This document shows positions 1-64,000 of a stretch of 64,000 nucleotides of DNA, piece by piece. Position 1 is the first letter of the stretch. Every line of letters starts with the position of its first letter. The notes under the pieces are model-generated. The model ran no database searches. It was not told the origin of the DNA and saw only the letters and a list, made by a program, of their open reading frames with translations. Location: assembly GCA_900318085.1 (NCBI GenBank), contig ONJF01000016.1:32356-96355 (forward strand). Direction: 5' to 3'. Source of the DNA: an uncultured Bacteroidales bacterium (lineage in GTDB: Bacteria; Bacteroidota; Bacteroidia; Bacteroidales; F082). A program made the position numbers and the translations under genes.

Positions 1-316
1 GGAAACGCTTCAGGAAGGGCTGCTCGGGAGCGAAATGCAAGACCTTCAAGGGCGCAGTGAAAAAGTCCGTCTTCTCCTTCAGATAGAGCCACAGCAAACG
101 ATGGCGCTCGAGCGACAAGCACTTGGGACACATGCGGTTATCAGTGGCTGTGCCATAGCCATAAGGCAGGAATTTGCGGAAATGGCCGCCACAAACGGGA
201 CATTCCACCTTGTTGCCCCAATAAAACGGTCGGATCAGCCAGCTGAAGAGATAGCTCATCCTGATGAGCCACTGGCGGGGAAAGATCTTGGTGAAGAGTG
301 ATATCAGCTTTTTCAT
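1..316 (-). CDS. SAM-dependent methyltransferase with N-terminal zinc ribbon (5' part only)
   Basis: The gene starts at ATG 316, overlapping the TGA of the upstream GT4 gene by 4 nt (ATGA), and runs off the left edge after about 105 codons. Residues 39-66 contain two CPxC pairs (C39/C42 and C63/C66), a zinc-ribbon-like element. They are followed by a SLERHR stretch and then VLHFAPEQ at about residues 92-99, which fits motif I of a class I methyltransferase family common in Bacteroidota glycan loci. Translational coupling to a glycosyltransferase suggests it methylates a surface glycan or its lipid-linked precursor. The catalytic domain is not in the window, so the substrate cannot be inferred. 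The + strand reading frame across this stretch is only a shadow. Confidence 0.72.
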   Translation of the reverse strand, partial: MKKLISLFTKIFPRQWLIRMSYLFSWLIRPFYWGNKVECPVCGGHFRKFLPYGYGTATDNRMCPKCLSLERHRLLWLYLKEKTDFFTAPLKVLHFAPEQPFLKRF

Positions 317-1434
317 TTCAATACATTCTTAATGGTGGTCGACATCCGCGACCAGGAATACTTCTGTTTTTCGACAGCGATGTTGGCGATAAACTCCGCT
401 TCCCTTTGGTTGGCGAAGAAATCGACGAGTGCGTCGGCGATGCTTTTCGGGTCGGGATTCACGGCATAGCCGACCTTCCCGTTGGGAACGATTTCGTCGA
501 GACCGCCCACATTGGTCACCAGCATAGGCTTCTCAAAATGATAGGCCACCTGCGTGACACCGCTTTGCGTGGCCGATTTGTAGGGCTGCACCACGATGTC
601 GGCGGCGTTGAAATAATCCTTCACTTGTCCATCAGGCACAAACCTATCGTCAACGATAATCCGGTCTTGCAAGCCAAGCGACTGGATCTTTTCCAAATAA
701 GGAGCCTTGTCGTCATAAAACTCGCCAGCCACGATCAGTTTCAGCGGATACGCTGCCAGGCGTTCATCGGCGAAGGCTTCGATCAGCCAGTCAAGGCCCT
801 TGTAGGCACGCACCAGGCCGAAAAACAGCAGGTAACGATAGCCCTCGTCGAGACCGAGATGCTGCAAGGCCGTCTCGCGCGGCTCCCTCGGCCCATAGTG
901 GTCGTAGATGGGATGCGGAGCCCAAGCCTTGGGTTTACCCCTCTTGTCAAGCCGACCGACCTCGCCTACCACCGATTGCGAAAGCGCCACAAAGCCATCC
1001 ATTGATTTCACAAAATAAGGTGTCAGCAACTTGTCCACAAGAGAGCCCTCATGAGGCATCATATTATGAATCAAGGCTATGCGTTGTGCGGTTTTGATCC
1101 TGCGAGCCATCATGCCATAGCAGGGCGCAAAAAACGACATCCAATAGGCGAACACCACCTTGTCGTAGTGCCCTTGGTTGATTTTTCTCCCCACCTTCAG
1201 CCAGTTGAAGGGATTCACAGAGTTGACGACCCTCTTGATATTCAAAGACTCGGGAGCCGGATCGGTGGAATATTGCGTCTTGCCAGGGAAGAGGAAATTG
1301 GGATACTGGAGCGTAAAAGTCCAGATCTCCACCTCATCGCCTTCCTCCTGAAACTGGCGGGCCAGACGCTCGTTGAACGCCGCGATGCCACCGCGATAGG
1401 GATAGGCTGTACCAACTATAAGAATCTTACTCAT
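313..1434 (-). CDS. Glycosyltransferase family 4 (GT-B fold)
   Basis: This 373-aa cytosolic or peripheral enzyme probably transfers a sugar from a nucleotide donor during surface polysaccharide assembly. The N-terminus (KILIVGTAYPYRGGIAAFNE) is the glycine-rich acceptor-side start typical of GT4 enzymes. The C-terminal donor domain contains VVQPYKSATQSGVTQVAYHF and then KPMLVTNVGG at about residues 285-315, which corresponds to the nucleotide-sugar-binding motif of the family. It begins at ATG 1434, and its stop overlaps the start of the downstream methyltransferase, so the two form an operon. A TAACTTTG promoter box lies about 60 nt upstream, divergent from the yfhO-type gene. The sugar specificity cannot be read from sequence. 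Confidence 0.88.
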   Translation of the reverse strand: MSKILIVGTAYPYRGGIAAFNERLARQFQEEGDEVEIWTFTLQYPNFLFPGKTQYSTDPAPESLNIKRVVNSVNPFNWLKVGRKINQGHYDKVVFAYWMSFFAPCYGMMARRIKTAQRIALIHNMMPHEGSLVDKLLTPYFVKSMDGFVALSQSVVGEVGRLDKRGKPKAWAPHPIYDHYGPREPRETALQHLGLDEGYRYLLFFGLVRAYKGLDWLIEAFADERLAAYPLKLIVAGEFYDDKAPYLEKIQSLGLQDRIIVDDRFVPDGQVKDYFNAADIVVQPYKSATQSGVTQVAYHFEKPMLVTNVGGLDEIVPNGKVGYAVNPDPKSIADALVDFFANQREAEFIANIAVEKQKYSWSRMSTTIKNVLK

Positions 1435-1493
1435 AAGTACTTACGCACATTCATCCGCATGAAGACGAAAGAGAAGACCGTCTCCAAAACGAG

Positions 1494-1572
1494 GCAAAGT
1501 TATTAAAAATAAGCAGACGAAGCGGGCAAAAAGCGAACTTTGTCGAAAGAAAACAAATTTGTTGTACTTTTG
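1494..1572. promoter_or_regulatory. Divergent Bacteroidota-type promoters
   Basis: On the minus strand a TAACTTTGC -7 box lies at 1502-1494, facing the GT4 gene, with a TTTG at 1530-1527 (spacing 24, rather long). On the plus strand a TACTTTTG box lies at 1565-1572, with TTTG at 1539-1542 (spacing 22), serving the YfhO-family gene that starts at 1599. The assignment is by motif only. Confidence 0.5.
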
Positions 1573-1598
1573 CAGTTTAAACCTAACCACTCACCGAC

Positions 1599-4103
1599 AT
1601 GAAAAGCGAGTTTTTCCAAAAACACGGCAAAACGATAGCCATCATCGGCTGCATCATAGCCTTTGCCGCCATCACCTTAATTTATTTCTCCCCCATCTTT
1701 GAAGGCAAACGCCTGCAACAGCACGACATCGGCATGTACAAAGGCATGTCGAAAGAGATTGCCGACTACCGGGAGGCCACGGGCGAGACCACCCTTTGGA
1801 CCAATTCGATGTTTGGCGGCATGCCTGCCTGGAATATCTCGGCGCGGCAGAACGCCAACCTCTTCAACGAGATTCACCCTGTACTCTCGTTGGGCTTGCC
1901 GAGTCCCATCGGCGCCGTGTTCATCGGCATGTTGGGCTTCTTCATCCTTATGTTGGTACTTGACTGCAGCGTGTGGTTGAGTTTTGTGGCTGCCCTAGCC
2001 TATGGTTTCTCATCCTATATGTTCATCATCATTGGAGCGGGGCACAACACCAAGGCCTTCGCCATCGCCTATATGGCTCCAGTGGTGGCTGGCGTGCTCT
2101 TGGCCTACAAAGGGAAATATCTGTGGGGCTCGGTACTGACCGCCATCGCCCTGGCTCTTGAAGTAAAGTCAAACCACCTGCAGATTACCTATTACCTGTT
2201 GCTGATGCTCATCATCCTCATCATCGCCGAGTTCATCAGCGACATCAAAGACAAGAAACTGGGCCACTTCTTCAAAGCCTCGGCCTGTCTTTTGGTGGCT
2301 GCGGTGATTGCCGTCATGACGAACTTCACCATCCTTTATGCCAACTACGACTACGGCAAGGAGACCACGCGTGGCAAACCCGTTTTGGCCAGCGACAGCG
2401 ACAACCAGACCAAGGGTCTCGACCGCGACTATATCACCCAGTGGAGCTACGGCAAAGGCGAGACTTGGAGCCTGATGATCCCCAACGCCAAAGGCGGCGC
2501 CACGGCTTACATCGGCAACCAGAACCCGGCCTTGGAAAAGGCGGACAGCCGCTACCGTTCCAACATCGCACAAAGCAACGCCTATTGGGGCGACCAGCCC
2601 GGCACCAGCGGTCCCGTTTATGTGGGCGCCATCGTCGTATTCCTCTTCGTCCTGGGTGCCCTGACCGTGAAAGGCAAGCTGAAATGGGCCTTGCTCATCG
2701 CCACCTTGCTCTCCATCCTACTCAGCTGGGGCAAGAACTTCATGGGCTTCACCGACTTCTTCATCAACCATGTCCCCGGCTATAACAAGTTCCGCGCGGT
2801 GTCGATGACCTTGGTCATCGCCGAGGTGTGCATGCCGTTATTAGGTTTCTTAGGCTTGGCCGAGATTGTCAAAGACCCGGAAAGCTTCAAGAAAAACCTT
2901 CCCAAGTTCTTCATCGCCTTGGGCATCACTGCAGGTCTATGCCTCCTCTTCTATCTCATGCCCAAGACCTTCTTCAACTTCTTCAGCCAGGACGAGGCGT
3001 CGCAGTTCGCCCAACTGAAGTCGGGCAAAGACGGTGCCTTATACTCCGCCTTTGCCACCCAACTCGAGAACGTGCGCGTGGCCATCTTCCGCAAGGACGC
3101 CTTGCGCAGCCTGCTCTTCATCCTCCTTGCCGCTGTGCCGATCTTCCTCTATGGCAAAGGCAAGCTGAAAGCCGTGCCCGCCATGGCTATCTTGGCTGTG
3201 TTGGTCTTTATCGACATGTTCCCCATCGACAAGCGCTACCTCAACAACGACAACTTCGTTGACAAGTCGAAGGCCGAGAAGCCTTTTGTAGCCACGCCTG
3301 CCGACAAATTTGTCTTGGAAGACAAGAGCCTCGACTTCAGAGTCGTCGACCTGACGAAGAACGTCTTCAACGATGCCAGCTCGTCGTATTTCCACAAGTC
3401 GATTGGTGGCTATTCGGGTGCCAAGTTGCGCCGTTACCAAGATGTCATCACTGGCTATTTGGGCAAAGAGGTGCAGCAGTTCAGCAACATCTTCAAGAGC
3501 CTCAATACCGACGGTGACTTGGCCACAAGCATGGAAGGCCAAAAATGGGTCAACATGCTGAACACCAAATATATCATCTACAACGGCAACGAGCAGCCTC
3601 TTGTCAACCCCTGCGCCTACGGCAATGCCTGGATGGTCGACAATGTCAACCTAGTTGACAACCCCAATGCCGAGTTTGACGCCGTGGCTACCACCGATAC
3701 GCGCCACACCGCCATCATCCACAAGGAATTTGAGGACATGGTGAAGGGTTATCATCCCACCGACAGCCTCGGCAGCATCACCTTGACAGACTACAAGCCC
3801 AACCAGCTGACCTATAACTTCAACGCTTCGGAAGACAAGCTTGTCGTCTTCTCCGAGATATGGACCAGCAAAGGCTGGACCATGCGCATCGATGGCGAAG
3901 AGAAGCCCATCCTGCGTGCCAACTACCTGTTACGTGCCGCGATGGTACCGGCCGGGCAGCACGAAATCGTGATGCGCTACGAACCTCGTATCTGGAAAGT
4001 GGGCGGCGTGATCTCGCTGGTGAGTTCGCTGGTCATTTTGTTCAGTCTCGTAGGAGCCATCATTTTCACCTTGCGAAAGGAAAAGGCCCCCGTCAAAGAA
4101 TGA
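1599..4103 (+). CDS. YfhO family multi-membrane-span protein
   Basis: This 834-aa integral membrane protein has about a dozen hydrophobic segments, starting with one at residues 14-34. A long hydrophilic region at roughly residues 545-790 is followed by a final membrane helix at about 800-825. The early extracytoplasmic loop (DIGMYKGMSKE, then NSMFGGMPAW) and the overall plan match the Bacteroidota YfhO family. Firmicute YfhO homologues are GT-C-type enzymes that decorate teichoic acids using polyprenyl-linked sugars. In this locus a role in attaching a sugar to a surface glycan outside the inner membrane is a reasonable inference, but many Bacteroidota copies have no known function. The GT2 gene follows after 3 nt, so the two are co-transcribed. 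Confidence 0.82.
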   Translation: MKSEFFQKHGKTIAIIGCIIAFAAITLIYFSPIFEGKRLQQHDIGMYKGMSKEIADYREATGETTLWTNSMFGGMPAWNISARQNANLFNEIHPVLSLGLPSPIGAVFIGMLGFFILMLVLDCSVWLSFVAALAYGFSSYMFIIIGAGHNTKAFAIAYMAPVVAGVLLAYKGKYLWGSVLTAIALALEVKSNHLQITYYLLLMLIILIIAEFISDIKDKKLGHFFKASACLLVAAVIAVMTNFTILYANYDYGKETTRGKPVLASDSDNQTKGLDRDYITQWSYGKGETWSLMIPNAKGGATAYIGNQNPALEKADSRYRSNIAQSNAYWGDQPGTSGPVYVGAIVVFLFVLGALTVKGKLKWALLIATLLSILLSWGKNFMGFTDFFINHVPGYNKFRAVSMTLVIAEVCMPLLGFLGLAEIVKDPESFKKNLPKFFIALGITAGLCLLFYLMPKTFFNFFSQDEASQFAQLKSGKDGALYSAFATQLENVRVAIFRKDALRSLLFILLAAVPIFLYGKGKLKAVPAMAILAVLVFIDMFPIDKRYLNNDNFVDKSKAEKPFVATPADKFVLEDKSLDFRVVDLTKNVFNDASSSYFHKSIGGYSGAKLRRYQDVITGYLGKEVQQFSNIFKSLNTDGDLATSMEGQKWVNMLNTKYIIYNGNEQPLVNPCAYGNAWMVDNVNLVDNPNAEFDAVATTDTRHTAIIHKEFEDMVKGYHPTDSLGSITLTDYKPNQLTYNFNASEDKLVVFSEIWTSKGWTMRIDGEEKPILRANYLLRAAMVPAGQHEIVMRYEPRIWKVGGVISLVSSLVILFSLVGAIIFTLRKEKAPVKE

Positions 4104-4106
4104 GCC

Positions 4107-5018
4107 ATGCTCTCCCTCATTATATGCACATATAACCGCGACAAATACCTCTACGGTGCGTTGCAACGCATCGCGGAGAACGGCTATCCCGTCGACGCAT
4201 ACGAAATTGTTTTGGTCAACAACATGTCGACTGACAACACCGAGAGCGAATGCCAGCGTTTCCAAAACGACTATCCAGGCATTGATTTCCGCTATTTCTT
4301 AGAGACTCAGCAGGGGCTATCTTTTGCCCGCAACCGGGGCATCCAAGAAAGCCGTGGCGACACTTTGGTTTTCTTGGACGACGATTCCTACATACAACCC
4401 AACTATCTCATCAACCTTCAACATCAGTTGGAATCTTGTCCCGATGCCGACGCTTTTGGAGGGAAAATCGATCCCGTCTTTGAATCTGGAGAAGCCCCGA
4501 AGTGGCTCTCCAAATGGAACTACTCATGGGTATCGGCCATCGACCTGGGCGACAAGGTCTGCCAATTCAAGGGGAAGGCTTTCCCTATCGGGGCCAACAT
4601 GGGCATCAAGAAAGCCATGCTTTCGAAAATCGGAGTGTTCAACACAGAGTTGGGACGCAGCAAAAAGAACCTGATGGGCGGTGAAGAGAAAGACCTCTTT
4701 GAGCGCATTAGGCAGCAAGGAGGGAACATCTATTACTTCCCCGATGTGGCAGTGCAGCATGTGATTCCGCCCTCAAGGACCACCATAGACTATGTGAAAC
4801 GATTGGGAGAAGGTGTGGGCATGAGTGAAAGAATCAGGACGCTTAGTGTCTCAAAGTGGAAATACCTGAAGCGGTTGCTCTCCGAACTCGTCAAATGGGG
4901 CGGGACTATTGTGCTATGGGTCATTTCAGTCTTCCAAGGGAAGCCCGCAAAAGGCCGCTCCCTGGTTTTGTTCAGGCGCCATGTCACCAAAGGGTTGCTG
5001 AGACCCATCAAGGAATAA
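4107..5018 (+). CDS. Glycosyltransferase family 2
   Basis: This 303-aa GT-A-fold enzyme starts with LSLIICTYNRDKYL, the usual nucleotide-binding start of GT2 enzymes. It has the metal-binding acidic cluster FLDDDSYI at about residue 91 and a later GGEEKDLFERI element that resembles the catalytic-base ED region. The C-terminal third carries one hydrophobic segment (TIVLWVISVFQG) that may tether it to the membrane. It begins 3 nt after the YfhO-family gene and ends convergently with the glycerophosphotransferase gene; the two coding regions overlap tail to tail by 11 nt (5008-5018). It probably extends a surface polysaccharide; donor and acceptor are unknown. Confidence 0.88.
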   Translation: MLSLIICTYNRDKYLYGALQRIAENGYPVDAYEIVLVNNMSTDNTESECQRFQNDYPGIDFRYFLETQQGLSFARNRGIQESRGDTLVFLDDDSYIQPNYLINLQHQLESCPDADAFGGKIDPVFESGEAPKWLSKWNYSWVSAIDLGDKVCQFKGKAFPIGANMGIKKAMLSKIGVFNTELGRSKKNLMGGEEKDLFERIRQQGGNIYYFPDVAVQHVIPPSRTTIDYVKRLGEGVGMSERIRTLSVSKWKYLKRLLSELVKWGGTIVLWVISVFQGKPAKGRSLVLFRRHVTKGLLRPIKE

Positions 5019-6204
5019 GAGCCTTAAAATAACCTGCCACTTTCTCCAAAGACCGATTCACATTGCCTGCCCAACTCTTGCGGACAAGAGCTTCTTTCTG
5101 CTTCTCATCCAATTCAAATCGAGGTTCCTTAAGTGCATCCAAGAGACCTTCAAAATCAAACACCCTTTTTCCGACAACCATTTCATCAAACGGCCAGATA
5201 AAACTTCTTTCTCCGGTAAACTTATGGTAATCGAACAAATACAAAATCACCCCTTTCTTATCCATCAACAGATAATCATTGATTACTGACGAATAATCGG
5301 TAATAAGCACATCGGTATAAGGCAAAATCGGATAAAGATCGGTCTTGGCCGAAAGTATTCTTACATGAGTAAGACGCAAATCATCAACTTCTTTGATTAC
5401 AGTATTGGCATGCGGCTTAAAAATCATAAGCGACTGACTCTCTTGCATAGCCATGTCAACGGCTTTCAAGTCAAAGTCTTTCCCCATAAAATCATAATTT
5501 GAGTCACGCCATGTAGGAAGATAGAAAAACACATGTTGATACCTACCAGACTTCAGTTCAGCAATCAGTTGTTGTGTCGTCTCTGGTTCATACTGTCTCA
5601 CAAAGGCCATTCGTCTTTCTTCGGGCCAAGTCAAGATATCGTTGCGAGGATTTCCAAGTTCAAGACAGCGGCTGATATCAATGCGAAAAGCCCGTGAAAA
5701 CATCTCCGAATACATCGGCGAAGCAGAGAGCATATAATCAGGCCTTTTGAACGATTCGGGGTGGAAAAAACGTTCCTTTAGGGTTTTCTTCACATATCGG
5801 TCGGCCAGCGGTCCCGAGTCTATGTCATACTCAATCTTTTTCATAGGCAAACCGTGCCATAGATTGACGAGTGTGGCATTCCCTGACAAACAAAACATGA
5901 TGTCAGACGAATATGCATTGAAGAACCAAAATTTCGATGTCAAAGCGAGCCAAGCGCCTTTCGGACTAAGAATCCAAAATGCCTTCATGCCCTTGCTCCT
6001 CACCTCTTCCACGGTCGTTTTGTTGGTGCTCAGCCAAGCAGCATCAACCTCGGGCAACTGAGTCGACACATGAATGAAAAAATACTTGGCGTTGCCGTCG
6101 AACCCTCCACGGAAACTACCAAAAGCCCATTTTTTCTTGTTCCTGGGGAACAGGAACGAGAAAGGGTAAATACAATAGCAAACCAAATAGGCCAGAAATC
6201 TCAT
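5008..6204 (-). CDS. CDP-glycerol glycerophosphotransferase family protein
   Basis: I place the start at ATG 6204 (398 aa), 4 nt after the stop of the upstream gene; a longer reading would need a TTG start at 6225. The protein resembles the TagF/TagB catalytic fold, which transfers glycerol phosphate or a related polyol phosphate from a CDP donor to a glycan. Visible signatures are LVNLWHGLPMKKIEYD (His near residue 117), FFYLPTWRDS, and DVLITDYSSVINDYL at about residues 300-315, which correspond to the conserved His and Asp/Ser donor-binding regions. The N-terminus has a short hydrophobic stretch and basic residues suited to membrane association. Neighbouring cytidylyltransferase genes would supply the CDP-polyol donor. 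The locus is AT-rich relative to its surroundings. Confidence 0.86.
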   Translation of the reverse strand: MRFLAYLVCYCIYPFSFLFPRNKKKWAFGSFRGGFDGNAKYFFIHVSTQLPEVDAAWLSTNKTTVEEVRSKGMKAFWILSPKGAWLALTSKFWFFNAYSSDIMFCLSGNATLVNLWHGLPMKKIEYDIDSGPLADRYVKKTLKERFFHPESFKRPDYMLSASPMYSEMFSRAFRIDISRCLELGNPRNDILTWPEERRMAFVRQYEPETTQQLIAELKSGRYQHVFFYLPTWRDSNYDFMGKDFDLKAVDMAMQESQSLMIFKPHANTVIKEVDDLRLTHVRILSAKTDLYPILPYTDVLITDYSSVINDYLLMDKKGVILYLFDYHKFTGERSFIWPFDEMVVGKRVFDFEGLLDALKEPRFELDEKQKEALVRKSWAGNVNRSLEKVAGYFKALIP

Positions 6205-6208
6205 CGGA

Positions 6209-7264
6209 TCATCGTTTATCAACAAACATGCTTAGGAACAATTCAGCACACCACAGCTGCCATTTTTGGTTTCCCGTCAGTTGGCTCATTGGAATATCGT
6301 GGCGAAACTCTTTTCTTCTAGGCCCTTCCCAATTCTTGAAAATAATATCCACGGGGCGCGGCATAGGTATCTTTGCAGGCACCTTTCGTTCCGGATATTT
6401 CATTCGATACAAATCCCTAACGAGATATTTCGATTCACCATTTCTAATACGCTGCAAATCTTTTGGCTCAGCCATAACCAGGTTTTCGTATGGATCAAAA
6501 TAAGGCAATCCTGCCGCATTAAAAGCATTGTAATAGGAACTATAGCTTTCGTTTGTGCACAAATCATCCATAAAACCGAGAAAGTCAATTCCGTCCTTAC
6601 CGATTCTATATTTTTCGAACGGCTCGTAAACATCAACAGGATGGGCTAGCACCAATTCCGGGTCCAAGGAGATATACCGTTGGACAAATTCATCAAATTT
6701 CCAATCTTTGCCCAACAGCTTGTCCATCCCACCAAAAACATAATCCGCTCCATCTCCAATAATCATCATTTCAACGCCATCGGCTTGCGCCTGTTTTGCC
6801 GCTTTATAGATCTGCGGTTCGATGGAATGCACCGGACCGCATTTTGCTTTCATGACAATAGGAGTAAAAGCTTTGTAGTCGTCAAAAGTAATATCGACTA
6901 GCACTTGATGAAGGCCATATTTCTCAGCGTATTCTTTTGACCTCGCTATGTCTGCATCGAAAATCTCTGTCTCCTTAGAAACAAATGTATATGCTATGCT
7001 ACCAGGTTTCATGTAGGAAGCCAACACAGCGCTATCCATCCCTCCCGATAGGAGGATACCCATCTTTTTACACTCCCCATTCAGTCTATCAAAATCGCGC
7101 TGAATCTTTTCGTCAATCTCTTTGGCCGTTTTCACTGCGACCTTCTTTTCATCAGGAATAGTCGGAAAATTTTTATGGCGCATTCCTTCGACATAGTCAA
7201 CACCATCTTTGTAGGTGTATCTATATGCCATATAAGAGCTTAAACAAAAGTCAATGTCTATCAT
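6209..7264 (-). CDS. Asparagine-synthase-like amidoligase domain protein (no glutaminase domain)
   Basis: From ATG 7264 this gives 351 aa (a TTG at 7270 is possible). The PP-loop ATP pyrophosphatase signature LLSGGMDSAV lies at residues 71-80, and an IGDGADYVFGG segment matches the second conserved block of the AsnB synthetase domain. Family members adenylate a carboxylate and transfer ammonia or an amine to it. The N-terminal Cys-dependent glutamine amidotransferase domain of true AsnB is absent, and the protein starts directly with the SSYMAYRYTY segment that precedes the synthetase domain. It sits between cytidylyltransferase and glycerophosphotransferase genes, so it more likely amidates or ligates a component of a surface polymer than makes free asparagine. 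The substrate is unknown. Confidence 0.8.
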   Translation of the reverse strand: MIDIDFCLSSYMAYRYTYKDGVDYVEGMRHKNFPTIPDEKKVAVKTAKEIDEKIQRDFDRLNGECKKMGILLSGGMDSAVLASYMKPGSIAYTFVSKETEIFDADIARSKEYAEKYGLHQVLVDITFDDYKAFTPIVMKAKCGPVHSIEPQIYKAAKQAQADGVEMMIIGDGADYVFGGMDKLLGKDWKFDEFVQRYISLDPELVLAHPVDVYEPFEKYRIGKDGIDFLGFMDDLCTNESYSSYYNAFNAAGLPYFDPYENLVMAEPKDLQRIRNGESKYLVRDLYRMKYPERKVPAKIPMPRPVDIIFKNWEGPRRKEFRHDIPMSQLTGNQKWQLWCAELFLSMFVDKR

Positions 7265-7277
7265 AAGCAACCGATTA

Positions 7278-7760
7278 TTATTTCAAATCCCTCAAGTCAT
7301 GTTTGCGGACAGCATCCAAAGCCTCATTGATTTTGGTTGAGGAGATGCCTTTCGTATATGGGAAATAAACAATCTTGATACCCTCCTTGGCAAATTCCTC
7401 CTCATATTTCAACCATTTCTCCGTGCCATACCAGTCGTCGCCAACAAACAAGAACTTCGCTCCAAGTTTTTTACAAGCAGTAAGTTTGTCCATATCATAT
7501 TGGGGCACTGCCGCATCCACATATTTGCACGACCTAACTATCTCTATCCTATCCTCAAAAGGGATCATCGCCTGCTTGCCTTTATAGGCAACCAACTCAT
7601 CGACTGTTACGCCGACTACTAAATAATCGCACATCCCTTTGGCATTCTTTAATAAATTCAAATGACCTATGTGGAAAAGGTCATAAACCCCTGTCGTATA
7701 TCCTATGACCAATTGTTTTTGATTTTGCTGATCTCTAGATTGTTTTGAAATATCTTCCAT
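7278..7760 (-). CDS. TagD-like polyol-phosphate cytidylyltransferase
   Basis: This 160-aa protein is a stand-alone nucleotidyltransferase of the glycerol-3-phosphate cytidylyltransferase type, which joins CTP and a polyol phosphate to give a CDP-polyol and pyrophosphate. It shows GVYDLFHIGHLNLL with the HxGH signature at residues 30-33, FEDRIEIVRSCKYVD in the middle, and the C-terminal ISSTK signature at about residues 139-143. Family TagD is about 130 aa; the extra length is a hydrophilic N-terminal tail of about 17 residues. Its sequence closely resembles the C-terminal half of the SDR fusion at 8671, so the window encodes two related cytidylyltransferases. Glycerol 3-phosphate is the default substrate guess, but another polyol or an alcohol phosphate is possible. 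Confidence 0.87.
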   Translation of the reverse strand: MEDISKQSRDQQNQKQLVIGYTTGVYDLFHIGHLNLLKNAKGMCDYLVVGVTVDELVAYKGKQAMIPFEDRIEIVRSCKYVDAAVPQYDMDKLTACKKLGAKFLFVGDDWYGTEKWLKYEEEFAKEGIKIVYFPYTKGISSTKINEALDAVRKHDLRDLK

Positions 7761-7768
7761 AATATCGC

Positions 7769-8575
7769 TTATTTTGATATGAGTTTTACATTGTGGATGT
7801 TTTTCATAATTTCCTCTTCTTCAGGAACTTGTCTCCAATTTCCATAGATATTTGTCAAGAAGGCATCTCCATCGTGCGGAACTGGCAACTTCGCCATCTC
7901 AAAGTCAACTTCAGCAACAGGGAACACCTCTGATTCCCACATATAATGTTTGGCGAAACTCTGTCCGAGCCCATAATGCATTTCTCCTTTTTTCCTAAAT
8001 ACATTCAACGGCCATGTCAACGGAATCAAGCACTGGTAAACAAGCCATTGGAACTTTGTCACAGCTTCTCTAAGTTTGTCGTTTTTTATGAGATATGTGT
8101 AGTGAAGCAAAGCCACCCTTAATTTGGCACAGACAAAAGATCGAATGAAACTGTTATTGTCAATACAAAAGATATCTACCCCTACTCCCTTGTATTTGTA
8201 AAGTTTTCCACGCTCTGGCAAAGATCCCAACAAGTCGCCTTCTTTCTCACGGAATTTCGGGAATCCATTGACATAATTGAAATCAGAAAAACGATCGTGA
8301 AGTACATATTGTTCGGAATCCAATTTGTGTAAAATACCGATCAACTTTAGATAATCTTTCTTTGGAAGGGCTATATCCATGTCGTCGTCCCATGGAATAA
8401 AACCATGATGCCTAATGGCTCCTAATGCGCTGCCTCCTGTAAGAAAATAAGTCAAATGGTTTTCCTTACATATTCTATCCAAACACAAGACTTCTTGCAA
8501 CATTTTCATTTGCAAGTCCCTTAAAGCAGAGCCTTCTGGAGCGTATTTCCGTTTCAATCCTTCTGTGTCAACCAT
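7769..8575 (-). CDS. LicD family phosphotransferase
   Basis: ATG 8575 gives 268 aa, 8 nt upstream of the cytidylyltransferase gene; a TTG at 8596 would overlap the promoter box and is less likely. Residues 47-70 contain GGSALGAIRHHG followed by PWDDDMDIAL, the LicD signature with the metal-binding aspartates (D63-D65, D67). LicD enzymes move phosphocholine, and animal relatives (fukutin/FKRP) move ribitol phosphate, from CDP donors to glycans. Next to a CDP-polyol cytidylyltransferase, a polyol-phosphate transferase role is the natural inference. It is the first gene of a four-gene minus-strand operon (7769, 7278, 6209, 5008). Confidence 0.88.
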   Translation of the reverse strand: MVDTEGLKRKYAPEGSALRDLQMKMLQEVLCLDRICKENHLTYFLTGGSALGAIRHHGFIPWDDDMDIALPKKDYLKLIGILHKLDSEQYVLHDRFSDFNYVNGFPKFREKEGDLLGSLPERGKLYKYKGVGVDIFCIDNNSFIRSFVCAKLRVALLHYTYLIKNDKLREAVTKFQWLVYQCLIPLTWPLNVFRKKGEMHYGLGQSFAKHYMWESEVFPVAEVDFEMAKLPVPHDGDAFLTNIYGNWRQVPEEEEIMKNIHNVKLISK

Positions 8576-8592
8576 ACCTATTCTTTTCAAGT

Positions 8593-8641
8593 GCAAAAAT
8601 AGTCAAATTTAGCATCCCAACACGTTTTTTCCCTATTTTTG
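8593..8641. promoter_or_regulatory. Back-to-back promoters between licD-like operon and SDR fusion
   Basis: A minus-strand TATTTTTGC box at 8601-8593 faces the LicD operon and a plus-strand TATTTTTG box at 8634-8641 faces the fusion gene, whose ATG is at 8671. Both match the Bacteroidota -7 consensus; the upstream -33 elements are weak (TTTAG at 8608-8612 for the plus strand). The two transcription units are thus driven from one short intergenic region. Confidence 0.5.
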
Positions 8642-8670
8642 CGCTCCAATTCAAAACGATTTCCAAAATC

Positions 8671-9819
8671 ATGAAAGAAGCGTTAGTCATCGGAGGAAGC
8701 AACGGCATCGGCTTGGCCATCACATTAGAGTTGCATAATCAAGGTTATCTAGTCCATGTCGTCGACAAATCACAGAATGACCAACTCGGTCAGTTGGAAA
8801 ACATCCATTTCCAACAAGTCAACCTCCTGACCACAGATTTCTCCTTCCTGGAGGATTTCAAGAGCATCGACACGCTTGTCATCACCGCAGGATTTGGACG
8901 AATCGCGCCTTTCGAGGAGATTTTGGAACAAGAGATACAGAACAACTTCCAGGTGAACAGCATCTCGGTGATGAAAGTCCTGCACTTCTATTTCCCCCGG
9001 ATGAAGCAAAAAGAGCCCTTCCGCTGTGCCGTGATGGGAAGCATCGCCGGACTCGTCAGTTCGCCACTGTTTGCCACGTATGGTGCCACGAAAGCAGCAG
9101 TCTGCAACGGCATCGAGAGCCTCAACATTGAATTGGAGATGGCCGGTACCGAAAACCGCATCCTGAACGTATCTCCTGGGTCCATCAAAGGCACCAAATT
9201 CAACGGCGGCACCAACGACCTCAGCCAGACCGAAGCCTTGGCACATGCCATCATCCAGCAGATGGAACTGAAGCAGACTCTTTATATTCCACAATACGAA
9301 GAAGTCTTCAAAGGCGTCCTCGAACGTTATCATGACGACCCACGCAAATTCGGATTGGACAGTTACCAATACAAATTGTCGAGCGGACGCACCAGCAGCA
9401 AGCCACAACTGAAGATAGGCTACCTAAGCGGCACTTTCGACTTGTTCCACATCGGCCACCTCAACCTGTTACGCCGTGCCAAAGAATGTTGTGATTATCT
9501 CGTCGTTGGCATACACAAAGACGCCTCCCACAAAGGGAAAAGCACTTTCATCTCGTTTGAGGAGCGTTGCGAAATCGTCAAGAGCATCAAATATGTCGAC
9601 AAAATCATCCCCTCCGAGAAGGAAGACTGCGATGTGTTTTTGAAAGGCATTGTCAAATACGACTATCTGTTTGTGGGTTCCGACTATAAAGGCACCGAGC
9701 GCTTCAACCGTTATGAGCAGATTTTTGCCGACACAGACGTGAAAATCATCTACTTTCCCTACACCCAAGGCACCAGCAGCAGTCAACTGCGTGAAGCACT
9801 GAACGCAATCCGCAAATAA
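8671..9819 (+). CDS. Bifunctional short-chain dehydrogenase / TagD-like cytidylyltransferase fusion
   Basis: The 382-aa protein has two complete domains. Residues 1 to about 245 form a classical SDR: a cofactor-binding GGSNGIG loop (8-14), a catalytic Ser124 in MGSIAGL, and YGATK (Y137, K141) at canonical spacing. Residues 248-382 form a cytidylyltransferase with FDLFHIGHLNLL (HxGH at 260-263) and a C-terminal GTSSSQLREAL matching the ISSTK-like site (Ser/Gln in place of Thr/Lys). A plausible reaction sequence is NAD(P)H reduction of a keto-sugar or triose phosphate to a polyol phosphate, then CTP activation to a CDP-polyol. The design parallels bifunctional CDP-ribitol enzymes such as Haemophilus Bcs1, but those use an IspD-type transferase and a different dehydrogenase family. 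The function is inferred from the fusion and its neighbours. Confidence 0.85.
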   Translation: MKEALVIGGSNGIGLAITLELHNQGYLVHVVDKSQNDQLGQLENIHFQQVNLLTTDFSFLEDFKSIDTLVITAGFGRIAPFEEILEQEIQNNFQVNSISVMKVLHFYFPRMKQKEPFRCAVMGSIAGLVSSPLFATYGATKAAVCNGIESLNIELEMAGTENRILNVSPGSIKGTKFNGGTNDLSQTEALAHAIIQQMELKQTLYIPQYEEVFKGVLERYHDDPRKFGLDSYQYKLSSGRTSSKPQLKIGYLSGTFDLFHIGHLNLLRRAKECCDYLVVGIHKDASHKGKSTFISFEERCEIVKSIKYVDKIIPSEKEDCDVFLKGIVKYDYLFVGSDYKGTERFNRYEQIFADTDVKIIYFPYTQGTSSSQLREALNAIRK

Positions 9820-9867
9820 AAAGAACAAAAAAGCGCTTCAACCGACACAAATATCGGATTTTTTGTC

Positions 9868-9875
9868 TACTTTTG
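9868..9875 (+). promoter_or_regulatory. Putative -7 box upstream of tandem T9SS cargo genes
   Basis: TACTTTTG lies 22 nt before the ATG at 9898 and matches the Bacteroidota -7 element. I see no clear TTTG at the expected distance upstream. Confidence 0.35.
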
Positions 9876-9897
9876 GGGCATTATAACCCTTGAGTAG

Positions 9898-12800
9898 ATG
9901 AAAAGCCTTGTTCAATTCGTCATTCTCCTGCTTTGGCCCGCCATAGCCTTTTCGCAGACGGTTCATATCGGCGACATCCTCTGCACCGATGGAAGCATTG
10001 TCAGTAGTGAGGCTTTTGCCGCCTCGGGCAGGACTGCAGAAGGCGTAGTGTTTTATGTGGATGCCACTGATTCGCATGGGTGGGTCGTCAGCCTCGACGA
10101 CCAAAGCTCGTCGATCAAATGGAGCAGTACCAACAATTACGGTTACGACCTAACCAACTTGGATAACTATGCCAACGCCCGTTTCGCCTTGCACGACCTC
10201 AACGGACAGGAGAATACGGATATCATCCGCAGCCACGGCAGCAGTTCCGACTTCCCAGCCGCTTGGGCGGTCGACTATGACAACGGCTGGTATCTGCCCA
10301 GTGCCGGCCAACTGCGTTACCTCTACTCCTGCGCTCCTGAAATCAACACATCACTACAAGTGGCAGGAGGAGCCCCTCTTCCCTATCATGGCAGTTGTTA
10401 TTGGTGGTCGTCGACCGAACACTCTGGTTACCACGCCTTCGACATGAACACAGGCGGGAGTATTGGCGATTATGTAAAGGACAACCATGTCAACTATCCA
10501 CCCACCGGTGTAGGTGTGCGCCAAATCAAAGACTTCGCCATTCCCAGCCCCGTGCATCCCACCTATCATATCGGCGACCTTATCACCAACGACGATGGCA
10601 GCCAGGGCATCCTCTTCTACCTCACTCCCGACCAATCCGACGGTTGGATGGTGGCCTTGGAGGATGCTTCCACATCGGTACCTTGGGGCAATGGCGATGT
10701 GCCAGGACTAGCCAACCAGACTTGTTCCACACCCTATGGCACTTTACTGGACGAAACCGATGGCTTCGCCAACACAGGCACCCTCCGAGGCCATCAAAAT
10801 GGGTTGAGCACTGCTGCCAACACCATGGACTACGAACATGGCTGGTACTTGCCCACGGCAGGACAATTGTCGAAACTCTTTGGTGCCTTGCCTTTCGTCG
10901 AAGACCCATTACAAGCCCATGGCAGCACCTTGGCACAAGCCGAGTATTGGTCGAGTTCGGAGGCCAACGCAGACGAAGCCTTCTCTTTGAGTTGCGTCCC
11001 AAGTGCCAACATCAGAGCAGGCCATTTCGCCAAGCGCGACAAGACCTCGAACCATCGTGTGCGCGCCGTGCGCAACTTGAGTTTCGTCGACCCACCCCTC
11101 CCCAATCCGACCTTACCCGACAACATCATTGAGAGCGACTGCAACCAGCCTTTGCAAGGCAACACATGGGATGCTCAACTTTTGGCTTCAAGTCCACAAA
11201 ACGACATAGCCTCCTACTCCCCTATCCTTGCGGGCGACATAGACGGCAACGGTGTGGTTGACCTTGTAATATCCCATTATAACGGTAACAACTATCGGAG
11301 CAACACCCTCGACGTTTATAGCGGTACCGATCTCACTCTGCAGTACCGATTCAACATCCAAGACTCCATCTATCACTCCAACGGTCCCTACGCTTTAGGG
11401 AAATATCCAAAACCAGATGGCAGTTTACAAGGAGCCATTTTTGTTCATGGTTACGACAAAAAGATCCGTTCCTACACCATCAACGGTACGCTGCTCAATG
11501 TATCAGATCGTGCCACTTCGTGCGACGGCATGGTATCGTTTGCCGACTTTAATGGCGACGGATACCCTGAGGTGTATACAGGCAGCGACGTCTTCGATGC
11601 AGCTACACTGAAATGGCTATGTTCAGGACCAGAAAACGGCACCAAAGGCCTCAGCTTCAGAGGTGCTGCCGTAGGGGTTGTCAATCACCACCGATGCTAT
11701 TTCACCATGTCGTTGGCCAGCAATGTGCTTGGTGACGAACGACAGGAGCTAATCTGCGGCAACACTATCTACAATGTAAATATTGTCAGCCGAACAAACC
11801 CAGCCCTCAACTCTATCACGGTCAACAAAATTATCACCCCACCAACTGGATTCTCGCAAGACGGCCATGTCAGTCTTGCCGACCTAGACCTGGATGGGGA
11901 ATGCGATGTATTGGTTGTTCGCGACGACACAGACGACCACACACAAGGCAGGGCGTATTATTATGCCTACAGGCCATCCGATGGCCAGATCTTATTCCAA
12001 AAGACAAACAACTGCCTATGCGAAGGTTATCCCCTTGTAGGCAACATCGATGACGACCCACATCCCGAAATCGTCTTCCTCGAAAAGCAAGAATATCCGC
12101 CCATGTACATCTATTGTTGGCGTTACACTTCAGAAGGTGGGCTCACGACAGTTTGGCGTTATGGGCACAACGACACATCAGGGCAAACAGGCATTACCTT
12201 GTTTGATTTTAACCAAGACAACATTATGGAAATTGTCTATCGTGACAGCGAAAACCTTCGTATCATCAACGGCAATAGCAATTCGCCCCACAATGTATTC
12301 TCAAGAAGAATGGCTGCCGGTACTGGATGCGAGTACCCAATTGTTGCCGACATCAATGGAGACGGTTCCGCAGAAATAATTGCAACAGGTTTGCTTGACC
12401 AGTATTCCAATCTCGCCGGCCATGGTGCGATTCATGTCTTCGGCAGCCCCGGCAACTGGTCGCCGGCACGACCCGTATGGAACCAATACATGTACCATGT
12501 CACCAATGTGAACGAGGACCTCACCATCCCCACCTTCTGCTTCGACAAGGCCACCGTCTTCACAGGATCTGACGGCACCATACGTCGGCCTTACAACAAC
12601 TTCCTGCAACAGGCCTATTACATCACGCCCGAAGGCGAACCTTATAACCCCGGTGGTTCCATCGAAGTCGACATCGTCGGATCGGGTTGCAACAACTACA
12701 CCTTCCATGGCGTCACCTATGACGCAAACGGCCACTACGAACAACTCATCGAAACACCAGAAGGATGCGACACGCTCTACAACATTGAAGTCAACCTCGG

Positions 12801-13917
12801 ACAAACGGTGACCCACGATTTTTGGAAGAGAAAGTGTGAATCATACACTTGGAATGACACCACCTACACCGAGAGTGGTACCTACACACAAGAATTCGTC
12901 ACGCCCGAAGGCTGCGACAGCATCGCCACCCTGCATCTCACCATCATCGGCACCCTCACCCACGAATGGGCAATTGAGGCATGCGACCACTACACATGGA
13001 ATGGCGTCACCTATACCGAACCGGGCGACTATGTGCAAGAGTTCGAATCCTACGAGGGGTGCGACAGCATCGTCACCCTGCATTTCACCCTCTCCGAGCC
13101 TATTTATCACGAGTGGTCGATAGAGGCCTGCGACCGATACAAGTGGAACGACATCACCTACACCGAACCCGGCGACTATGTGCAGGAATTCGTCACCTTG
13201 CAAGAGTGCGACAGCATCGTCACCCTTCATCTCGCCTTCACCCAAGCCATGGAGGTTGAGACCGATACCACGGCCTGCGGCAGTTTCTCTTGGGCTGGGC
13301 AACAAATCACGCAATCGGGCAACTACGACCACATGTTTGTGACCCCTGGCGGTTGCGACTCACTCGTCCACCTGCACCTCACCGTCGAGCCCTATCCCGA
13401 GGCCATCGGTGCTATCGAAGGGCCGACAGAGGTCTATGTGAGCACCGACCTCATCTTGGGCCAATACTTCTACTCCATCGAACCTGTCGGCTTTGCCGAC
13501 CACTATGAATGGACATTGGAAAATGCCGACTGGCCGATGGATACCACAGGCTTGAATTGTGCCTTATGGGTGACCACAGCGGGTGATGCCACCTTACGCG
13601 TCAAGGCCTGGAATGGCTGTGGCTATACCGAACGCGAGATCCTCATCCATGCAGGATTCTACGACATAGATGAGAACCTAACCATTCCAGTGGCGATGTA
13701 TCCCAACCCGGCGCACGACCGTGTCTTCATCGAGGCAGAAGACATCGTGCGCGTCAGGCTGTTCAATTTACAGGGACAATGCCTCTTGGAGCAGCACTAC
13801 GACAGTAGCGACCGCGTGGAACTGCCCTTGTATGGTTTTGAATCCAAACTCTATCTCATCGAGATCCAAACGAGCTACGGAATTGCGCGAACGAAACTAA
13901 AGACCGAATTGCATTGA
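9898..13917 (+). CDS. T9SS-secreted multidomain protein (two Lcl/DUF1566-like domains, FG-GAP/VCBS propeller, Cys-containing repeats)
   Basis: 1339 aa, exported by Sec (signal peptide 1-20, ending AFSQ) and then T9SS. Residues 21-215 and about 220-395 are two copies of a DUF1566/Lcl-like fold with the recurring GWYLPxAGQL and YWxSSTE motifs. Residues about 435-860 contain DIDGNGVVDL, DFNGDGYPEV, DLDLDGECDV and DINGDGSAEI, i.e. calcium-binding FG-GAP/VCBS blades. Then come about five 50-residue repeats (YTWNG, then TYTESGTY, then GCDSI, then TLHLT), a PKD-like domain, and a C-terminal sorting domain from YPNPAHDRVFIEAE onward. It is probably a surface adhesin or binding protein. The next gene is a close paralogue overlapping by 4 nt. 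Confidence 0.85.
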   Translation: MKSLVQFVILLLWPAIAFSQTVHIGDILCTDGSIVSSEAFAASGRTAEGVVFYVDATDSHGWVVSLDDQSSSIKWSSTNNYGYDLTNLDNYANARFALHDLNGQENTDIIRSHGSSSDFPAAWAVDYDNGWYLPSAGQLRYLYSCAPEINTSLQVAGGAPLPYHGSCYWWSSTEHSGYHAFDMNTGGSIGDYVKDNHVNYPPTGVGVRQIKDFAIPSPVHPTYHIGDLITNDDGSQGILFYLTPDQSDGWMVALEDASTSVPWGNGDVPGLANQTCSTPYGTLLDETDGFANTGTLRGHQNGLSTAANTMDYEHGWYLPTAGQLSKLFGALPFVEDPLQAHGSTLAQAEYWSSSEANADEAFSLSCVPSANIRAGHFAKRDKTSNHRVRAVRNLSFVDPPLPNPTLPDNIIESDCNQPLQGNTWDAQLLASSPQNDIASYSPILAGDIDGNGVVDLVISHYNGNNYRSNTLDVYSGTDLTLQYRFNIQDSIYHSNGPYALGKYPKPDGSLQGAIFVHGYDKKIRSYTINGTLLNVSDRATSCDGMVSFADFNGDGYPEVYTGSDVFDAATLKWLCSGPENGTKGLSFRGAAVGVVNHHRCYFTMSLASNVLGDERQELICGNTIYNVNIVSRTNPALNSITVNKIITPPTGFSQDGHVSLADLDLDGECDVLVVRDDTDDHTQGRAYYYAYRPSDGQILFQKTNNCLCEGYPLVGNIDDDPHPEIVFLEKQEYPPMYIYCWRYTSEGGLTTVWRYGHNDTSGQTGITLFDFNQDNIMEIVYRDSENLRIINGNSNSPHNVFSRRMAAGTGCEYPIVADINGDGSAEIIATGLLDQYSNLAGHGAIHVFGSPGNWSPARPVWNQYMYHVTNVNEDLTIPTFCFDKATVFTGSDGTIRRPYNNFLQQAYYITPEGEPYNPGGSIEVDIVGSGCNNYTFHGVTYDANGHYEQLIETPEGCDTLYNIEVNLGQTVTHDFWKRKCESYTWNDTTYTESGTYTQEFVTPEGCDSIATLHLTIIGTLTHEWAIEACDHYTWNGVTYTEPGDYVQEFESYEGCDSIVTLHFTLSEPIYHEWSIEACDRYKWNDITYTEPGDYVQEFVTLQECDSIVTLHLAFTQAMEVETDTTACGSFSWAGQQITQSGNYDHMFVTPGGCDSLVHLHLTVEPYPEAIGAIEGPTEVYVSTDLILGQYFYSIEPVGFADHYEWTLENADWPMDTTGLNCALWVTTAGDATLRVKAWNGCGYTEREILIHAGFYDIDENLTIPVAMYPNPAHDRVFIEAEDIVRVRLFNLQGQCLLEQHYDSSDRVELPLYGFESKLYLIEIQTSYGIARTKLKTELH

Positions 13918-16475
13918 AAACCAAAATTTTATACATCATCCTTACCCTATTATTGGTGCCAGTTTGTCTCTTGGGTCAGGCGGTCAAGATTGGCGACATC
14001 CTATGCACCGACGGGAGCACTTGCAGTCCCGAGCAATTCCCTTCATCGGGCAGGACTGCAGAAGGCGTTGTGTTTTTTGTGAATGAAAACGGTCAAGGTT
14101 GGGCCGTCAGCTTGGAATGCCAAGCCGTCAATACGCATTGGGTGACTTATGAACATTACTATGACATGTACGACATCCCCGAGCTGGACAATTTCGAACA
14201 TTCCCGAGAGGCCATCCTCGATCTTGACGGTTATACAAATACCGCCATTATCAGGAACGCCCATGGCGCCGATTGGTATCCCGCCGCATGGGGCGTCGAT
14301 TTCGACAACGGATGGTATCTCCCCGCTGCTGGGCAACTGCGCTGGCTGATGGCTTATATCAACGAAATCAACACTTCACTTGCCATCGTAAACGGGACGA
14401 CATTCGTGTTCGACAATCCGCGCTGGTATTGGACCTCCACCGAACGCACTCGAGCCCACGCCGTCGTGGTGAGTCAGACAGGCAGTGTGGCCAACTATCC
14501 GAAATTCAACTACATCAACGAATATGAGATAGGCGTAAGAGCCGTCAAGTCATTCACCGTACAAGCACAGACCCCTACAATAGGCGAAATTGTCACTACA
14601 CAAGGCGGACAACGAGGCGTGGTGTTTTATGTCGACCCCGACAACGGCGCTTATTGGCTGGCTGCCATGAACGACTTGTCAAGTACCTACCAATGGGGAG
14701 TCACAAACGACATTCCTGGCCTCAATAACTACAATGAAAACGATCAGTTTGTGGTGCTTCATGGCATACATTGCGGTTACGACGCCACCATCAGCATTCG
14801 TGATGCTTCGGGTACAGCATCGCAATACGCCTCTTCTCATGTTAACCTTGAAAATGGATGGCACATCCCATCTGCAGGACAACTGTCGAAACTTTTTGCC
14901 GCACTGCCTTTCGTCGAGGATGCATTTACTGGCAACGGAGGCTCTCTTCCGAACAGTAGTTTCTATTGGACCAGCACAGAGTGTTCGAGCGGAAAAGCAT
15001 GGGCCATCAGTTTCGCACCAAGTTCTTACACCGCAGGAATCTTTACGGCCCGCGACAAGACCGAGACTTACGCTGTTCGCCCCGTTTGGAGCCAAAGTTG
15101 CGAAAACATTATCCTGCCCACCGTAGGAAGCATCACCGCACCCGAAGCCATCTGCGCCAACGAGAGCCTGACCCTACAAATCCCCGAGGTCGAGTTTGCC
15201 GACGCCCAAGGCTGGCAACTGTCTGCCACGGCCGACTTCACCAACCCCATCGCCTATGATGGCGAACCTCTGGGAGCCGAATACAACGGATGGTTCTTGC
15301 GCTATTTTGTCACCAACGCTTTTGGAACCGTATATAGCAATACGGTCAGCGTTATCGTCTGGCCGACCTACGCCACCTCGTTCGAAGCCAGTGCTTGCGT
15401 CTCATACCAATGGAACGGCAACACCTATGACGAAACAGGCGACTACACCCTAAACCTCACCTCGACACACGGCTGCGACAGTATCGTCACACTCCACCTC
15501 ACCATTAGCGACATCCTGACAACAGAGTTTGAGCGAACCCGATGCAACTCATACACATGGAATGGCATCACCTACTCTGAAAGCGGTGACTATGAACAAG
15601 AGTTCACTACGATAGAGGGATGCGACAGCATCGTCACGCTTCATCTCACCATCACAGGGCCTATTTATCACGAATGGTCGATAGAGGACTGCGACCGATA
15701 CAAATGGAACGACATCACCTACACCGAACCAGGCGACTATGTGCAGGAATTCGTCACCTTGCAAGAGTGCGACAGCATCGTCACCCTGCATCTCGCCTTC
15801 TCCGATGCCTTGGAGGTCGATGTCGACACCACGGCCTGTGACAGCTATTCCTGGAACGGGAACCTTTACATCCAATCTGGTATTTACGACAGTCTATTCG
15901 TCACCTCTGGCGGCTGCGACTCGCTCGTCCACCTGCACCTCATCGTCGAGCCCTCTCCCGAGGCTGTAGGCGCCATCGAAGGGCCGACTGAGGTCTATGT
16001 GAGCACCGACCTCATCTTGGGCCAATACTTCTACTCCATCGACTCCGTCGGCTTTGCCGACCACTATGAATGGACATTGGAAAATGCCGACTGGCTGATG
16101 GACACCACGGGTTTGAATTGCGCCTTGTGGGTGACCACGGCGGGCGATGCCATCTTACGCGTCAAGGCGTGGAACGGGTGTGGTTTCAGCGAGCGCGAGA
16201 TCCTCATCCATGCAGGGTTCTACGACATCGGCGAGCAGGCCTTCCCCATCGCCCTTTACCCCAATCCTGCCCACGACGAGGTCTTCATCGAGGCCGAAGG
16301 CATAAGACATGTCAAGGTATACAACATGAAAGGACAATGCGTCATCGAAAGGAATGTCGATGCTTGCGATCGTTTAGTGCTCCCCTTGCAAGGCCTCGGG
16401 GCCGGGCTCTATCTCATCGAGGCACAAACCGATTTGGGCTTGGCCAGAATGAAACTAAACATCAGTAAACTTTAA
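13914..16475 (+). CDS. T9SS-secreted Lcl/DUF1566-like repeat protein, paralogue of the preceding gene
   Basis: The 853-aa frame opens with a TTG at 13914 that overlaps the preceding TGA as TTGA. No early ATG gives a signal peptide, and the TTG start yields KTKILYIILTLLLVPVCLLG, a good Sec signal. Two DUF1566-like domains follow, again with GWYLPAAGQL and YWTSTE, but the propeller of the upstream paralogue is replaced by one Ig-like domain (about 405-490). Then come four repeats of the GCDSIVTLHLT type, the same PKD-like domain (GPTEVYVSTDLILGQYF) and a T9SS sorting domain from YPNPAHDEVFIEAE. Parts of the repeat and tail regions are nearly identical in DNA to the upstream gene, indicating recent duplication or conversion. 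Confidence 0.82.
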   Translation: MKTKILYIILTLLLVPVCLLGQAVKIGDILCTDGSTCSPEQFPSSGRTAEGVVFFVNENGQGWAVSLECQAVNTHWVTYEHYYDMYDIPELDNFEHSREAILDLDGYTNTAIIRNAHGADWYPAAWGVDFDNGWYLPAAGQLRWLMAYINEINTSLAIVNGTTFVFDNPRWYWTSTERTRAHAVVVSQTGSVANYPKFNYINEYEIGVRAVKSFTVQAQTPTIGEIVTTQGGQRGVVFYVDPDNGAYWLAAMNDLSSTYQWGVTNDIPGLNNYNENDQFVVLHGIHCGYDATISIRDASGTASQYASSHVNLENGWHIPSAGQLSKLFAALPFVEDAFTGNGGSLPNSSFYWTSTECSSGKAWAISFAPSSYTAGIFTARDKTETYAVRPVWSQSCENIILPTVGSITAPEAICANESLTLQIPEVEFADAQGWQLSATADFTNPIAYDGEPLGAEYNGWFLRYFVTNAFGTVYSNTVSVIVWPTYATSFEASACVSYQWNGNTYDETGDYTLNLTSTHGCDSIVTLHLTISDILTTEFERTRCNSYTWNGITYSESGDYEQEFTTIEGCDSIVTLHLTITGPIYHEWSIEDCDRYKWNDITYTEPGDYVQEFVTLQECDSIVTLHLAFSDALEVDVDTTACDSYSWNGNLYIQSGIYDSLFVTSGGCDSLVHLHLIVEPSPEAVGAIEGPTEVYVSTDLILGQYFYSIDSVGFADHYEWTLENADWLMDTTGLNCALWVTTAGDAILRVKAWNGCGFSEREILIHAGFYDIGEQAFPIALYPNPAHDEVFIEAEGIRHVKVYNMKGQCVIERNVDACDRLVLPLQGLGAGLYLIEAQTDLGLARMKLNISKL

Positions 16476-16485
16476 GATTACTCCA

Positions 16486-18018
16486 TCATTTCCGCTTCAG
16501 GCCCAGCAACTGCAGTCCCTTGTCAATCACATCGTTGACGGATTGGGAAATCTTTATTTTGTAGATGGCGACCAAGCCGATGACAAGGAACAGCGTGGTC
16601 TTCAGCAACGAGTCGACGGTTAATCCATACACTGGCTTGTTGAACAGTCCGACAAACCATGGCGTCAACGCTTTCGACCAGAGCCAGTCGAGACCGAACA
16701 AAACACCCACGACAAGGAGGACAAGCAATTGTTTTGCCGACAAGGGCGAAGTGCCAATCTTCCAACGGATGAGCGCTAGCAGCAACACATAATGCACCAT
16801 ATAGGCCACCAGAGTGGCAAAAGCAGCGCCGTTGACACCCCATTCGACCACCCATCGGGCATTGAGCCACCATGCCAGCACCGTCAGCAAGATGGTGAAA
16901 AACAACGAGTAGTAATAGATTTTGGAATAACTCAACACCGTCGTCCCCACATTGAGCGTCGAGTTGACCAAACGGCTGATGCCGAGGATGAGCACCGCCC
17001 ACTTGCCAGCTGCAAACACCTCGCCATTGGGCAGCAACGCAAACACCGTGTCGATATTGATCCAGATGAAGAAAAACACCAACGAGCCTGCGAGGAACTG
17101 GTGTAGGGCTACGCTTTTGCAGATGCGGTCAGCCTCTTTGACATTGCCATCCGCCATAGCCTGCGAGATTTGTGGCTTGCTGATGGAGCCCAACGACCGA
17201 TAAGGCATCTCGACCAATGTGGCGATATAGATGGCGATGGTGAGGATACCACTGATGGCCAAGCCTTGCTTGCCTGCGACGAAATAGCGGTTGAGCAACG
17301 GCGTGATGTTGCCTGCCAAAGCCGAAGTGATGAGGAAAACGGTGTAGATCAGAAAGTCGCGCTTCAGCTTGGGTGTGATGTATTTCTTCTCGATGCGGAA
17401 CGACACCCGATGCAAAGTGAACAGATACACGATATTGACCACCGTCGCCAAGCCATACGACACACAAAAAGCGACCACCATACCCGTGAGCGAGAGCACA
17501 TGGAATCCATAAAGCAGGTAGATGACCAAAGTCATCACACGCAGCCCCACCTCACGGATGAAACGCGGCACCACGATGCGCATCAGCAGGTTCGAGTTGG
17601 TCTCGAACACTGAGATGTAGAGCATGAAGAATGCCAGCGGAATCACATAATAGATGTAGTCGATGAACAAGGCTGACTTCTCGGAGAAAAACGAAGCGAT
17701 GGGATTGCGCAAGGCAAAGAAACCACCCAGGAAGAGGATGAAACCCACCAACGGGACGATGAGCGTCCAGCCGAAGAAGCCATGGTCGCGGTGTTCCTCA
17801 TCCTTGAAATAGGGATAGTAGCGCATCGCCGAGGTGTTGGTGCCCAGTTGCGCCAAGCCCGAGAACAACAGGGCAGACTGGAGCAGCACATCGACGAGGC
17901 CGATCTCCTCTGTGGTCAGGTATTTCGTCTGCACGAAGAAAGTCGTGACGATGCCCACGGCCACCCCGAAATAGGTGGCGAGGGTGCCTTTGATGCTCTG
18001 TCGTGCTACGATGCCCAT
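16486..18018 (-). CDS. Wzx-type oligosaccharide flippase (polysaccharide biosynthesis protein)
   Basis: 510 aa with about 12-14 hydrophobic helices. The N-terminal QSIKGTLATYFGVAVGIVTT segment and the YLTTEEIGLVDVLLQ loop are typical of the MATE-like Wzx/RfbX family, which flips undecaprenyl-linked oligosaccharides across the inner membrane. It would move the lipid-linked product of the glycan locus at 1-9819, although two T9SS cargo genes lie between. It begins 9 nt after the YihY-family gene ends, so both are read from the promoter near 19381. It ends 10 nt from the convergent cargo gene. The transported glycan is unknown. Confidence 0.87.
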   Translation of the reverse strand: MGIVARQSIKGTLATYFGVAVGIVTTFFVQTKYLTTEEIGLVDVLLQSALLFSGLAQLGTNTSAMRYYPYFKDEEHRDHGFFGWTLIVPLVGFILFLGGFFALRNPIASFFSEKSALFIDYIYYVIPLAFFMLYISVFETNSNLLMRIVVPRFIREVGLRVMTLVIYLLYGFHVLSLTGMVVAFCVSYGLATVVNIVYLFTLHRVSFRIEKKYITPKLKRDFLIYTVFLITSALAGNITPLLNRYFVAGKQGLAISGILTIAIYIATLVEMPYRSLGSISKPQISQAMADGNVKEADRICKSVALHQFLAGSLVFFFIWINIDTVFALLPNGEVFAAGKWAVLILGISRLVNSTLNVGTTVLSYSKIYYYSLFFTILLTVLAWWLNARWVVEWGVNGAAFATLVAYMVHYVLLLALIRWKIGTSPLSAKQLLVLLVVGVLFGLDWLWSKALTPWFVGLFNKPVYGLTVDSLLKTTLFLVIGLVAIYKIKISQSVNDVIDKGLQLLGLKRK

Positions 18019-18027
18019 GGCGTCAGT

Positions 18028-19353
18028 CTATTCTTGGTTTGCAGGTTCCTCGGCCTCCGCTTTTTCATCAAAGCCGATATTGTATCCTTCGTCAGAACTC
18101 TTCCGTTCTTGCTCGGCATACTCCTGATAAGTCTTGATGATCAACTCATAATCCTTCTGCTTCTCCTCCAAGTCGTGAATCAGGGCCTGGCGTTCCTCGA
18201 TGGACTTCTTCAGTTCCCCGATTCTCGTTTCACGGCTCTCATTGGCCGCTTGATAGGCTTGGATGTGTTTCCGCAAGTCCTCGATGACAATCTTCTTACG
18301 GCGGGTGGCATCTTCGACCGAACTCAATTTCATGTCTTCGCGGCGGATGCCCGAGTTCAAGTCGTTGCCGGCCAAAATCAAGATAGCCACGACCCAAATC
18401 CAAAGCAAGAGGATGATCAGCGTCCCGATGGAGCCATAAAGCACATTATAGCGAGAGAAGTTGGAGATATAGGTGTTGAACGCCACCGTGCCCAGCACAA
18501 AGAGCGTGGTGGCCAAAATGGTACCAGGGCTAAAGATGACAAACTCACGGTATTTCTTGCCGTTTTTCCTTGGGTGCTTGAGCTCCTTACGATAATGTTC
18601 GTTGAACCTGACATTGCCGAAATAATACAACATAGAGATACCGAAACACAAGGCAAAGATACCGACCACCCAGCGCAGCACACTGAACAGGAAGAAAGTG
18701 AACGAGCCCCATTCGATAATATTATGAACTACCAGATACTTGATAGCCGTACCTCCCAACGAGATGAGCAGCACAGATATGACAATCAGCACACCGATGA
18801 GGACAAGCATGACAAGCGCAAACAAACGTTGGATGATCCAGCCTTTCACGCCCAAGCCTCGGGTCGTCACATAGTCGGCATACACATTGCGGAATCCGTT
18901 GAAGAAAGCCACGATGCCACTCGACCCAAACACCAAGCACAACACGATACTGATGGAGAGCAAGCCGTCATGGGGTTGGTTCATGATGCCGTCGATGGTC
19001 TCACGGACGAAGTCGAGCGTCCCCGAGGGGATGAAGAAATCGTTGAGGAGCATCATCACTCGCTCATAGAGATGCGGTATAGGAATATAAGGGATCAGCG
19101 TGAAGAAAAACAGGACGAGCGGGAACAACGCCACGAAAAAGTTGAAGGCTACGCCAGCGGCACGATCGACAGTGCGACCTCGGGTAAACAATTTGATAAA
19201 GTTCAACACCACGGTCAGAAGAGGCGACTTGGTGCCTGGAAAACGCACCCTTCGCAGGTAGTTGTCGTCACGATTGTACCATTCCTTCAGAGCCTCGATT
19301 TTGGCACTAAACCAAGCCTTAAGTTTGCCTTCTTTTTTATCCTGTTGGGCCAT
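18028..19353 (-). CDS. YihY/BrkB family membrane protein with C-terminal coiled coil
   Basis: I choose ATG 19353 (441 aa, MAQQDKKEGKLKAW) because it follows a promoter box by about 20 nt; the open frame extends much further upstream but over a divergent gene. Residues about 30-335 show the YihY/BrkB pattern: GRTVDRAAGVAFNFFVALFP at the first helix, six hydrophobic segments, and FSPGTILATTLFV and SRYNVLYGSIGTLIILLLW in the later part. The family was once called ribonuclease BN but is a membrane protein of uncertain function. The last 100 or so residues are charged and heptad-like (DATRRKKIVIEDLRKHIQAY onward), a predicted cytoplasmic coiled coil longer than in typical homologues. Confidence 0.83.
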   Translation of the reverse strand: MAQQDKKEGKLKAWFSAKIEALKEWYNRDDNYLRRVRFPGTKSPLLTVVLNFIKLFTRGRTVDRAAGVAFNFFVALFPLVLFFFTLIPYIPIPHLYERVMMLLNDFFIPSGTLDFVRETIDGIMNQPHDGLLSISIVLCLVFGSSGIVAFFNGFRNVYADYVTTRGLGVKGWIIQRLFALVMLVLIGVLIVISVLLISLGGTAIKYLVVHNIIEWGSFTFFLFSVLRWVVGIFALCFGISMLYYFGNVRFNEHYRKELKHPRKNGKKYREFVIFSPGTILATTLFVLGTVAFNTYISNFSRYNVLYGSIGTLIILLLWIWVVAILILAGNDLNSGIRREDMKLSSVEDATRRKKIVIEDLRKHIQAYQAANESRETRIGELKKSIEERQALIHDLEEKQKDYELIIKTYQEYAEQERKSSDEGYNIGFDEKAEAEEPANQE

Positions 19354-19372
19354 AATTCCAATGAAATAACTT

Positions 19373-19419
19373 GCAAAAGTAGTGGTTTTTGGTTGAATCG
19401 CGAAAAAAAAGTATTTTTG
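19373..19419. promoter_or_regulatory. Divergent promoters between yihY-type and rseC-type genes
   Basis: A minus-strand TACTTTTGC box lies at 19381-19373, facing the YihY-family gene. A plus-strand TATTTTTG box lies at 19412-19419, only 4 nt before the ATG at 19424, so its transcript would be leaderless or nearly so. Motif match only. Confidence 0.5.
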
Positions 19420-19423
19420 CGGC

Positions 19424-19840
19424 ATGAAAAACGAAGAAACCATCTCCCACGAAGGCATTGTAACCAAGATCACCGACGACGAACTGGAAATCAAGATACT
19501 GGCACAAAGTGCCTGTGCTGCCTGCCATGCCAAGAGTGCCTGCGGCATGGGTGAACAAGCTGAAAAGATCCTCACCGTGCCACGGCCCAAAGGCAAAGAC
19601 TTCGCCCTCAACCAAAAAGTCAATGTCAGAATGGCTATCGGACAAGGCAACAAGGCAGCGGTTTTGGCGTATCTCATCCCCATCGTGCTGCTTCTGGCGG
19701 TGCTCTTTGTATGCCTCGGGCTTGGCATGAATGAAGGACTAGCCGCCCTCGTCAGCATCATCGCGCTTGTACCTTATTATATTGTCCTTTACCTTAAGCG
19801 CGACCAACTCAAGAAACGGTTCGAATATTCCATCGAATAA
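19424..19840 (+). CDS. rseC: RseC/MucC-like SoxR-reducing-system family membrane protein
   Basis: 138 aa. The N-terminal cytoplasmic part carries cysteines at 31, 34 and 40 (SACAACHAKSACGMG), matching the Cys cluster of RseC. Two membrane helices follow (about 77-97 and 101-121) and then a basic tail. RseC homologues are commonly encoded beside rnf/rsx genes, and the E. coli protein works with the Rsx complex in keeping SoxR reduced. Bacteroidota usually lack that SoxR system, so a role in Rnf assembly or redox maintenance is more likely here; that is inference. It has its own upstream -7 box and precedes the rnf operon promoter by only about 20 nt. Confidence 0.83.
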   Translation: MKNEETISHEGIVTKITDDELEIKILAQSACAACHAKSACGMGEQAEKILTVPRPKGKDFALNQKVNVRMAIGQGNKAAVLAYLIPIVLLLAVLFVCLGLGMNEGLAALVSIIALVPYYIVLYLKRDQLKKRFEYSIE

Positions 19841-19856
19841 AAAACCGAAAAAATCC

Positions 19857-19887
19857 TTTGTCAAAAAAAGGAGTTTCCGTATTTTTG
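19857..19887 (+). promoter_or_regulatory. rnf operon promoter
   Basis: TTTG at 19857-19860, a 19-nt spacer and TATTTTTG at 19880-19887 match the Bacteroidota sigma-70 promoter pattern very well. The rnfB ATG is 40 nt downstream, allowing a normal leader. Confidence 0.7.
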
Positions 19888-19927
19888 CAGGTTTGAAAAC
19901 AGAAAACAAACTCAAAATTCTATACAG

Positions 19928-20872
19928 ATGAGTAACACTTTACTAATTTCTTTAGCGGTTCTCGGAATCCTGGGCGGCGTGCTTGCCGTGGTTCTGTACT
20001 TCGTGGCACAGAAGTTCAAGGTGGAAGAGAACCCTTTGATTGATGAGGCGGAGGCCTGTCTGCCCGGCGCCAACTGCGGCGGCTGCGGCTTTGCAGGCTG
20101 CCGTGCCTTGGCCGAGGCTTGCGTGAAGCAAGCCGCCGAAAAGGGCAACATCGACGGTTTGGCCTGCCCTGGCACCGACATGGGCAAGGTGGCCGCCGTC
20201 CTGGGACTGACCGCTGGCACCTTCGAGCCCAAGATCGCCGTGGTGCGCTGCAACGGTAGCTGCCAGAACTCACCCGCCAAGGTGCATTATGAAGGCGCCG
20301 ACATTTGCGCTTTTGCCAACACCCTTTATGCCGGCGAAGGTGGCTGCTCGAAAGGCTGCCTCGGACTGGGCGACTGCGTGAAGAAGTGTAACTTCGACGC
20401 GTTGCACATCGACAAGGAGACGGGGCTGCCCGTCGTCGACCCCGACAAGTGCGTGGGTTGCGGCGTGTGCGCCAAGACCTGTCCGCGCGGCATCATCGAG
20501 ATCCGTCCTCGCGGCAAGAAAGACCGCCGTGTCTATGTGTGCTGCTCCAACACCGACAAGGGTGCCTTGGTCATCAAGAACTGTTCTGTGGGCTGCATCG
20601 GCTGCCAGAAGTGCTTGAAAGAATGCCCCTTCGAGGCCATCGAGATGCGCGGCAACCTGGCCTACATCGACCCGGCCAAGTGCAAGGCCTGCGGCAAGTG
20701 CGCCAAGGTGTGTCCGCGTGGCACCATCCATGCCGTCAACTTCCCAGCCCCCAAGCCGGAGACGCCAGCCCTTCAAGGTGCTGAACCCGTCGTGAAGCCT
20801 CAACCTCAACCCGAGGCCCAGCCTGTGGAAGTGAAAACTGAAGTCAAACCCGATAACACCGTCACAGCATGA
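19928..20872 (+). CDS. rnfB: Electron transport complex subunit RnfB
   Basis: 314 aa. An N-terminal membrane anchor (about 4-27) is followed by the RnfB 4Fe-4S domain with C44, C50, C53 and C58 in EACLPGANCGGCGFAGC. Further ferredoxin-type CxxCxxCxxxCP motifs follow (CVGCGVCAKTCPRG, CIGCQKCLKECP, CKACGKCAKVCPRG). RnfB is the ferredoxin-facing subunit that brings electrons into the Na+ or H+ translocating ferredoxin:NAD+ oxidoreductase. The last 40 residues are a Pro/Glu/Val-rich tail with no recognisable domain. It opens the rnfBCDGEA operon, an order common in anaerobic Bacteroidota, and overlaps rnfC by 4 nt. Confidence 0.95.
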   Translation: MSNTLLISLAVLGILGGVLAVVLYFVAQKFKVEENPLIDEAEACLPGANCGGCGFAGCRALAEACVKQAAEKGNIDGLACPGTDMGKVAAVLGLTAGTFEPKIAVVRCNGSCQNSPAKVHYEGADICAFANTLYAGEGGCSKGCLGLGDCVKKCNFDALHIDKETGLPVVDPDKCVGCGVCAKTCPRGIIEIRPRGKKDRRVYVCCSNTDKGALVIKNCSVGCIGCQKCLKECPFEAIEMRGNLAYIDPAKCKACGKCAKVCPRGTIHAVNFPAPKPETPALQGAEPVVKPQPQPEAQPVEVKTEVKPDNTVTA

Positions 20873-22224
20873 ACCCGATAAAGACTTTCAAAAAGGGTGG
20901 CGTTCATCCGGAAGAGAACAAACTTTCGGCCGACAAACCCATACAAGACTTCCCGATGCCCAAGCAAATCATCGTCCCGTTGGGACAATGCCTCGGCGCA
21001 CCGGCTGACTGCATCGTCAACAAAGGCGACCGCGTGCTGACGGGTCAGCTCATCGGCACGGCCAAGGGCTTCATCTCGGCCAATGTCCACTCCCCTGCCA
21101 CTGGCACCGTCGCCAAAGTCGATGTGGTGATGGACCATACGGGCTACTACAAGCCTGCCGTCTTCATCGACCGTGAAGAGCAAGACGAATGGGCAGAAGG
21201 CATCATCGTCACCGATGAACTGCTCACCGACATCAAACTCGACTCCAAACAGATCATCGACAAAGTGAAGGAATGCGGCATCGTCGGTATGGGCGGCGCC
21301 ACCTTCCCCACCCATGTCAAGCTGATGGTCCCCGAAGGCAAGAAAGCCGAATATGTCATCATCAACGCGGCCGAATGCGAGCCTTACTTGACCTGCGACT
21401 ACCGTCTGCTTCTTGAGAAGACCCAAGAGTTCCTCATGGGCGTCAAGATCCTCATGAAAGCCGTCAACACCAACAAGGGCATCATCGGCATCGAACAGAA
21501 CAAGATGAAAGCCATCGAACTGTTGGACAAGACCATCAACGAGCACAAGGACTTATATGCCGGAATCGAGGTGCAGCCTCTGAAGACCAAATACCCGCAA
21601 GGCGGCGAAAAACAGATCATCAAGGCCATCACCGGCCGCGAGGTGCCGTCGGGTAAGCTGCCCATCGAGACGGGTTGCGTCGTGGTCAATGTGGCCTCGA
21701 CTTACGCCGTTTACGAAGCCGTGCAGAAGAACAAGCCTTTGATTGAGCGCATCGTCACCGTCACGGGCAAGTCGGTCAAGAACCCCGGCAACTTCCGTGT
21801 TCGTTTCGGCACCCCTGCCGACCTCCTCATCGAGGCCGCCGGAGGTCTGCCAGAGGACATCACCGACATCATCAACGGTGGTCCCATGATGGGCAAGAGC
21901 GTGTCGGTCACCAACTTCCCGTGCATCAAAGGCACCTCGGGCATCCTGCTGATGACCCTTAAGGAAGCGCAAGACCGTCGTCAGACCAACTGCATCCGCT
22001 GCGGTCGCTGTGCCATCGCCTGCCCCATGGGATTGCAGCCCTTCCTGCTCCACAAGGTGGCCAAGCAGAACGATTTCGACGAGACGGAGAAGAACCACAT
22101 CATGGACTGCATCGAATGCGGTTCCTGCGAGTTCACTTGCCCCGCCAACATCCCGCTGCTCGACTACATCCGTTACGGCAAGGCCAAGACCGGCGCCATC
22201 ATCCGTGCGCGTAATCAAAAATGA
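20869..22224 (+). CDS. rnfC: Electron transport complex subunit RnfC
   Basis: 451 aa. RnfC carries FMN and binds NADH. The glycine-rich FMN/NADH region includes GIVGMGGATFPTHVK and AAECEPYLTCDYRLL, a conserved RnfC/NuoF-type core. Two 4Fe-4S sites lie near the C-terminus, CIRCGRCAIACPMG at about residue 373 and CIECGSCEFTCPANIP at about residue 413. Its length is close to that of compact RnfC proteins without the long Ala-rich tail found in some proteobacteria. Its ATG overlaps the rnfB stop (ATGA). A 163-nt gap with an inverted repeat separates it from rnfD. Confidence 0.95.
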   Translation: MNPIKTFKKGGVHPEENKLSADKPIQDFPMPKQIIVPLGQCLGAPADCIVNKGDRVLTGQLIGTAKGFISANVHSPATGTVAKVDVVMDHTGYYKPAVFIDREEQDEWAEGIIVTDELLTDIKLDSKQIIDKVKECGIVGMGGATFPTHVKLMVPEGKKAEYVIINAAECEPYLTCDYRLLLEKTQEFLMGVKILMKAVNTNKGIIGIEQNKMKAIELLDKTINEHKDLYAGIEVQPLKTKYPQGGEKQIIKAITGREVPSGKLPIETGCVVVNVASTYAVYEAVQKNKPLIERIVTVTGKSVKNPGNFRVRFGTPADLLIEAAGGLPEDITDIINGGPMMGKSVSVTNFPCIKGTSGILLMTLKEAQDRRQTNCIRCGRCAIACPMGLQPFLLHKVAKQNDFDETEKNHIMDCIECGSCEFTCPANIPLLDYIRYGKAKTGAIIRARNQK

Positions 22225-22329
22225 TTGCCTCTGGCCACTGGCCTCTGGTTCTTGGCAGCTTCATGATAAAGGAACACATCCAAACCTCTCGTAAAGCTGC
22301 CAGAAGCCAATAGCCAGAAGCCAGAAGCC
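22225..22329. repeat. Imperfect long inverted repeat inside the rnf operon
   Basis: The left arm (22225-22261) repeats CCTCTGG/CCACTGG units and ends in GGCAGCTT. The right arm (22294-22329) starts AAGCTGCC and repeats CCAGAAG/CCAATAG units. The arms pair imperfectly over about 35 nt around a 32-nt loop. It sits between rnfC and rnfD on the transcript. Such CAGAAGCC-type low-complexity palindromes look like dispersed intergenic repeats rather than a protein-coding segment. Confidence 0.7.
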
Positions 22330-22387
22330 TAAACAATTGACTACGTCGAATTACCATTTCAACAATTCAACAATCAACATTTAAAAA

Positions 22388-23383
22388 ATGAACAAATATA
22401 CAATATCCGGTTCGCCGCATGTGCATTCGACGGAAAACACGAGGAAGATCATGTATCGTGTGCTCCTCGCGTTGGTTCCCGCCTTGCTTGTGGCCATCTA
22501 TTATTTCGGCTGGTATGCCCTCCGCCTGACCCTCATCACGGTGGCCACCTGCATGCTGACCGAATGGCTCATTCAGAAATTCCTCATCAAAGGCCCCTTG
22601 ACCATCAACGACGGCTCGGCCGCGCTGACGGGTGTGCTGCTGGCCTTCAATGTGCCCGCCAACCTTCCCATCTGGATGGCCATCGTGGGTAGTGTCGTCG
22701 CCATCGGAATCGGCAAGATGGCTTTCGGCGGCTTGGGCAAGAACCCCTTCAACCCCGCATTGGTAGGCCGTGTGTTCATGCTCGTGTCATTCCCGACCGC
22801 CATGACCACCTGGCCGCAGGCCGCACCTATCTTTGACAAAGGCTTCTTCGCCGACGCCGTCACGGGTCCCACCCCGCTCGGCATCCTGAAAGAAGCAGGT
22901 GTCGGCTCGTTGGCCGAAGCAGGCAACCTACAGTTCCTCGACATGGTGTTAGGTAACCGTGGCGGTGCCTTCGGCGAGGTTTGCGCTATAGCCTTGTTGC
23001 TTGGCGCCATCTACCTCATCTGCCGCAAGGTCATCGAGATCTTTACGCCGTTGAGCATCTTGCTCACCGTGTTCGTCTTCACAGGCATCTGCTATCTCAT
23101 TGACCCAACGCAGTACATCGCTCCTTGGTATCATCTGGTATACGGCGGTCTCATCCTCGGTGCCTTCTTCATGGCTACCGACATGGTGACCTCGCCGATG
23201 ACGATACGAGGCAAGCTCTTGTTTGGCTTTGGCATCGGTGTCATCACGGTCGTCATCCGTCTGTGGGGTGCCTATCCCGAGGGCGTGTCGTTCGCCATCC
23301 TCATCATGAACGCCTTTACGCCGCTCATCAATAAGGCCTTCAAGCCCAAAGTGTTCGGTGTTGTCAAACCCTCTAAAAACTAA
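22388..23383 (+). CDS. rnfD: Electron transport complex subunit RnfD
   Basis: 331 aa, with about 9-10 membrane helices, homologous to NqrB. The FMN-attachment region reads DAVTGPTPLGIL near residue 161, where the usual consensus is SGATPL; the Thr expected to carry phosphoester-linked FMN is kept, though the preceding Ala is Pro. GKNPFNPALVGRVF is another conserved block. RnfD forms the membrane core through which electrons and ions move. It starts after an unusually wide gap for this operon and is followed by rnfG after 5 nt. Confidence 0.94.
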   Translation: MNKYTISGSPHVHSTENTRKIMYRVLLALVPALLVAIYYFGWYALRLTLITVATCMLTEWLIQKFLIKGPLTINDGSAALTGVLLAFNVPANLPIWMAIVGSVVAIGIGKMAFGGLGKNPFNPALVGRVFMLVSFPTAMTTWPQAAPIFDKGFFADAVTGPTPLGILKEAGVGSLAEAGNLQFLDMVLGNRGGAFGEVCAIALLLGAIYLICRKVIEIFTPLSILLTVFVFTGICYLIDPTQYIAPWYHLVYGGLILGAFFMATDMVTSPMTIRGKLLFGFGIGVITVVIRLWGAYPEGVSFAILIMNAFTPLINKAFKPKVFGVVKPSKN

Positions 23384-23388
23384 TCGCC

Positions 23389-24063
23389 ATGGCAAAGAAA
23401 CCATCCACTTTAATTAATATGCTCGTGGCACTGCTCGTCATCGCAGCGGTGTCGGGCGGCGTACTCGGCTTGGTGTATGGCGTGACCAAAGACACCATCG
23501 CCCAAGTCGACCAGAAGAAGAACGAAGCAGCCATCCAAGCCGTGTTGCCTTTGGAGGGTGAGATCACCTATAAGGCCGACACGATGCAATTCTCTTATGA
23601 AGGTGTCAACACGACATTTCCTTGCAACTTGGCCTACGATGCCAACGGCAACTTCCAAGGTGCCGCTGTCAAGACCAGCGAAGGCGGCTTCGGTGGCAAG
23701 ATCGACATGATGGTCGGCTTCCTCGCCGACGGTACCATCAAAGGTACCTCGGTGCTGTCGCACGCTGAGACCCCAGGCCTCGGTGCCAATATGACAGGTA
23801 AATTCGATGACCAGTTCGTCAACAAGAATCCAGCGTCATACAAGCTGACCGTCACCAAGGACGGCGGCGATGTCGACGCCATCACTGCGGCCACTATCAC
23901 CTCGAGAGCCTTCTCGAAGGCGGTCGACAAGGCTTACCAAGCCTTCATGGCCAACAAGGCACAATTCATGAACAACGCTCCCACCAAGGAAGAAGCTCCC
24001 GTCATGGAAGCGGCTCCCGCCGAGGAGAACAATGAAACGGAAGGAGGACAAAGCAATGAGTAA
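23389..24063 (+). CDS. rnfG: Electron transport complex subunit RnfG
   Basis: 224 aa. A single N-terminal membrane helix (about 8-30) precedes a periplasmic FMN-binding domain. The flavinylation motif reads DAITAATITS at residues 163-172, with T169 as the likely site of covalent FMN attachment by ApbE; the consensus Gly is Ala. GGFGGKIDMMVGF and the AETPGLGANMTG stretch are also typical of the family. The last 25 residues are acidic, rich in Glu and Pro, and poorly conserved. The stop codon lies inside the start region of rnfE (8-nt overlap). Confidence 0.94.
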   Translation: MAKKPSTLINMLVALLVIAAVSGGVLGLVYGVTKDTIAQVDQKKNEAAIQAVLPLEGEITYKADTMQFSYEGVNTTFPCNLAYDANGNFQGAAVKTSEGGFGGKIDMMVGFLADGTIKGTSVLSHAETPGLGANMTGKFDDQFVNKNPASYKLTVTKDGGDVDAITAATITSRAFSKAVDKAYQAFMANKAQFMNNAPTKEEAPVMEAAPAEENNETEGGQSNE

Positions 24064-24649
24064 CAACCTGCAAACCTTTACCAAAGGCCTCATCAAAGAA
24101 AACCCCATCCTGGTGCTGCTGTTGGGCTGCTGCCCGACCTTGGCAACGACCACAAGTGCCATCAACGGCATGTCGATGGGCCTGGCCACCACCTTCGTGC
24201 TGGTGCTGTCGAATATCTTCATCTCACTCTTGAAGGGCTTCATCCCCGACAAGGTACGTATCCCCTGCTTCATCGTGGTCATCGCCTCCTTTGTGACGGT
24301 GGTGCAACTCGTCATGCAGGCCTATGTGCCCGACATCTATGAGACCCTCGGCCTGTTCATCCCCCTCATCGTGGTGAACTGCATCGTGCTGGGTCGTGCT
24401 GAGGCTTTTGCCTCGAAGAACCCCGTGTGGCCTTCACTATTGGACGGCCTCGGCATGGGCTTGGGCTTCACCCTTGCCCTGACCCTGTTGGGCTGCATCC
24501 GTGAGTTCCTCGGCAGCGGCTCCATCTTCGGCCTCACCATCCTGCCCGAGACAGCCAACATCCTGGTGTTCATCCTGCCTCCCGGCGCCTTCATCTGCCT
24601 CGGCTTCGTTATCGCTATCGTCAACAAACTCAAAAAAGAAAGTCACTAA
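24056..24649 (+). CDS. rnfE: Electron transport complex subunit RnfE
   Basis: From ATG 24056 the product is 197 aa (MSNNLQTFTKGLIKENP), matching the usual RnfE N-terminus; the ATG at 24032 would add an unnatural KRKEDKA leader. Six membrane helices are visible. LLLGCCPTLATTT contains C25, and IVVNCIVLGRAEAF carries the second conserved Cys. In the RnfA/RnfE (NqrD/NqrE) pair these cysteines are known to hold an intramembrane 2Fe-2S cluster. That partner is disrupted here (see the next gene). It overlaps rnfG by 8 nt and is followed by the rnfA remnant after 3 nt. Confidence 0.94.
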   Translation: MSNNLQTFTKGLIKENPILVLLLGCCPTLATTTSAINGMSMGLATTFVLVLSNIFISLLKGFIPDKVRIPCFIVVIASFVTVVQLVMQAYVPDIYETLGLFIPLIVVNCIVLGRAEAFASKNPVWPSLLDGLGMGLGFTLALTLLGCIREFLGSGSIFGLTILPETANILVFILPPGAFICLGFVIAIVNKLKKESH

Positions 24650-24652
24650 GCC

Positions 24653-25215
24653 ATGAAATACCTCATCATTATCTTATCGACCATCTTGGCCCCTTCCTGG
24701 GCACTTCAAAGAAGACCTCGACCGCATTGGGTATGGGCGCAGCCGTCATCTTCGTGTTGACCCTGGCCACCCTTGTGACATGGCTGACGAACCAGTACAT
24801 CCTGATTCCCTTGAAACTGACCTTCTTGCAGACCATCGCCTTCATCCTCATCATCGCCGCTTTGGTGCAGATGGTGGAGATCATCCTGAAGAAAATCAGT
24901 CCGTCACTGTATACCGCCTTGGGCGTGTTCTTGCCGTTGATTACGACCAACTGCGCCGTCCTGGGCGTGTCGCTGACCGTGGTCACCAAGGAGTTCAACT
25001 ATGGTGGCGTGGCCCACATGCTGAGCCTCGGCGAGTCCATCGTCTATGCCGTCGGCATCGCCCTCGGCTTTGCCATGGCCTTGGTCATCTTCGCCGGCAT
25101 CCGTGAGCACATCGACCTGATGGAGCCTCCCAAGGGCATGAAGGGTACCCCTATCGCCCTGATTACCGCCGGCATCTTGGCCTTGGCGTTCATGGGATTT
25201 ACGGGGATTGTGTGA
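24653..25215 (+). pseudogene. rnfA: rnfA broken by an internal 37-nt deletion
   Basis: The ATG at 24653 opens the expected RnfA start (MKYLIIILSTIL). The sequence then jumps directly to the codons for PFLGTSKKTSTALGMG in another frame. Reading back from intact homologues, the missing part is about 13 codons minus 2 nt, i.e. 37 nt between 24689 and 24690, corresponding to the conserved VNNFVLVxFLGxC segment. The remaining frame continues normally to TGA 25215 and keeps LGVFLPLITTNCAVLGV. The lost segment contains one of the RnfA cysteines that bind the intramembrane 2Fe-2S cluster. A truncated product from TTG 24727 (162 aa) would lack the first helix. A sequencing or assembly deletion is a serious alternative to a true pseudogene. 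Confidence 0.82.
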
Positions 25216-25304
25216 TCTTATATGGCCGCGGGGGACCATGCGCGAAAGCAGGGACTCATGTCGCCTGCTTACTGAAGTGTCGTCCATACGAGACTAAACC
25301 GAAC

Positions 25305-25336
25305 AAAAGAGCTGCCTCAAGGCGGCTCTTTTTTTG
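25305..25336 (+). terminator. Rho-independent terminator after the rnf operon
   Basis: AGAGCTGCC (25308-25316), loop TCAA and GGCGGCTCT (25321-25329) form a 9-bp stem with one G-T pair, preceded by A residues and followed by TTTTTTT on the + strand. Confidence 0.85.
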
Positions 25337-25435
25337 TGGTCAGGCGGAAAAAATGTCTTTTGCGGAAAAATTTGTTTGATAAGTCGCAAAAAATATGTTA
25401 CTTGCACCCCGATTTTGAAAAAAACTCTGCCAACC

Positions 25436-28400
25436 ATGAAAAAAGCTTTATCGTTCCTAACCTTCCTATTGTTTGCGATCACGGCAACACACACCGCTGT
25501 GGGACAGACCTTCACCATCATGTCTTCCGACCGCGGCCATATCAGCCTTCACTTCGACCTGGGCGACTTCAGAATCGACACGGTCATGCACGAAGGCGAG
25601 GTGATGCACACCATAACGACAAAAGGCATCGTAGCGCCCAACGACTATGGCCTGCCCGCGCTGCCCACCTTCAACCGCTTCATCGCCATCCCACAAGGCT
25701 CGAAAGCCATCGTGGAAGTCAGGACGCGACGCAGCCAGCGCATGACTGGCATCAACATCACACCGTCGGAAGGCAGTCAAGCCGAGAGCGAGCCCGAACG
25801 GCCGTTCTTCAAAGACCCGAAAGTATATGCCACCAATGCCTTCTACCCTGACGAGAGTTACATGGTGGCCGAGCCACAGCGCTTGCGCGGCGTCGACGTT
25901 ATCCACCTCGGTCTCAGTCCTTTCCAATACAACCCGGTGACACACGAGCTCGCCGTCAACCGCGAACTCGACATCGACATCCGTTTTGAAGGGGGCAACG
26001 GACACTTCGGCGATGACCGTCTGCGCTCCCCCTATTGGGATCCCATCCTGCAGAACAACATCCTGAATTACAGCAGCCTGCCCGACATCGACTACCATGC
26101 CCGCAGGCAGGAGTGGACACGCGGTCGTCTCACTGGTTGCGAATACCTCATCCTGACGCCCAACAACGACGCCTTCATCTCGGCCGCGCAAGAGCTTGCC
26201 AACTACCGCATCCGTCAAGGCATCTTCACCAAGGTGATGAGCATCGGGGAGACAGGTGCCACGACAGCCATGGAGATCAGACAATGGTTCAGGGACATCT
26301 ACAACAGCTGGGACATACCGCCCGTGGCCGTGTGTATCCTCGCCGACCATGGCGAAGACATGGACTTACACATCCCAGCCTACCACACCCTGCATCCCAT
26401 CGAAGACTTTGTCAACACTGACAACCCATACGCCGACATCGACGACGACCGTCTTCCCGACATGTGCTTCTCGCGCCTCGTCGCGAATGACGAATCGGAG
26501 CTGCCGATCTTCATCGGCAAGCAAATCGAATACGAATACACGGCACCCGTCTCGAATCTGGCCTATTACAGCCATCCGCTGACAGCGGCAGCCTGGCAAA
26601 ACACCAGCTGGTTCCAGATTTGCATCGCCACCATCAGCGGCTATCTGACCCAACACGGCAAACAGCCCATCCGCGTCAACGAAATCTACAACGGCGAATT
26701 GGGCACGACATGGTCGACGGCCGCCAACACGAGCGCCGTCACCGACTACTTCGGCCCCAACGGGTTGGGATACATCCCGGCCACACCTGCAGAGCTTGGC
26801 GGATGGACGGGCGGCAATGCAGGACATGTCATCCATGCCATCAACTCAGGAGCCTACCTCATCCAGCACCGCGACCATGGCTGGACGCAGAAGTGGTACC
26901 AACCAGAAATCTATGTCAGCGATTTCGGCGACATCAACAACCCGGGCAAGATGTCGTTCCTCATCTCCGTGAACTGCAAGACAGGACAGTTCGACTACAA
27001 CGGGAACTGCTTCACGGAAGGCCTCATCCGTATGACCCGTGACGGACAAAACGCAGGCATCGTAGGTGCCATCAGCCCTTCGGGGAGAACCTATTCCTTT
27101 GCCAACGACATCTACCTCTGGGGCGTCTGGGACCTCTTTGACCCCGAGTTCCTCCCCGACTACGGTCCCTACGCCAGCCATGTCGCCCAATGGATGCCCT
27201 CATTTGCCAATGTTTCGGGCAAGTACTTCCTTGAGCAAAACGTTTTCCCCAACGCTGACATGACCATGCGTAACACCACCTACAACGCCTACCATTCCCA
27301 CTGCGACGCCTTCCTCCGGCTCTACACCGAGATGCCACAGACCATAGAAGCCATTCATGACCCCTATATCACCATCTTCACTCCTTTCCACATCACGGTT
27401 CCCGAAGGTGTAGAGATTGCTTTGAGCGCCAATTACGGACACAAAGACCACCTGTTGGCTACCGCCACGGGAACGGGGCAAGACCAAGTCATCTATGTCA
27501 TGGACTACATACCCACCAGCACGGTATGCCTAACCATGACGGGGTTGAACTTCATTCGCAGTGAAATATTAATCCCTGTGGCACCCCTAGACAGGCCTCT
27601 CGTCGTGGCCGACAGTGTCGCTTTCAACCAAGGTGCCACCCATCTGCATCATGGGGAATCGGCCACCGTCGACCTCGTCGTCAGGAATGTCGGCGCCTCG
27701 ACAAGTGCCTCGGGTAGTGCCACCATCGCCAACACCACGGGACAACTTCAAATCACACAGGCCTCGACCACTTGGCCTCCCCTGGCACCCGACGAGACTG
27801 CACTTATCGGGGATGCCTTCCAAGTCAGCGTCAGCAGCGACGTCCCCGACGGGACCAACGTTCCCTTCACCATCACGACACAATTCAACGGCGAAAGTTT
27901 CGAGCGCGAGTTCGACCTCGCTGTCATCGCGCCCAACATCAAGGCAGAACTCCTTGCCATTGATGACCATGCCGGCAACGGCAATGGCTACTTGGATGCG
28001 GGCGAGTTTGCCAGCCTCACCTTCCGTCTCGCCAACCACGGCCACTATATCGCCCAAAGCCCGCACATCGCCTTGCATGGCAACGAAGACTACATCAGGG
28101 TGATCACCCCAGAGCCGACCCTCGACAACATGCCCATCGGAGCCACTGTCGACCTCACCTTCGACATCTTCGTCGAGTTCCTCGCCGGAGAGGCTCCTTC
28201 CCTCGACTTCACCCTCACTGCCACCTGCCAAGAGTTGGTGATGGAAAACAGCTTTAGTTTACCGTTAGGTTTCTCCATGGAAAGCTTCGAAATCGGTGAA
28301 TTCAACCCAATGTATTGGATCAACGACCCGAACCATCCCTGGCAGATCGTCGACATCGGTGCATATCACGGCAGCTACTGTGCCCAGTCGGACACCACCA

Positions 28401-28933
28401 TCACTCATGACGAAGCGTCGCATCTCATCTTCAACTACACATCCAATGCCGAAGGCACCCTCTCGTTCTTCTGCAAGGTGTCATCGGAGAACAACTATGA
28501 TTTCCTGGTCTTCTCCGTCGACAGCGTAATGTTAGACCGATGGTCAGGAACAGTGGCCTGGTATGAACACACCTATACCATCCAACCAGGAAGCCACCAA
28601 TACCAATGGAACTACACCAAGGACTATTCCGTCAGCAACGGCGAGGACTGTGCCTGGATTGACTACATCTCGCTTCCACCCTATTTAGACGCCACCGACG
28701 AGAAGTCTGACCTCCCGCTCGACCTGCATCCCAACCCCACCACGGGCCAAATCCATATCGGCTTGGACCTCGATAGCGACTTCATAGTACAAGTCTTCGA
28801 CAGTCAAGGCAAGCTTGTGATGACAGCACATAACGCCCAAATCATCACCCTTGAAGGCATGGCACCAGGACTTTTCCACATCATTGTAGAGAAAGACGGC
28901 CACCGCTGGAGCCGTAGGATAATTAAGATGTAG
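25436..28933 (+). CDS. Gingipain-like C25 cysteine peptidase with T9SS sorting domain
   Basis: Start at ATG 25436 (1165 aa); the open frame extends upstream without a signal peptide. Signal peptide 1-24 (ends AVGQ). A C25 propeptide-like region runs to about 230 (FQYNPVTHELAVNRELDI), then the peptidase domain. HRDHG at 478-482 and NCKTG with C514 place the likely catalytic pair H481/C514 33 residues apart, the same spacing as gingipain RgpB H211/C244. After about residue 690 come CARDB-like domains (NGNGYLDAGEFASLTF), a cleaved-adhesin-like jelly roll (KVSSENNYDFLVFSVD) and a sorting domain from LHPNPTTGQIHIGL. Probably a cell-surface or secreted protease; Arg or Lys preference cannot be told. 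Confidence 0.88.
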   Translation: MKKALSFLTFLLFAITATHTAVGQTFTIMSSDRGHISLHFDLGDFRIDTVMHEGEVMHTITTKGIVAPNDYGLPALPTFNRFIAIPQGSKAIVEVRTRRSQRMTGINITPSEGSQAESEPERPFFKDPKVYATNAFYPDESYMVAEPQRLRGVDVIHLGLSPFQYNPVTHELAVNRELDIDIRFEGGNGHFGDDRLRSPYWDPILQNNILNYSSLPDIDYHARRQEWTRGRLTGCEYLILTPNNDAFISAAQELANYRIRQGIFTKVMSIGETGATTAMEIRQWFRDIYNSWDIPPVAVCILADHGEDMDLHIPAYHTLHPIEDFVNTDNPYADIDDDRLPDMCFSRLVANDESELPIFIGKQIEYEYTAPVSNLAYYSHPLTAAAWQNTSWFQICIATISGYLTQHGKQPIRVNEIYNGELGTTWSTAANTSAVTDYFGPNGLGYIPATPAELGGWTGGNAGHVIHAINSGAYLIQHRDHGWTQKWYQPEIYVSDFGDINNPGKMSFLISVNCKTGQFDYNGNCFTEGLIRMTRDGQNAGIVGAISPSGRTYSFANDIYLWGVWDLFDPEFLPDYGPYASHVAQWMPSFANVSGKYFLEQNVFPNADMTMRNTTYNAYHSHCDAFLRLYTEMPQTIEAIHDPYITIFTPFHITVPEGVEIALSANYGHKDHLLATATGTGQDQVIYVMDYIPTSTVCLTMTGLNFIRSEILIPVAPLDRPLVVADSVAFNQGATHLHHGESATVDLVVRNVGASTSASGSATIANTTGQLQITQASTTWPPLAPDETALIGDAFQVSVSSDVPDGTNVPFTITTQFNGESFEREFDLAVIAPNIKAELLAIDDHAGNGNGYLDAGEFASLTFRLANHGHYIAQSPHIALHGNEDYIRVITPEPTLDNMPIGATVDLTFDIFVEFLAGEAPSLDFTLTATCQELVMENSFSLPLGFSMESFEIGEFNPMYWINDPNHPWQIVDIGAYHGSYCAQSDTTITHDEASHLIFNYTSNAEGTLSFFCKVSSENNYDFLVFSVDSVMLDRWSGTVAWYEHTYTIQPGSHQYQWNYTKDYSVSNGEDCAWIDYISLPPYLDATDEKSDLPLDLHPNPTTGQIHIGLDLDSDFIVQVFDSQGKLVMTAHNAQIITLEGMAPGLFHIIVEKDGHRWSRRIIKM

Positions 28934-29087
28934 CTTGTTTGGGCGCCCCGTTCTACACCCCCATAGGCTTGTTTCAACGGAAAAAAATTCGCTTTTCGCC
29001 AGAAAAACATTTCTTATTCCAAAAAAAGTGCGTATTTTTACGCGCTTTTTTATATTTATAGGTCTTATCATCAAAACAACAAGCCAT

Positions 29088-32000
29088 ATGAAAAACTGTT
29101 TACGCTCCCTGTCAGTCGCCATCTTGCTGCTTACGGCTATGGCCCTCAACGCCCAGACGCGCGACCTCAACTTCAGCAACACGGCCCCTCGTGAAGGCCT
29201 CAGCGTAGAACAAAACACCCGTACGGGATTACAAATGCGCCATGCCTTGAAACACATGAGCATCGTCAACATCACCGACAACGGATACAACGGCGACGTC
29301 ATCGAAGGCGGCACTGGCATCACATTGCCTGCCAACCCGGGCGAGCCCAACCTGCCGGCTTTCAGCCAATTCGTGGCCATACCTAATGGAGCCACTGCCC
29401 ACATCGAGATGGGCTTCCGCAGCATGACCACCATGGAGAACGTCGACCTGCTGCCCGCCGCCCCCATCAAATTCGACACCGACGACAGCCCTAACACATA
29501 CGATCGGAACACGAGCATCTACAACAAGAACGCGTTCTTCCCCGAACAGACCGTGACCGTCAGCGAGCCTTTCAGCCTGCGTGGCGTGCAGACCGTGGCC
29601 GTCACCGTGGTGCCCTACCAATACAACCCCGTCACGAAAGAGCTGCGCATCTATGACGATCTGCAATTCGGCATCCGTTTCGACGGTGGCAACGGCGAGT
29701 TTGGCGACACGCGCCTGCGTTCCCCCTATTGGGACCCCATCCTCATGCAGAACCTGGCCAACTACAACCAACTGCCCGTTATCGATTATGAAGCCCGCAT
29801 GCAGGAATGGGTCAACAACCGTCCCACGGGTTGCGAATATCTCATCGTCATCCCCAACAACGAGAGCTTCCGCCAATATGCCAACCAACTGCGCGACTAC
29901 CGCATCCAGCAGGGCATTCTCACCGAGGTGAAGAGCCTCAGCGACATGGGTTGCACCACCACCGACCAGATGAGGAATTACTTCCACAACGCCTACAACA
30001 CATGGGACATCCCACCCGTTGCCGTGCTGCTTTTGGGAGACCACAACACCAACATGGGTGCGGGCATCCCTGCCGAATACACTTTCCACTCCTACGACTA
30101 CGGTAACTGCATCACCGACAACGGCTATGCCGACGTCACGGGCGACATGTTGCCTGAGATGGCTTTCTCACGCCTCGTGGCCGCCAACGCCAACGAAGCC
30201 CAAATGATGGTGAGCAAACAGCTGGAATACGAATTCACCAACCCCAACATGGACGCGGCCTCCTACGACCACCCCATCACCGCCTTGGGCTGGCAGACAC
30301 AACGCTGGTTCCAGATCTGCTCTGAAGTGGTGGGCGGTTATTGGCGCAACCAAGGCAAACACCCGGTGCGCATCAATGCCATCTATAGTGGCACGCCTGG
30401 CAACCAATGGTCGAGCAACCAAAACACCTATATGGTCGTCAACTACTTCGGTCCCAACGGATTAGGCTACATCCCTGCCACGCCATCGGAACTCGGCGGT
30501 TGGACAGGCGGTACTGCTGCACAAGTCGTGAATGCCGTCAACAGCGGCTGCATGCTTCTGCAACACCGCGACCACGGCTACTACCAAGGCTGGGGCGAGC
30601 CTGACTTCAGCACCAGCAATGTGGCCCAGATGAACAATGTGGGCAAATTGACCTTCGTCAACACCATCAACTGCCAGACCGGCACCTTCGACTACAACAG
30701 TGGCTGCCTCATCGAGGCCTTCATGCGTCGCACCAGCGGCGGACAGAACGCCGGCGCCGTAGGCTGCATCGGTCCCACGCAGACCTCCTACTCCTTCGTC
30801 AACGACGCCTATGCTTGGGGCATGTACGACCAATATGACCCGCAGTTCATGCCCGACTACGGTCCCTACGCCGAATATGAAGGCAACTGGAGACCCGCTT
30901 TCGGCAATGTGGCCGGCAAATACTTCCTTGCCCAAAGCAACTGGCCCTACAACACACAAAACAAGGCCATCACATACAAAATGTTCACCGCACACTGCGA
31001 CGCATTCCTTACCCTCTACACGCAAGTGCCTACCGCGATGAATGTCACACATCCCGCACAAATCACCGCCTCCACCACGAGCATCAACGTTACCGCCCCG
31101 CAAGGTGCCATCATCGCCTTGACGCGCAACAACAACATCCTTGCCGTGGCCACCGCCACTGGCGGCAGCCAAAGCATCACTTTCCAGGCCCAGCCTTCCA
31201 ATACCGACATCACCATCGTGGCTACCAAGCAAGACAAGCTCCGTTATGTGGGCTCCATCCATGTCATCAGCGAGCCTTCGCTGACCTTGACACAAGTGAC
31301 CGTCAACGATGGCAACAACGGACAACTCGAATATTCCGAGTCGGCCTCATTCGACATGAGCATCAAGAACACGGGCGACCAGGCTTCGACCATAGCCACG
31401 GCCACCCTTACCACCCGCTCATCGGAATATGTCACCATCACCAACAACACGGCCTCCATCCCCGCATTAACTCCCAACCAGACCACCGACCTCACCCAGG
31501 TGTTTGGCGTTACAGTTGCCGACAATGTGCTCAACGAGACCCGTCTGCAATTCACCCTCACCATGGTGAGCGGCAGTCACACTTGGACCTCCGACTTCAG
31601 TGTGAACGCCTATGCCCCAGTGCTGAAAATCCAGGACGGCATGACCATCGATGACGGTGGCATTAATAAGGCAGGCGGCAATGGCAACGGTCGCATCGAC
31701 CCAGGCGAGACCGTCGAGATCACCTTCGCCTATGCCAACAATGGCGGTGCAACGGCCAACGATGTCACGGCTACTCTGACCGCACAGCCCTCACAATACA
31801 TCACCATTACCGTCCCAACAGTCAACACACCAGTAGCCGAGGCTGGCGACATCGTTGCTGTGACCTATACGGTAAATGTAGCCGCCGACATGCCTAAAGG
31901 CGAGGCCGCCGTGTTCACACTCGCCGTCACCTCGGGTGCCTACAGCCACACACAAACCTTCTCGCACCGTGTCGGCCTTGAAATCGCCTCTTTCGAGAAC

Positions 32001-33863
32001 GGCTTTAATGGCTTTGAATGGGAAAACGACCCCGAGCATCCTTGGACTCTCTCCACGACAGAGTACTATTCAGGAGAATACAGCCTGCAGTCGGGCACCA
32101 TCGGGAACAACCAAACCTCGACATTGAGTCTGTCGTTCAACGTGGAGAACCCCACCGATGAAATCCTGTTCTACAGAAAAACCGACTGCCAAGAGGGCGA
32201 CTACCTCAAGTTCTATATCGACGGCGAACTCATGCAGCAATGGAGTGGAAGTCTCAACTGGCGTGAGATGTCCATCCCCGTCACCCAAGGCGAGCATGTA
32301 TTCACCTGGGCCTATGAGAAAGACGGCAACGGCAGCAGCGGACAAGACCATGTGTGGATCGATGACATCCTCTTCCCGTTGCGTCACATCACCTTTGGCT
32401 GCAACGCCGGTGCCGACCAAGAGCGTTGTCAAGAAGCCGTCCAGATGACCGCCGACGCAGTGGGCTATGAGACCCTCCTTTGGACCACTTCGGGAGACGG
32501 CAGTTTCGACCAAAACGACATCCTCACCCCCAGCTACACGCCCGGTGACCAAGACCTTGAACACAAGACCGTCACGCTCACCCTCACTGCCACCAACGCC
32601 GAAGGAGAGACTTTGAGTGACGAGGTAGTCATCAACTTCCACGAAGCCGCCAGCATCGTCATGGAGACTGAAGGCGAGATTTGCGAAGGCGAAAACTTTG
32701 AACTCTACGCTCAAGTCAGTGAGACAGGCCTCATCAACTGGGCCACCTCGGGCGATGGTAGCTTTGACCGTCCCACCGACATTAATGCCAACTACACCCC
32801 TGGCGAGCAAGACAAGGCGAATGGACAAGTCACCCTCACGCTCAACGCTTTATCGGCTTACGGCTGTGGTGATGCCCAACAAGACATCCTGCTGACCATC
32901 CATCCGCTGCAACACACCGAGTTTGAAATGGCCTCCTGTGGTGCCTACTCTTGGAACGGCATCGAATACAGCGAGCCTGGCGACTACGAGCAGGTGCTTA
33001 CCAGCATCCACGGCTGCGACTCGACCGTAGTGATGCACTTCTCACTCATCGACAGTTACAACATTGAAACAGAAGAGACAGCCTGCGAAAGCTATGTTTG
33101 GGATGGTGAGACGCTCACCGAAAGCGGCACTTATGAGCGCACCTTCACCTCGTTACACGGCTGCGACTCGACCGTGATGATGCACCTGACCATCAACGAC
33201 ATCAAATGGACTGAATTTGAAGCCGAAGCCTGCGACACTTATGAATGGGACGGCGTCACCTATACCGAAAGCGGCGACTACGAGCAAGTCTACAGCACCA
33301 CGATGGGTTGCGACAGCATCGTCACCATGCGCTTGACCGTCAACACGGCTCCCATCATCGAAGCTATCAGCGGTGACACAGATGTCGACGTACGCCTTGT
33401 TCCTACGAGCCTCTATTCGATTGAAGCACCTAACGCGGCTATGGCCTGTGAATGGAGCATCACGCCTGAAGAAGCCGGCATCATCACTGGTGAGGGCACC
33501 TCTGCCAACATCATCTGGAGCGACAACTACAAAGGCCTTGCCGTCATCACGGTGGAAGGCGACAACAACTGCGGCCATGACACGAAGACCTTGTCGGTCA
33601 ATGTGAAGAACTCAACCGGTGTCGACGAATTCGGTAACGGTGTCAAGATCTACCCCAATCCGAGCAACGGCCTCGTCAACATTGAAACGGAAGGCCTGCA
33701 ACGCCTGACCGTGACCAACGCCATGGGACAGGTTGTTTACGACAACGAAGTCTCTGGAAAGAAAGTCCAGATCGAGATGTCACAGTTCGGTGTGGGCACC
33801 TACCTTATCCGCATTTATACTGAAAGCGGCATCCTTGTGAAACGCATCAATATCATGAGATAA
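29088..33863 (+). CDS. Gingipain-like C25 cysteine peptidase with Cys-containing repeats and T9SS sorting domain
   Basis: ATG 29088 gives 1591 aa with signal peptide MKNCLRSLSVAILLLTAMAL ending NAQ; the frame continues upstream without a sensible start. The layout follows the first paralogue: propeptide region, C25 domain with H496 (HRDHG) and C529 (NCQTG) at 33-residue spacing, CARDB-like domains, and a cleaved-adhesin-like domain (near 1010-1150). Uniquely among the three peptidases it then has two SGDGSFD/YTPG modules and three repeats of the YSWNG, SGDYEQ, GCDSTV type before a T9SS sorting domain from IYPNPSNGLVNIET. Genes at 33895, 37605 and 40491 follow at 21-41 nt, probably as one operon. 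Confidence 0.88.
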   Translation: MKNCLRSLSVAILLLTAMALNAQTRDLNFSNTAPREGLSVEQNTRTGLQMRHALKHMSIVNITDNGYNGDVIEGGTGITLPANPGEPNLPAFSQFVAIPNGATAHIEMGFRSMTTMENVDLLPAAPIKFDTDDSPNTYDRNTSIYNKNAFFPEQTVTVSEPFSLRGVQTVAVTVVPYQYNPVTKELRIYDDLQFGIRFDGGNGEFGDTRLRSPYWDPILMQNLANYNQLPVIDYEARMQEWVNNRPTGCEYLIVIPNNESFRQYANQLRDYRIQQGILTEVKSLSDMGCTTTDQMRNYFHNAYNTWDIPPVAVLLLGDHNTNMGAGIPAEYTFHSYDYGNCITDNGYADVTGDMLPEMAFSRLVAANANEAQMMVSKQLEYEFTNPNMDAASYDHPITALGWQTQRWFQICSEVVGGYWRNQGKHPVRINAIYSGTPGNQWSSNQNTYMVVNYFGPNGLGYIPATPSELGGWTGGTAAQVVNAVNSGCMLLQHRDHGYYQGWGEPDFSTSNVAQMNNVGKLTFVNTINCQTGTFDYNSGCLIEAFMRRTSGGQNAGAVGCIGPTQTSYSFVNDAYAWGMYDQYDPQFMPDYGPYAEYEGNWRPAFGNVAGKYFLAQSNWPYNTQNKAITYKMFTAHCDAFLTLYTQVPTAMNVTHPAQITASTTSINVTAPQGAIIALTRNNNILAVATATGGSQSITFQAQPSNTDITIVATKQDKLRYVGSIHVISEPSLTLTQVTVNDGNNGQLEYSESASFDMSIKNTGDQASTIATATLTTRSSEYVTITNNTASIPALTPNQTTDLTQVFGVTVADNVLNETRLQFTLTMVSGSHTWTSDFSVNAYAPVLKIQDGMTIDDGGINKAGGNGNGRIDPGETVEITFAYANNGGATANDVTATLTAQPSQYITITVPTVNTPVAEAGDIVAVTYTVNVAADMPKGEAAVFTLAVTSGAYSHTQTFSHRVGLEIASFENGFNGFEWENDPEHPWTLSTTEYYSGEYSLQSGTIGNNQTSTLSLSFNVENPTDEILFYRKTDCQEGDYLKFYIDGELMQQWSGSLNWREMSIPVTQGEHVFTWAYEKDGNGSSGQDHVWIDDILFPLRHITFGCNAGADQERCQEAVQMTADAVGYETLLWTTSGDGSFDQNDILTPSYTPGDQDLEHKTVTLTLTATNAEGETLSDEVVINFHEAASIVMETEGEICEGENFELYAQVSETGLINWATSGDGSFDRPTDINANYTPGEQDKANGQVTLTLNALSAYGCGDAQQDILLTIHPLQHTEFEMASCGAYSWNGIEYSEPGDYEQVLTSIHGCDSTVVMHFSLIDSYNIETEETACESYVWDGETLTESGTYERTFTSLHGCDSTVMMHLTINDIKWTEFEAEACDTYEWDGVTYTESGDYEQVYSTTMGCDSIVTMRLTVNTAPIIEAISGDTDVDVRLVPTSLYSIEAPNAAMACEWSITPEEAGIITGEGTSANIIWSDNYKGLAVITVEGDNNCGHDTKTLSVNVKNSTGVDEFGNGVKIYPNPSNGLVNIETEGLQRLTVTNAMGQVVYDNEVSGKKVQIEMSQFGVGTYLIRIYTESGILVKRINIMR

Positions 33864-33894
33864 ACCATTGAATATTAACCATAAACGAATAGAC

Positions 33895-36800
33895 ATGAAT
33901 AAGCTTTTCAAATTGTTAGTGGCAGTCTCGTTCGTGCTGCTCATGCCCGTTACCTCCAACGCCCAGCCCACACGAACCAACGTCAACGAGGCGACGCTCT
34001 CGTTCGACATCACCAACATCGCCAACTTCGACGAACGTGTCTTCTTCATCTACAACCTGACATCAGACGGACGTTTCGATGTCATCACCGGTGAAGACGA
34101 CGGCACCTTCATCATTAGTGCGAGCGAAGCCTTTGAAGGTCTCGACTTACGCTCTACTTTCGCCGAATTTCGTGAGCAAAACGCCTCCGACTTTGCAAGA
34201 ATGAGCAAAGAGCAGGCTGCCGATGTGGCTGCCGAATATAAGGGAGAGCTACCCATGCAGTTTATCTCCTCCTTGATGATGGACTACTACATCCGTTCGA
34301 GGCAGAACAACACATGCGCCAATGCAGACCCGTTCTGCACCGACAACGGCATGTATGAGTTCCCTGCCGGCGTAAACGCAGGAAGTGGCGAATCAGGTCC
34401 CGACTACGACTGCCTTTACACCACCCCGAACCCGGCATGGTATTATATGCGCATATTAAATCCTGGCAACATCGACATCTATATGTACAGTACGCCTAGT
34501 GTAGACATCGACTTCTGTTGCTGGGGTCCCTTCACCGACCCGTCTACACCTTGTCCCAATGGACTGACATCCAACAAGGTGGTCAGCTGCAGCTATGCCG
34601 CGGCCCATACCGAGCATTGCTTGATTCCTGCTTCCGCTCAAACTGGCGAGTACTACATCCTCGTCATAACCAACTATTCGAACCAAACGACCAATATCTC
34701 ATTCAGTAAGGTAGCTGGTACAGGCACCACCGACTGCGGTATCCTGCCTCCATTGGTCAACAATAGCGGCCCCTACTGCGTGGGCGAGACCATACAACTG
34801 ACAGCGAACGGACAAGCGGGCGCCACTTACAGTTGGACCGGCCCTGGCAACTTCAACTCTACCCAGCAGAACCCCACCCGTCCGAACTGCACGATGAACA
34901 TGGCTGGCACTTACACCTGCACCATCGCCTTGGGTAGCCAGACCAATAGCGCCACCACCAATGTGGTCATCTATCCCATGCCTACCGCCAACTTCAACTT
35001 CACCACGGTATGTGTCGGCTCCCCCACCCAATTCACCAGCACTTCCACCACGAACCCCTCGGGACAGCAGATACAAAGCTACAACTGGAACTTCGGTGAT
35101 GGACAGACAGGCACAGGGGCGAACACCACCCACACCTATGCCAACGCGGGTAGCTACCAAGTCACCCTCACCGTAGGATGCGGAGGACATTGCACCAACC
35201 AAATCACCAAGACCGTCCAAGTGTTTGGCCAACCTACATCGAACTTCACCTTCTCCACGGTCTGCAAAGGCACTCCGACCCAATTCACCAGTACCGCCTC
35301 CGCTCCTCCTGGCCAGCAGATTTCGAGCTACCAATGGAACTTCGGCGACGGACAGACGGGTAGCGGCCAAACCGTGAGCCATACCTACGCCCAAGCCGGT
35401 AACTATCAAGTCACCCACACCGTGGGTATCGGCACCGGCAGCTGCACAGGCACCCGTACGCAAATCGTGCCCGTGTATGCCACCCCCGCTCCTACTGCCG
35501 TAGCCCAGCCCAACGTCGTCATCTATGGCGGCACTGCAACGCTGACGGCTAACGCCGGCACAACAGGCCAGTTCAACTTCCACTGGGAGCCTGCCGACAA
35601 AGTGGTCAATCCCAACAACCAGACCACCTCGACCATAGCCCTGCAACAGACCACCACATTCACCTGTACCGTCACCAATCCGCAAGGCAACTGCACGGGA
35701 TCGACACAAGTCACCGTGAGCATCGAAGGCTCCGACATGACTGCCATGGCATCAGCCGATGTCTATGAGTTATGCGAAGGCGAGTCGACCACCTTGCACG
35801 TCTCACCTTCGGGTGGCACGGGCAATTACACTTACAGTTGGACGCCAGCCAACACGCTCAACAACCCCAGCATACAAAACCCCGTGGCCACCCCGCCCGT
35901 AGGCACCCACACCTACACTTGCCATGTCAGTGACGGAATGAGCGCACAAGATGCCACCGTCACCATCAGGGTCTATCCCAATACGGAATCCGACATCTAC
36001 CAGACCATCTGCGAGAACACCACCTACAACTTCTTTGGCGATGAGTTGAGCACTCCTGGCGTGTATGACCATACCATCGAGTCGGCACACGGCTGCGACA
36101 GCACCATCCATCTGCATTTGTCGAATTGGGACATCTACGAGACGCCTATCAGTGCCCACTTCTGCCAAGGCGACACCTACCAATTCTATGGCGAGTCGCT
36201 CGATGCTGCAGGCACCTATTACCACACCTTGGAATCAGAACACGGCTGCGACAGCGTCATCAGGCTGAACCTCATCCAAGACCCGAGTTATGAAATCGAG
36301 CTGTTTGAGTCGACCTGCGAAGGCGGCCCCGGCTATTACTACAACGGTCAGTACCTGCAACCCAGCACCACGCCTTACCAGATCCATTACGAGACCACAT
36401 CAAGTTGCGACAGCCTCGTCATCCTCCATGTCGACGTGGCCCAATACAACTCCAAGACCTACAACGTCTCCATTTGCGACACCCAATACACTTGGCCCTC
36501 AAATGGAACCACCTATTATGAGTCAGGTACCTATTATGACACCTTGACATTCCCGAATTCCTGCGACAGCACGGTCATGCTCCTCCTCGAATTGAGGCCG
36601 AGTTATGACACCGAAGAGACCATCACCAGTTGCGACACCTATCGTTGGAAGAATGACGCTTACAATGTCGACATGACCTTTGATGAAAGCACGGTCTACA
36701 CACACCACTATGTGAACAACTACGGTTGCAACAGCGAGGTGACCCTCTACCTGACCATCAACGACCACGACGAAAGCGATTACACCCTTGATGAAAGCGA

Positions 36801-37563
36801 GAGCTGCGATGAATATTTCTGGGATCCCAATGGCCATGAGATCATTTACACCGACCATGAAGACCCCGTATACAACATGTCTGGCATCTATCACCGCACC
36901 TACAAGAACCAAGCGGACTGCGACAGTTTGGTCACGATGCACATGACTTTCGAGTACACACCGCACCCCACGCCCATCTATCCCATGGATGCCACCAACG
37001 GTGCCCCGCACTGGGTAGTGACCGCCACCGAGTTCCAAATCAACTCCTACGACTTCAACTTGTGGGACGAGAACCCCAACTGCTATTGGGACACCGTCAC
37101 CTGGACCTGCGACGAGGCACCTGAATGGGTACTAGAGCCTTTCGGCAACAAAGCCAAGTGCTGCAGGGTCTATGTGCTCAACCATGTAGTAGACACCATC
37201 TGGCTGAAAGCGCATGCCTTCAACCGCTGCTCACCCAGCGAAGGCATCGAGCAACGCTATTGGCTGTTGAGTTCATTCTATGGCGTTGAGGAAAACGAAG
37301 CCGTATGCGAACTCTGCAACTTCGATGTAGTCCCCAACCCCAACAACGGCCAGATGACGCTCAACTTCGAACACCTTACTGGCACCGTCGACGTGAGAGT
37401 GTACGACATGCGCGGCACACTCATCGACCAATTCAAGACATACAACGGCAATGGCCCGTCACAACACACCTACAATATGAGAACCAAGTCGGACGGCATC
37501 TACTTCTTCGTGGCCACGGGCCGTGAAGGCACCGTCGCCAAGAAAGTCGTTATCCAAAAATAG
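33895..37563 (+). CDS. Large T9SS-secreted PKD/repeat protein
   Basis: Start at ATG 33895 (MNKLFKLLVAVSF, signal peptide 1-24), 1222 aa. An unrecognised N-terminal region (25-130) leads into a PPC-like beta domain with paired cysteines (DPFCTDNG, DIDFCCWGPF, TGEYYILVITNYS). Then follow an Ig-like domain (GPYCVGETIQLTANGQAGA), two clear PKD domains (WNFGDGQTG, HTYANAGSYQVTLTV), two further PKD/Ig-like domains, and about six repeats with the GCDS motif. An unrecognised domain of about 120 aa (PTPIYP, WVVTATEFQINSYDF, EWVLEP, RYWLLSSFYGV) precedes the sorting domain (VPNPNNGQMTLNFEHL). No enzyme motif was seen; a structural or adhesive surface role is likely. The domain set is shared with the next gene. 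Confidence 0.83.
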   Translation: MNKLFKLLVAVSFVLLMPVTSNAQPTRTNVNEATLSFDITNIANFDERVFFIYNLTSDGRFDVITGEDDGTFIISASEAFEGLDLRSTFAEFREQNASDFARMSKEQAADVAAEYKGELPMQFISSLMMDYYIRSRQNNTCANADPFCTDNGMYEFPAGVNAGSGESGPDYDCLYTTPNPAWYYMRILNPGNIDIYMYSTPSVDIDFCCWGPFTDPSTPCPNGLTSNKVVSCSYAAAHTEHCLIPASAQTGEYYILVITNYSNQTTNISFSKVAGTGTTDCGILPPLVNNSGPYCVGETIQLTANGQAGATYSWTGPGNFNSTQQNPTRPNCTMNMAGTYTCTIALGSQTNSATTNVVIYPMPTANFNFTTVCVGSPTQFTSTSTTNPSGQQIQSYNWNFGDGQTGTGANTTHTYANAGSYQVTLTVGCGGHCTNQITKTVQVFGQPTSNFTFSTVCKGTPTQFTSTASAPPGQQISSYQWNFGDGQTGSGQTVSHTYAQAGNYQVTHTVGIGTGSCTGTRTQIVPVYATPAPTAVAQPNVVIYGGTATLTANAGTTGQFNFHWEPADKVVNPNNQTTSTIALQQTTTFTCTVTNPQGNCTGSTQVTVSIEGSDMTAMASADVYELCEGESTTLHVSPSGGTGNYTYSWTPANTLNNPSIQNPVATPPVGTHTYTCHVSDGMSAQDATVTIRVYPNTESDIYQTICENTTYNFFGDELSTPGVYDHTIESAHGCDSTIHLHLSNWDIYETPISAHFCQGDTYQFYGESLDAAGTYYHTLESEHGCDSVIRLNLIQDPSYEIELFESTCEGGPGYYYNGQYLQPSTTPYQIHYETTSSCDSLVILHVDVAQYNSKTYNVSICDTQYTWPSNGTTYYESGTYYDTLTFPNSCDSTVMLLLELRPSYDTEETITSCDTYRWKNDAYNVDMTFDESTVYTHHYVNNYGCNSEVTLYLTINDHDESDYTLDESESCDEYFWDPNGHEIIYTDHEDPVYNMSGIYHRTYKNQADCDSLVTMHMTFEYTPHPTPIYPMDATNGAPHWVVTATEFQINSYDFNLWDENPNCYWDTVTWTCDEAPEWVLEPFGNKAKCCRVYVLNHVVDTIWLKAHAFNRCSPSEGIEQRYWLLSSFYGVEENEAVCELCNFDVVPNPNNGQMTLNFEHLTGTVDVRVYDMRGTLIDQFKTYNGNGPSQHTYNMRTKSDGIYFFVATGREGTVAKKVVIQK

Positions 37564-37604
37564 CCCATGCCTGGCACATAAAGTATCAACAATTCAAAAC
37601 AACA

Positions 37605-40469
37605 ATGAAATCACTGACAAAATTAGCCGTAGCGCTCCTATTATTGTTCATCTTCCCGTTGAAGCAATTTGGGCAAACCCCTTACAGACCCTACGCCGAA
37701 GACGGCATACTGCTGAATTTCTATGAAATAGACAATCATGATTTCAGATTATTCTTGTTATACAGCCTCGAACAAGACGACCGTTTCATTTTGCAAACGG
37801 AAGAAGAAAATGGCTTGTTCAACATCGTCCCAAGCAGCGACGACAGTGACGAACCTTTCATCGACATCTTCGAAGAGGCCTACAGTCATGCCTTGTCTGA
37901 CTTTCAGTTCATCGACAAATTCGACATCGTAGACCTGTTTCCGCAATGGAAAGCCAGTGTCCCTGCCGTGCACTTCACCTCCATCACCATGGACCTCGCC
38001 CTCGGCAGAGCCATCACCGTCAACAACCATTGCGTGGATTCAGACCCCTTCTGCACCTCCGATGTCATTCAGTTTCAGGCGGCTAACACTACTCAAACTG
38101 CCGAACAATTGGAAAGCGACCCCTTTGACGACGGTTGTATAGGTAGCTCCTACAACCCTTCCTGGTTCCACATGAGAATCAACACGCCCGGACAATTCAT
38201 CATCCATATGGAAGGGCATGATCCGCTTACCAATGTAGAAAGAGACATTGACTATTGCCTGTGGGGGCCCTTCGATGACCCGACATCGCCTTGTGTTATA
38301 CAGCTGACCGGCAACAAAATCATCGACTGCAATTACTCTTCGAGCTATTCTGAAGACATTTATTTAGGTTTCGAAGAAAGCCAGCACCATCACCAAGCCG
38401 GTCATGGCACAGTCAATTACCATCTGCCAGAAACAGGAGAGTATTATATCCTGATGATTACAAACTATTCGCGCGATCCTTGCGTCATCACCTTTACCAA
38501 GACCGAAAACTCGGGTCCTGGCACTACCGACTGTGGCATTCTGCCTGGTATTGCCACCAATGATGGTCCTTATTGCGTAGGCGATGACATCCAACTGACT
38601 GTCACCACGCAAGCAGGTGCCACCTACCAATGGACAGGGCCCAACAACTTTAACTCGACCATTCAGAACCCCCTCATCCTCAACTGCACATTGGAGATGG
38701 CAGGTACCTACACTTGTGTCACCACTGTCGACGGGGAGACCACCTCGGGATCCACCGATGTCATCATTTATCCCCAACCAGCTGCCGATTTCACTTATGT
38801 TCCTGCATGCGAAGGCAGTCCTGTGCAATTCACCAGCACATCGACCACCAATCCTGAAGGACAAGAGATTGAGAACATCGGATGGGATTTCGGAGACGGA
38901 GAAACCGCTAGTGGACCGACTGTTAGCCACACTTACGCCGAGGCAGGCGACTACGAAGTGACCCTCAATGTGGGCACGGGCATCTGCACCGACCAATTGA
39001 TACAAACGGTGACCGTCTATGCCATCCCCGTAGCCACCGCCACTGCCAGTCCGAGTTCCGTTATGTATGGCGGCACCTCTACCCTTACGGTCAATGTGGA
39101 GACACCCGGCACCTTCACCTACCAATGGGAACCCGCCAACATGGTCACCAACCCCACCGGACAGACCACACAGACCGTCTCTTTGGACGAGACGCAGGTC
39201 TACACAGTGACCATCACCAACACGGAAGGTGGCTGCAGCACTACCATCCAAGTCACCGTGGCCATGGCTGGCTCCAACCTGACCGCCACCGCCACCGCCG
39301 ACGAATACGAGATTTGCGAGAACGGTTCCACCACGCTACATGCCTTACCCGTGGCGGGCACGGGCAACTACACCTATAGCTGGTCGCCAGCCAACCTGCT
39401 CAACAGCACCACATCGCAGAATCCCGTAGCCACGCCTCCCATCGGAAGCACCACCTTCCACTGCAGCGTCAGCGACGGCATGACGACACAAGAAGTCAGT
39501 GTGACCATCCTCGTGCGTCCCCATGTGGAAAACGACATCTATGAGGCCATCTGCGAAAACGACACCTATAATTATTATGGGCAACACCTCAACACGGAAG
39601 GCATATATGACCACACTCTTACCAACATGTACGGCTGCGACAGCATCTTGCACCTCCACCTCTCTGTCAACCCCAATGTCGCCTCCGACTTCAGCGTTGA
39701 CCGTTGTAACGAATACTATTGGGATGCGGAAGGCCACGAGATTGTCAGCACCGACCATGAGGACCCCCTCTATACCGAGACAGGCATCTACCACCGCACC
39801 TACTTGAACCAGCATGGTTGTGATAGCGTGGTGACACTAAATGCCCAATTCGAGTACACTCCTGCCCCGACGCCCATCTACCCCACTGATCCCGCGAACA
39901 CCGCACCCCATTGGGTGGTCACGGCCACCGAGTTCCAAATCAACTCCTACGAGTTCCATCTTTGGGACACCAACCCGCACTGCCATTGGGACTCCGTCGT
40001 TTGGAACTTCGAAAACCCAGAAATTGAATGGGTGTTGGAGCCTGACAACGAGATGCAGCCCAAGGGCCAGCGTTGCGTAATGCATGTGCTCAGCCATCAC
40101 GAAGACACCATTTGGCTTCGCGCCACGGCATACAACAGATGCTCCCCTGAAGGCATCAGCGAGCGTTACTGGTTTGTCTGCTCTTTCTTTGGTGTAGATG
40201 AAGACGGCACTGCGGTGGGCTCTGGTAACTTTGATGTGCTGCCGAACCCCAACAGTGGACATATGACCCTGCACTTTGAGAACCTCAGCGGCAAGGTCGA
40301 CATGAAAGTGTACGACATGCGCGGCGTCCTCATCGACCATTTTGAAGCCGCCGACGGCTTTGGTAGCACCTATGACTACGACATGAAGCATGATGCCAGA
40401 GGCATCTATTTCTTCGTGGCGACAAGCAAGGAAGGCACCATGGCCAAGAAAGTTGTCATAGAAAAGTAA
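37605..40469 (+). CDS. Large T9SS-secreted PKD/repeat protein, paralogue of the preceding gene
   Basis: 954 aa with signal peptide 1-24 (ending QFGQ). It repeats the design of the upstream paralogue in shorter form: an N-terminal unrecognised region (DDRFILQTEEENGLFNI), a PPC-like domain (DPFCTSD, DIDYCLWGPF, TGEYYILMITNYS), an Ig-like domain (GPYCVGDDIQLTV), one PKD domain (GWDFGDGETASG) instead of two, two PKD/Ig-like domains, and two GCDS repeats in place of about six. It then has the same pre-sorting domain (PTPIYPTDPAN, WVVTATEFQINSYEF, RYWFVCSFFGV) and T9SS signal (LPNPNSGHMTLHFENL). It starts 41 nt after the upstream stop. The size difference looks like repeat loss or gain after duplication. 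Confidence 0.82.
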   Translation: MKSLTKLAVALLLLFIFPLKQFGQTPYRPYAEDGILLNFYEIDNHDFRLFLLYSLEQDDRFILQTEEENGLFNIVPSSDDSDEPFIDIFEEAYSHALSDFQFIDKFDIVDLFPQWKASVPAVHFTSITMDLALGRAITVNNHCVDSDPFCTSDVIQFQAANTTQTAEQLESDPFDDGCIGSSYNPSWFHMRINTPGQFIIHMEGHDPLTNVERDIDYCLWGPFDDPTSPCVIQLTGNKIIDCNYSSSYSEDIYLGFEESQHHHQAGHGTVNYHLPETGEYYILMITNYSRDPCVITFTKTENSGPGTTDCGILPGIATNDGPYCVGDDIQLTVTTQAGATYQWTGPNNFNSTIQNPLILNCTLEMAGTYTCVTTVDGETTSGSTDVIIYPQPAADFTYVPACEGSPVQFTSTSTTNPEGQEIENIGWDFGDGETASGPTVSHTYAEAGDYEVTLNVGTGICTDQLIQTVTVYAIPVATATASPSSVMYGGTSTLTVNVETPGTFTYQWEPANMVTNPTGQTTQTVSLDETQVYTVTITNTEGGCSTTIQVTVAMAGSNLTATATADEYEICENGSTTLHALPVAGTGNYTYSWSPANLLNSTTSQNPVATPPIGSTTFHCSVSDGMTTQEVSVTILVRPHVENDIYEAICENDTYNYYGQHLNTEGIYDHTLTNMYGCDSILHLHLSVNPNVASDFSVDRCNEYYWDAEGHEIVSTDHEDPLYTETGIYHRTYLNQHGCDSVVTLNAQFEYTPAPTPIYPTDPANTAPHWVVTATEFQINSYEFHLWDTNPHCHWDSVVWNFENPEIEWVLEPDNEMQPKGQRCVMHVLSHHEDTIWLRATAYNRCSPEGISERYWFVCSFFGVDEDGTAVGSGNFDVLPNPNSGHMTLHFENLSGKVDMKVYDMRGVLIDHFEAADGFGSTYDYDMKHDARGIYFFVATSKEGTMAKKVVIEK

Positions 40470-40490
40470 CCATTTATCAAACAAAATACA

Positions 40491-43400
40491 ATGAAGCACT
40501 TGAAGTCTGTTTTAGCATTATTGCTCCTTTTCTTGGGTAGCCTACCTGCATTGATGGCACAAAACACCTCGACGCAGGGCAAGGAGTTTTGGCTCTCGTT
40601 CATGCATAACGGATTCAGGGACCACACCGAAGGCGGTTGGGTCATCAACCAAGTGCTCATCAGCGCCAAGCGCGACTGCAGCGGCACCGTGTCGAATCCT
40701 TTGACGGGGTGGTCGCGGGAATTCACTGTCAGGGCGAACAATATCACCACCATTGAGATTCCCGAAGAACAAGGCTATCACAATAGCGCGCAGCACGAGG
40801 TCATCATGGAGAAAGGCATCAAAGTGCAGTCCACCGATACCATTTCGGTGTACTGCACTAACATTGCCCACGTCTCCTTCGACGCTTCATTTGTCTTGCC
40901 TATAGAGAGTTTGGGTGACGAGTACATCATCCAAAGTTACGACCAATCCATATCGTCAGGCGCCAACTATTATGCCTCCAATAACGAGACAAGTGCCTTT
41001 GTCATCATCGCTACAGAAGACAATACGGATATCGAAATCACTCCTACGGTGGCCACATTAGGAGGGCATCCTGCCAATCAGCCCTTTACCATCACGATGA
41101 ATGCAGGTGAGACCTATCATGTCAGGTCGTTGCGGATGAATTCATGGAACGAAAACCGCGACTTGAGCGGTACACGGATATTGGCCTCCGACTGTAAGAA
41201 AATTGCGGTATTCAATGGCAATACCCTCACCTGCATCCCCACTGACCAAGGCAACGGATTCGATCATGTGTTCGAGCAAGCCATGCCGTTACGCTCGTGG
41301 GGCAAAAACTTCGTAGTGACCAGCTCTCGCAACCGCAACCGCGACTTCATCAAGATCACCTCGAGCGCCAATATCAATTCCATCACCTTGAACGGTGAGC
41401 CGCTCACCATGTTGGGTGCAGGCGAGTCGTACACCTTCCCGTTGTTGGAAAGCGAAGGCTCATGCTACCTGCAAGCCACGCAGCCCAGCGCGGTCTATCT
41501 CTACAACAACTCGAGCTACGACCAAAACTATGCAGGTGGTTTGGGCGACCCTTCCATGGTATGGATCGCTCCTGTGGAGCAACGTATCAACGACGTGACT
41601 TTCTCCACCTTCGACCATGACAACATCAACATTGAGACCCACAGTGTCAACATCATCGTCAACACTGAAGACATCACGAATGTTTATTTTGACGACCAAC
41701 AGATTTCACCCCTGCTCTTCAGCCGAGTCAACGGAAGCGATGACTACTGTTTCACAAGGCGTGACATCACGCATGGTGTGCACCGTATCACCTGTGAGAA
41801 TGGCTTCAACGCTCATGTCTACGGTTTCGGTAACGCCAAAGGCTATGCCTATCTTGTAGGCTCCAACGCCATCAACCTCAGCTCAAGCCTCACCCTTAAC
41901 GATGAGCCTGTGCTACCCAACGAGAGTTTCTCATATTGCTCCGACATGCCCATCACCTTCCACGCTGAGGTCAACTTGCCCAATTATGAGCTCCTTTGGG
42001 ACTTCGGCGACGGCACTACCAGCACCCAAAATCCTGTAACACATACCTATAGCGAAAGTCGTGTCTATAATGTCTCGTTGGCCATCACCACCAACGAAGG
42101 CGGCTGCACTGGCACCTCGAGTAACACTACCAATTTCATCATCGATGCCACCCAGCAATACATCATCGAGCACGATGAAATATGTGCAGGTGAACTTTAT
42201 TCGGGTCATGGCTTCACCAATGTCCAAATCAGCAACGACACCATTCTGGCCCGCACCCAAGCCAACCCCGTCCATGGCGAATGTCAAGATTCGGTACTCG
42301 TATATATCGACGCCCATCAGCAATACCACATCCCCATCGACGACAGCCGTTGTTGGCAAGGCGAGCCAGGCGTGTATGACGCTTATGGCTTCAGCTTTGA
42401 GTATACCGAACCGGGTACCTATGACCGTCAACTCTATCTGATGACCGCCAACGGCTGCGATAGCGTCCTCAACCTGCACCTCACCGTGGCTGACCGCATC
42501 ACCTATGAATTCAGCCATCACGAATGCGATGGCAGCTACACGTGGGACGGACAAACCTACGACACCCCAGGCGACTACGAGCGTTCCTACATCTCGCTCG
42601 GCGGCTGCGACAGCATCGTCACCATGCACTTGACCATGGGGCATCCAGAGTACACCGCTTTCGACACCATCTCATGCGGTGTGTTTGAGTGGAACGGACA
42701 GACCTATGACCATAGTGGTACCTTCCGACAAGCATTCACCACCATCGACGGTTGCGACAGCATCGTTGACTGCACCCTAACCCTTTCGGGTAATGTCATA
42801 GGCACCACACTTGAAGTCGAGGAATGCGACGAATACCAATGGCTTGGCGAGAGCTACACCTTGTCCGGACAATATGAGAAGACCCTGTCTACCATCTTGG
42901 GGTGCGACAGCACCGTGTATCTCAACCTGGACATGGAATACACCCCCGACCCCACCCCCATCTATCCCGCCGACACCAACAATACGGCTCCCCATTGGGT
43001 AGTGACCGCCACTGAGTTCCAAATCAACAGCTACGACTTCATGATATGGGACAACAACGAACGATGCCATTGGGACTCGGTCACTTGGGCCTTCGAAGAC
43101 CCCACGGTGGAGTGGGTGCTTGAGCCCGACACTACGACACACCCTGCAGGAAAGCGTTGCAAAATCTTTGTTCTCAACCAACTGGAAGACACCGTCTGGC
43201 TCAATGCAAAAGTCTACAACAAATGCCATCCCGAAGGGACCGAGCGCCGCTATTGGTTTGTGTGCTCGTTCTACGGCATTGAAGATGACCCTTCGACTCC
43301 TTCGACAGGCTCAGGAGCCGTTGGGACCTCTGCAGACTTCACGGTGATGCCCAATCCCAACAACGGACAAATGACGCTCAACTTTGAGCACATGACGGGC

Positions 43401-43580
43401 AAGATCGACATCAAGGTTTATGACATGCGAGGCGTCCTCATCGACCAACTTCAGACTTTCGGTACAACCGAACACCACAACCTTTCCTATCAATGCGACA
43501 CGAAAGGCGATGGCATTTATTGTTTCGTTGCCACCAGCAAGGAAGGTACGCTTGTTAGGAAAGTTGTCATTGTCCATTAA
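40491..43580 (+). CDS. T9SS-secreted protein with IgGFc-binding-like N-terminal domain
   Basis: 1029 aa, signal peptide 1-23 (ends LMAQ). Residues 24-465 resemble the IgGFc_binding family: GKEFWLSFMHNG at the start, SAFVIIATEDNTDIEITPT, and SWGKNFVVTSS. A PKD domain (LLWDFGDGTTSTQNPVTHTY) follows at about 500-545, then about five GCDS repeats, the same pre-sorting domain as in the two upstream paralogues (PTPIYPADTNN, WVVTATEFQINSYDF, YWFVCSFYGI) and a sorting domain (MPNPNNGQMTLNFEHM). Despite the family name, IgG binding cannot be assumed; the domain occurs widely in environmental Bacteroidota. It is the last gene of the run that starts at 29088. Confidence 0.82.
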   Translation: MKHLKSVLALLLLFLGSLPALMAQNTSTQGKEFWLSFMHNGFRDHTEGGWVINQVLISAKRDCSGTVSNPLTGWSREFTVRANNITTIEIPEEQGYHNSAQHEVIMEKGIKVQSTDTISVYCTNIAHVSFDASFVLPIESLGDEYIIQSYDQSISSGANYYASNNETSAFVIIATEDNTDIEITPTVATLGGHPANQPFTITMNAGETYHVRSLRMNSWNENRDLSGTRILASDCKKIAVFNGNTLTCIPTDQGNGFDHVFEQAMPLRSWGKNFVVTSSRNRNRDFIKITSSANINSITLNGEPLTMLGAGESYTFPLLESEGSCYLQATQPSAVYLYNNSSYDQNYAGGLGDPSMVWIAPVEQRINDVTFSTFDHDNINIETHSVNIIVNTEDITNVYFDDQQISPLLFSRVNGSDDYCFTRRDITHGVHRITCENGFNAHVYGFGNAKGYAYLVGSNAINLSSSLTLNDEPVLPNESFSYCSDMPITFHAEVNLPNYELLWDFGDGTTSTQNPVTHTYSESRVYNVSLAITTNEGGCTGTSSNTTNFIIDATQQYIIEHDEICAGELYSGHGFTNVQISNDTILARTQANPVHGECQDSVLVYIDAHQQYHIPIDDSRCWQGEPGVYDAYGFSFEYTEPGTYDRQLYLMTANGCDSVLNLHLTVADRITYEFSHHECDGSYTWDGQTYDTPGDYERSYISLGGCDSIVTMHLTMGHPEYTAFDTISCGVFEWNGQTYDHSGTFRQAFTTIDGCDSIVDCTLTLSGNVIGTTLEVEECDEYQWLGESYTLSGQYEKTLSTILGCDSTVYLNLDMEYTPDPTPIYPADTNNTAPHWVVTATEFQINSYDFMIWDNNERCHWDSVTWAFEDPTVEWVLEPDTTTHPAGKRCKIFVLNQLEDTVWLNAKVYNKCHPEGTERRYWFVCSFYGIEDDPSTPSTGSGAVGTSADFTVMPNPNNGQMTLNFEHMTGKIDIKVYDMRGVLIDQLQTFGTTEHHNLSYQCDTKGDGIYCFVATSKEGTLVRKVVIVH

Positions 43581-43645
43581 AGGCACTTCCATAACGAAAT
43601 AATTTACAGCCCGTTACAATAAGGCGCAAAAAAAATCGTTTCTAT

Positions 43646-43679
43646 TTTGTCGATTGTAAGACCTAAATTCTTACATTTG
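43646..43679 (+). promoter_or_regulatory. Promoter upstream of the lipoprotein/barrel gene pair
   Basis: TTTG at 43646-43649 and TACATTTG at 43672-43679 (spacing 22) match the Bacteroidota pattern. The ATG at 43726 is 46 nt downstream. It marks the start of a transcription unit separate from the cargo operon. Confidence 0.6.
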
Positions 43680-43725
43680 CGAGATAAATTTCTCTCTTTG
43701 AGAGCCTCATCCAAGCATTAAGACG

Positions 43726-44571
43726 ATGAAGAAACACTTATTATTGGCCTTGTTTTTCATTTGTGGTTTCGCCTCTCTCACTTCGTGCATGAAAGACGAT
43801 CCGAAAAACAACGAGACGGTGTACTATGCCTATCAGCACATCCCCAACATCAACGAGTTTATGCCCCAACGCCTTTTGCACAGCATGGGGAGCGCACATC
43901 TTTATTATGGCGACGAGCCGCCCAAAATGGAAGGCTTATACATTGCCGACAATATTTGGATCACTGATATCATCAAGGTCCCGTCGAGCACCTGGAGGAA
44001 TACGCCTACCAGCATTCCTACCCCCCAATATTTTGATTTCTACGAGCAGCATAAAGGCATCGCCAAGCTGCGTTTCAAGTATCCCAAGGGTAGCGTGGGC
44101 CAATACGACTACTTCCTTGAAAAATCAGAGACCGACTCGACCCACTACTTGATGCAAGACGACATCCAAGCCTTCGTCGACGACACCATCTCTCCCATCT
44201 ACTTCAAAGACGGCAAACTCACTGAAGACGATTTCCGTACCGTCTACATCATGGGACAAGACCCCTATTTCACCGCCTTCTATTACGAAATCCGCGACAT
44301 CAAGTCGAAAGCAGAGCCCCTCAACGCCGTCATCTTCTCCGGTAGAATCGACAAAGAGTTCACCGTGGTGACCGACACTGTCAACCACACCACTGACACC
44401 GTTGTGTCCAATGTCATCAAAGACCTCCATTGGGGCATCGAAACCATGAAATACCTCAAAGCCGGCACCAGTGTCAACCAAATCATCCACTTGGGCTATC
44501 TGCCCACACCAGGCGACATCATGATCCTTAAGAATGACGGCATCGCCCATACGGGGGAATTCCATGAATAA
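43726..44571 (+). CDS. Lipoprotein of unknown function
   Basis: 281 aa. The N-terminus is a lipoprotein signal with lipobox SLTSC (Cys21), so the protein is probably anchored to a membrane in the envelope. I recognise no family. The mature part is mixed alpha/beta with many aromatic residues (YYAYQHIPNINEFMP near the start; YFTAFYYEIRDIKSK in the middle). It is followed after 30 nt by a gene for an outer-membrane beta-barrel, and the two are co-transcribed from the promoter at 43646-43679. The pair is flanked on both sides by T9SS cargo genes, so a role in exporting or anchoring that cargo is possible but unproven. Confidence 0.75.
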   Translation: MKKHLLLALFFICGFASLTSCMKDDPKNNETVYYAYQHIPNINEFMPQRLLHSMGSAHLYYGDEPPKMEGLYIADNIWITDIIKVPSSTWRNTPTSIPTPQYFDFYEQHKGIAKLRFKYPKGSVGQYDYFLEKSETDSTHYLMQDDIQAFVDDTISPIYFKDGKLTEDDFRTVYIMGQDPYFTAFYYEIRDIKSKAEPLNAVIFSGRIDKEFTVVTDTVNHTTDTVVSNVIKDLHWGIETMKYLKAGTSVNQIIHLGYLPTPGDIMILKNDGIAHTGEFHE

Positions 44572-44601
44572 GAATAAACACTCATCCAAGACTTACGCAG
44601 A

Positions 44602-45480
44602 ATGAACAAGTCAAGCATCATAATCCTGTCCTTTTTATTAGCCATTGGCATCACGGCGCAAGCGCAGTTCAACAAGCCGCTGCAGTCGGCACGCAGCCGC
44701 GTGAACTCCAACGAAGCCAGATATAACATCGGCATCGAAGGTGGACTCACCTCCACCTATTGGGCTCACTTTGGCGGGACAAAGACTCCCTACAAGGCCC
44801 CGTTCAATTTTGGCATCACAGGCGGTCTCATCGTGGAGCGGATGCTCAACGGCAACACCTCTATCGCCTTGGAAGGTCTCTATGCCATGCGCAAAACAGG
44901 TGTCAACTACGAAGTGCTCAACTTCCCCGTTGCCATCAACGAAAACAAAGACTTCTATCGTCAGTTTGACGCCGAATATCAAGAAGTAGACATCCAAGTC
45001 CCATTAACGCGCTACCTCTCGAACGGCACCCTGCGCCCCTTTGTGTATGTGGCCCCTAGATTCAGCATGCCCCTCTCGGGAAAGATGGTGTGGCAAAAGA
45101 AAGAGATATTAAACTACGGTACCGAAAACCAACAATACAATGAGAATGGTGTCGTCATCGACACGGTAGAGTTCAACGCACAAAACACACGCCAATTCAA
45201 TGTCGGTTTAGTGTTGGGTGCAGGTGTGCTTTATAAAGTTAATGTAGGCAACTATTACCTGCTTCTCCGACTCGATGCCTCTGCCCATGCTGCAGTCATC
45301 AACTCGTTCACGAGCGAAGAGATCCACGGCGAGTCGCAAAATGTCGTTGGCGCCGGCTACATCGACCCTTACCTCCTAGGCTGGCGTGTCAACACTGACG
45401 CCACCGTGAAACTGACCTTGATGTTCCCCTTGAAGAAACAGTTGCAGGGCGCTTGCATACGGTGGGGGGAATATGATTGA
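44602..45480 (+). CDS. PorT-like outer-membrane beta-barrel protein
   Basis: 292 aa with a Sec signal peptide (1-22, ending AQAQ). The mature part alternates hydrophobic and polar residues in beta strands typical of the Bacteroidota outer-membrane barrel (PorT/OMP_b-brl_2) group: YNIGIEGGLTSTYW, FNFGITGGLIVERML, SIALEGLYAMRKTGVNYE, LRPFVYVAPRFSMPL and FNVGLVLGAGVLYKV. The protein ends in hydrophobic strand-like residues followed by a basic tail. It is encoded directly after a lipoprotein gene, which suggests the two act together in the outer membrane. It should not be called porT itself without a homology search. Confidence 0.75.
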   Translation: MNKSSIIILSFLLAIGITAQAQFNKPLQSARSRVNSNEARYNIGIEGGLTSTYWAHFGGTKTPYKAPFNFGITGGLIVERMLNGNTSIALEGLYAMRKTGVNYEVLNFPVAINENKDFYRQFDAEYQEVDIQVPLTRYLSNGTLRPFVYVAPRFSMPLSGKMVWQKKEILNYGTENQQYNENGVVIDTVEFNAQNTRQFNVGLVLGAGVLYKVNVGNYYLLLRLDASAHAAVINSFTSEEIHGESQNVVGAGYIDPYLLGWRVNTDATVKLTLMFPLKKQLQGACIRWGEYD

Positions 45481-45596
45481 GTTGAGAGTTTAGAGTTGAG
45501 AGTTTAGAGATAAGAGGTTGGGAGTTGGGGAGAGAAAGAAGAGAGAAAGAAAGAGAGAGAAAGAAAAGATAGGAGGAGAGACGCTTTTGCGTCTCT
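45481..45596. repeat. Tandem GA-rich repeat followed by a GAGACGC hairpin
   Basis: Directly after the barrel gene stop, a 14-nt unit (GTTGAGAGTTTAGA) occurs twice (45481-45494, 45495-45508), then comes a strongly purine-rich tract of GAGA/GAAA. At 45577-45596 there is a perfect hairpin, AGAGACGC-TTTT-GCGTCTCT. The hairpin could end transcription of the upstream pair, although its T-run is short. No coding potential is evident. Confidence 0.7.
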
Positions 45597-45652
45597 TTCC
45601 GATTAAAACATGACCATAAAGAAACATAAAAGTATCATCAAACCATAGCGAT

Positions 45653-48600
45653 ATGAAAAAGTCATTACCCATTGCTATTGCCTTGGTGTTGCTGGCCTTC
45701 TTCGGCAGCACAGCCATGGCACAGACCTTCGATTATCCCGTCAAAGGGAAGCAAGGCTTCAACCTGACGGAGAAGACCCGTGACGGCCTCCACATTACCT
45801 ACAATGTCGGACAAGTCACGCTCAACCAGCTCAACTATCGTGGCGAAGAGATGAGCGAAGTGGCCATCAAAGCCATCGCCATCCCCAACGAAGCCGGCAA
45901 GCCCAACCTGCCCGCCGACAGCCGCATGATGGCCATACCGCAAGGCGCCACCGCCTCATTGCGTGTGGTCAGCGTTGAGAAAGAGACCCTTCACAATGTC
46001 AACATCGCCCCTGCCCTCCGCATCCAATCGGAGAATGAAGAGCCCGACATGAACTATGTGAAGGACATGAGCGTTTACAGCAAAAACGCCTTCTATCCTG
46101 CCGAGCCTTTCGTCATGGGCAACAGCTACATCCGTGGCGTCGAGTCAGTGACAGTGTCCATCACTCCTTTCCAGTACAACCCCGTCACAAAAGACCTGAT
46201 TGTGTACACCAATGTGGAACTCGCCGTTGAGTTTGAAGGCGGCAGCGACCACTTTGGCGAAGACCGTCTGCGTTCGCCTTATTGGGACCCCATTCTCGCT
46301 GCCGAGCTTTTGAACTACGACCAATTGCCCGTCATCGATTATGAGGCCCGTATGCAAAAATGGTTACGCGACGACAAGACCGGTGCCGAATACCTCATCA
46401 TCACGCCCAACAACGACGCTTGGGCAGAATATGCCAACCAACTGAAAGAGTACCGCACCCGTCAAGGCATCCTCACCGAGGTCTACCGCTTGGACGAAAT
46501 GCCTGCCACCACCACCTCCCAAATGAAGGAATGGTTCCACAGTGCCTACAACACTTGGGAGATTGCCCCTGTAGCCATTTGCATGCTTGGCGACCATGGC
46601 AACAACCTAGGTCAATATGTGCCCGCAGAGACAGTACCCCATCCATACGGTAGCTGCATCACCGACAATGGCTATGCTGACGTGGTCGGCAATGACAACC
46701 TCCCTGACATCGTTTTCTCCCGCTTGATTGCCGAGACTCCAGCCCAACTGCCCGTCTTCGTTGGCAAACAAATCGAATACGAATACACCAGTCCCAACAT
46801 GGACCCTGACTTCTACACCCGTCCTATCACCGCATTAGGCTGGCAGACAGAACGTTGGTTCCAAATCTGCTCAGAGGTGTTCGGTGGCTACATGCGCCAA
46901 CACGGCTACAACCCCAATCGAATCAACTGCATTTACAGCGGTACACCTGGCAACCAATGGTCGAGCAACCAAAACACCTCGATGGTAGTCAACTACTTCG
47001 GTCCCAATGGTGTTGGCTACATCCCGCAAACCCCGAGTGAACTCGGTGGCTGGACCGGTGGCACGCCACAACAGGTGGTTGATGCCGTCAACGCTGGCGC
47101 TTTCTGGTTGCAACACCGCGACCATGGCCTGGAAGAAGGTTGGGGTGAGCCCGCAGTGCGCAACAGCCATGTGGCACAGATGAACAACGTGGGCAAGATG
47201 CCTTTCGTCATGTCCATCAACTGCCTTACAGGTAAATTCAACTATGGCTCCGAATGCTTCTGCGAAGCCTGGATGCGCCGCACCTACAACGGCGAGAACG
47301 CCGGTGCCGTGGGTGTGCTCTGCCCCACCGAGACCTCTTACTCCTTCGTCAACGACGCCTTCGTTTGGGGTGTGTACGACCTCTTCGACGGCGACTTTAT
47401 GCCCGACTACGGTCCGTATGCCGAAAACACCGGCAACTGGATGCCCGCTTTTGGTAACGTTGCCGGTAAATATTTCCTTGCCCAAAGCTCCTGGCCTTAC
47501 AACACCGAAGACAAGGACATCACCTACACCATGTTCACTGCCCACTGCGACGCCTTCCTGCGCATTTACACGCAAGTGCCCCAAATCATGGATGTGACAC
47601 ACCCCGAGGTGGTCATTGCCGGTTTGGGTGAGATCAACATCACCGCTCCCGAAGGCTGCATGATCAGCTTGGTGAAAGAAGACGATGTTGAGGGTTGGGA
47701 GATCCTCGCTGTAGCCACAGCCACAGGTGATCCTCAAACCATTGAATTCGAGCCTCAAGTGCCCCCGACCGAGATCAACCTCATCATCACTGGACAAAAC
47801 TATCTGCGTTATGAGGCCGTCATTGGGGTCATCCCCGCCGACGGTCCTTACATCGTTTTCGACAGCAAGGTCATCAACGACCAAAACGGCAACAACCAAC
47901 TCGATTTCGGTGAAGCCATCAGCTTGGATGTCGCCTTAAGGAATGTAGGTAGTGACCCGATGAACGCCTTTGAGGCCGTGCTGGAAACCGAGTCGGAATA
48001 CATCACCATCACCAACGGCACTGCCCAATATGACGCCATGGCACCCAATGCCACACAAAACCTTGAGGACGCATTCTCGTTCACTGTGGCCGACAATGTG
48101 CCCGACAACACCAGCAACAGATTCACCATCACGGTGACCAATGGTGACGACGTCTATGTCAGCAACCTGGCCATAAAAGCCTATGCTCCTATCTTCAAGT
48201 TAGGCAATCTCCAGATTACTGAAATAGAGGGCAACGGCAACGGGCGTTTGGATGCCGGCGAGACCGCTCAACTCACATTCCCCATCGAGAACAAAGGCCA
48301 TGCCGATGCTGCCTCGACTACAGCCACCATGCAGATTCTTTCGCCTTACATCACGGTGACTGAAAACACGCTCAACTTTGAGAGCGTCACTGCCGGCGAG
48401 ACCCTCAATGCCGTTTACGACATCACCATCAGTGAGGAAACACCAGTAGGCTACTCCTGCCCGCTTGTGGTCAATGTCGTTTCGGGGCAATACTCCGACC
48501 AAAATGATTACGCCGTTAAGGTCGGCCTCATCGTAGAGGACTTCGAAACTGGTGAACTCGGCGAAGGCTGGACCAACGACGGCTCTCATCCATGGCGCTT

Positions 48601-50515
48601 GGTCAACGAAGAGCCCTATGAAGGCCAGTTCTGCCTGCGCTCGGGCGCTATCGGCAGCAACAGTACCACCACCCTCATCTTAAGCCATGAGGCTGGCGCT
48701 AACGATACCATCTCATTCTATTACAAGGTGTCATCGGAAAACGGCTACGACAAGCTCCACTTCTACATCGACAACCAAGAGAAAAATGATTGGTCAGGCA
48801 ATGTAGGTTGGACCAAGGCCGCCTATCCCGTCACTGCTGGCCGCCACTCCTACAAGTGGGCCTACTCCAAGGATGGTAGCGTCAGCAATGGCAGCGACTG
48901 CGCTTGGATCGACTATGTCGGTCTTCCTGCTGACCGCGTCATGGCGGGCACTGCAGGCAACGACGTGACCGTATGCGAAGGCAACGATGCCCAAATCGTG
49001 GGTTACGCCATCAATTACGACAACCTGCAATGGGCCACTTTGGGTGACGGCACCTTCGATGATGCCACCATCCCGATGCCCATCTACACCCCTGGACCTC
49101 AAGACATTGAAAACAGACAGGTCACGCTGACCCTCACTATCAATGGTGGTGGTGAGATCCTCACTGATGAGATGGCGGTGTTTATCGTTGAGAATGTGGT
49201 GATCATGCCTGCCCTTGTCGGCGAAACCCATTGCGCCATTGACGAGCCTCAACCCATTGCTGTTGAAATCACGGGCGACTATGTCTCGTTCCAATGGCTG
49301 ACCGACGGCGACGGCACTTTTGAAGATGCCTCGGCACTGGAAACCACTTATACGCCTGGCCTCAATGACATCAACAACGGCGTCAACCTGACTGCCTTTG
49401 CTGTTTCGGCTGGCTGCGGTTCCGTCACCTACGACTATCCTTTCGAAATGAACCCGATGCCTGAAATGACATTGGAAGCAGAGGCCATCCAAGTGTGCGA
49501 AGGCGAGAATGCCATCATGAGCTTCACGCTTGGCGGCTACACGCCCAATGGCGTTCCCACAGCACCCGATTTCACAGTCTTCATCAACGAGGAGCGTTAC
49601 GAACTCGCTCAAGACGCCACTACAATTGATTTAGGCATTCTGCCCGTGGGCGAAACCACCTTCAGCATCATGAGCATAGTCAACCGTCCAGGATGTAATG
49701 TCAATTTTGACGAAGGCGACTTCACCTTCACCGTTACCGTGAATACTGCTCCTACCATGGCCATCGGCGACGTGCCCGCTAGCATCTGCGAAGGCGAGAG
49801 CGTGAACATTGACTTCAACTTCACCGGCGTGGCTCCCTTCACTGTGGAAGCCACTGGCATGGACGGCTTCACCGCTGAAAGCGACAACTACACTTTGAGT
49901 CTCACACCTGCCAACAGCATCAACGCCACCCTCACCAAAGTGACCGATGCCAACGGCTGCGAGACCACGCTTGAACAAGCCATCAATGTGACCGTGAATC
50001 CTTATGCAGCCCAACCTGAAATCAGCGGCGATGCCGAATTGGATGTGCGCCTCACGCCCACCACAACCTACACCGTCAGCAATGATGTGGAGGTCGGCTT
50101 CAGCATCGAGCCTGAAGAAGCCGGCACGCTGGTGCCTGCCAACGATGGCAAATCGGTGGTGGTGACTTGGAGCGAGACCTACAAGGGTAATGCCGTGCTG
50201 ACCGCCACTCCTGTTTCGGAATGCAACAATGGCGAGGGCACACTGAACATCCTTGTTAAGAACTCCACCGATGTGAACGAGTTTGGCGTAAAGGCCAGCC
50301 TCTACCCCAACCCGACCAACGGCAATGTCACCATCGAGGCTGAAGGCATGCAACGCCTCACCGTGGTCAACGAACTCGGTCAGGTGGTCTACGATGCCGA
50401 GGCAAGCAACGACACCGAGACGCTTGACATGAGCCAATTCGGTGCAGGTGTCTACATGATCCGCATCTACACGGCAAACGGCATGGGCATCAAGCGCGTG
50501 AGCGTGATCAGATGA
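45653..50515 (+). CDS. Gingipain-like C25 cysteine peptidase with long adhesin tail and T9SS sorting domain
   Basis: 1620 aa; signal peptide 1-24 (ending AMAQ). The propeptide-like region contains FQYNPVTKDLIVYTNVELAV. The C25 domain has HRDHG with H491 and NCLTG with C524, again 33 residues apart. After about 690 come CARDB-like domains (DQNGNNQLDFGEAISLDV; NGNGRLDAGETAQLTF), a cleaved-adhesin-like jelly roll (KVSSENGYDKLHFYID), two GDGTFDDA/YTPG modules, and further Ig-like domains with single cysteines. The sorting domain starts at LYPNPTNGNVTIEAEGM. It closely resembles the paralogue at 29088 but lacks the GCDS repeats. No promoter was clear in front of it. Confidence 0.88.
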   Translation: MKKSLPIAIALVLLAFFGSTAMAQTFDYPVKGKQGFNLTEKTRDGLHITYNVGQVTLNQLNYRGEEMSEVAIKAIAIPNEAGKPNLPADSRMMAIPQGATASLRVVSVEKETLHNVNIAPALRIQSENEEPDMNYVKDMSVYSKNAFYPAEPFVMGNSYIRGVESVTVSITPFQYNPVTKDLIVYTNVELAVEFEGGSDHFGEDRLRSPYWDPILAAELLNYDQLPVIDYEARMQKWLRDDKTGAEYLIITPNNDAWAEYANQLKEYRTRQGILTEVYRLDEMPATTTSQMKEWFHSAYNTWEIAPVAICMLGDHGNNLGQYVPAETVPHPYGSCITDNGYADVVGNDNLPDIVFSRLIAETPAQLPVFVGKQIEYEYTSPNMDPDFYTRPITALGWQTERWFQICSEVFGGYMRQHGYNPNRINCIYSGTPGNQWSSNQNTSMVVNYFGPNGVGYIPQTPSELGGWTGGTPQQVVDAVNAGAFWLQHRDHGLEEGWGEPAVRNSHVAQMNNVGKMPFVMSINCLTGKFNYGSECFCEAWMRRTYNGENAGAVGVLCPTETSYSFVNDAFVWGVYDLFDGDFMPDYGPYAENTGNWMPAFGNVAGKYFLAQSSWPYNTEDKDITYTMFTAHCDAFLRIYTQVPQIMDVTHPEVVIAGLGEINITAPEGCMISLVKEDDVEGWEILAVATATGDPQTIEFEPQVPPTEINLIITGQNYLRYEAVIGVIPADGPYIVFDSKVINDQNGNNQLDFGEAISLDVALRNVGSDPMNAFEAVLETESEYITITNGTAQYDAMAPNATQNLEDAFSFTVADNVPDNTSNRFTITVTNGDDVYVSNLAIKAYAPIFKLGNLQITEIEGNGNGRLDAGETAQLTFPIENKGHADAASTTATMQILSPYITVTENTLNFESVTAGETLNAVYDITISEETPVGYSCPLVVNVVSGQYSDQNDYAVKVGLIVEDFETGELGEGWTNDGSHPWRLVNEEPYEGQFCLRSGAIGSNSTTTLILSHEAGANDTISFYYKVSSENGYDKLHFYIDNQEKNDWSGNVGWTKAAYPVTAGRHSYKWAYSKDGSVSNGSDCAWIDYVGLPADRVMAGTAGNDVTVCEGNDAQIVGYAINYDNLQWATLGDGTFDDATIPMPIYTPGPQDIENRQVTLTLTINGGGEILTDEMAVFIVENVVIMPALVGETHCAIDEPQPIAVEITGDYVSFQWLTDGDGTFEDASALETTYTPGLNDINNGVNLTAFAVSAGCGSVTYDYPFEMNPMPEMTLEAEAIQVCEGENAIMSFTLGGYTPNGVPTAPDFTVFINEERYELAQDATTIDLGILPVGETTFSIMSIVNRPGCNVNFDEGDFTFTVTVNTAPTMAIGDVPASICEGESVNIDFNFTGVAPFTVEATGMDGFTAESDNYTLSLTPANSINATLTKVTDANGCETTLEQAINVTVNPYAAQPEISGDAELDVRLTPTTTYTVSNDVEVGFSIEPEEAGTLVPANDGKSVVVTWSETYKGNAVLTATPVSECNNGEGTLNILVKNSTDVNEFGVKASLYPNPTNGNVTIEAEGMQRLTVVNELGQVVYDAEASNDTETLDMSQFGAGVYMIRIYTANGMGIKRVSVIR

Positions 50516-50520
50516 TTTAA

Positions 50521-50561
50521 CATGAATTGCCATGAATTATTCACGAATTATTCATGAATTC
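50521..50561. repeat. AT-rich short repeats (GAATTATTCA)
   Basis: GAATTATTCA occurs directly repeated at 50534-50543 and 50545-50554, with overlapping CATGAATT palindromic units on both sides. It lies just after the stop of the C25 peptidase gene and before a terminator-like hairpin. It appears to be a low-complexity intergenic repeat. Confidence 0.6.
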
Positions 50562-50612
50562 AATTTTTGAAAATTTGTGTTCAATTCCTGATAATTAGTG
50601 TTATCAACCAGA

Positions 50613-50641
50613 AAACGGCTGGCCCTCTGGGTCAGCCGTTT
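50613..50641. terminator. Terminator-like hairpin between convergent genes
   Basis: AAACGGCTGGCCC (50613-50625), loop TCT and GGGTCAGCCGTTT (50629-50641) form a 13-bp stem with one G-T pair, flanked by A residues on the left and T residues on the right. It lies between the C25 peptidase gene (+) and the GIN-domain gene (-), so it may serve both. Confidence 0.65.
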
Positions 50642-50686
50642 CTCATTACAAAGGTATGAAAAAGAGATTTACTTCTATTATATGCT

Positions 50687-51511
50687 TCAACGATCAGGTG
50701 ATTCCAAAGCCTTTACCCTGCCACCCACCTTGTCGCCTTCCACGACAGGGTTGCCATAGTAGCCAATGTCGCCTGACCCAAAGATGCCGTAGGTGAGTTT
50801 ACCATTGACTCGCGCTTTGATGTCGCCTGAGCCTGCTATGTTGGCATCAAGGTTCTCAATGTCGCAGGTGAGAACGATGTCGCCCGATCCAGCCACGCCA
50901 GCCTCGGCCTCTCGCACCTGACCACTAACGACTTTCAAGTCGCCTGAACCAGCAACATTGCTGTCCAACTCATCCGCAATCAGTTCATTGCAAACCAAAT
51001 CGCCTGAACCTGCCACATTCAACTCGGTTTTCTGTGCGCTAACGCTTTTGTGGAAAATGATGTCACCCGAACCTGCAAGGTTAACTTCCAACTTCTCACC
51101 CTTCAGCGGACTGAGCGCATTGAAAGTACCGCTTCCAGCAAGGTTAAGATACTCCAAACTCGGTGCCGTCACCTCAATGATGAACTGTGTAGCTTTCAAG
51201 TTGGCGTTTTTGTCTTCCTTTCGTTTACCCATAAGCAACTCATTGTCTTTCACCTTTATATCAAGGTATTCGAAAAGGTTTTCATCCACACTGACAATGC
51301 AAGAGTAATTATCTGCTTTGGTAAAGTTTACAGTAGCCGACAACGAAGTCGAGATTCCTTTGAAATCAGTCATATCGTAGTTGCGAGTTACGATGTTGCC
51401 ATTGCCTTTAATAGTTTCTCCGCCCAGCGACTCACCGCTAATGGCTATGGTACACGATTGGACAAGAAAAACGACGATCGAGGCTGCGATAATCAAAAAA
51501 TGTCTTTTCAT
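50687..51511 (-). CDS. Head-GIN-domain lipoprotein (DUF2807)
   Basis: 274 aa. The signal sequence ends in lipobox LVQSC (Cys20), indicating a lipoprotein. The mature protein contains seven spaced copies of an AGSGD-like turn motif (LAGSGTF, LAGSGDI, VAGSGDL, VAGSGDL, VAGSGDI, IAGSGDI, FGSGDI), the hallmark of the right-handed beta-helix of the DUF2807/GIN family. These proteins are called putative adhesins from structure, but no activity is established. It follows the small membrane protein gene by 67 nt and may be the last gene of the GntR/ABC operon, though a repeat element intervenes upstream of that small gene. Confidence 0.86.
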   Translation of the reverse strand: MKRHFLIIAASIVVFLVQSCTIAISGESLGGETIKGNGNIVTRNYDMTDFKGISTSLSATVNFTKADNYSCIVSVDENLFEYLDIKVKDNELLMGKRKEDKNANLKATQFIIEVTAPSLEYLNLAGSGTFNALSPLKGEKLEVNLAGSGDIIFHKSVSAQKTELNVAGSGDLVCNELIADELDSNVAGSGDLKVVSGQVREAEAGVAGSGDIVLTCDIENLDANIAGSGDIKARVNGKLTYGIFGSGDIGYYGNPVVEGDKVGGRVKALESPDR

Positions 51512-51578
51512 AGTGCTGAAGTTTTAGTTGATTTCCTGTAAGACGGAGTTATGCCCAAAAAGTTACAGTTTGAGTCGT

Positions 51579-51764
51579 TTATTTACTTGCATCCTTTTTC
51601 TTCCTGATAACAAAGCCAATGATGAGGCCAATAATGCATCCTATTCCGGTGCACAAGACACTTATGGCGACATTTTTGCCCAGGGTCAGTGCCACTATGA
51701 TGACCGTTATGGCCACACATACAGCGAGCAGGATAATGTAATGATGTGCTTTTAGTTTCTTCAT
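51579..51764 (-). CDS. Small two-helix membrane protein
   Basis: 61 aa: a short basic start (MKKLKAHHY), two hydrophobic helices (about 10-28 and 32-52) separated by a GKN turn, and a basic C-terminus (IRKKKDASK). There are glycine-rich GxxxG-like patterns in the second helix. I do not recognise a family. The charge pattern suggests both ends in the cytoplasm. It sits between the GntR/ABC operon and the GIN-domain lipoprotein gene on the same strand, and could be a membrane accessory of either. Confidence 0.62.
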   Translation of the reverse strand: MKKLKAHHYIILLAVCVAITVIIVALTLGKNVAISVLCTGIGCIIGLIIGFVIRKKKDASK

Positions 51765-51782
51765 ATCGGTTAATGATTTGGT

Positions 51783-51936
51783 GGGATTCCCGCTGCGCGG
51801 GAATGGAGTTTGTCGAGTTTTTGTTTTGCGGCGGCTTGTGGAGTTAACGGCTTTAAACTACATAGGCCGCCGCTGGAAACAAACACCATATACTCCATTA
51901 ACTCCGTTGAATCTTCGATTTCCCGCAGGGAATCCC
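51783..51936. repeat. Palindromic intergenic element with nested hairpins
   Basis: The outer ends GGGATTCCC (51783-51791) and GGGAATCCC (51928-51936) are perfect inverted copies. Inside are GGAGTTAA/TTAACTCC (51840-51847 and 51898-51905) and GCGGCGGC/GCCGCCGC (51828-51835 and 51866-51873). Local hairpins occur at both ends (ATTCCCGC-TGC-GCGGGAAT and TTCCC-GCA-GGGAA). It fills the gap between the GntR gene stop and the small membrane protein gene. It may be a MITE-like or REP-like element, or transcript structure at an operon junction. Confidence 0.65.
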
Positions 51937-52275
51937 TTAAAACTTAATCTCCTCTATCCCTATGCCCAAAAGTTTCATCTTCTTGATTACCTCGGGCAGT
52001 TCCTTCTCGAGAAACTCCTCGCGCATCTGCTTGAGGACGATGTCCTTGGCCTCTGGTGAGATGAAATAGCCGATGCCTCGTTTGTTGTAGATGATGCCTG
52101 CAGCCGTCATGGTTTCGTAAGAGCGCATGATGGTGTTGGGGTTCACGCCGAGTTGGATGCCGTAGTCGCGCACCGAAAGGATGCGGTCGTCGGCCTTCAG
52201 CTCGCCACGCAGGATCTGCTCATAGAGCTGGGAGCAAATCTGCAAGTATATGGGTTTATGTGTGTTAAATTCCAT
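51937..52275 (-). CDS. GntR family transcriptional regulator (YtrA-like)
   Basis: 112 aa. The N-terminal winged helix (about 1-75) shows the GntR pattern: PIYLQICSQLYEQILRGELK, then ILSVRDYGIQLGVNPNTIMR (recognition helix) and GIIYNKRGIGYFIS (wing). The C-terminal 40 residues form a short amphipathic helix rather than a ligand-binding domain, as in the YtrA subgroup that controls ABC transporter operons. It is the fourth gene of the operon with the two permeases and ATPase (gap 3 nt), so autoregulation of the operon is likely. The effector is unknown. Confidence 0.87.
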   Translation of the reverse strand: MEFNTHKPIYLQICSQLYEQILRGELKADDRILSVRDYGIQLGVNPNTIMRSYETMTAAGIIYNKRGIGYFISPEAKDIVLKQMREEFLEKELPEVIKKMKLLGIGIEEIKF

Positions 52276-52278
52276 GGT

Positions 52279-53127
52279 TTAATATTTTTGGGTTTTAAGT
52301 TTGAAGAAAATGCCAGTATAGAGAGCAATGGTCAAGAGGGCATATAGAATGACACTGGTCAACATCATGCCACTAGTCATCTCGCCAAGCTTGCCAAAGT
52401 CGAAGTTGTCAGGATCGGGGACGAGAAACTCCCTAACATTGGTGGAGAACAACAACAATTGCGAAATCGTCGAAACGACATAGGAGAAGCCCATCATGAT
52501 GGCGAATGTGATACCCGTCTTGTGGTGCTTAAACAACAGATTGCCCATCATAAAGATGCCCATAGTAAACAAAATACCGACGATGTAGTTCCACACCTCG
52601 ACGGAGCCAATCTTATGCATCATATCCAACAAATCCGAGACATCGCCCAATGAAGGATCGGCTGCCAGAGCGCCCATCTCCTCCATGAAATCCATCGTTG
52701 TGCCCATTATTCCCAAACTCTTGATGTAATGCTGAAAGCCACCAACAGGCAGCAAGGTAAGCAAGGAGTCGATGCCATAGGACAGCAACACTATAACGAC
52801 AGGTGTCATGACACCATAGAGCAAATAACTCAAATATTTCTCCAGATTAGAGACGGGGAGCATGGCATAACGCACACCCTCGCGAGGCAGGTTGATGTCG
52901 CCGAAGGCCTTGGCTGGCATGAGTATACAGGCCAAAAACACTGCCAGATAAATAGTCATATAACGGACGAAGGTAGGCATGGGGAAGTTGAATACAGCAG
53001 TCAACAGCCAATTGCCGACATTCAGGCAGCACAAGATGGCTAAAGTGATGCCGAAATTGCGGAGATACTTCTTGCCGTCCATGGCAAGGAGTTTCCCAAA
53101 CCGATTGAAATTGAAGGTATTATTCAT
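52279..53127 (-). CDS. ABC transporter permease-like membrane protein (paralogue 1)
   Basis: 282 aa with about six hydrophobic segments. The N-terminus (MNNTFNFNRFGKLLAMDGKK) is nearly the same as that of the adjacent gene, and both contain a conserved NLPREGVRYAMLPVSNLEKY-type loop, so they are a duplicated pair. They are probably ABC-2-type permeases that work with the ATPase at 53901. The 3-nt spacings from its neighbours show tight co-translation. The substrate is unknown; related YtrA-controlled transporters often respond to cell-wall stress or peptides. Confidence 0.78.
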   Translation of the reverse strand: MNNTFNFNRFGKLLAMDGKKYLRNFGITLAILCCLNVGNWLLTAVFNFPMPTFVRYMTIYLAVFLACILMPAKAFGDINLPREGVRYAMLPVSNLEKYLSYLLYGVMTPVVIVLLSYGIDSLLTLLPVGGFQHYIKSLGIMGTTMDFMEEMGALAADPSLGDVSDLLDMMHKIGSVEVWNYIVGILFTMGIFMMGNLLFKHHKTGITFAIMMGFSYVVSTISQLLLFSTNVREFLVPDPDNFDFGKLGEMTSGMMLTSVILYALLTIALYTGIFFKLKTQKY

Positions 53128-53129
53128 GG

Positions 53130-53885
53130 TTAGTATTTTTGCGTTTTGATCTTACGATAGGTTAGCACATAGAACACGATGGCGATGACCAACTGGAAGG
53201 CACTGTAGATCCAAGGGAGGAAACGATCTTCCATCCGGGCACTGATTTCAGTAACCCACATGCCGAAGTTATCCCATAAATGGAACAGTTGCATCAACAG
53301 GGTAAACGAAAAGACAATCAGCAGGCCCCAAGCAAAGGTCTTGCCTGCCTTGCGGCGCTTGAAGACCATGTTACCGAACATGAAGATGGACGACTCGGCC
53401 CATGCGGCAGTGACCAGCGCGACAGCCAACATCATAAAGTCACCGAAGCTGATATTCCTCAAGAAATCTTCATGCATGGCAAACGCCTTGAAACCGCCGA
53501 AAGGCAAAAGGGTCATGAGGCAGTCCACCAGCCAGCTCCCCACCAGAGTCACAGCGGGGGTGACAAGTGAGCAATAGAGGAACATGCTGAAGAACTTCTC
53601 CAAACTGGTGGCGGGCATCATGGCGAAGCCCACACCTTCACGCGGCAAGTTGACCTTGCCATAGATGCGCGACGGGGCCGACATGACCGTGATGGCGATG
53701 AGGCCGAAGATGATGAACTCGCGTACCTCAACGGGCAATTCAAAGTCGAAGACCAGACTCGTCACCCAAAACATGACGGGCATGCTGATCCACACCAGCA
53801 GCGTGATGCCGAAGTTGCGGAGAAAGCGCTTCCAGTCGTAGGCCAGCACCTTATTGAAACGATTGAAATTGAATGTGTTATTCAT
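53130..53885 (-). CDS. ABC transporter permease-like membrane protein (paralogue 2)
   Basis: 251 aa, about six hydrophobic segments. It starts MNNTFNFNRFNKVLAYDWKR, like its neighbour, and shares the NLPREGVGFAMMPATSLEKF loop, so the two probably form a heteromeric membrane unit of an ABC-2-type transporter. Both end in the same K-I/L-K-T-Q-K-Y sequence, another sign of duplication. It follows the ATPase gene by 15 nt and precedes the second permease by 2 nt. No substrate can be deduced. Confidence 0.78.
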   Translation of the reverse strand: MNNTFNFNRFNKVLAYDWKRFLRNFGITLLVWISMPVMFWVTSLVFDFELPVEVREFIIFGLIAITVMSAPSRIYGKVNLPREGVGFAMMPATSLEKFFSMFLYCSLVTPAVTLVGSWLVDCLMTLLPFGGFKAFAMHEDFLRNISFGDFMMLAVALVTAAWAESSIFMFGNMVFKRRKAGKTFAWGLLIVFSFTLLMQLFHLWDNFGMWVTEISARMEDRFLPWIYSAFQLVIAIVFYVLTYRKIKTQKY

Positions 53886-53900
53886 AATGCAAGCCCTTTC

Positions 53901-54725
53901 TTATCCGAAGATTTGCTTGATGGTTTCCTTGTTCTTCATCACTGTGTTAAACAACACCTCGATGCTAATCTTGCTGTCGTAGTGGTTGGGATTGCGCGTC
54001 ACGCTGACATAGCCACCGGGAATCATCTCGCTGTAGAGTGCCTCGGGAGCCTCATCCATGCCATAGTCGAAATAGAGCTTGTCGGTAATCTCGCGGAACG
54101 AGGCCTTGAGCAACACCTCGTCATGATCAAGGATAATAATGGGGTCGATGAGGTTCTCCACATCCTTCACCTGGTGGGTAGAGATGATGATGGTGCGGTT
54201 TTCAGTGGCGTGTTTGGTGATGACCTGACGGAAGAGGGTCTTCGAAGGAATGTCGAGACCGTTGGTGGGTTCATCGAGGAGCAGATAGTCCGTATTGAGT
54301 GCCAAAGCCGTGGCAATCAAACATTTCTTCTGCTGGCCAAACGACAGTTCGCCATATTTGCGTTTGGGATCCACCTCAAGTTCCTCGCAGAGTTCGAGGA
54401 AAAGTTTCTCGTCGTAGTTGGGATAGAACACGCCCAACTCGCGCACATTATTAATAGGTGTGTTGTCCGGGATGGCGAAATCCTCCGAGATGAAGAAAAT
54501 CTTCTGGAGGGTTTCGGGATAGCGGTTGAAGGGGGCGATACCGTCCACTTCGCAGGTACCTGCTGCAGGCTTCTGCAGACCGCTGATGAGTTTCAGCAGA
54601 GAGGTCTTCCCCACTCCGTTTTCGCCCAGAAGGCCGTAGATGTTGCCTTTCTCAAAGCAAAGGCTGATGTTTTTGAAGACTGGCTGACTCTTGTAGCCGA
54701 AGTCCAAGTTCTTGATTTCAATCAT
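53901..54725 (-). CDS. ABC transporter ATP-binding protein
   Basis: 274 aa. Walker A is GENGVGKT (34-41), followed by a signature of LSFGQQKK type (a variant of LSGGQ), Walker B with DYLLLDEPTNG, and an H-loop Thr-His in IISTHQVKD. The C-terminal 60 residues extend beyond the ATPase core, as in the CcmA/YtrB group of ABC-2 ATPases. It is the first gene of a four-gene operon (ATPase, two permeases, GntR regulator) and is preceded by a promoter box at 54768-54776. Confidence 0.93.
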   Translation of the reverse strand: MIEIKNLDFGYKSQPVFKNISLCFEKGNIYGLLGENGVGKTSLLKLISGLQKPAAGTCEVDGIAPFNRYPETLQKIFFISEDFAIPDNTPINNVRELGVFYPNYDEKLFLELCEELEVDPKRKYGELSFGQQKKCLIATALALNTDYLLLDEPTNGLDIPSKTLFRQVITKHATENRTIIISTHQVKDVENLIDPIIILDHDEVLLKASFREITDKLYFDYGMDEAPEALYSEMIPGGYVSVTRNPNHYDSKISIEVLFNTVMKNKETIKQIFG

Positions 54726-54767
54726 GTTGTAATATTTTGTGTTAGTGTATTAGTCAAATAGAACACT

Positions 54768-54799
54768 GCAAAAGTACAACAATTTTCATTACTGTCAAG
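54768..54799 (-). promoter_or_regulatory. Promoter of the GntR/ABC operon
   Basis: Read on the minus strand, TACTTTTGC lies at 54776-54768 with a TTGA-containing -33 region at 54799-54796 (spacing 19). The ATPase ATG at 54725 is 42 nt further on. The GntR-family repressor of the operon would bind near here; no clear operator palindrome was recognised. Confidence 0.6.
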
Positions 54800-54826
54800 A
54801 AAAAAGTGGATTTTTTTTGATTTTTT

Positions 54827-55058
54827 ATCACAAAACCAACAAAACTTTCAAAACACGATTCCAAAAACACGCAATGGCACCCAACCGGGATGCCATTGCA
54901 ACGCCGCCTTGCGGCGACTGGTAAGCTCTTACATTGTAATAGTTCATCGGCATCCGTAAGGATGCGTAGGAAAGCATGCCTTTCCGAATCAAGTTCGGAA
55001 TGAGGGGCTGCTTTCCTTGCAAGAACAACAGTTTTGTTTGTTTTGTAGGTTTTGTGAT
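54827..55058. mobile_element. MITE-like palindromic element with 28-bp imperfect terminal inverted repeats
   Basis: The left end (54827-54854) and the reverse complement of the right end (55031-55058) match at 24 of 28 positions, both beginning ATCACAAAACC. The 232-bp element carries several internal hairpins, including AATGGCA/TGCCATT, CGCCGC/GCGGCG, GCATCC/GGATGC, GGAAAG/CTTTCC and CCGAA/TTCGG. It fills nearly all of the 332-nt gap between the radical-SAM gene (whose stop codon abuts the right end) and the ABC operon promoter. No transposase is encoded and no clear target duplication was seen. A short minus-strand open frame (66 codons) across it is probably not a gene. Confidence 0.6.
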
Positions 55059-56113
55059 TAATTACTCCCCACTAACTTATTGTAATGGCAAACCATCATC
55101 TCTCCCTTGTCTTTCGCATGAAGATGCATGGCGCCGCCGAGGCAGTTCTTATACACCTTGCAGCCGGCGCAAGGACCTTGTTTCATCCATGCACGGTCGC
55201 GGAAGGGTTGGAAGCGGTTTTCCCAAACATCGAGGAAGTCATCTTGATAGATATTGCCTTGCACATAGCTGCGGTCAATATTGGGGCAAGCGGAGATGGA
55301 GCCGTCAATCAGGACAGAACCGATGGTGATGCCTGCGCGGCAGAAATAATACCAGTCGCGGACCTTGCGCTCGTAGGGGCCGACATAGGCCTCACAACTG
55401 AACATGCAGTCGATTTTTCCCTCTTTTCGGGTCGCGACGATAAAATCCATCATTTGGCGGAGTTGCTCGTTGCTAAGCTGCAAGCCATCGTCGGCAGCAG
55501 CGCGGCCAATCGGAGCGATCGTAAACAGACGCCACGCCTTTACCTTGTGTTCAATAAGCATTTGCTTAATGGCCTCCAGTTCGCCGAAATTCATCGGGCT
55601 GACGCAAGTGACAATATCGTATGTGGGAAGACGCTTTTCGTTGGCAATCAAGTCAATGGCACGGAGTGCATGGTCGAAGCTACCTTGGCGTTTGCGAAAG
55701 GCGTCATGGGTGTCGCGCAAACCATCGAGACTGATGGTGATGCTACACATTCCAGCCTTCATCAGTTTCTCGTGCATCGCCTCATCGTAGGCATAGCCGT
55801 TGCTGACGATACCCCAAGGGAAACCATGTTGTCGCAATTGCCACCCACAGTCAGCCAGGTCGGGGCGCACCAAAGGCTCGCCGCCCGTGATAACCACCAA
55901 GACGGAATTGCGCTTGAATTTGGTCTCCAAGGGTTTGATGGCGTTCAGGAAGTCCTCGAAAGGCATGTCCTTGTAGCGCGACGAGGCCAAACAATCCGAA
56001 CCGCAGTGTTGGCAATTGAGGTTGCAGCGCTGCGTGCATTCCCAAAAGAGGTAGTTCAACTCGTGGAGCTGGGTTTCCTTCTTGCGGAAATAATTATGGA
56101 AGGCTTGAAGCAT
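55058..56113 (-). CDS. Radical SAM/SPASM enzyme of the rSAM/lipoprotein system
   Basis: 351 aa. The radical SAM cluster is C30-x3-C34-x2-C37 (CNLNCQHC), preceded by LFWEC, with GGEPLVRPDL as the next conserved motif. The C-terminal SPASM part starts near CRAGITIGSVLIDGSISACP and ends in a Cys-rich stretch (CAGCKVYKNC, then MVCHYN). It resembles the Bacteroidota family that I recall as TIGR04133, whose members sit beside a small lipoprotein (TIGR04134); the enzyme is thought to modify that lipoprotein, but the chemistry is unknown. Here exactly such a lipoprotein gene lies 70 nt upstream on the same strand, sharing its promoter. Confidence 0.88.
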   Translation of the reverse strand: MLQAFHNYFRKKETQLHELNYLFWECTQRCNLNCQHCGSDCLASSRYKDMPFEDFLNAIKPLETKFKRNSVLVVITGGEPLVRPDLADCGWQLRQHGFPWGIVSNGYAYDEAMHEKLMKAGMCSITISLDGLRDTHDAFRKRQGSFDHALRAIDLIANEKRLPTYDIVTCVSPMNFGELEAIKQMLIEHKVKAWRLFTIAPIGRAAADDGLQLSNEQLRQMMDFIVATRKEGKIDCMFSCEAYVGPYERKVRDWYYFCRAGITIGSVLIDGSISACPNIDRSYVQGNIYQDDFLDVWENRFQPFRDRAWMKQGPCAGCKVYKNCLGGAMHLHAKDKGEMMVCHYNKLVGSN

Positions 56114-56183
56114 TATTCTTTGCTTTCCAGCTTGAATTTCAAATTCAGAATATCAGTGTCTGTATAAACCAAGACAACCTCTC

Positions 56184-56381
56184 TTACTCCACTTCCAAGT
56201 TAGCAGAGACTTCCTCTTCAACTTGAAGTTGAATCGAGTCGTTTTGCACCGTCATTTCCTCTTCGGGCATCGGCATGTCGGCAGAACCATAAGGTGAGCC
56301 ATAACAGGCCTGCATGATAAACATCACCGTAGTGAGTGCCGAGGCTTTCAGCAAACCTCTTAATAACTTGTAGATTTTCAT
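56184..56381 (-). CDS. Small lipoprotein, likely substrate of the radical SAM enzyme
   Basis: 65 aa. A basic start and hydrophobic stretch end in lipobox IMQAC (Cys26). The mature part is only about 40 residues, CYGSPYG followed by an acidic, Met/Pro/Glu-rich tail (DMPMPEEEMTVQND). The short CYGxPY-type start of the mature protein fits the radical-SAM-associated lipoprotein group (TIGR04134 as I recall it). It is the first gene of a two-gene operon with the enzyme. The modified residue, if any, is unknown; Tyr, Met, Pro or Cys are all possible. Confidence 0.8.
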   Translation of the reverse strand: MKIYKLLRGLLKASALTTVMFIMQACYGSPYGSADMPMPEEEMTVQNDSIQLQVEEEVSANLEVE

Positions 56382-56403
56382 GGCGTTTTGTATTAATACA
56401 AGG

Positions 56404-56433
56404 GCAAAGATATGAAAAATATTATACCAACAA
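56404..56433 (-). promoter_or_regulatory. Promoter of the lipoprotein/radical-SAM operon
   Basis: On the minus strand, TATCTTTGC lies at 56412-56404 with a TTG-rich -33 region at 56433-56431 (spacing about 18). The lipoprotein ATG at 56381 is 22 nt downstream. Confidence 0.55.
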
Positions 56434-56464
56434 GCATTTTATGCCACAAATCGCAAAAAGGCTT

Positions 56465-58303
56465 CTAAAACTTAACCAAGCGTTGCGTGCATGAGCCTAT
56501 TCGGAGGAAATACACACCTGAAGCAAGGTTGGCATGGAGGGTAATGGCCTCCCCTTCATAAAGGCTCACCGTCTGACAATAAACCCGTTGGCCCATAGCA
56601 TTGTAGATTGTTATCACCATAGGGCGAGGCCAATCCTCTTGCATCGTGATACGGACTTCACCATTGGTTGGATTGGGATAACAAACAAACTGGTCGAGAT
56701 CAGAAAGGTTGACATTGTCACGAAGCAAGGGGAACGAATCCATGGCATCGAGATAATGCTCAACCCGACTTTGAAGGAAGGCATCAATCTGAGCATTGCC
56801 CTCATTCCATATCCCCATGGTGTAGGGATAGCCAAAACGCTGCCTCTGATCCTCGATTTTCGGGCGAAGGGTTTCAACGATGTCGTTGAAAACTATCGAG
56901 GTATGCTCATAGGAGAAGAGGGTGCTGCACAACTCGCGAGCCCTTGCCTTGAAAGCCGACTTAAACCCATTGTTCTCAAGCAGTTTGGCGAAGAGCAACT
57001 TGGTCTCCGGATAGTTCTCCCAAGTGGCAGGCTCTGCATAAACGGCCGCATTGACGAACACATCCAAATCCTCATTAATGATTGTGGCATCGCCGTCAAA
57101 AAACATCCAACGCCAAGGACCGTCGCCCACTTGCCAACAACGCATGTTGTTGCCCGGCCAGTCCCAGTTGCCCACAAAGGTCTCAAAGACCATATAGTCA
57201 ATGAAATTGTCGATATCAATCAACTCGCTGATTCGCTCGTAATCATCAGTTTCAGTGAGATCGGCATCCTCAAGCCAACGCATCATGCGATTGAAGTTTC
57301 GGCCACTCCCCTGCTCCACTTCGCCCTTCCAATTGCCGATGATATTGCAGCGGTCGGGATCAACGCCATAATGGTCCTCCAAAAACCTTTCGTCCATTTT
57401 CTCTTGGATGAAATACAAGCCCCAGTACTCGCCGTTGAGATAGACCAGTACCGGTCGACAGAGCGGCGCTTCTACATTCAGTTGCCTTGCCAGGGCATTG
57501 CAAACATAGTCTTGAGCACCAGAAAAGGGCCAAAACAAAGCAAAAGGCTTCAATATCAAATGCTTAAAACTACCCAAAGGCGAATCCGAGAAGAAACGAT
57601 GTTCAAACCGTTTCTTCCCATATTCCTCCCGTGCATAGATTTTCATCCCTTTTGCAGGATAGCGTCTCGAAAGGTTACCGTGCGTCCTCAACCCGCAGAC
57701 TTGGTTGATGCCACTGTTGTCAGTAGGCTCAAAAAACTCCACATTCGCCTCACGTTCCCAATCCTTTCCGCTTTGATAAAAGTTGCCAGTACGCTCTGGA
57801 GTACCAGCATCGAAAAAGGCACCTGGAACTAATATGCCAGTGTCATAATCGAAAAGCGCCAAAGAATCGGCACAAAGCGACACGACAGGCAAACCCGCCG
57901 TCTCACAGCCCAACGCCCGAATCAGGTAAGTATGGGTGACCGTGGCACCGACGCGTTGCTCATCCCTATCGAAAGCCGCTGCACGGATGACGATGGCATG
58001 TCGCACCGAATCAGGGACATAGGCCAATTCATCAGGCGAAATCTGGATCCTATAAATATCGGAATTGGAATACAACCGTTCATCCAGCCAAAGCGGAGCC
58101 TCATACAGTTTCGATTCTGCCGACGGCGTATTGCCATTTGTGGTATATCGGATATGATAGGCGTCGGGGCAGTTCAGTTCAAGGAAGAAACTGGCATCAT
58201 AGAGCCCTCCTGGGGTAGAGAAGATGACAGGTGTTTCTTGGGCAGACAACTGCAACAAATTCGCAATCAGCGAAAGGAACACTATCGCGAACCTCTTCCC
58301 CAT
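56465..58303 (-). CDS. Secreted CotH-kinase family protein with T9SS sorting domain (copy 1)
   Basis: ATG 58303 gives 612 aa (TTG 58312 would add three residues). Signal peptide 1-22 (ending LSAQ). Residues 25-95 resemble a chitobiase/hexosaminidase C-terminal-type beta domain (IRYTTNGNTPSAES). Residues about 140-450 form a CotH domain, with LVYLNGEYWGLYFIQEKMDE, NWDWPGNNMRCW (about 378-389) and MFFDGDAT (about 401-408), the last two containing the conserved Asp/Asn residues of CotH atypical kinases. The sorting domain begins YPNPTNGEVRITM. CotH proteins phosphorylate Ser on secreted proteins in spores; here an extracellular substrate is implied. It ends the minus-strand operon that starts near 61112. 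Confidence 0.86.
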   Translation of the reverse strand: MGKRFAIVFLSLIANLLQLSAQETPVIFSTPGGLYDASFFLELNCPDAYHIRYTTNGNTPSAESKLYEAPLWLDERLYSNSDIYRIQISPDELAYVPDSVRHAIVIRAAAFDRDEQRVGATVTHTYLIRALGCETAGLPVVSLCADSLALFDYDTGILVPGAFFDAGTPERTGNFYQSGKDWEREANVEFFEPTDNSGINQVCGLRTHGNLSRRYPAKGMKIYAREEYGKKRFEHRFFSDSPLGSFKHLILKPFALFWPFSGAQDYVCNALARQLNVEAPLCRPVLVYLNGEYWGLYFIQEKMDERFLEDHYGVDPDRCNIIGNWKGEVEQGSGRNFNRMMRWLEDADLTETDDYERISELIDIDNFIDYMVFETFVGNWDWPGNNMRCWQVGDGPWRWMFFDGDATIINEDLDVFVNAAVYAEPATWENYPETKLLFAKLLENNGFKSAFKARARELCSTLFSYEHTSIVFNDIVETLRPKIEDQRQRFGYPYTMGIWNEGNAQIDAFLQSRVEHYLDAMDSFPLLRDNVNLSDLDQFVCYPNPTNGEVRITMQEDWPRPMVITIYNAMGQRVYCQTVSLYEGEAITLHANLASGVYFLRIGSCTQRLVKF

Positions 58304-58312
58304 CGCCAACAA

Positions 58313-59002
58313 TCATTTCTTGATGCTCAAAATCACGCCCAGAGCCACACCCAAGAGAGCGGCAAACAAAACTTGGAGCGTACCCGGAAGCAGGAAAGTG
58401 ATGGTATGGGCAGGATACCAGAACAGCGGAATCGTCTTGGCAAAGACAAAACCATATTGGATGTCCCAGTTGATTTTCTTCGAAAGCGTCTCCCTGATTT
58501 TCAACTTATTACCAAAGAAGCCACGCAATGTGCCACCCGTCTCGGCAATATGGATGTCAGTAATTTTGTGGAAAGTCATAAACACGGGAGCAAACAAGGT
58601 GTTCATCAGCACGCTGATACATAGTGCCACGAAAACCTTGCCCCAGCTCAAGTCGGCCTTAAACCATTCAGCCGCCTTACCATCAAGGTGGAAGCCACCA
58701 TCAAGCAGGGCTAAGGTTCCGGTCTTAAAGATGGTCATGGCCGAGGCGATGACTACACCCAACACGCCCCAGACCAGCATCTTGGGCAACAAACCAAAGC
58801 CTTTCTTGAGATATACGCCTTCGCGGATACGCAAGGCCAACATCTCACCAAAGGTGCCCAAGATGGCAAACTTGAAAAAACTCATCAGCAGACCGTGGTT
58901 TCTGGTAGTCTCATTAAACCAATCCCACGCGCCCGGAATAAAGGCGAATCCGCATACCACGGCGGCCACGACAATCAAGGTAACAACATCCGATTTTCTC
59001 AT
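58313..59002 (-). CDS. Integral membrane protein, possibly Mpv17/PMP22-like
   Basis: 229 aa with about five hydrophobic segments, starting MRKSDVVTLIVVAAVV. Features include GTFGEMLALRIREGVYLKKG after the second helix and LFWYPAHTITFLLPGTLQVL near the C-terminus, the latter vaguely reminiscent of the W-x-P/N-F-x-P signature of the Mpv17/PMP22 family; I give that as a weak suggestion. It lies between two CotH-kinase genes on the same strand, with gaps of 9 nt and 5 nt, so it is co-translated with them and may be part of the same pathway. Function unknown. Confidence 0.75.
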   Translation of the reverse strand: MRKSDVVTLIVVAAVVCGFAFIPGAWDWFNETTRNHGLLMSFFKFAILGTFGEMLALRIREGVYLKKGFGLLPKMLVWGVLGVVIASAMTIFKTGTLALLDGGFHLDGKAAEWFKADLSWGKVFVALCISVLMNTLFAPVFMTFHKITDIHIAETGGTLRGFFGNKLKIRETLSKKINWDIQYGFVFAKTIPLFWYPAHTITFLLPGTLQVLFAALLGVALGVILSIKK

Positions 59003-59007
59003 ATAAT

Positions 59008-60801
59008 CTATTGAATTACAATTCGTTTAATATCATTTTCTATCCGTAGCAAATACAAGCCCGAACTCAAGCCAGTCTCTATTCTATAAATGTTTCCGCC
59101 TATGGTACGGAAACATTCTTCCTTATAAACAAGTTGTCCCAACACATTCATCACCTCAACATTCATCATTGAGCAGTTTTCAGAAAAGACAAGAACGAAA
59201 AACGTTCCATTATTGGGATTGGGATAAACCATGTTTTCTTTGACCTCAGGTGTATTCAGCTCAAACACATTTTGCAACTCTTGGTTGAAGCCAATAAAGC
59301 GTTTGGTGAAAAAAGCTTCCGTACTGTCCATATCCGACTGCCAACGCTCCATGGAAGCGGGAAAGCCAAAACGTTCGGCCTGATCGGGGACCTCTTCCCC
59401 AACAAGTTCCCGGTATTCATCCCAGATGGTCTTCATGGAACCGACACTAAAAACGCTGTTCTTCAACACCAAATACCTTTCATTGAGCATGGACTTAAAG
59501 GCTTCACTCACCATAAGTTTATTGATAATCAAACTATTCCCTCCTTGATGCATCGCATTATACAATGCTGGGTAGTTCCATCTCGTAAAGCAGCCGTCGC
59601 CATCAAAAAACATCATGCGAAAAGGTGCTCCCTCACTTGCCTGCCACAGCAACACATTGTTTTGTGGCCAGTCAAGATTGGCGCCAAACACCTCCAACAG
59701 GAAATAGTCGATGAAACTCGGAATATCGATCTTTGAGAAGGCGTAAGCCGAGTCAGCGGGCTGGTTCAAGTCGGCGTTTTCTATCCAATTCCTGAATCGC
59801 CACCAGTCCATGCCGTCGCCATAGGCAGTAACGCCCCAATATTTCAAGATGTTGACCTCGTCGAGGTCGATGTCATAGTGGTCCTCAAGATAGCGTTCGT
59901 CGGGCGACTCCTCAAGGGTATAGATTCCCCAGTATTCGCCATTGATGAACACCACAACCTGGCGTACGCCCAAGCCATCGATATCCAACTGTGCCGCAAC
60001 AAGTTGCGACAAATACTCTTGCCCTCCCGTGTGCAACCAATTGCTACAACGGTAAGGATGCAGATTCAATCGTTTAAAACTGGCGATGGGCGTTGTCTCA
60101 AAAAAACGATGCTTAAAGCGTTTCTTTCCGTATTCGTCACGAGCATAAAGTCTCATCCCTTTCTGCTGGAACCAGCGCGAGGCACCACCATGCGTGCGCA
60201 AGCCACACTGTTGGTTGAGGCCACTGTTGTCGGTCTCATAAAACTCCATATTGATTTGTCTTTCCCATTCACGACCTGTCATGTTATAATTACCTGTTGA
60301 AGTGGAATCTATAGGATCGTAATTGACACCTGGAATAAAGATACCCGTCTCATAGTCAAACAGATCCAACGAGTCGGCAGCAAGGGAAAGCACCGGGAGT
60401 CCATGCAAGTCGCAACCAAGAGCCTTGATGAAATAGGAATGGGTCACCACAGGACCGACGCAACTGTCATTTTCGTCGAATACAGCTGCTCGGATAACAA
60501 TGGCATGTTTCACATCATCAACCGCATGAAAGACGGAAGGAATGCAGTCAACTATAGTATAAATGTCTGATTTTGAAAAAAGTTCCTCATTCAGAAGCAG
60601 CGGTTCAGAATAAGGCTGTGCATCGGCCGTTGGCGTAGCGCCATTCACCGTATAACGGACATGAAGCCCATCGGGACACCAAAGTTCCAAAGGAAAACTA
60701 TCTTCATAGAAACCGCCCTGTTGCGAAAAGACAACCTCCGTCTGTGCCAACAGGTTTTGTGCCAACAAAAGGGTAAATCCTATGAAGAGAAGGCGTTTCA
60801 T
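59008..60801 (-). CDS. Secreted CotH-kinase family protein with T9SS sorting domain (copy 2)
   Basis: ATG 60801 overlaps the stop of the upstream small gene by 4 nt and gives 597 aa; the frame extends upstream without a signal peptide. Signal peptide 1-19 (ending LLAQ). The layout copies that of the other CotH protein: a beta domain (VRYTVNGATPTADAQ), the CotH domain with VVFINGEYWGIYTLEESPDE, NLDWPQNNVLLW and MFFDGDG, and a T9SS sorting domain (VYPNPNNGTFFVLVF). The Lys expected in the IQEK motif of the first copy is replaced here (LEES), and NWDWPGNN reads NLDWPQNN, so this copy may have altered activity. The two probably arose by duplication. Confidence 0.84.
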   Translation of the reverse strand: MKRLLFIGFTLLLAQNLLAQTEVVFSQQGGFYEDSFPLELWCPDGLHVRYTVNGATPTADAQPYSEPLLLNEELFSKSDIYTIVDCIPSVFHAVDDVKHAIVIRAAVFDENDSCVGPVVTHSYFIKALGCDLHGLPVLSLAADSLDLFDYETGIFIPGVNYDPIDSTSTGNYNMTGREWERQINMEFYETDNSGLNQQCGLRTHGGASRWFQQKGMRLYARDEYGKKRFKHRFFETTPIASFKRLNLHPYRCSNWLHTGGQEYLSQLVAAQLDIDGLGVRQVVVFINGEYWGIYTLEESPDERYLEDHYDIDLDEVNILKYWGVTAYGDGMDWWRFRNWIENADLNQPADSAYAFSKIDIPSFIDYFLLEVFGANLDWPQNNVLLWQASEGAPFRMMFFDGDGCFTRWNYPALYNAMHQGGNSLIINKLMVSEAFKSMLNERYLVLKNSVFSVGSMKTIWDEYRELVGEEVPDQAERFGFPASMERWQSDMDSTEAFFTKRFIGFNQELQNVFELNTPEVKENMVYPNPNNGTFFVLVFSENCSMMNVEVMNVLGQLVYKEECFRTIGGNIYRIETGLSSGLYLLRIENDIKRIVIQ

Positions 60802-61112
60802 GGGAGATTTCTTTTCTTGTCGGCTTCCTTGTTCTGCCAATAACGTCCTAGCAGGCACAACAGGCAAACGCCACACAAGATGCCGCCGAGAACGAAGCCT
60901 GTCTGCGAGGCCAGCATGTAATTGCTTTCTTTGTATTTGAAATACAGCCAAAGGCCGAAGCCAAAGATGGAAAGGTCGACAATAAGGCTGAGGACATAGC
61001 CAATAATACGGCTCATCTTGTCGGTCTTCTTCAACAAAAGCATGTCGATCACGAAGGTGATGACGACCAAACCAGCGTAAATAAGATAATAGGTGGCTCT
61101 TTCGGTAATCAT
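60798..61112 (-). CDS. Small integral membrane protein of unknown function
   Basis: 104 aa with three hydrophobic helices (about 7-26, 33-58 and 67-89). It begins MITERATYYLIYAGLV and ends in a polar, basic tail (NKEADKKRNLP). No family is recognised. Its stop overlaps the start of the downstream CotH gene by 4 nt (ATGA), so it leads the operon that contains both CotH genes. Upstream lies a palindromic repeat (61125-61199), and no clear promoter was seen. Confidence 0.72.
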   Translation of the reverse strand: MITERATYYLIYAGLVVITFVIDMLLLKKTDKMSRIIGYVLSLIVDLSIFGFGLWLYFKYKESNYMLASQTGFVLGGILCGVCLLCLLGRYWQNKEADKKRNLP

Positions 61113-61124
61113 AGTCTTTATTTT

Positions 61125-61199
61125 GACTTCGGGACAGCGAGACTTCGGGACTTCGGGTTAACCCTTCTCGTCCCGCAGTCCCGCAGTCCCGCAGTCTCG
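61125..61199. repeat. Palindromic repeat with three TCCCGCAG copies
   Basis: The left half (61125-61157) has units of GACTTCGGGA and the right half (61171-61199) has three TCCCGCAG copies; the two halves pair with a few mismatches. The centre contains the perfect palindrome GGGTTAACCC (61155-61164). It lies between the small membrane protein gene and the acyl-CoA ligase gene, both minus strand, and may also end the upstream transcript. Confidence 0.65.
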
Positions 61200-61205
61200 T
61201 GTCAA

Positions 61206-63266
61206 TTATTTCTCAATTCTAATTCTTGCATCCACGGCGACGACATTCTTCGGGTTGCCCAGCAAGGGGTTGAGGTCCATCTCGGCAATCTCGGGAGCGG
61301 CCATCACCAAAGCAGCCACTCTGGCAATCTGCTCGGCATAGACGTCCACATTGACGGGTTGCTGACCACGCACGCCCTGCAGAATCTTGTAGCCACGGAG
61401 CTTGGTGAGTGCTTCCTTCGCTTCAGCGGCGCTGATCGGCACGAGCGAGCTCTGAACGTCTTTCAGCACCTCGATGAAGATGCCACCCAGACCGAAGAAC
61501 ACCTGATGACCAAACTTGGCGTCGCGGATGGCACCGATGTAAACCTCCGTGCCGTCAAGCATCGGGTACATCTCCACTGCGTAGGTGTCTTTGATGGCCA
61601 TCAGACGGTCAAATTCCTTGTCGACGGTCTCGATGTCGCGCACACTCAAGGTCACGCCACCGACGTCGCTCTTATGCACAGGACCGACTACCTTCATCAC
61701 GAGCGGATAGCCCACCTCGTTGGCAAAGTCCAAGGCCTGCTGTTTCTTGTCGACGACGCGAATCTGCTTTTGGGCGATGCCAGCAGCGTCGAGCAGTTCG
61801 TAAATCTTATCCGGACCAATGTAGCCGTTCTCGCAGCTGTCGACGCACTTGCGGATGCGGGCCGTGTCGATCTTCGGCATCTCCACATTCTCGGGCTGCG
61901 GCTTCGGGGTGTTATACACCTTGCAGATGGCATTACCCAGCACACACTCTTCCGGGAAGTTGATGCGGCCCTTGGCGATGAAGTCCTCAATCTCGTCCTT
62001 CACATTGATGATGGAAGGCAGCACGGGGAAAATAGGCTTCTTGCAGGTCTTCATCTTCTGGTCGAGCAGATCGTAGACCTCTTTGTTGCTGAACAAGCCA
62101 GGCGAGCCGAAGATAACCACCGAGAAGTCAATGTCTGTGTATTCGTTCTCGACGGTGTCGATGATATATCCGAGCTGCTCGGCGGTACCTGTCGCCAAGA
62201 AATCGATGGGGTTACCCACACTTGAGCCAGCGAAGAGTTTCTCCAACAAGGCAGGGCTAGCCGGGTGTTCCTTGAGCGAAGGCACTTCCATGCCACCGTT
62301 TGAGAGCACGTCGGTGAGCATCACGGCAGGACCACCGGCATGGGTGATGACAGCGCAGCGTTTGCCTTTGATTTCGGGGTGCATGAACACACCGCACACG
62401 GTGGTCAGCTCCTGACGATTCTGGCAACGCACGATGCCTGCCTTGCGGAACAAGGCGTCGACCACGGCGTCGTTGGTGGCCAATGCACCTGTATGTGATG
62501 AAGCGGCACGGCTACCAGCTGCCGAGCCACCCGACTTGATGGCTGCGATGTGGCATCCTTTGTTGATAAGGCTGCGTGAGTGTTTCAGCAGTCTTTGCGG
62601 GTCGCCAATCTTCTCCATGTAGAGCATGATGACATGGCTGCTCTTCTCGGGGTCGAAGGTCTCGTCCAGATGTTCGAGCACGTCCTCGATACCGAGTTGG
62701 GCGCTGTTACCCACAGCCCACACGCTATTGAATTTCAAGCCGTTGCTCATGCCGTATTCCTTGATAAACACGGCGGTAGCGCCTGAACCCGTGATGAAGT
62801 CAACACCCTTGGGGTCAAGCGTCGGGATAGGTGTGTCGAAGCATCCGGCATAGTTCACATTAAGGAATCCAGTGCAGTTGGGGCCAATCAAGCTGCCGCC
62901 GACGCTGTTGATGGTGTCGACGATATGCTTCTCGATGGCGGCGCCTTCAGCGTTCTCCTCCGAGAATCCAGCGCTGATGATGATAAAGCCTTTGCAGCCT
63001 TTCTCTTTGGCCAGCACATCGACGGTCTGTGCACAGAACTTGGCGGCGATGCAAATGATGGCGCATTCCACTGGCGGCAGGTCATCGACCTTGGCATAGC
63101 ATTTCACGCCTTGCACTTCGGTCTCTTTGGGGTTCACTGCATATATGGGGCCACTGAATGGACTCTCAAGAAGGTTTTTCAAAGCTTTTCCACCAGGCTT
63201 GTGGATGTCCGACGAGGCACCGCACACAACGATGCTTTTGGGGTTGAGTAATTCTCTTGCGATCAT
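61206..63266 (-). CDS. ADP-forming acyl-CoA (acetate--CoA) ligase, fused alpha/beta
   Basis: ATG 63266 gives 686 aa (MIARELLNPKSIVVCGASSD); a longer open frame upstream crosses the promoter. The N-terminal half has a CoA-binding fold (VVCGASSDIHKPGGK), a succinyl-CoA-ligase-like part, and the phosphohistidine site SSHTGALATND (His258). The C-terminal half is an ATP-grasp domain (YPLVMKVVGPVHKSDVGGV; GLGGIFIEVLKD; EMDLNPL). It converts an acyl-CoA, ADP and phosphate to acid, CoA and ATP by substrate-level phosphorylation. Acetate is the default, but phenylacetyl- or branched-chain acyl-CoA are possible. It fits an anaerobe fermenting amino acids alongside Rnf. Confidence 0.92.
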   Translation of the reverse strand: MIARELLNPKSIVVCGASSDIHKPGGKALKNLLESPFSGPIYAVNPKETEVQGVKCYAKVDDLPPVECAIICIAAKFCAQTVDVLAKEKGCKGFIIISAGFSEENAEGAAIEKHIVDTINSVGGSLIGPNCTGFLNVNYAGCFDTPIPTLDPKGVDFITGSGATAVFIKEYGMSNGLKFNSVWAVGNSAQLGIEDVLEHLDETFDPEKSSHVIMLYMEKIGDPQRLLKHSRSLINKGCHIAAIKSGGSAAGSRAASSHTGALATNDAVVDALFRKAGIVRCQNRQELTTVCGVFMHPEIKGKRCAVITHAGGPAVMLTDVLSNGGMEVPSLKEHPASPALLEKLFAGSSVGNPIDFLATGTAEQLGYIIDTVENEYTDIDFSVVIFGSPGLFSNKEVYDLLDQKMKTCKKPIFPVLPSIINVKDEIEDFIAKGRINFPEECVLGNAICKVYNTPKPQPENVEMPKIDTARIRKCVDSCENGYIGPDKIYELLDAAGIAQKQIRVVDKKQQALDFANEVGYPLVMKVVGPVHKSDVGGVTLSVRDIETVDKEFDRLMAIKDTYAVEMYPMLDGTEVYIGAIRDAKFGHQVFFGLGGIFIEVLKDVQSSLVPISAAEAKEALTKLRGYKILQGVRGQQPVNVDVYAEQIARVAALVMAAPEIAEMDLNPLLGNPKNVVAVDARIRIEK

Positions 63267-63303
63267 ATTAATAAGGTATTTGGTACGACAATAATAATTT
63301 GCC

Positions 63304-63334
63304 GCAAATATAACCAAAATAACGAAACGGCAAA
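63304..63334 (-). promoter_or_regulatory. Promoter of the acyl-CoA ligase gene
   Basis: On the minus strand, TTTG at 63334-63331 and TATATTTGC at 63312-63304 (spacing 18) match the Bacteroidota promoter well. The ATG at 63266 is 37 nt downstream. Confidence 0.65.
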
Positions 63335-63338
63335 GCGT

Positions 63339-63836
63339 TCAACGTTTGTTTTGCAATCTTTCCTCGCAGTCGAGCAGAAACTGGTAGTGGTAACGGTTGA
63401 AGAGCCCCATCTTGCAGAGCAGTTCAATGTCTTCATGGCTCATCCACATGACAGAAGCAACCTCTTCCTCTTGTAGACGCAACATTTCGGCAGGGACGTT
63501 GCTTTTCAACATGTATAACAAGGTGAATTTATATTCGTAGCGCCTAATCTTCACCAATTTAAGCTCGCTCTTTGTCGCCGAAAGGCCAATTTCTTCTTTC
63601 AATTCACGCAACATGGCCTGGGCAAAATCATGTTCGCCACTCTGCACATGCCCTGCCGTAGTGGAATAGTAATTCCCTTTCCTTGGTGCCACTTTCTGGA
63701 TCAGGTACTGCCCTTGATCGTTGTAGACATAGACTGCCACAATGGGTATCATCAGACCGGGAGGCACACGTTGCCCCCGCTCGATGGTCTGCCCAGTGGG
63801 TTTCAAGTCCTTATCATACAAATCCAAGATTTCCAT
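63339..63836 (-). CDS. Nudix hydrolase
   Basis: ATG 63836 (MEILDLYDKDLKPTG) gives 165 aa. The Nudix box is present as GHVQSGEHDFAQAMLRELKE followed by EIG; the catalytic RE and EE residues are kept, but 8 rather than 7 residues separate the first Glu from RE, so the loop is one residue longer than the consensus. The start (DLYDxxLKPTGQTIERGQ) is like that of isopentenyl-diphosphate-isomerase-related or housecleaning Nudix proteins (YfcD type). Substrate unknown, a nucleoside diphosphate derivative being most likely. The gene is single, with a TATATTTGC box at 63868-63860 just in front. Confidence 0.85.
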   Translation of the reverse strand: MEILDLYDKDLKPTGQTIERGQRVPPGLMIPIVAVYVYNDQGQYLIQKVAPRKGNYYSTTAGHVQSGEHDFAQAMLRELKEEIGLSATKSELKLVKIRRYEYKFTLLYMLKSNVPAEMLRLQEEEVASVMWMSHEDIELLCKMGLFNRYHYQFLLDCEERLQNKR

Positions 63837-63885
63837 GTTGCGACAATTGGATTGGCGATGCAAATATAGAAAAAAAACACAAAAA

Positions 63886-63920
63886 GAAAGGCAACCCTTC
63901 CGGATTGCCTTTCCGTTTTT
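63886..63920. terminator. Bidirectional terminator-like hairpin
   Basis: GAAAGGCAA (63886-63894) pairs with TTGCCTTTC (63905-63913) around a 10-nt loop. On the plus strand a T-run follows, and on the minus strand an A-rich tract in front becomes a T-rich tail. It probably ends the minus-strand gene that enters from the right edge. Confidence 0.6.
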
Positions 63921-63932
63921 TACATCGAATCT

Positions 63933-63960
63933 GTAGAGACGGTGTGCACACCGTCTCTAC
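63933..63960. repeat. Perfect 28-bp palindrome, REP-like
   Basis: GTAGAGACGGTGTG is followed directly by its exact reverse complement. The GAGACG/CGTCTC core also occurs in the hairpin at 45577-45596. I recall GTAGAGACGC-type palindromes as dispersed intergenic repeats in several phyla, but cannot verify this copy's spread. Confidence 0.65.
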
Positions 63961-63975
63961 ATCATCCGATGGTCA

Positions 63976-64000
63976 TTATTGCATGACTGTGACGCGCTTG
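63976..64000 (-). CDS. C-terminal end of a gene cut by the right edge
   Basis: Read on the minus strand from 64000 the last codons give KRVTVMQ and TAA (stop at 63978-63976). A basic, hydrophobic ending of this kind is common in T9SS sorting domains, like the KRINIMR and KRVSVIR ends of the C25 peptidases in this window. Only seven codons are visible, so the product is not known. Confidence 0.35.

Follow-up and report, generated by a model that had tools for sequence, protein, structure and literature searches.

A 37-nt frame-breaking gap in rnfA of an uncultured Bacteroidales genome, very probably a local error of metagenome assembly

Results

The rnf genes of the window

The window, by which we mean the whole stretch of 64,000 nt analysed here, carries rnfB, rnfC, rnfD, rnfG, rnfE and rnfA on its forward strand, the last of these split as assembled into two reading frames.

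19928..20872, + strand: rnfB, intact (ORF list, gene screen)
20869..22224, + strand: rnfC, intact (ORF list, gene screen)
22388..23383, + strand: rnfD, intact (ORF list, gene screen)
23389..24063, + strand: rnfG, intact (ORF list, gene screen)
24056..24649, + strand: rnfE, intact, start taken as ATG 24056, longest ORF from 24032 (ORF list, profile, gene screen)
24653..25215, + strand: rnfA as assembled, in two frames (ORF reading; PF02508 match from profile position 22)
24653-24760, + strand: first rnfA frame, 35 codons and then a stop
to the stop at 25213-25215, + strand: rest of the RnfA sequence, in another frame
24688..24689, + strand: junction without the 37 nt (codons 13-25, Cys25 included) found in intact congeners, very probably an assembly artefact

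The start codon of rnfA, ATG 24653, closely follows the rnfE stop (24647-24649). The first 12 codons read MKYLIIILSTIL, after which the sequence runs out of frame to TGA 24758-24760 (35 aa), and the PFLGTSKK continuation lies in a different frame, where TTG 24727 is the earliest start codon listed (162 aa). An earlier sequence-only reading had proposed a 37-nt internal deletion, and the same gap was indeed obtained in each of three alignments with intact congeners. That reading had put the deletion at 24689/24690, which agrees with our 24688/24689 because one G fits on either side of the junction. The missing block, given there as VNNFVLVxFLGxC, reads VNNVIFSQFLGIC in the genus (codons 13-25). 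It does hold a cysteine of the metal site, as had been claimed, since Cys25 falls within these codons; the second cysteine is kept within TTNCAVLG (Cys113 in C. tetanomorphum). The RnfA/RnfE metal site of C. tetanomorphum is described as having four invariant cysteines, Cys25 among them, and is modelled as a single iron (PMC9588780); a review gives the site as a [2Fe-2S] cluster (PMC12174285).

What is left of rnfA is well preserved. The PF02508 profile matched the window gene with 170.3 bits, above the curated cut-off, over profile positions 22-173 of 174, and the sequence left after the gap is 99% identical to that of intact congeners. The gap is clean, its flanks are intact and the window contains no Ns. 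A search for the exact junction sequence in viral contigs gave no match, which says little about a bacterial gene. The claim that all other rnf genes are intact held in the gene screen for the five others of the window.

Several further features were seen around these genes and elsewhere in the assembly. The rnfC-rnfD spacer (22225-22387) is highly variable in congeners, with AGC-rich repeats resembling a family of short words and large differences in length. In one congener (G075, locus L065), an insertion of several hundred bases between rnfD and rnfG, with what seems to be a small extra reading frame, is absent in the two relatives compared. Downstream of rnfA, 25334-33863 holds two large adjacent ORFs of 1199 and 1642 aa that, by eye, resemble peptidases that are secreted and carry a C-terminal sorting domain. 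Another contig of the same genome (C36, 16787-17958, minus strand; L002, L004) carries a second pair of PF02508 genes, which we take to be, probably, NqrD and NqrE of an Nqr operon; the organism thus seems to carry both pumps, Rnf and Nqr.

rnfA and the rnf operon across the genus

The genome to which the window belongs (G000) comprises 3.24 Mb in 93 contigs and is 100% complete and 3.1% contaminated. We searched 99 genomes of the genus with an intact 199-aa RnfA at an E value cut-off of 1e-10. Intact rnfA was found in 86 of them. The gene is broken within a contig in three (G000, G074 and G054), occurs only as pieces cut by contig ends in three (G003, G007 and G068, the last piece starting at base 3) and has only a much weaker best match in another three (G058, G063 and G091); four genomes had no match at this cut-off. 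Several of the records with close rnfA genes come from ruminant or horse gut samples, and G000 is presumably a gut metagenome assembly.

The six rnf genes were then screened for frame-breaking lesions in 61 operons, the window and 60 congener regions. The screen left out contig-end truncations and secondary hits (rnfB in L059, L069 and L086; rnfC in nine loci; rnfD in L061 and L081) and did not count L074 rnfG, which is in one frame with a divergent end. It had no rnfB match in 7/61 loci and no rnfC match in 2/61, and one of the two rnf copies of G013 was screened. Five events were found, in 4/61 operons:

window rnfA: -37 nt
G074 rnfE: -26 nt
G074 rnfA: -16 nt
G054 rnfA: -59 nt
G075 rnfB: -56 nt

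None of these lengths is a multiple of three, in a screen that was blind to in-frame gaps and to breaks near gene ends. Three of the five events fall in rnfA, which makes up 12% of the compared length (binomial P ~0.014); with the index case left out, the figure is two of four (binomial P ~0.07).

The remaining coding sequence of rnfA bears no sign of disuse. Over its last 162 codons, comparison with five intact relatives gave 17-30 synonymous and 0-1 non-synonymous codon differences. The G054 gene (L067; 15 synonymous, 27 non-synonymous) was dropped from this comparison because it has a gap of its own. Neither these five comparisons nor the five other rnf genes, all intact, revealed relaxed selection or decay in rnfA or the operon, as would be expected of an artefact or of a deletion so recent that it has left no trace.

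Lesions in rpoB and other control genes

The essential gene rpoB was matched in 77 of the 99 genomes, full length and in one frame in 67, cut by a contig end in four and broken inside a contig in six:

G000: -128 nt, without Ns
G079: -29 nt, without Ns
G057: -101 nt, without Ns
G068: -86 nt, without Ns
G053 (contig C20, L220): +40 nt, without Ns
G006: lesion at two Ns

Five rpoB lesions in 77 genomes are thus free of Ns, and the sixth lies at Ns. In the genome of the window, the 128-nt gap splits rpoB into two frames (contig C93; L208, bases 19400-23700), and no second rpoB was found there besides this broken copy. The +40 insertion is a duplicate of the bases adjoining the join, the mirror image of the gaps. 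Lesion density is similar in the two sets, with five events per ~305 kb of rnf genes and five without Ns per ~286 kb of rpoB, both lengths being upper bounds as some copies are partial. Outside these counts, G074 has an additional 80-nt gap in another gene, confirmed against G083, and G057 a 133-nt event that is based on a single relative at ~74% identity.

Contig ends also cut rnfA and EF-G genes. In G000, one part of EF-G lies on contig C57 and the other on C30, with an exact overlap of 94 nt, and the in-frame stop noted among the EF-G matches is the terminal stop. This split lends an artefact weak support, because the 4.5-kb contig C16 (L230) holds an EF-G match that is full length and scores higher; this match could be a paralogue, or C16 could be foreign to the bin.

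Junction features

Junction homology is 0-2 nt at all nine gaps in rnf genes and rpoB, which rules out deletion between direct repeats. At four of the five rnf junctions, the left 25-mer ranks in the top 3-5% of the operon for sharing between species, two of these four being the identical 25-mer; the right flanks do not stand out. At three of the five rpoB lesions, one flank is in the top 2.5-3.3% for sharing and the other flanks are ordinary. Of the two rpoB gaps with nearly coincident left edges, in G000 and G079, just one comes after a widely shared stretch.

Discussion

The main conclusion of this study is that the 37-nt gap in rnfA is, in all likelihood, a local error of metagenome assembly. 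We judge it so because rpoB, of which no other copy was found in this assembly, is likewise broken by a frame-shifting gap of 128 nt, and further support comes from the recurrence of lesions of the same class in several conserved genes of congeners. The living organism would then have an intact rnfA. The sequence-only reading had left the choice between an artefact and a very recent loss of Rnf; the artefact is the option that the evidence favours, while nothing beyond the gap itself speaks for a loss, with the rest of rnfA undecayed and the other five genes intact. As to how such a gap might arise, stretches that are near-identical among co-occurring species of the genus may tangle the assembly, so that the true path would break at the tangled stretch. 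The two contig ends could then be placed side by side without Ns, and bases would be lost at the join, or duplicated where the contig ends overlap, as the insertion in G053 rpoB may illustrate. That the software joins contig ends in this way is something that we infer, because the junctions are only partly linked to sequence shared between species. Some observations sit less easily with an artefact: rnfA is over-represented among the rnf events, the left edge of the gap is common to the window and G074 rnfA, and in G000 rpoC is in a single frame. Furthermore, no second such break was found in the window where relatives allowed comparison, in a scan that did not count antisense ORFs and single-source events.

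A genuine, very recent deletion that inactivated rnfA, either in the sequenced population or in the strain followed by the assembly, is an improbable alternative. It would account for a clean gap with intact flanks in a window free of Ns, and a very recent event, too, would be expected to show no decay. However, an equal lesion in the only rpoB of the same assembly cannot be explained in this way, since a living cell could not lose that gene. We consider it still less probable that real deletions recur at the start of rnfA in the genus and leave some of the cells with Rnf turned off. Gaps within the first 200 nt of the gene in 3/92 genomes with a true rnfA, two of them with the shared left edge, are what such a site would produce, and, if it were real, gut populations would contain both cells whose Rnf ion pump works and cells that lack a working one. 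Yet the three rnfA gaps have junction homologies of 1, 0 and 0 nt and thus offer no repeat for slippage, G000 and G079 have rpoB gaps whose left edges likewise nearly coincide (≤2 bases apart), and lesions are no more frequent per unit length in the whole rnf operon than in rpoB. The comparison with rpoB thus gives no support to a hotspot peculiar to Rnf, though rnfA exceeds its share. That the gene works as assembled, by starting further downstream or by programmed frameshifting, is the least credible proposal, and we give it almost no weight. The second frame is open and offers starts at TTG 24727 and ATG 24733, but no start is listed before the former in that frame, and codons 13-25, with the family's invariant Cys25, are restored by neither route. 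Rescue through another start or frame was ruled out on this ground, the Cys25 block still being missing.

A local assembly error, the explanation that we prefer for the rnfA gap, carries a caution for work on uncultured bacteria. Small gaps without Ns, at ~1.6-1.7 per 100 kb of conserved coding sequence compared, can mimic gene loss, and an essential gene of the same assembly offers a quick test for false gene loss.

The gap can be set against published accounts of assembly error. In the portions of the work by Chen et al. (2020, PMC7111523) that bear on this, local assembly errors in metagenome-assembled genomes are said to lead to incorrect protein-coding genes in databases, such errors are suspected to be prominent in IDBA-UD assemblies, and co-occurring close strains are named as the main cause of fragmentation. 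In a rumen compendium, single samples were assembled with idba_ud, and MEGAHIT served for the co-assemblies (PMC6785717). The rnfA gap, very probably an error itself, resembles the errors of Chen et al. in lying within a contig and yielding a wrong gene; unlike them, it is a small deletion without Ns, a kind that those portions do not describe. A parallel can also be drawn with Cooley and Wright (2024, PMC11017572), according to whom, in the part of the article concerned, many putative pseudogenes are assembly errors. Both cases involve seemingly broken genes that are due to assembly, very probably so in ours, whereas that account concerns frameshifts and internal stops generally and ours concerns gaps that may lie at stretches shared between species. 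As for the gene itself, the window copy agrees with RnfA of the Rnf complex (PF02508) in its gene order with the other rnf genes, in its profile match and in its remaining sequence, and it differs, as assembled, in the lack of codons 13-25 and, with them, of Cys25.
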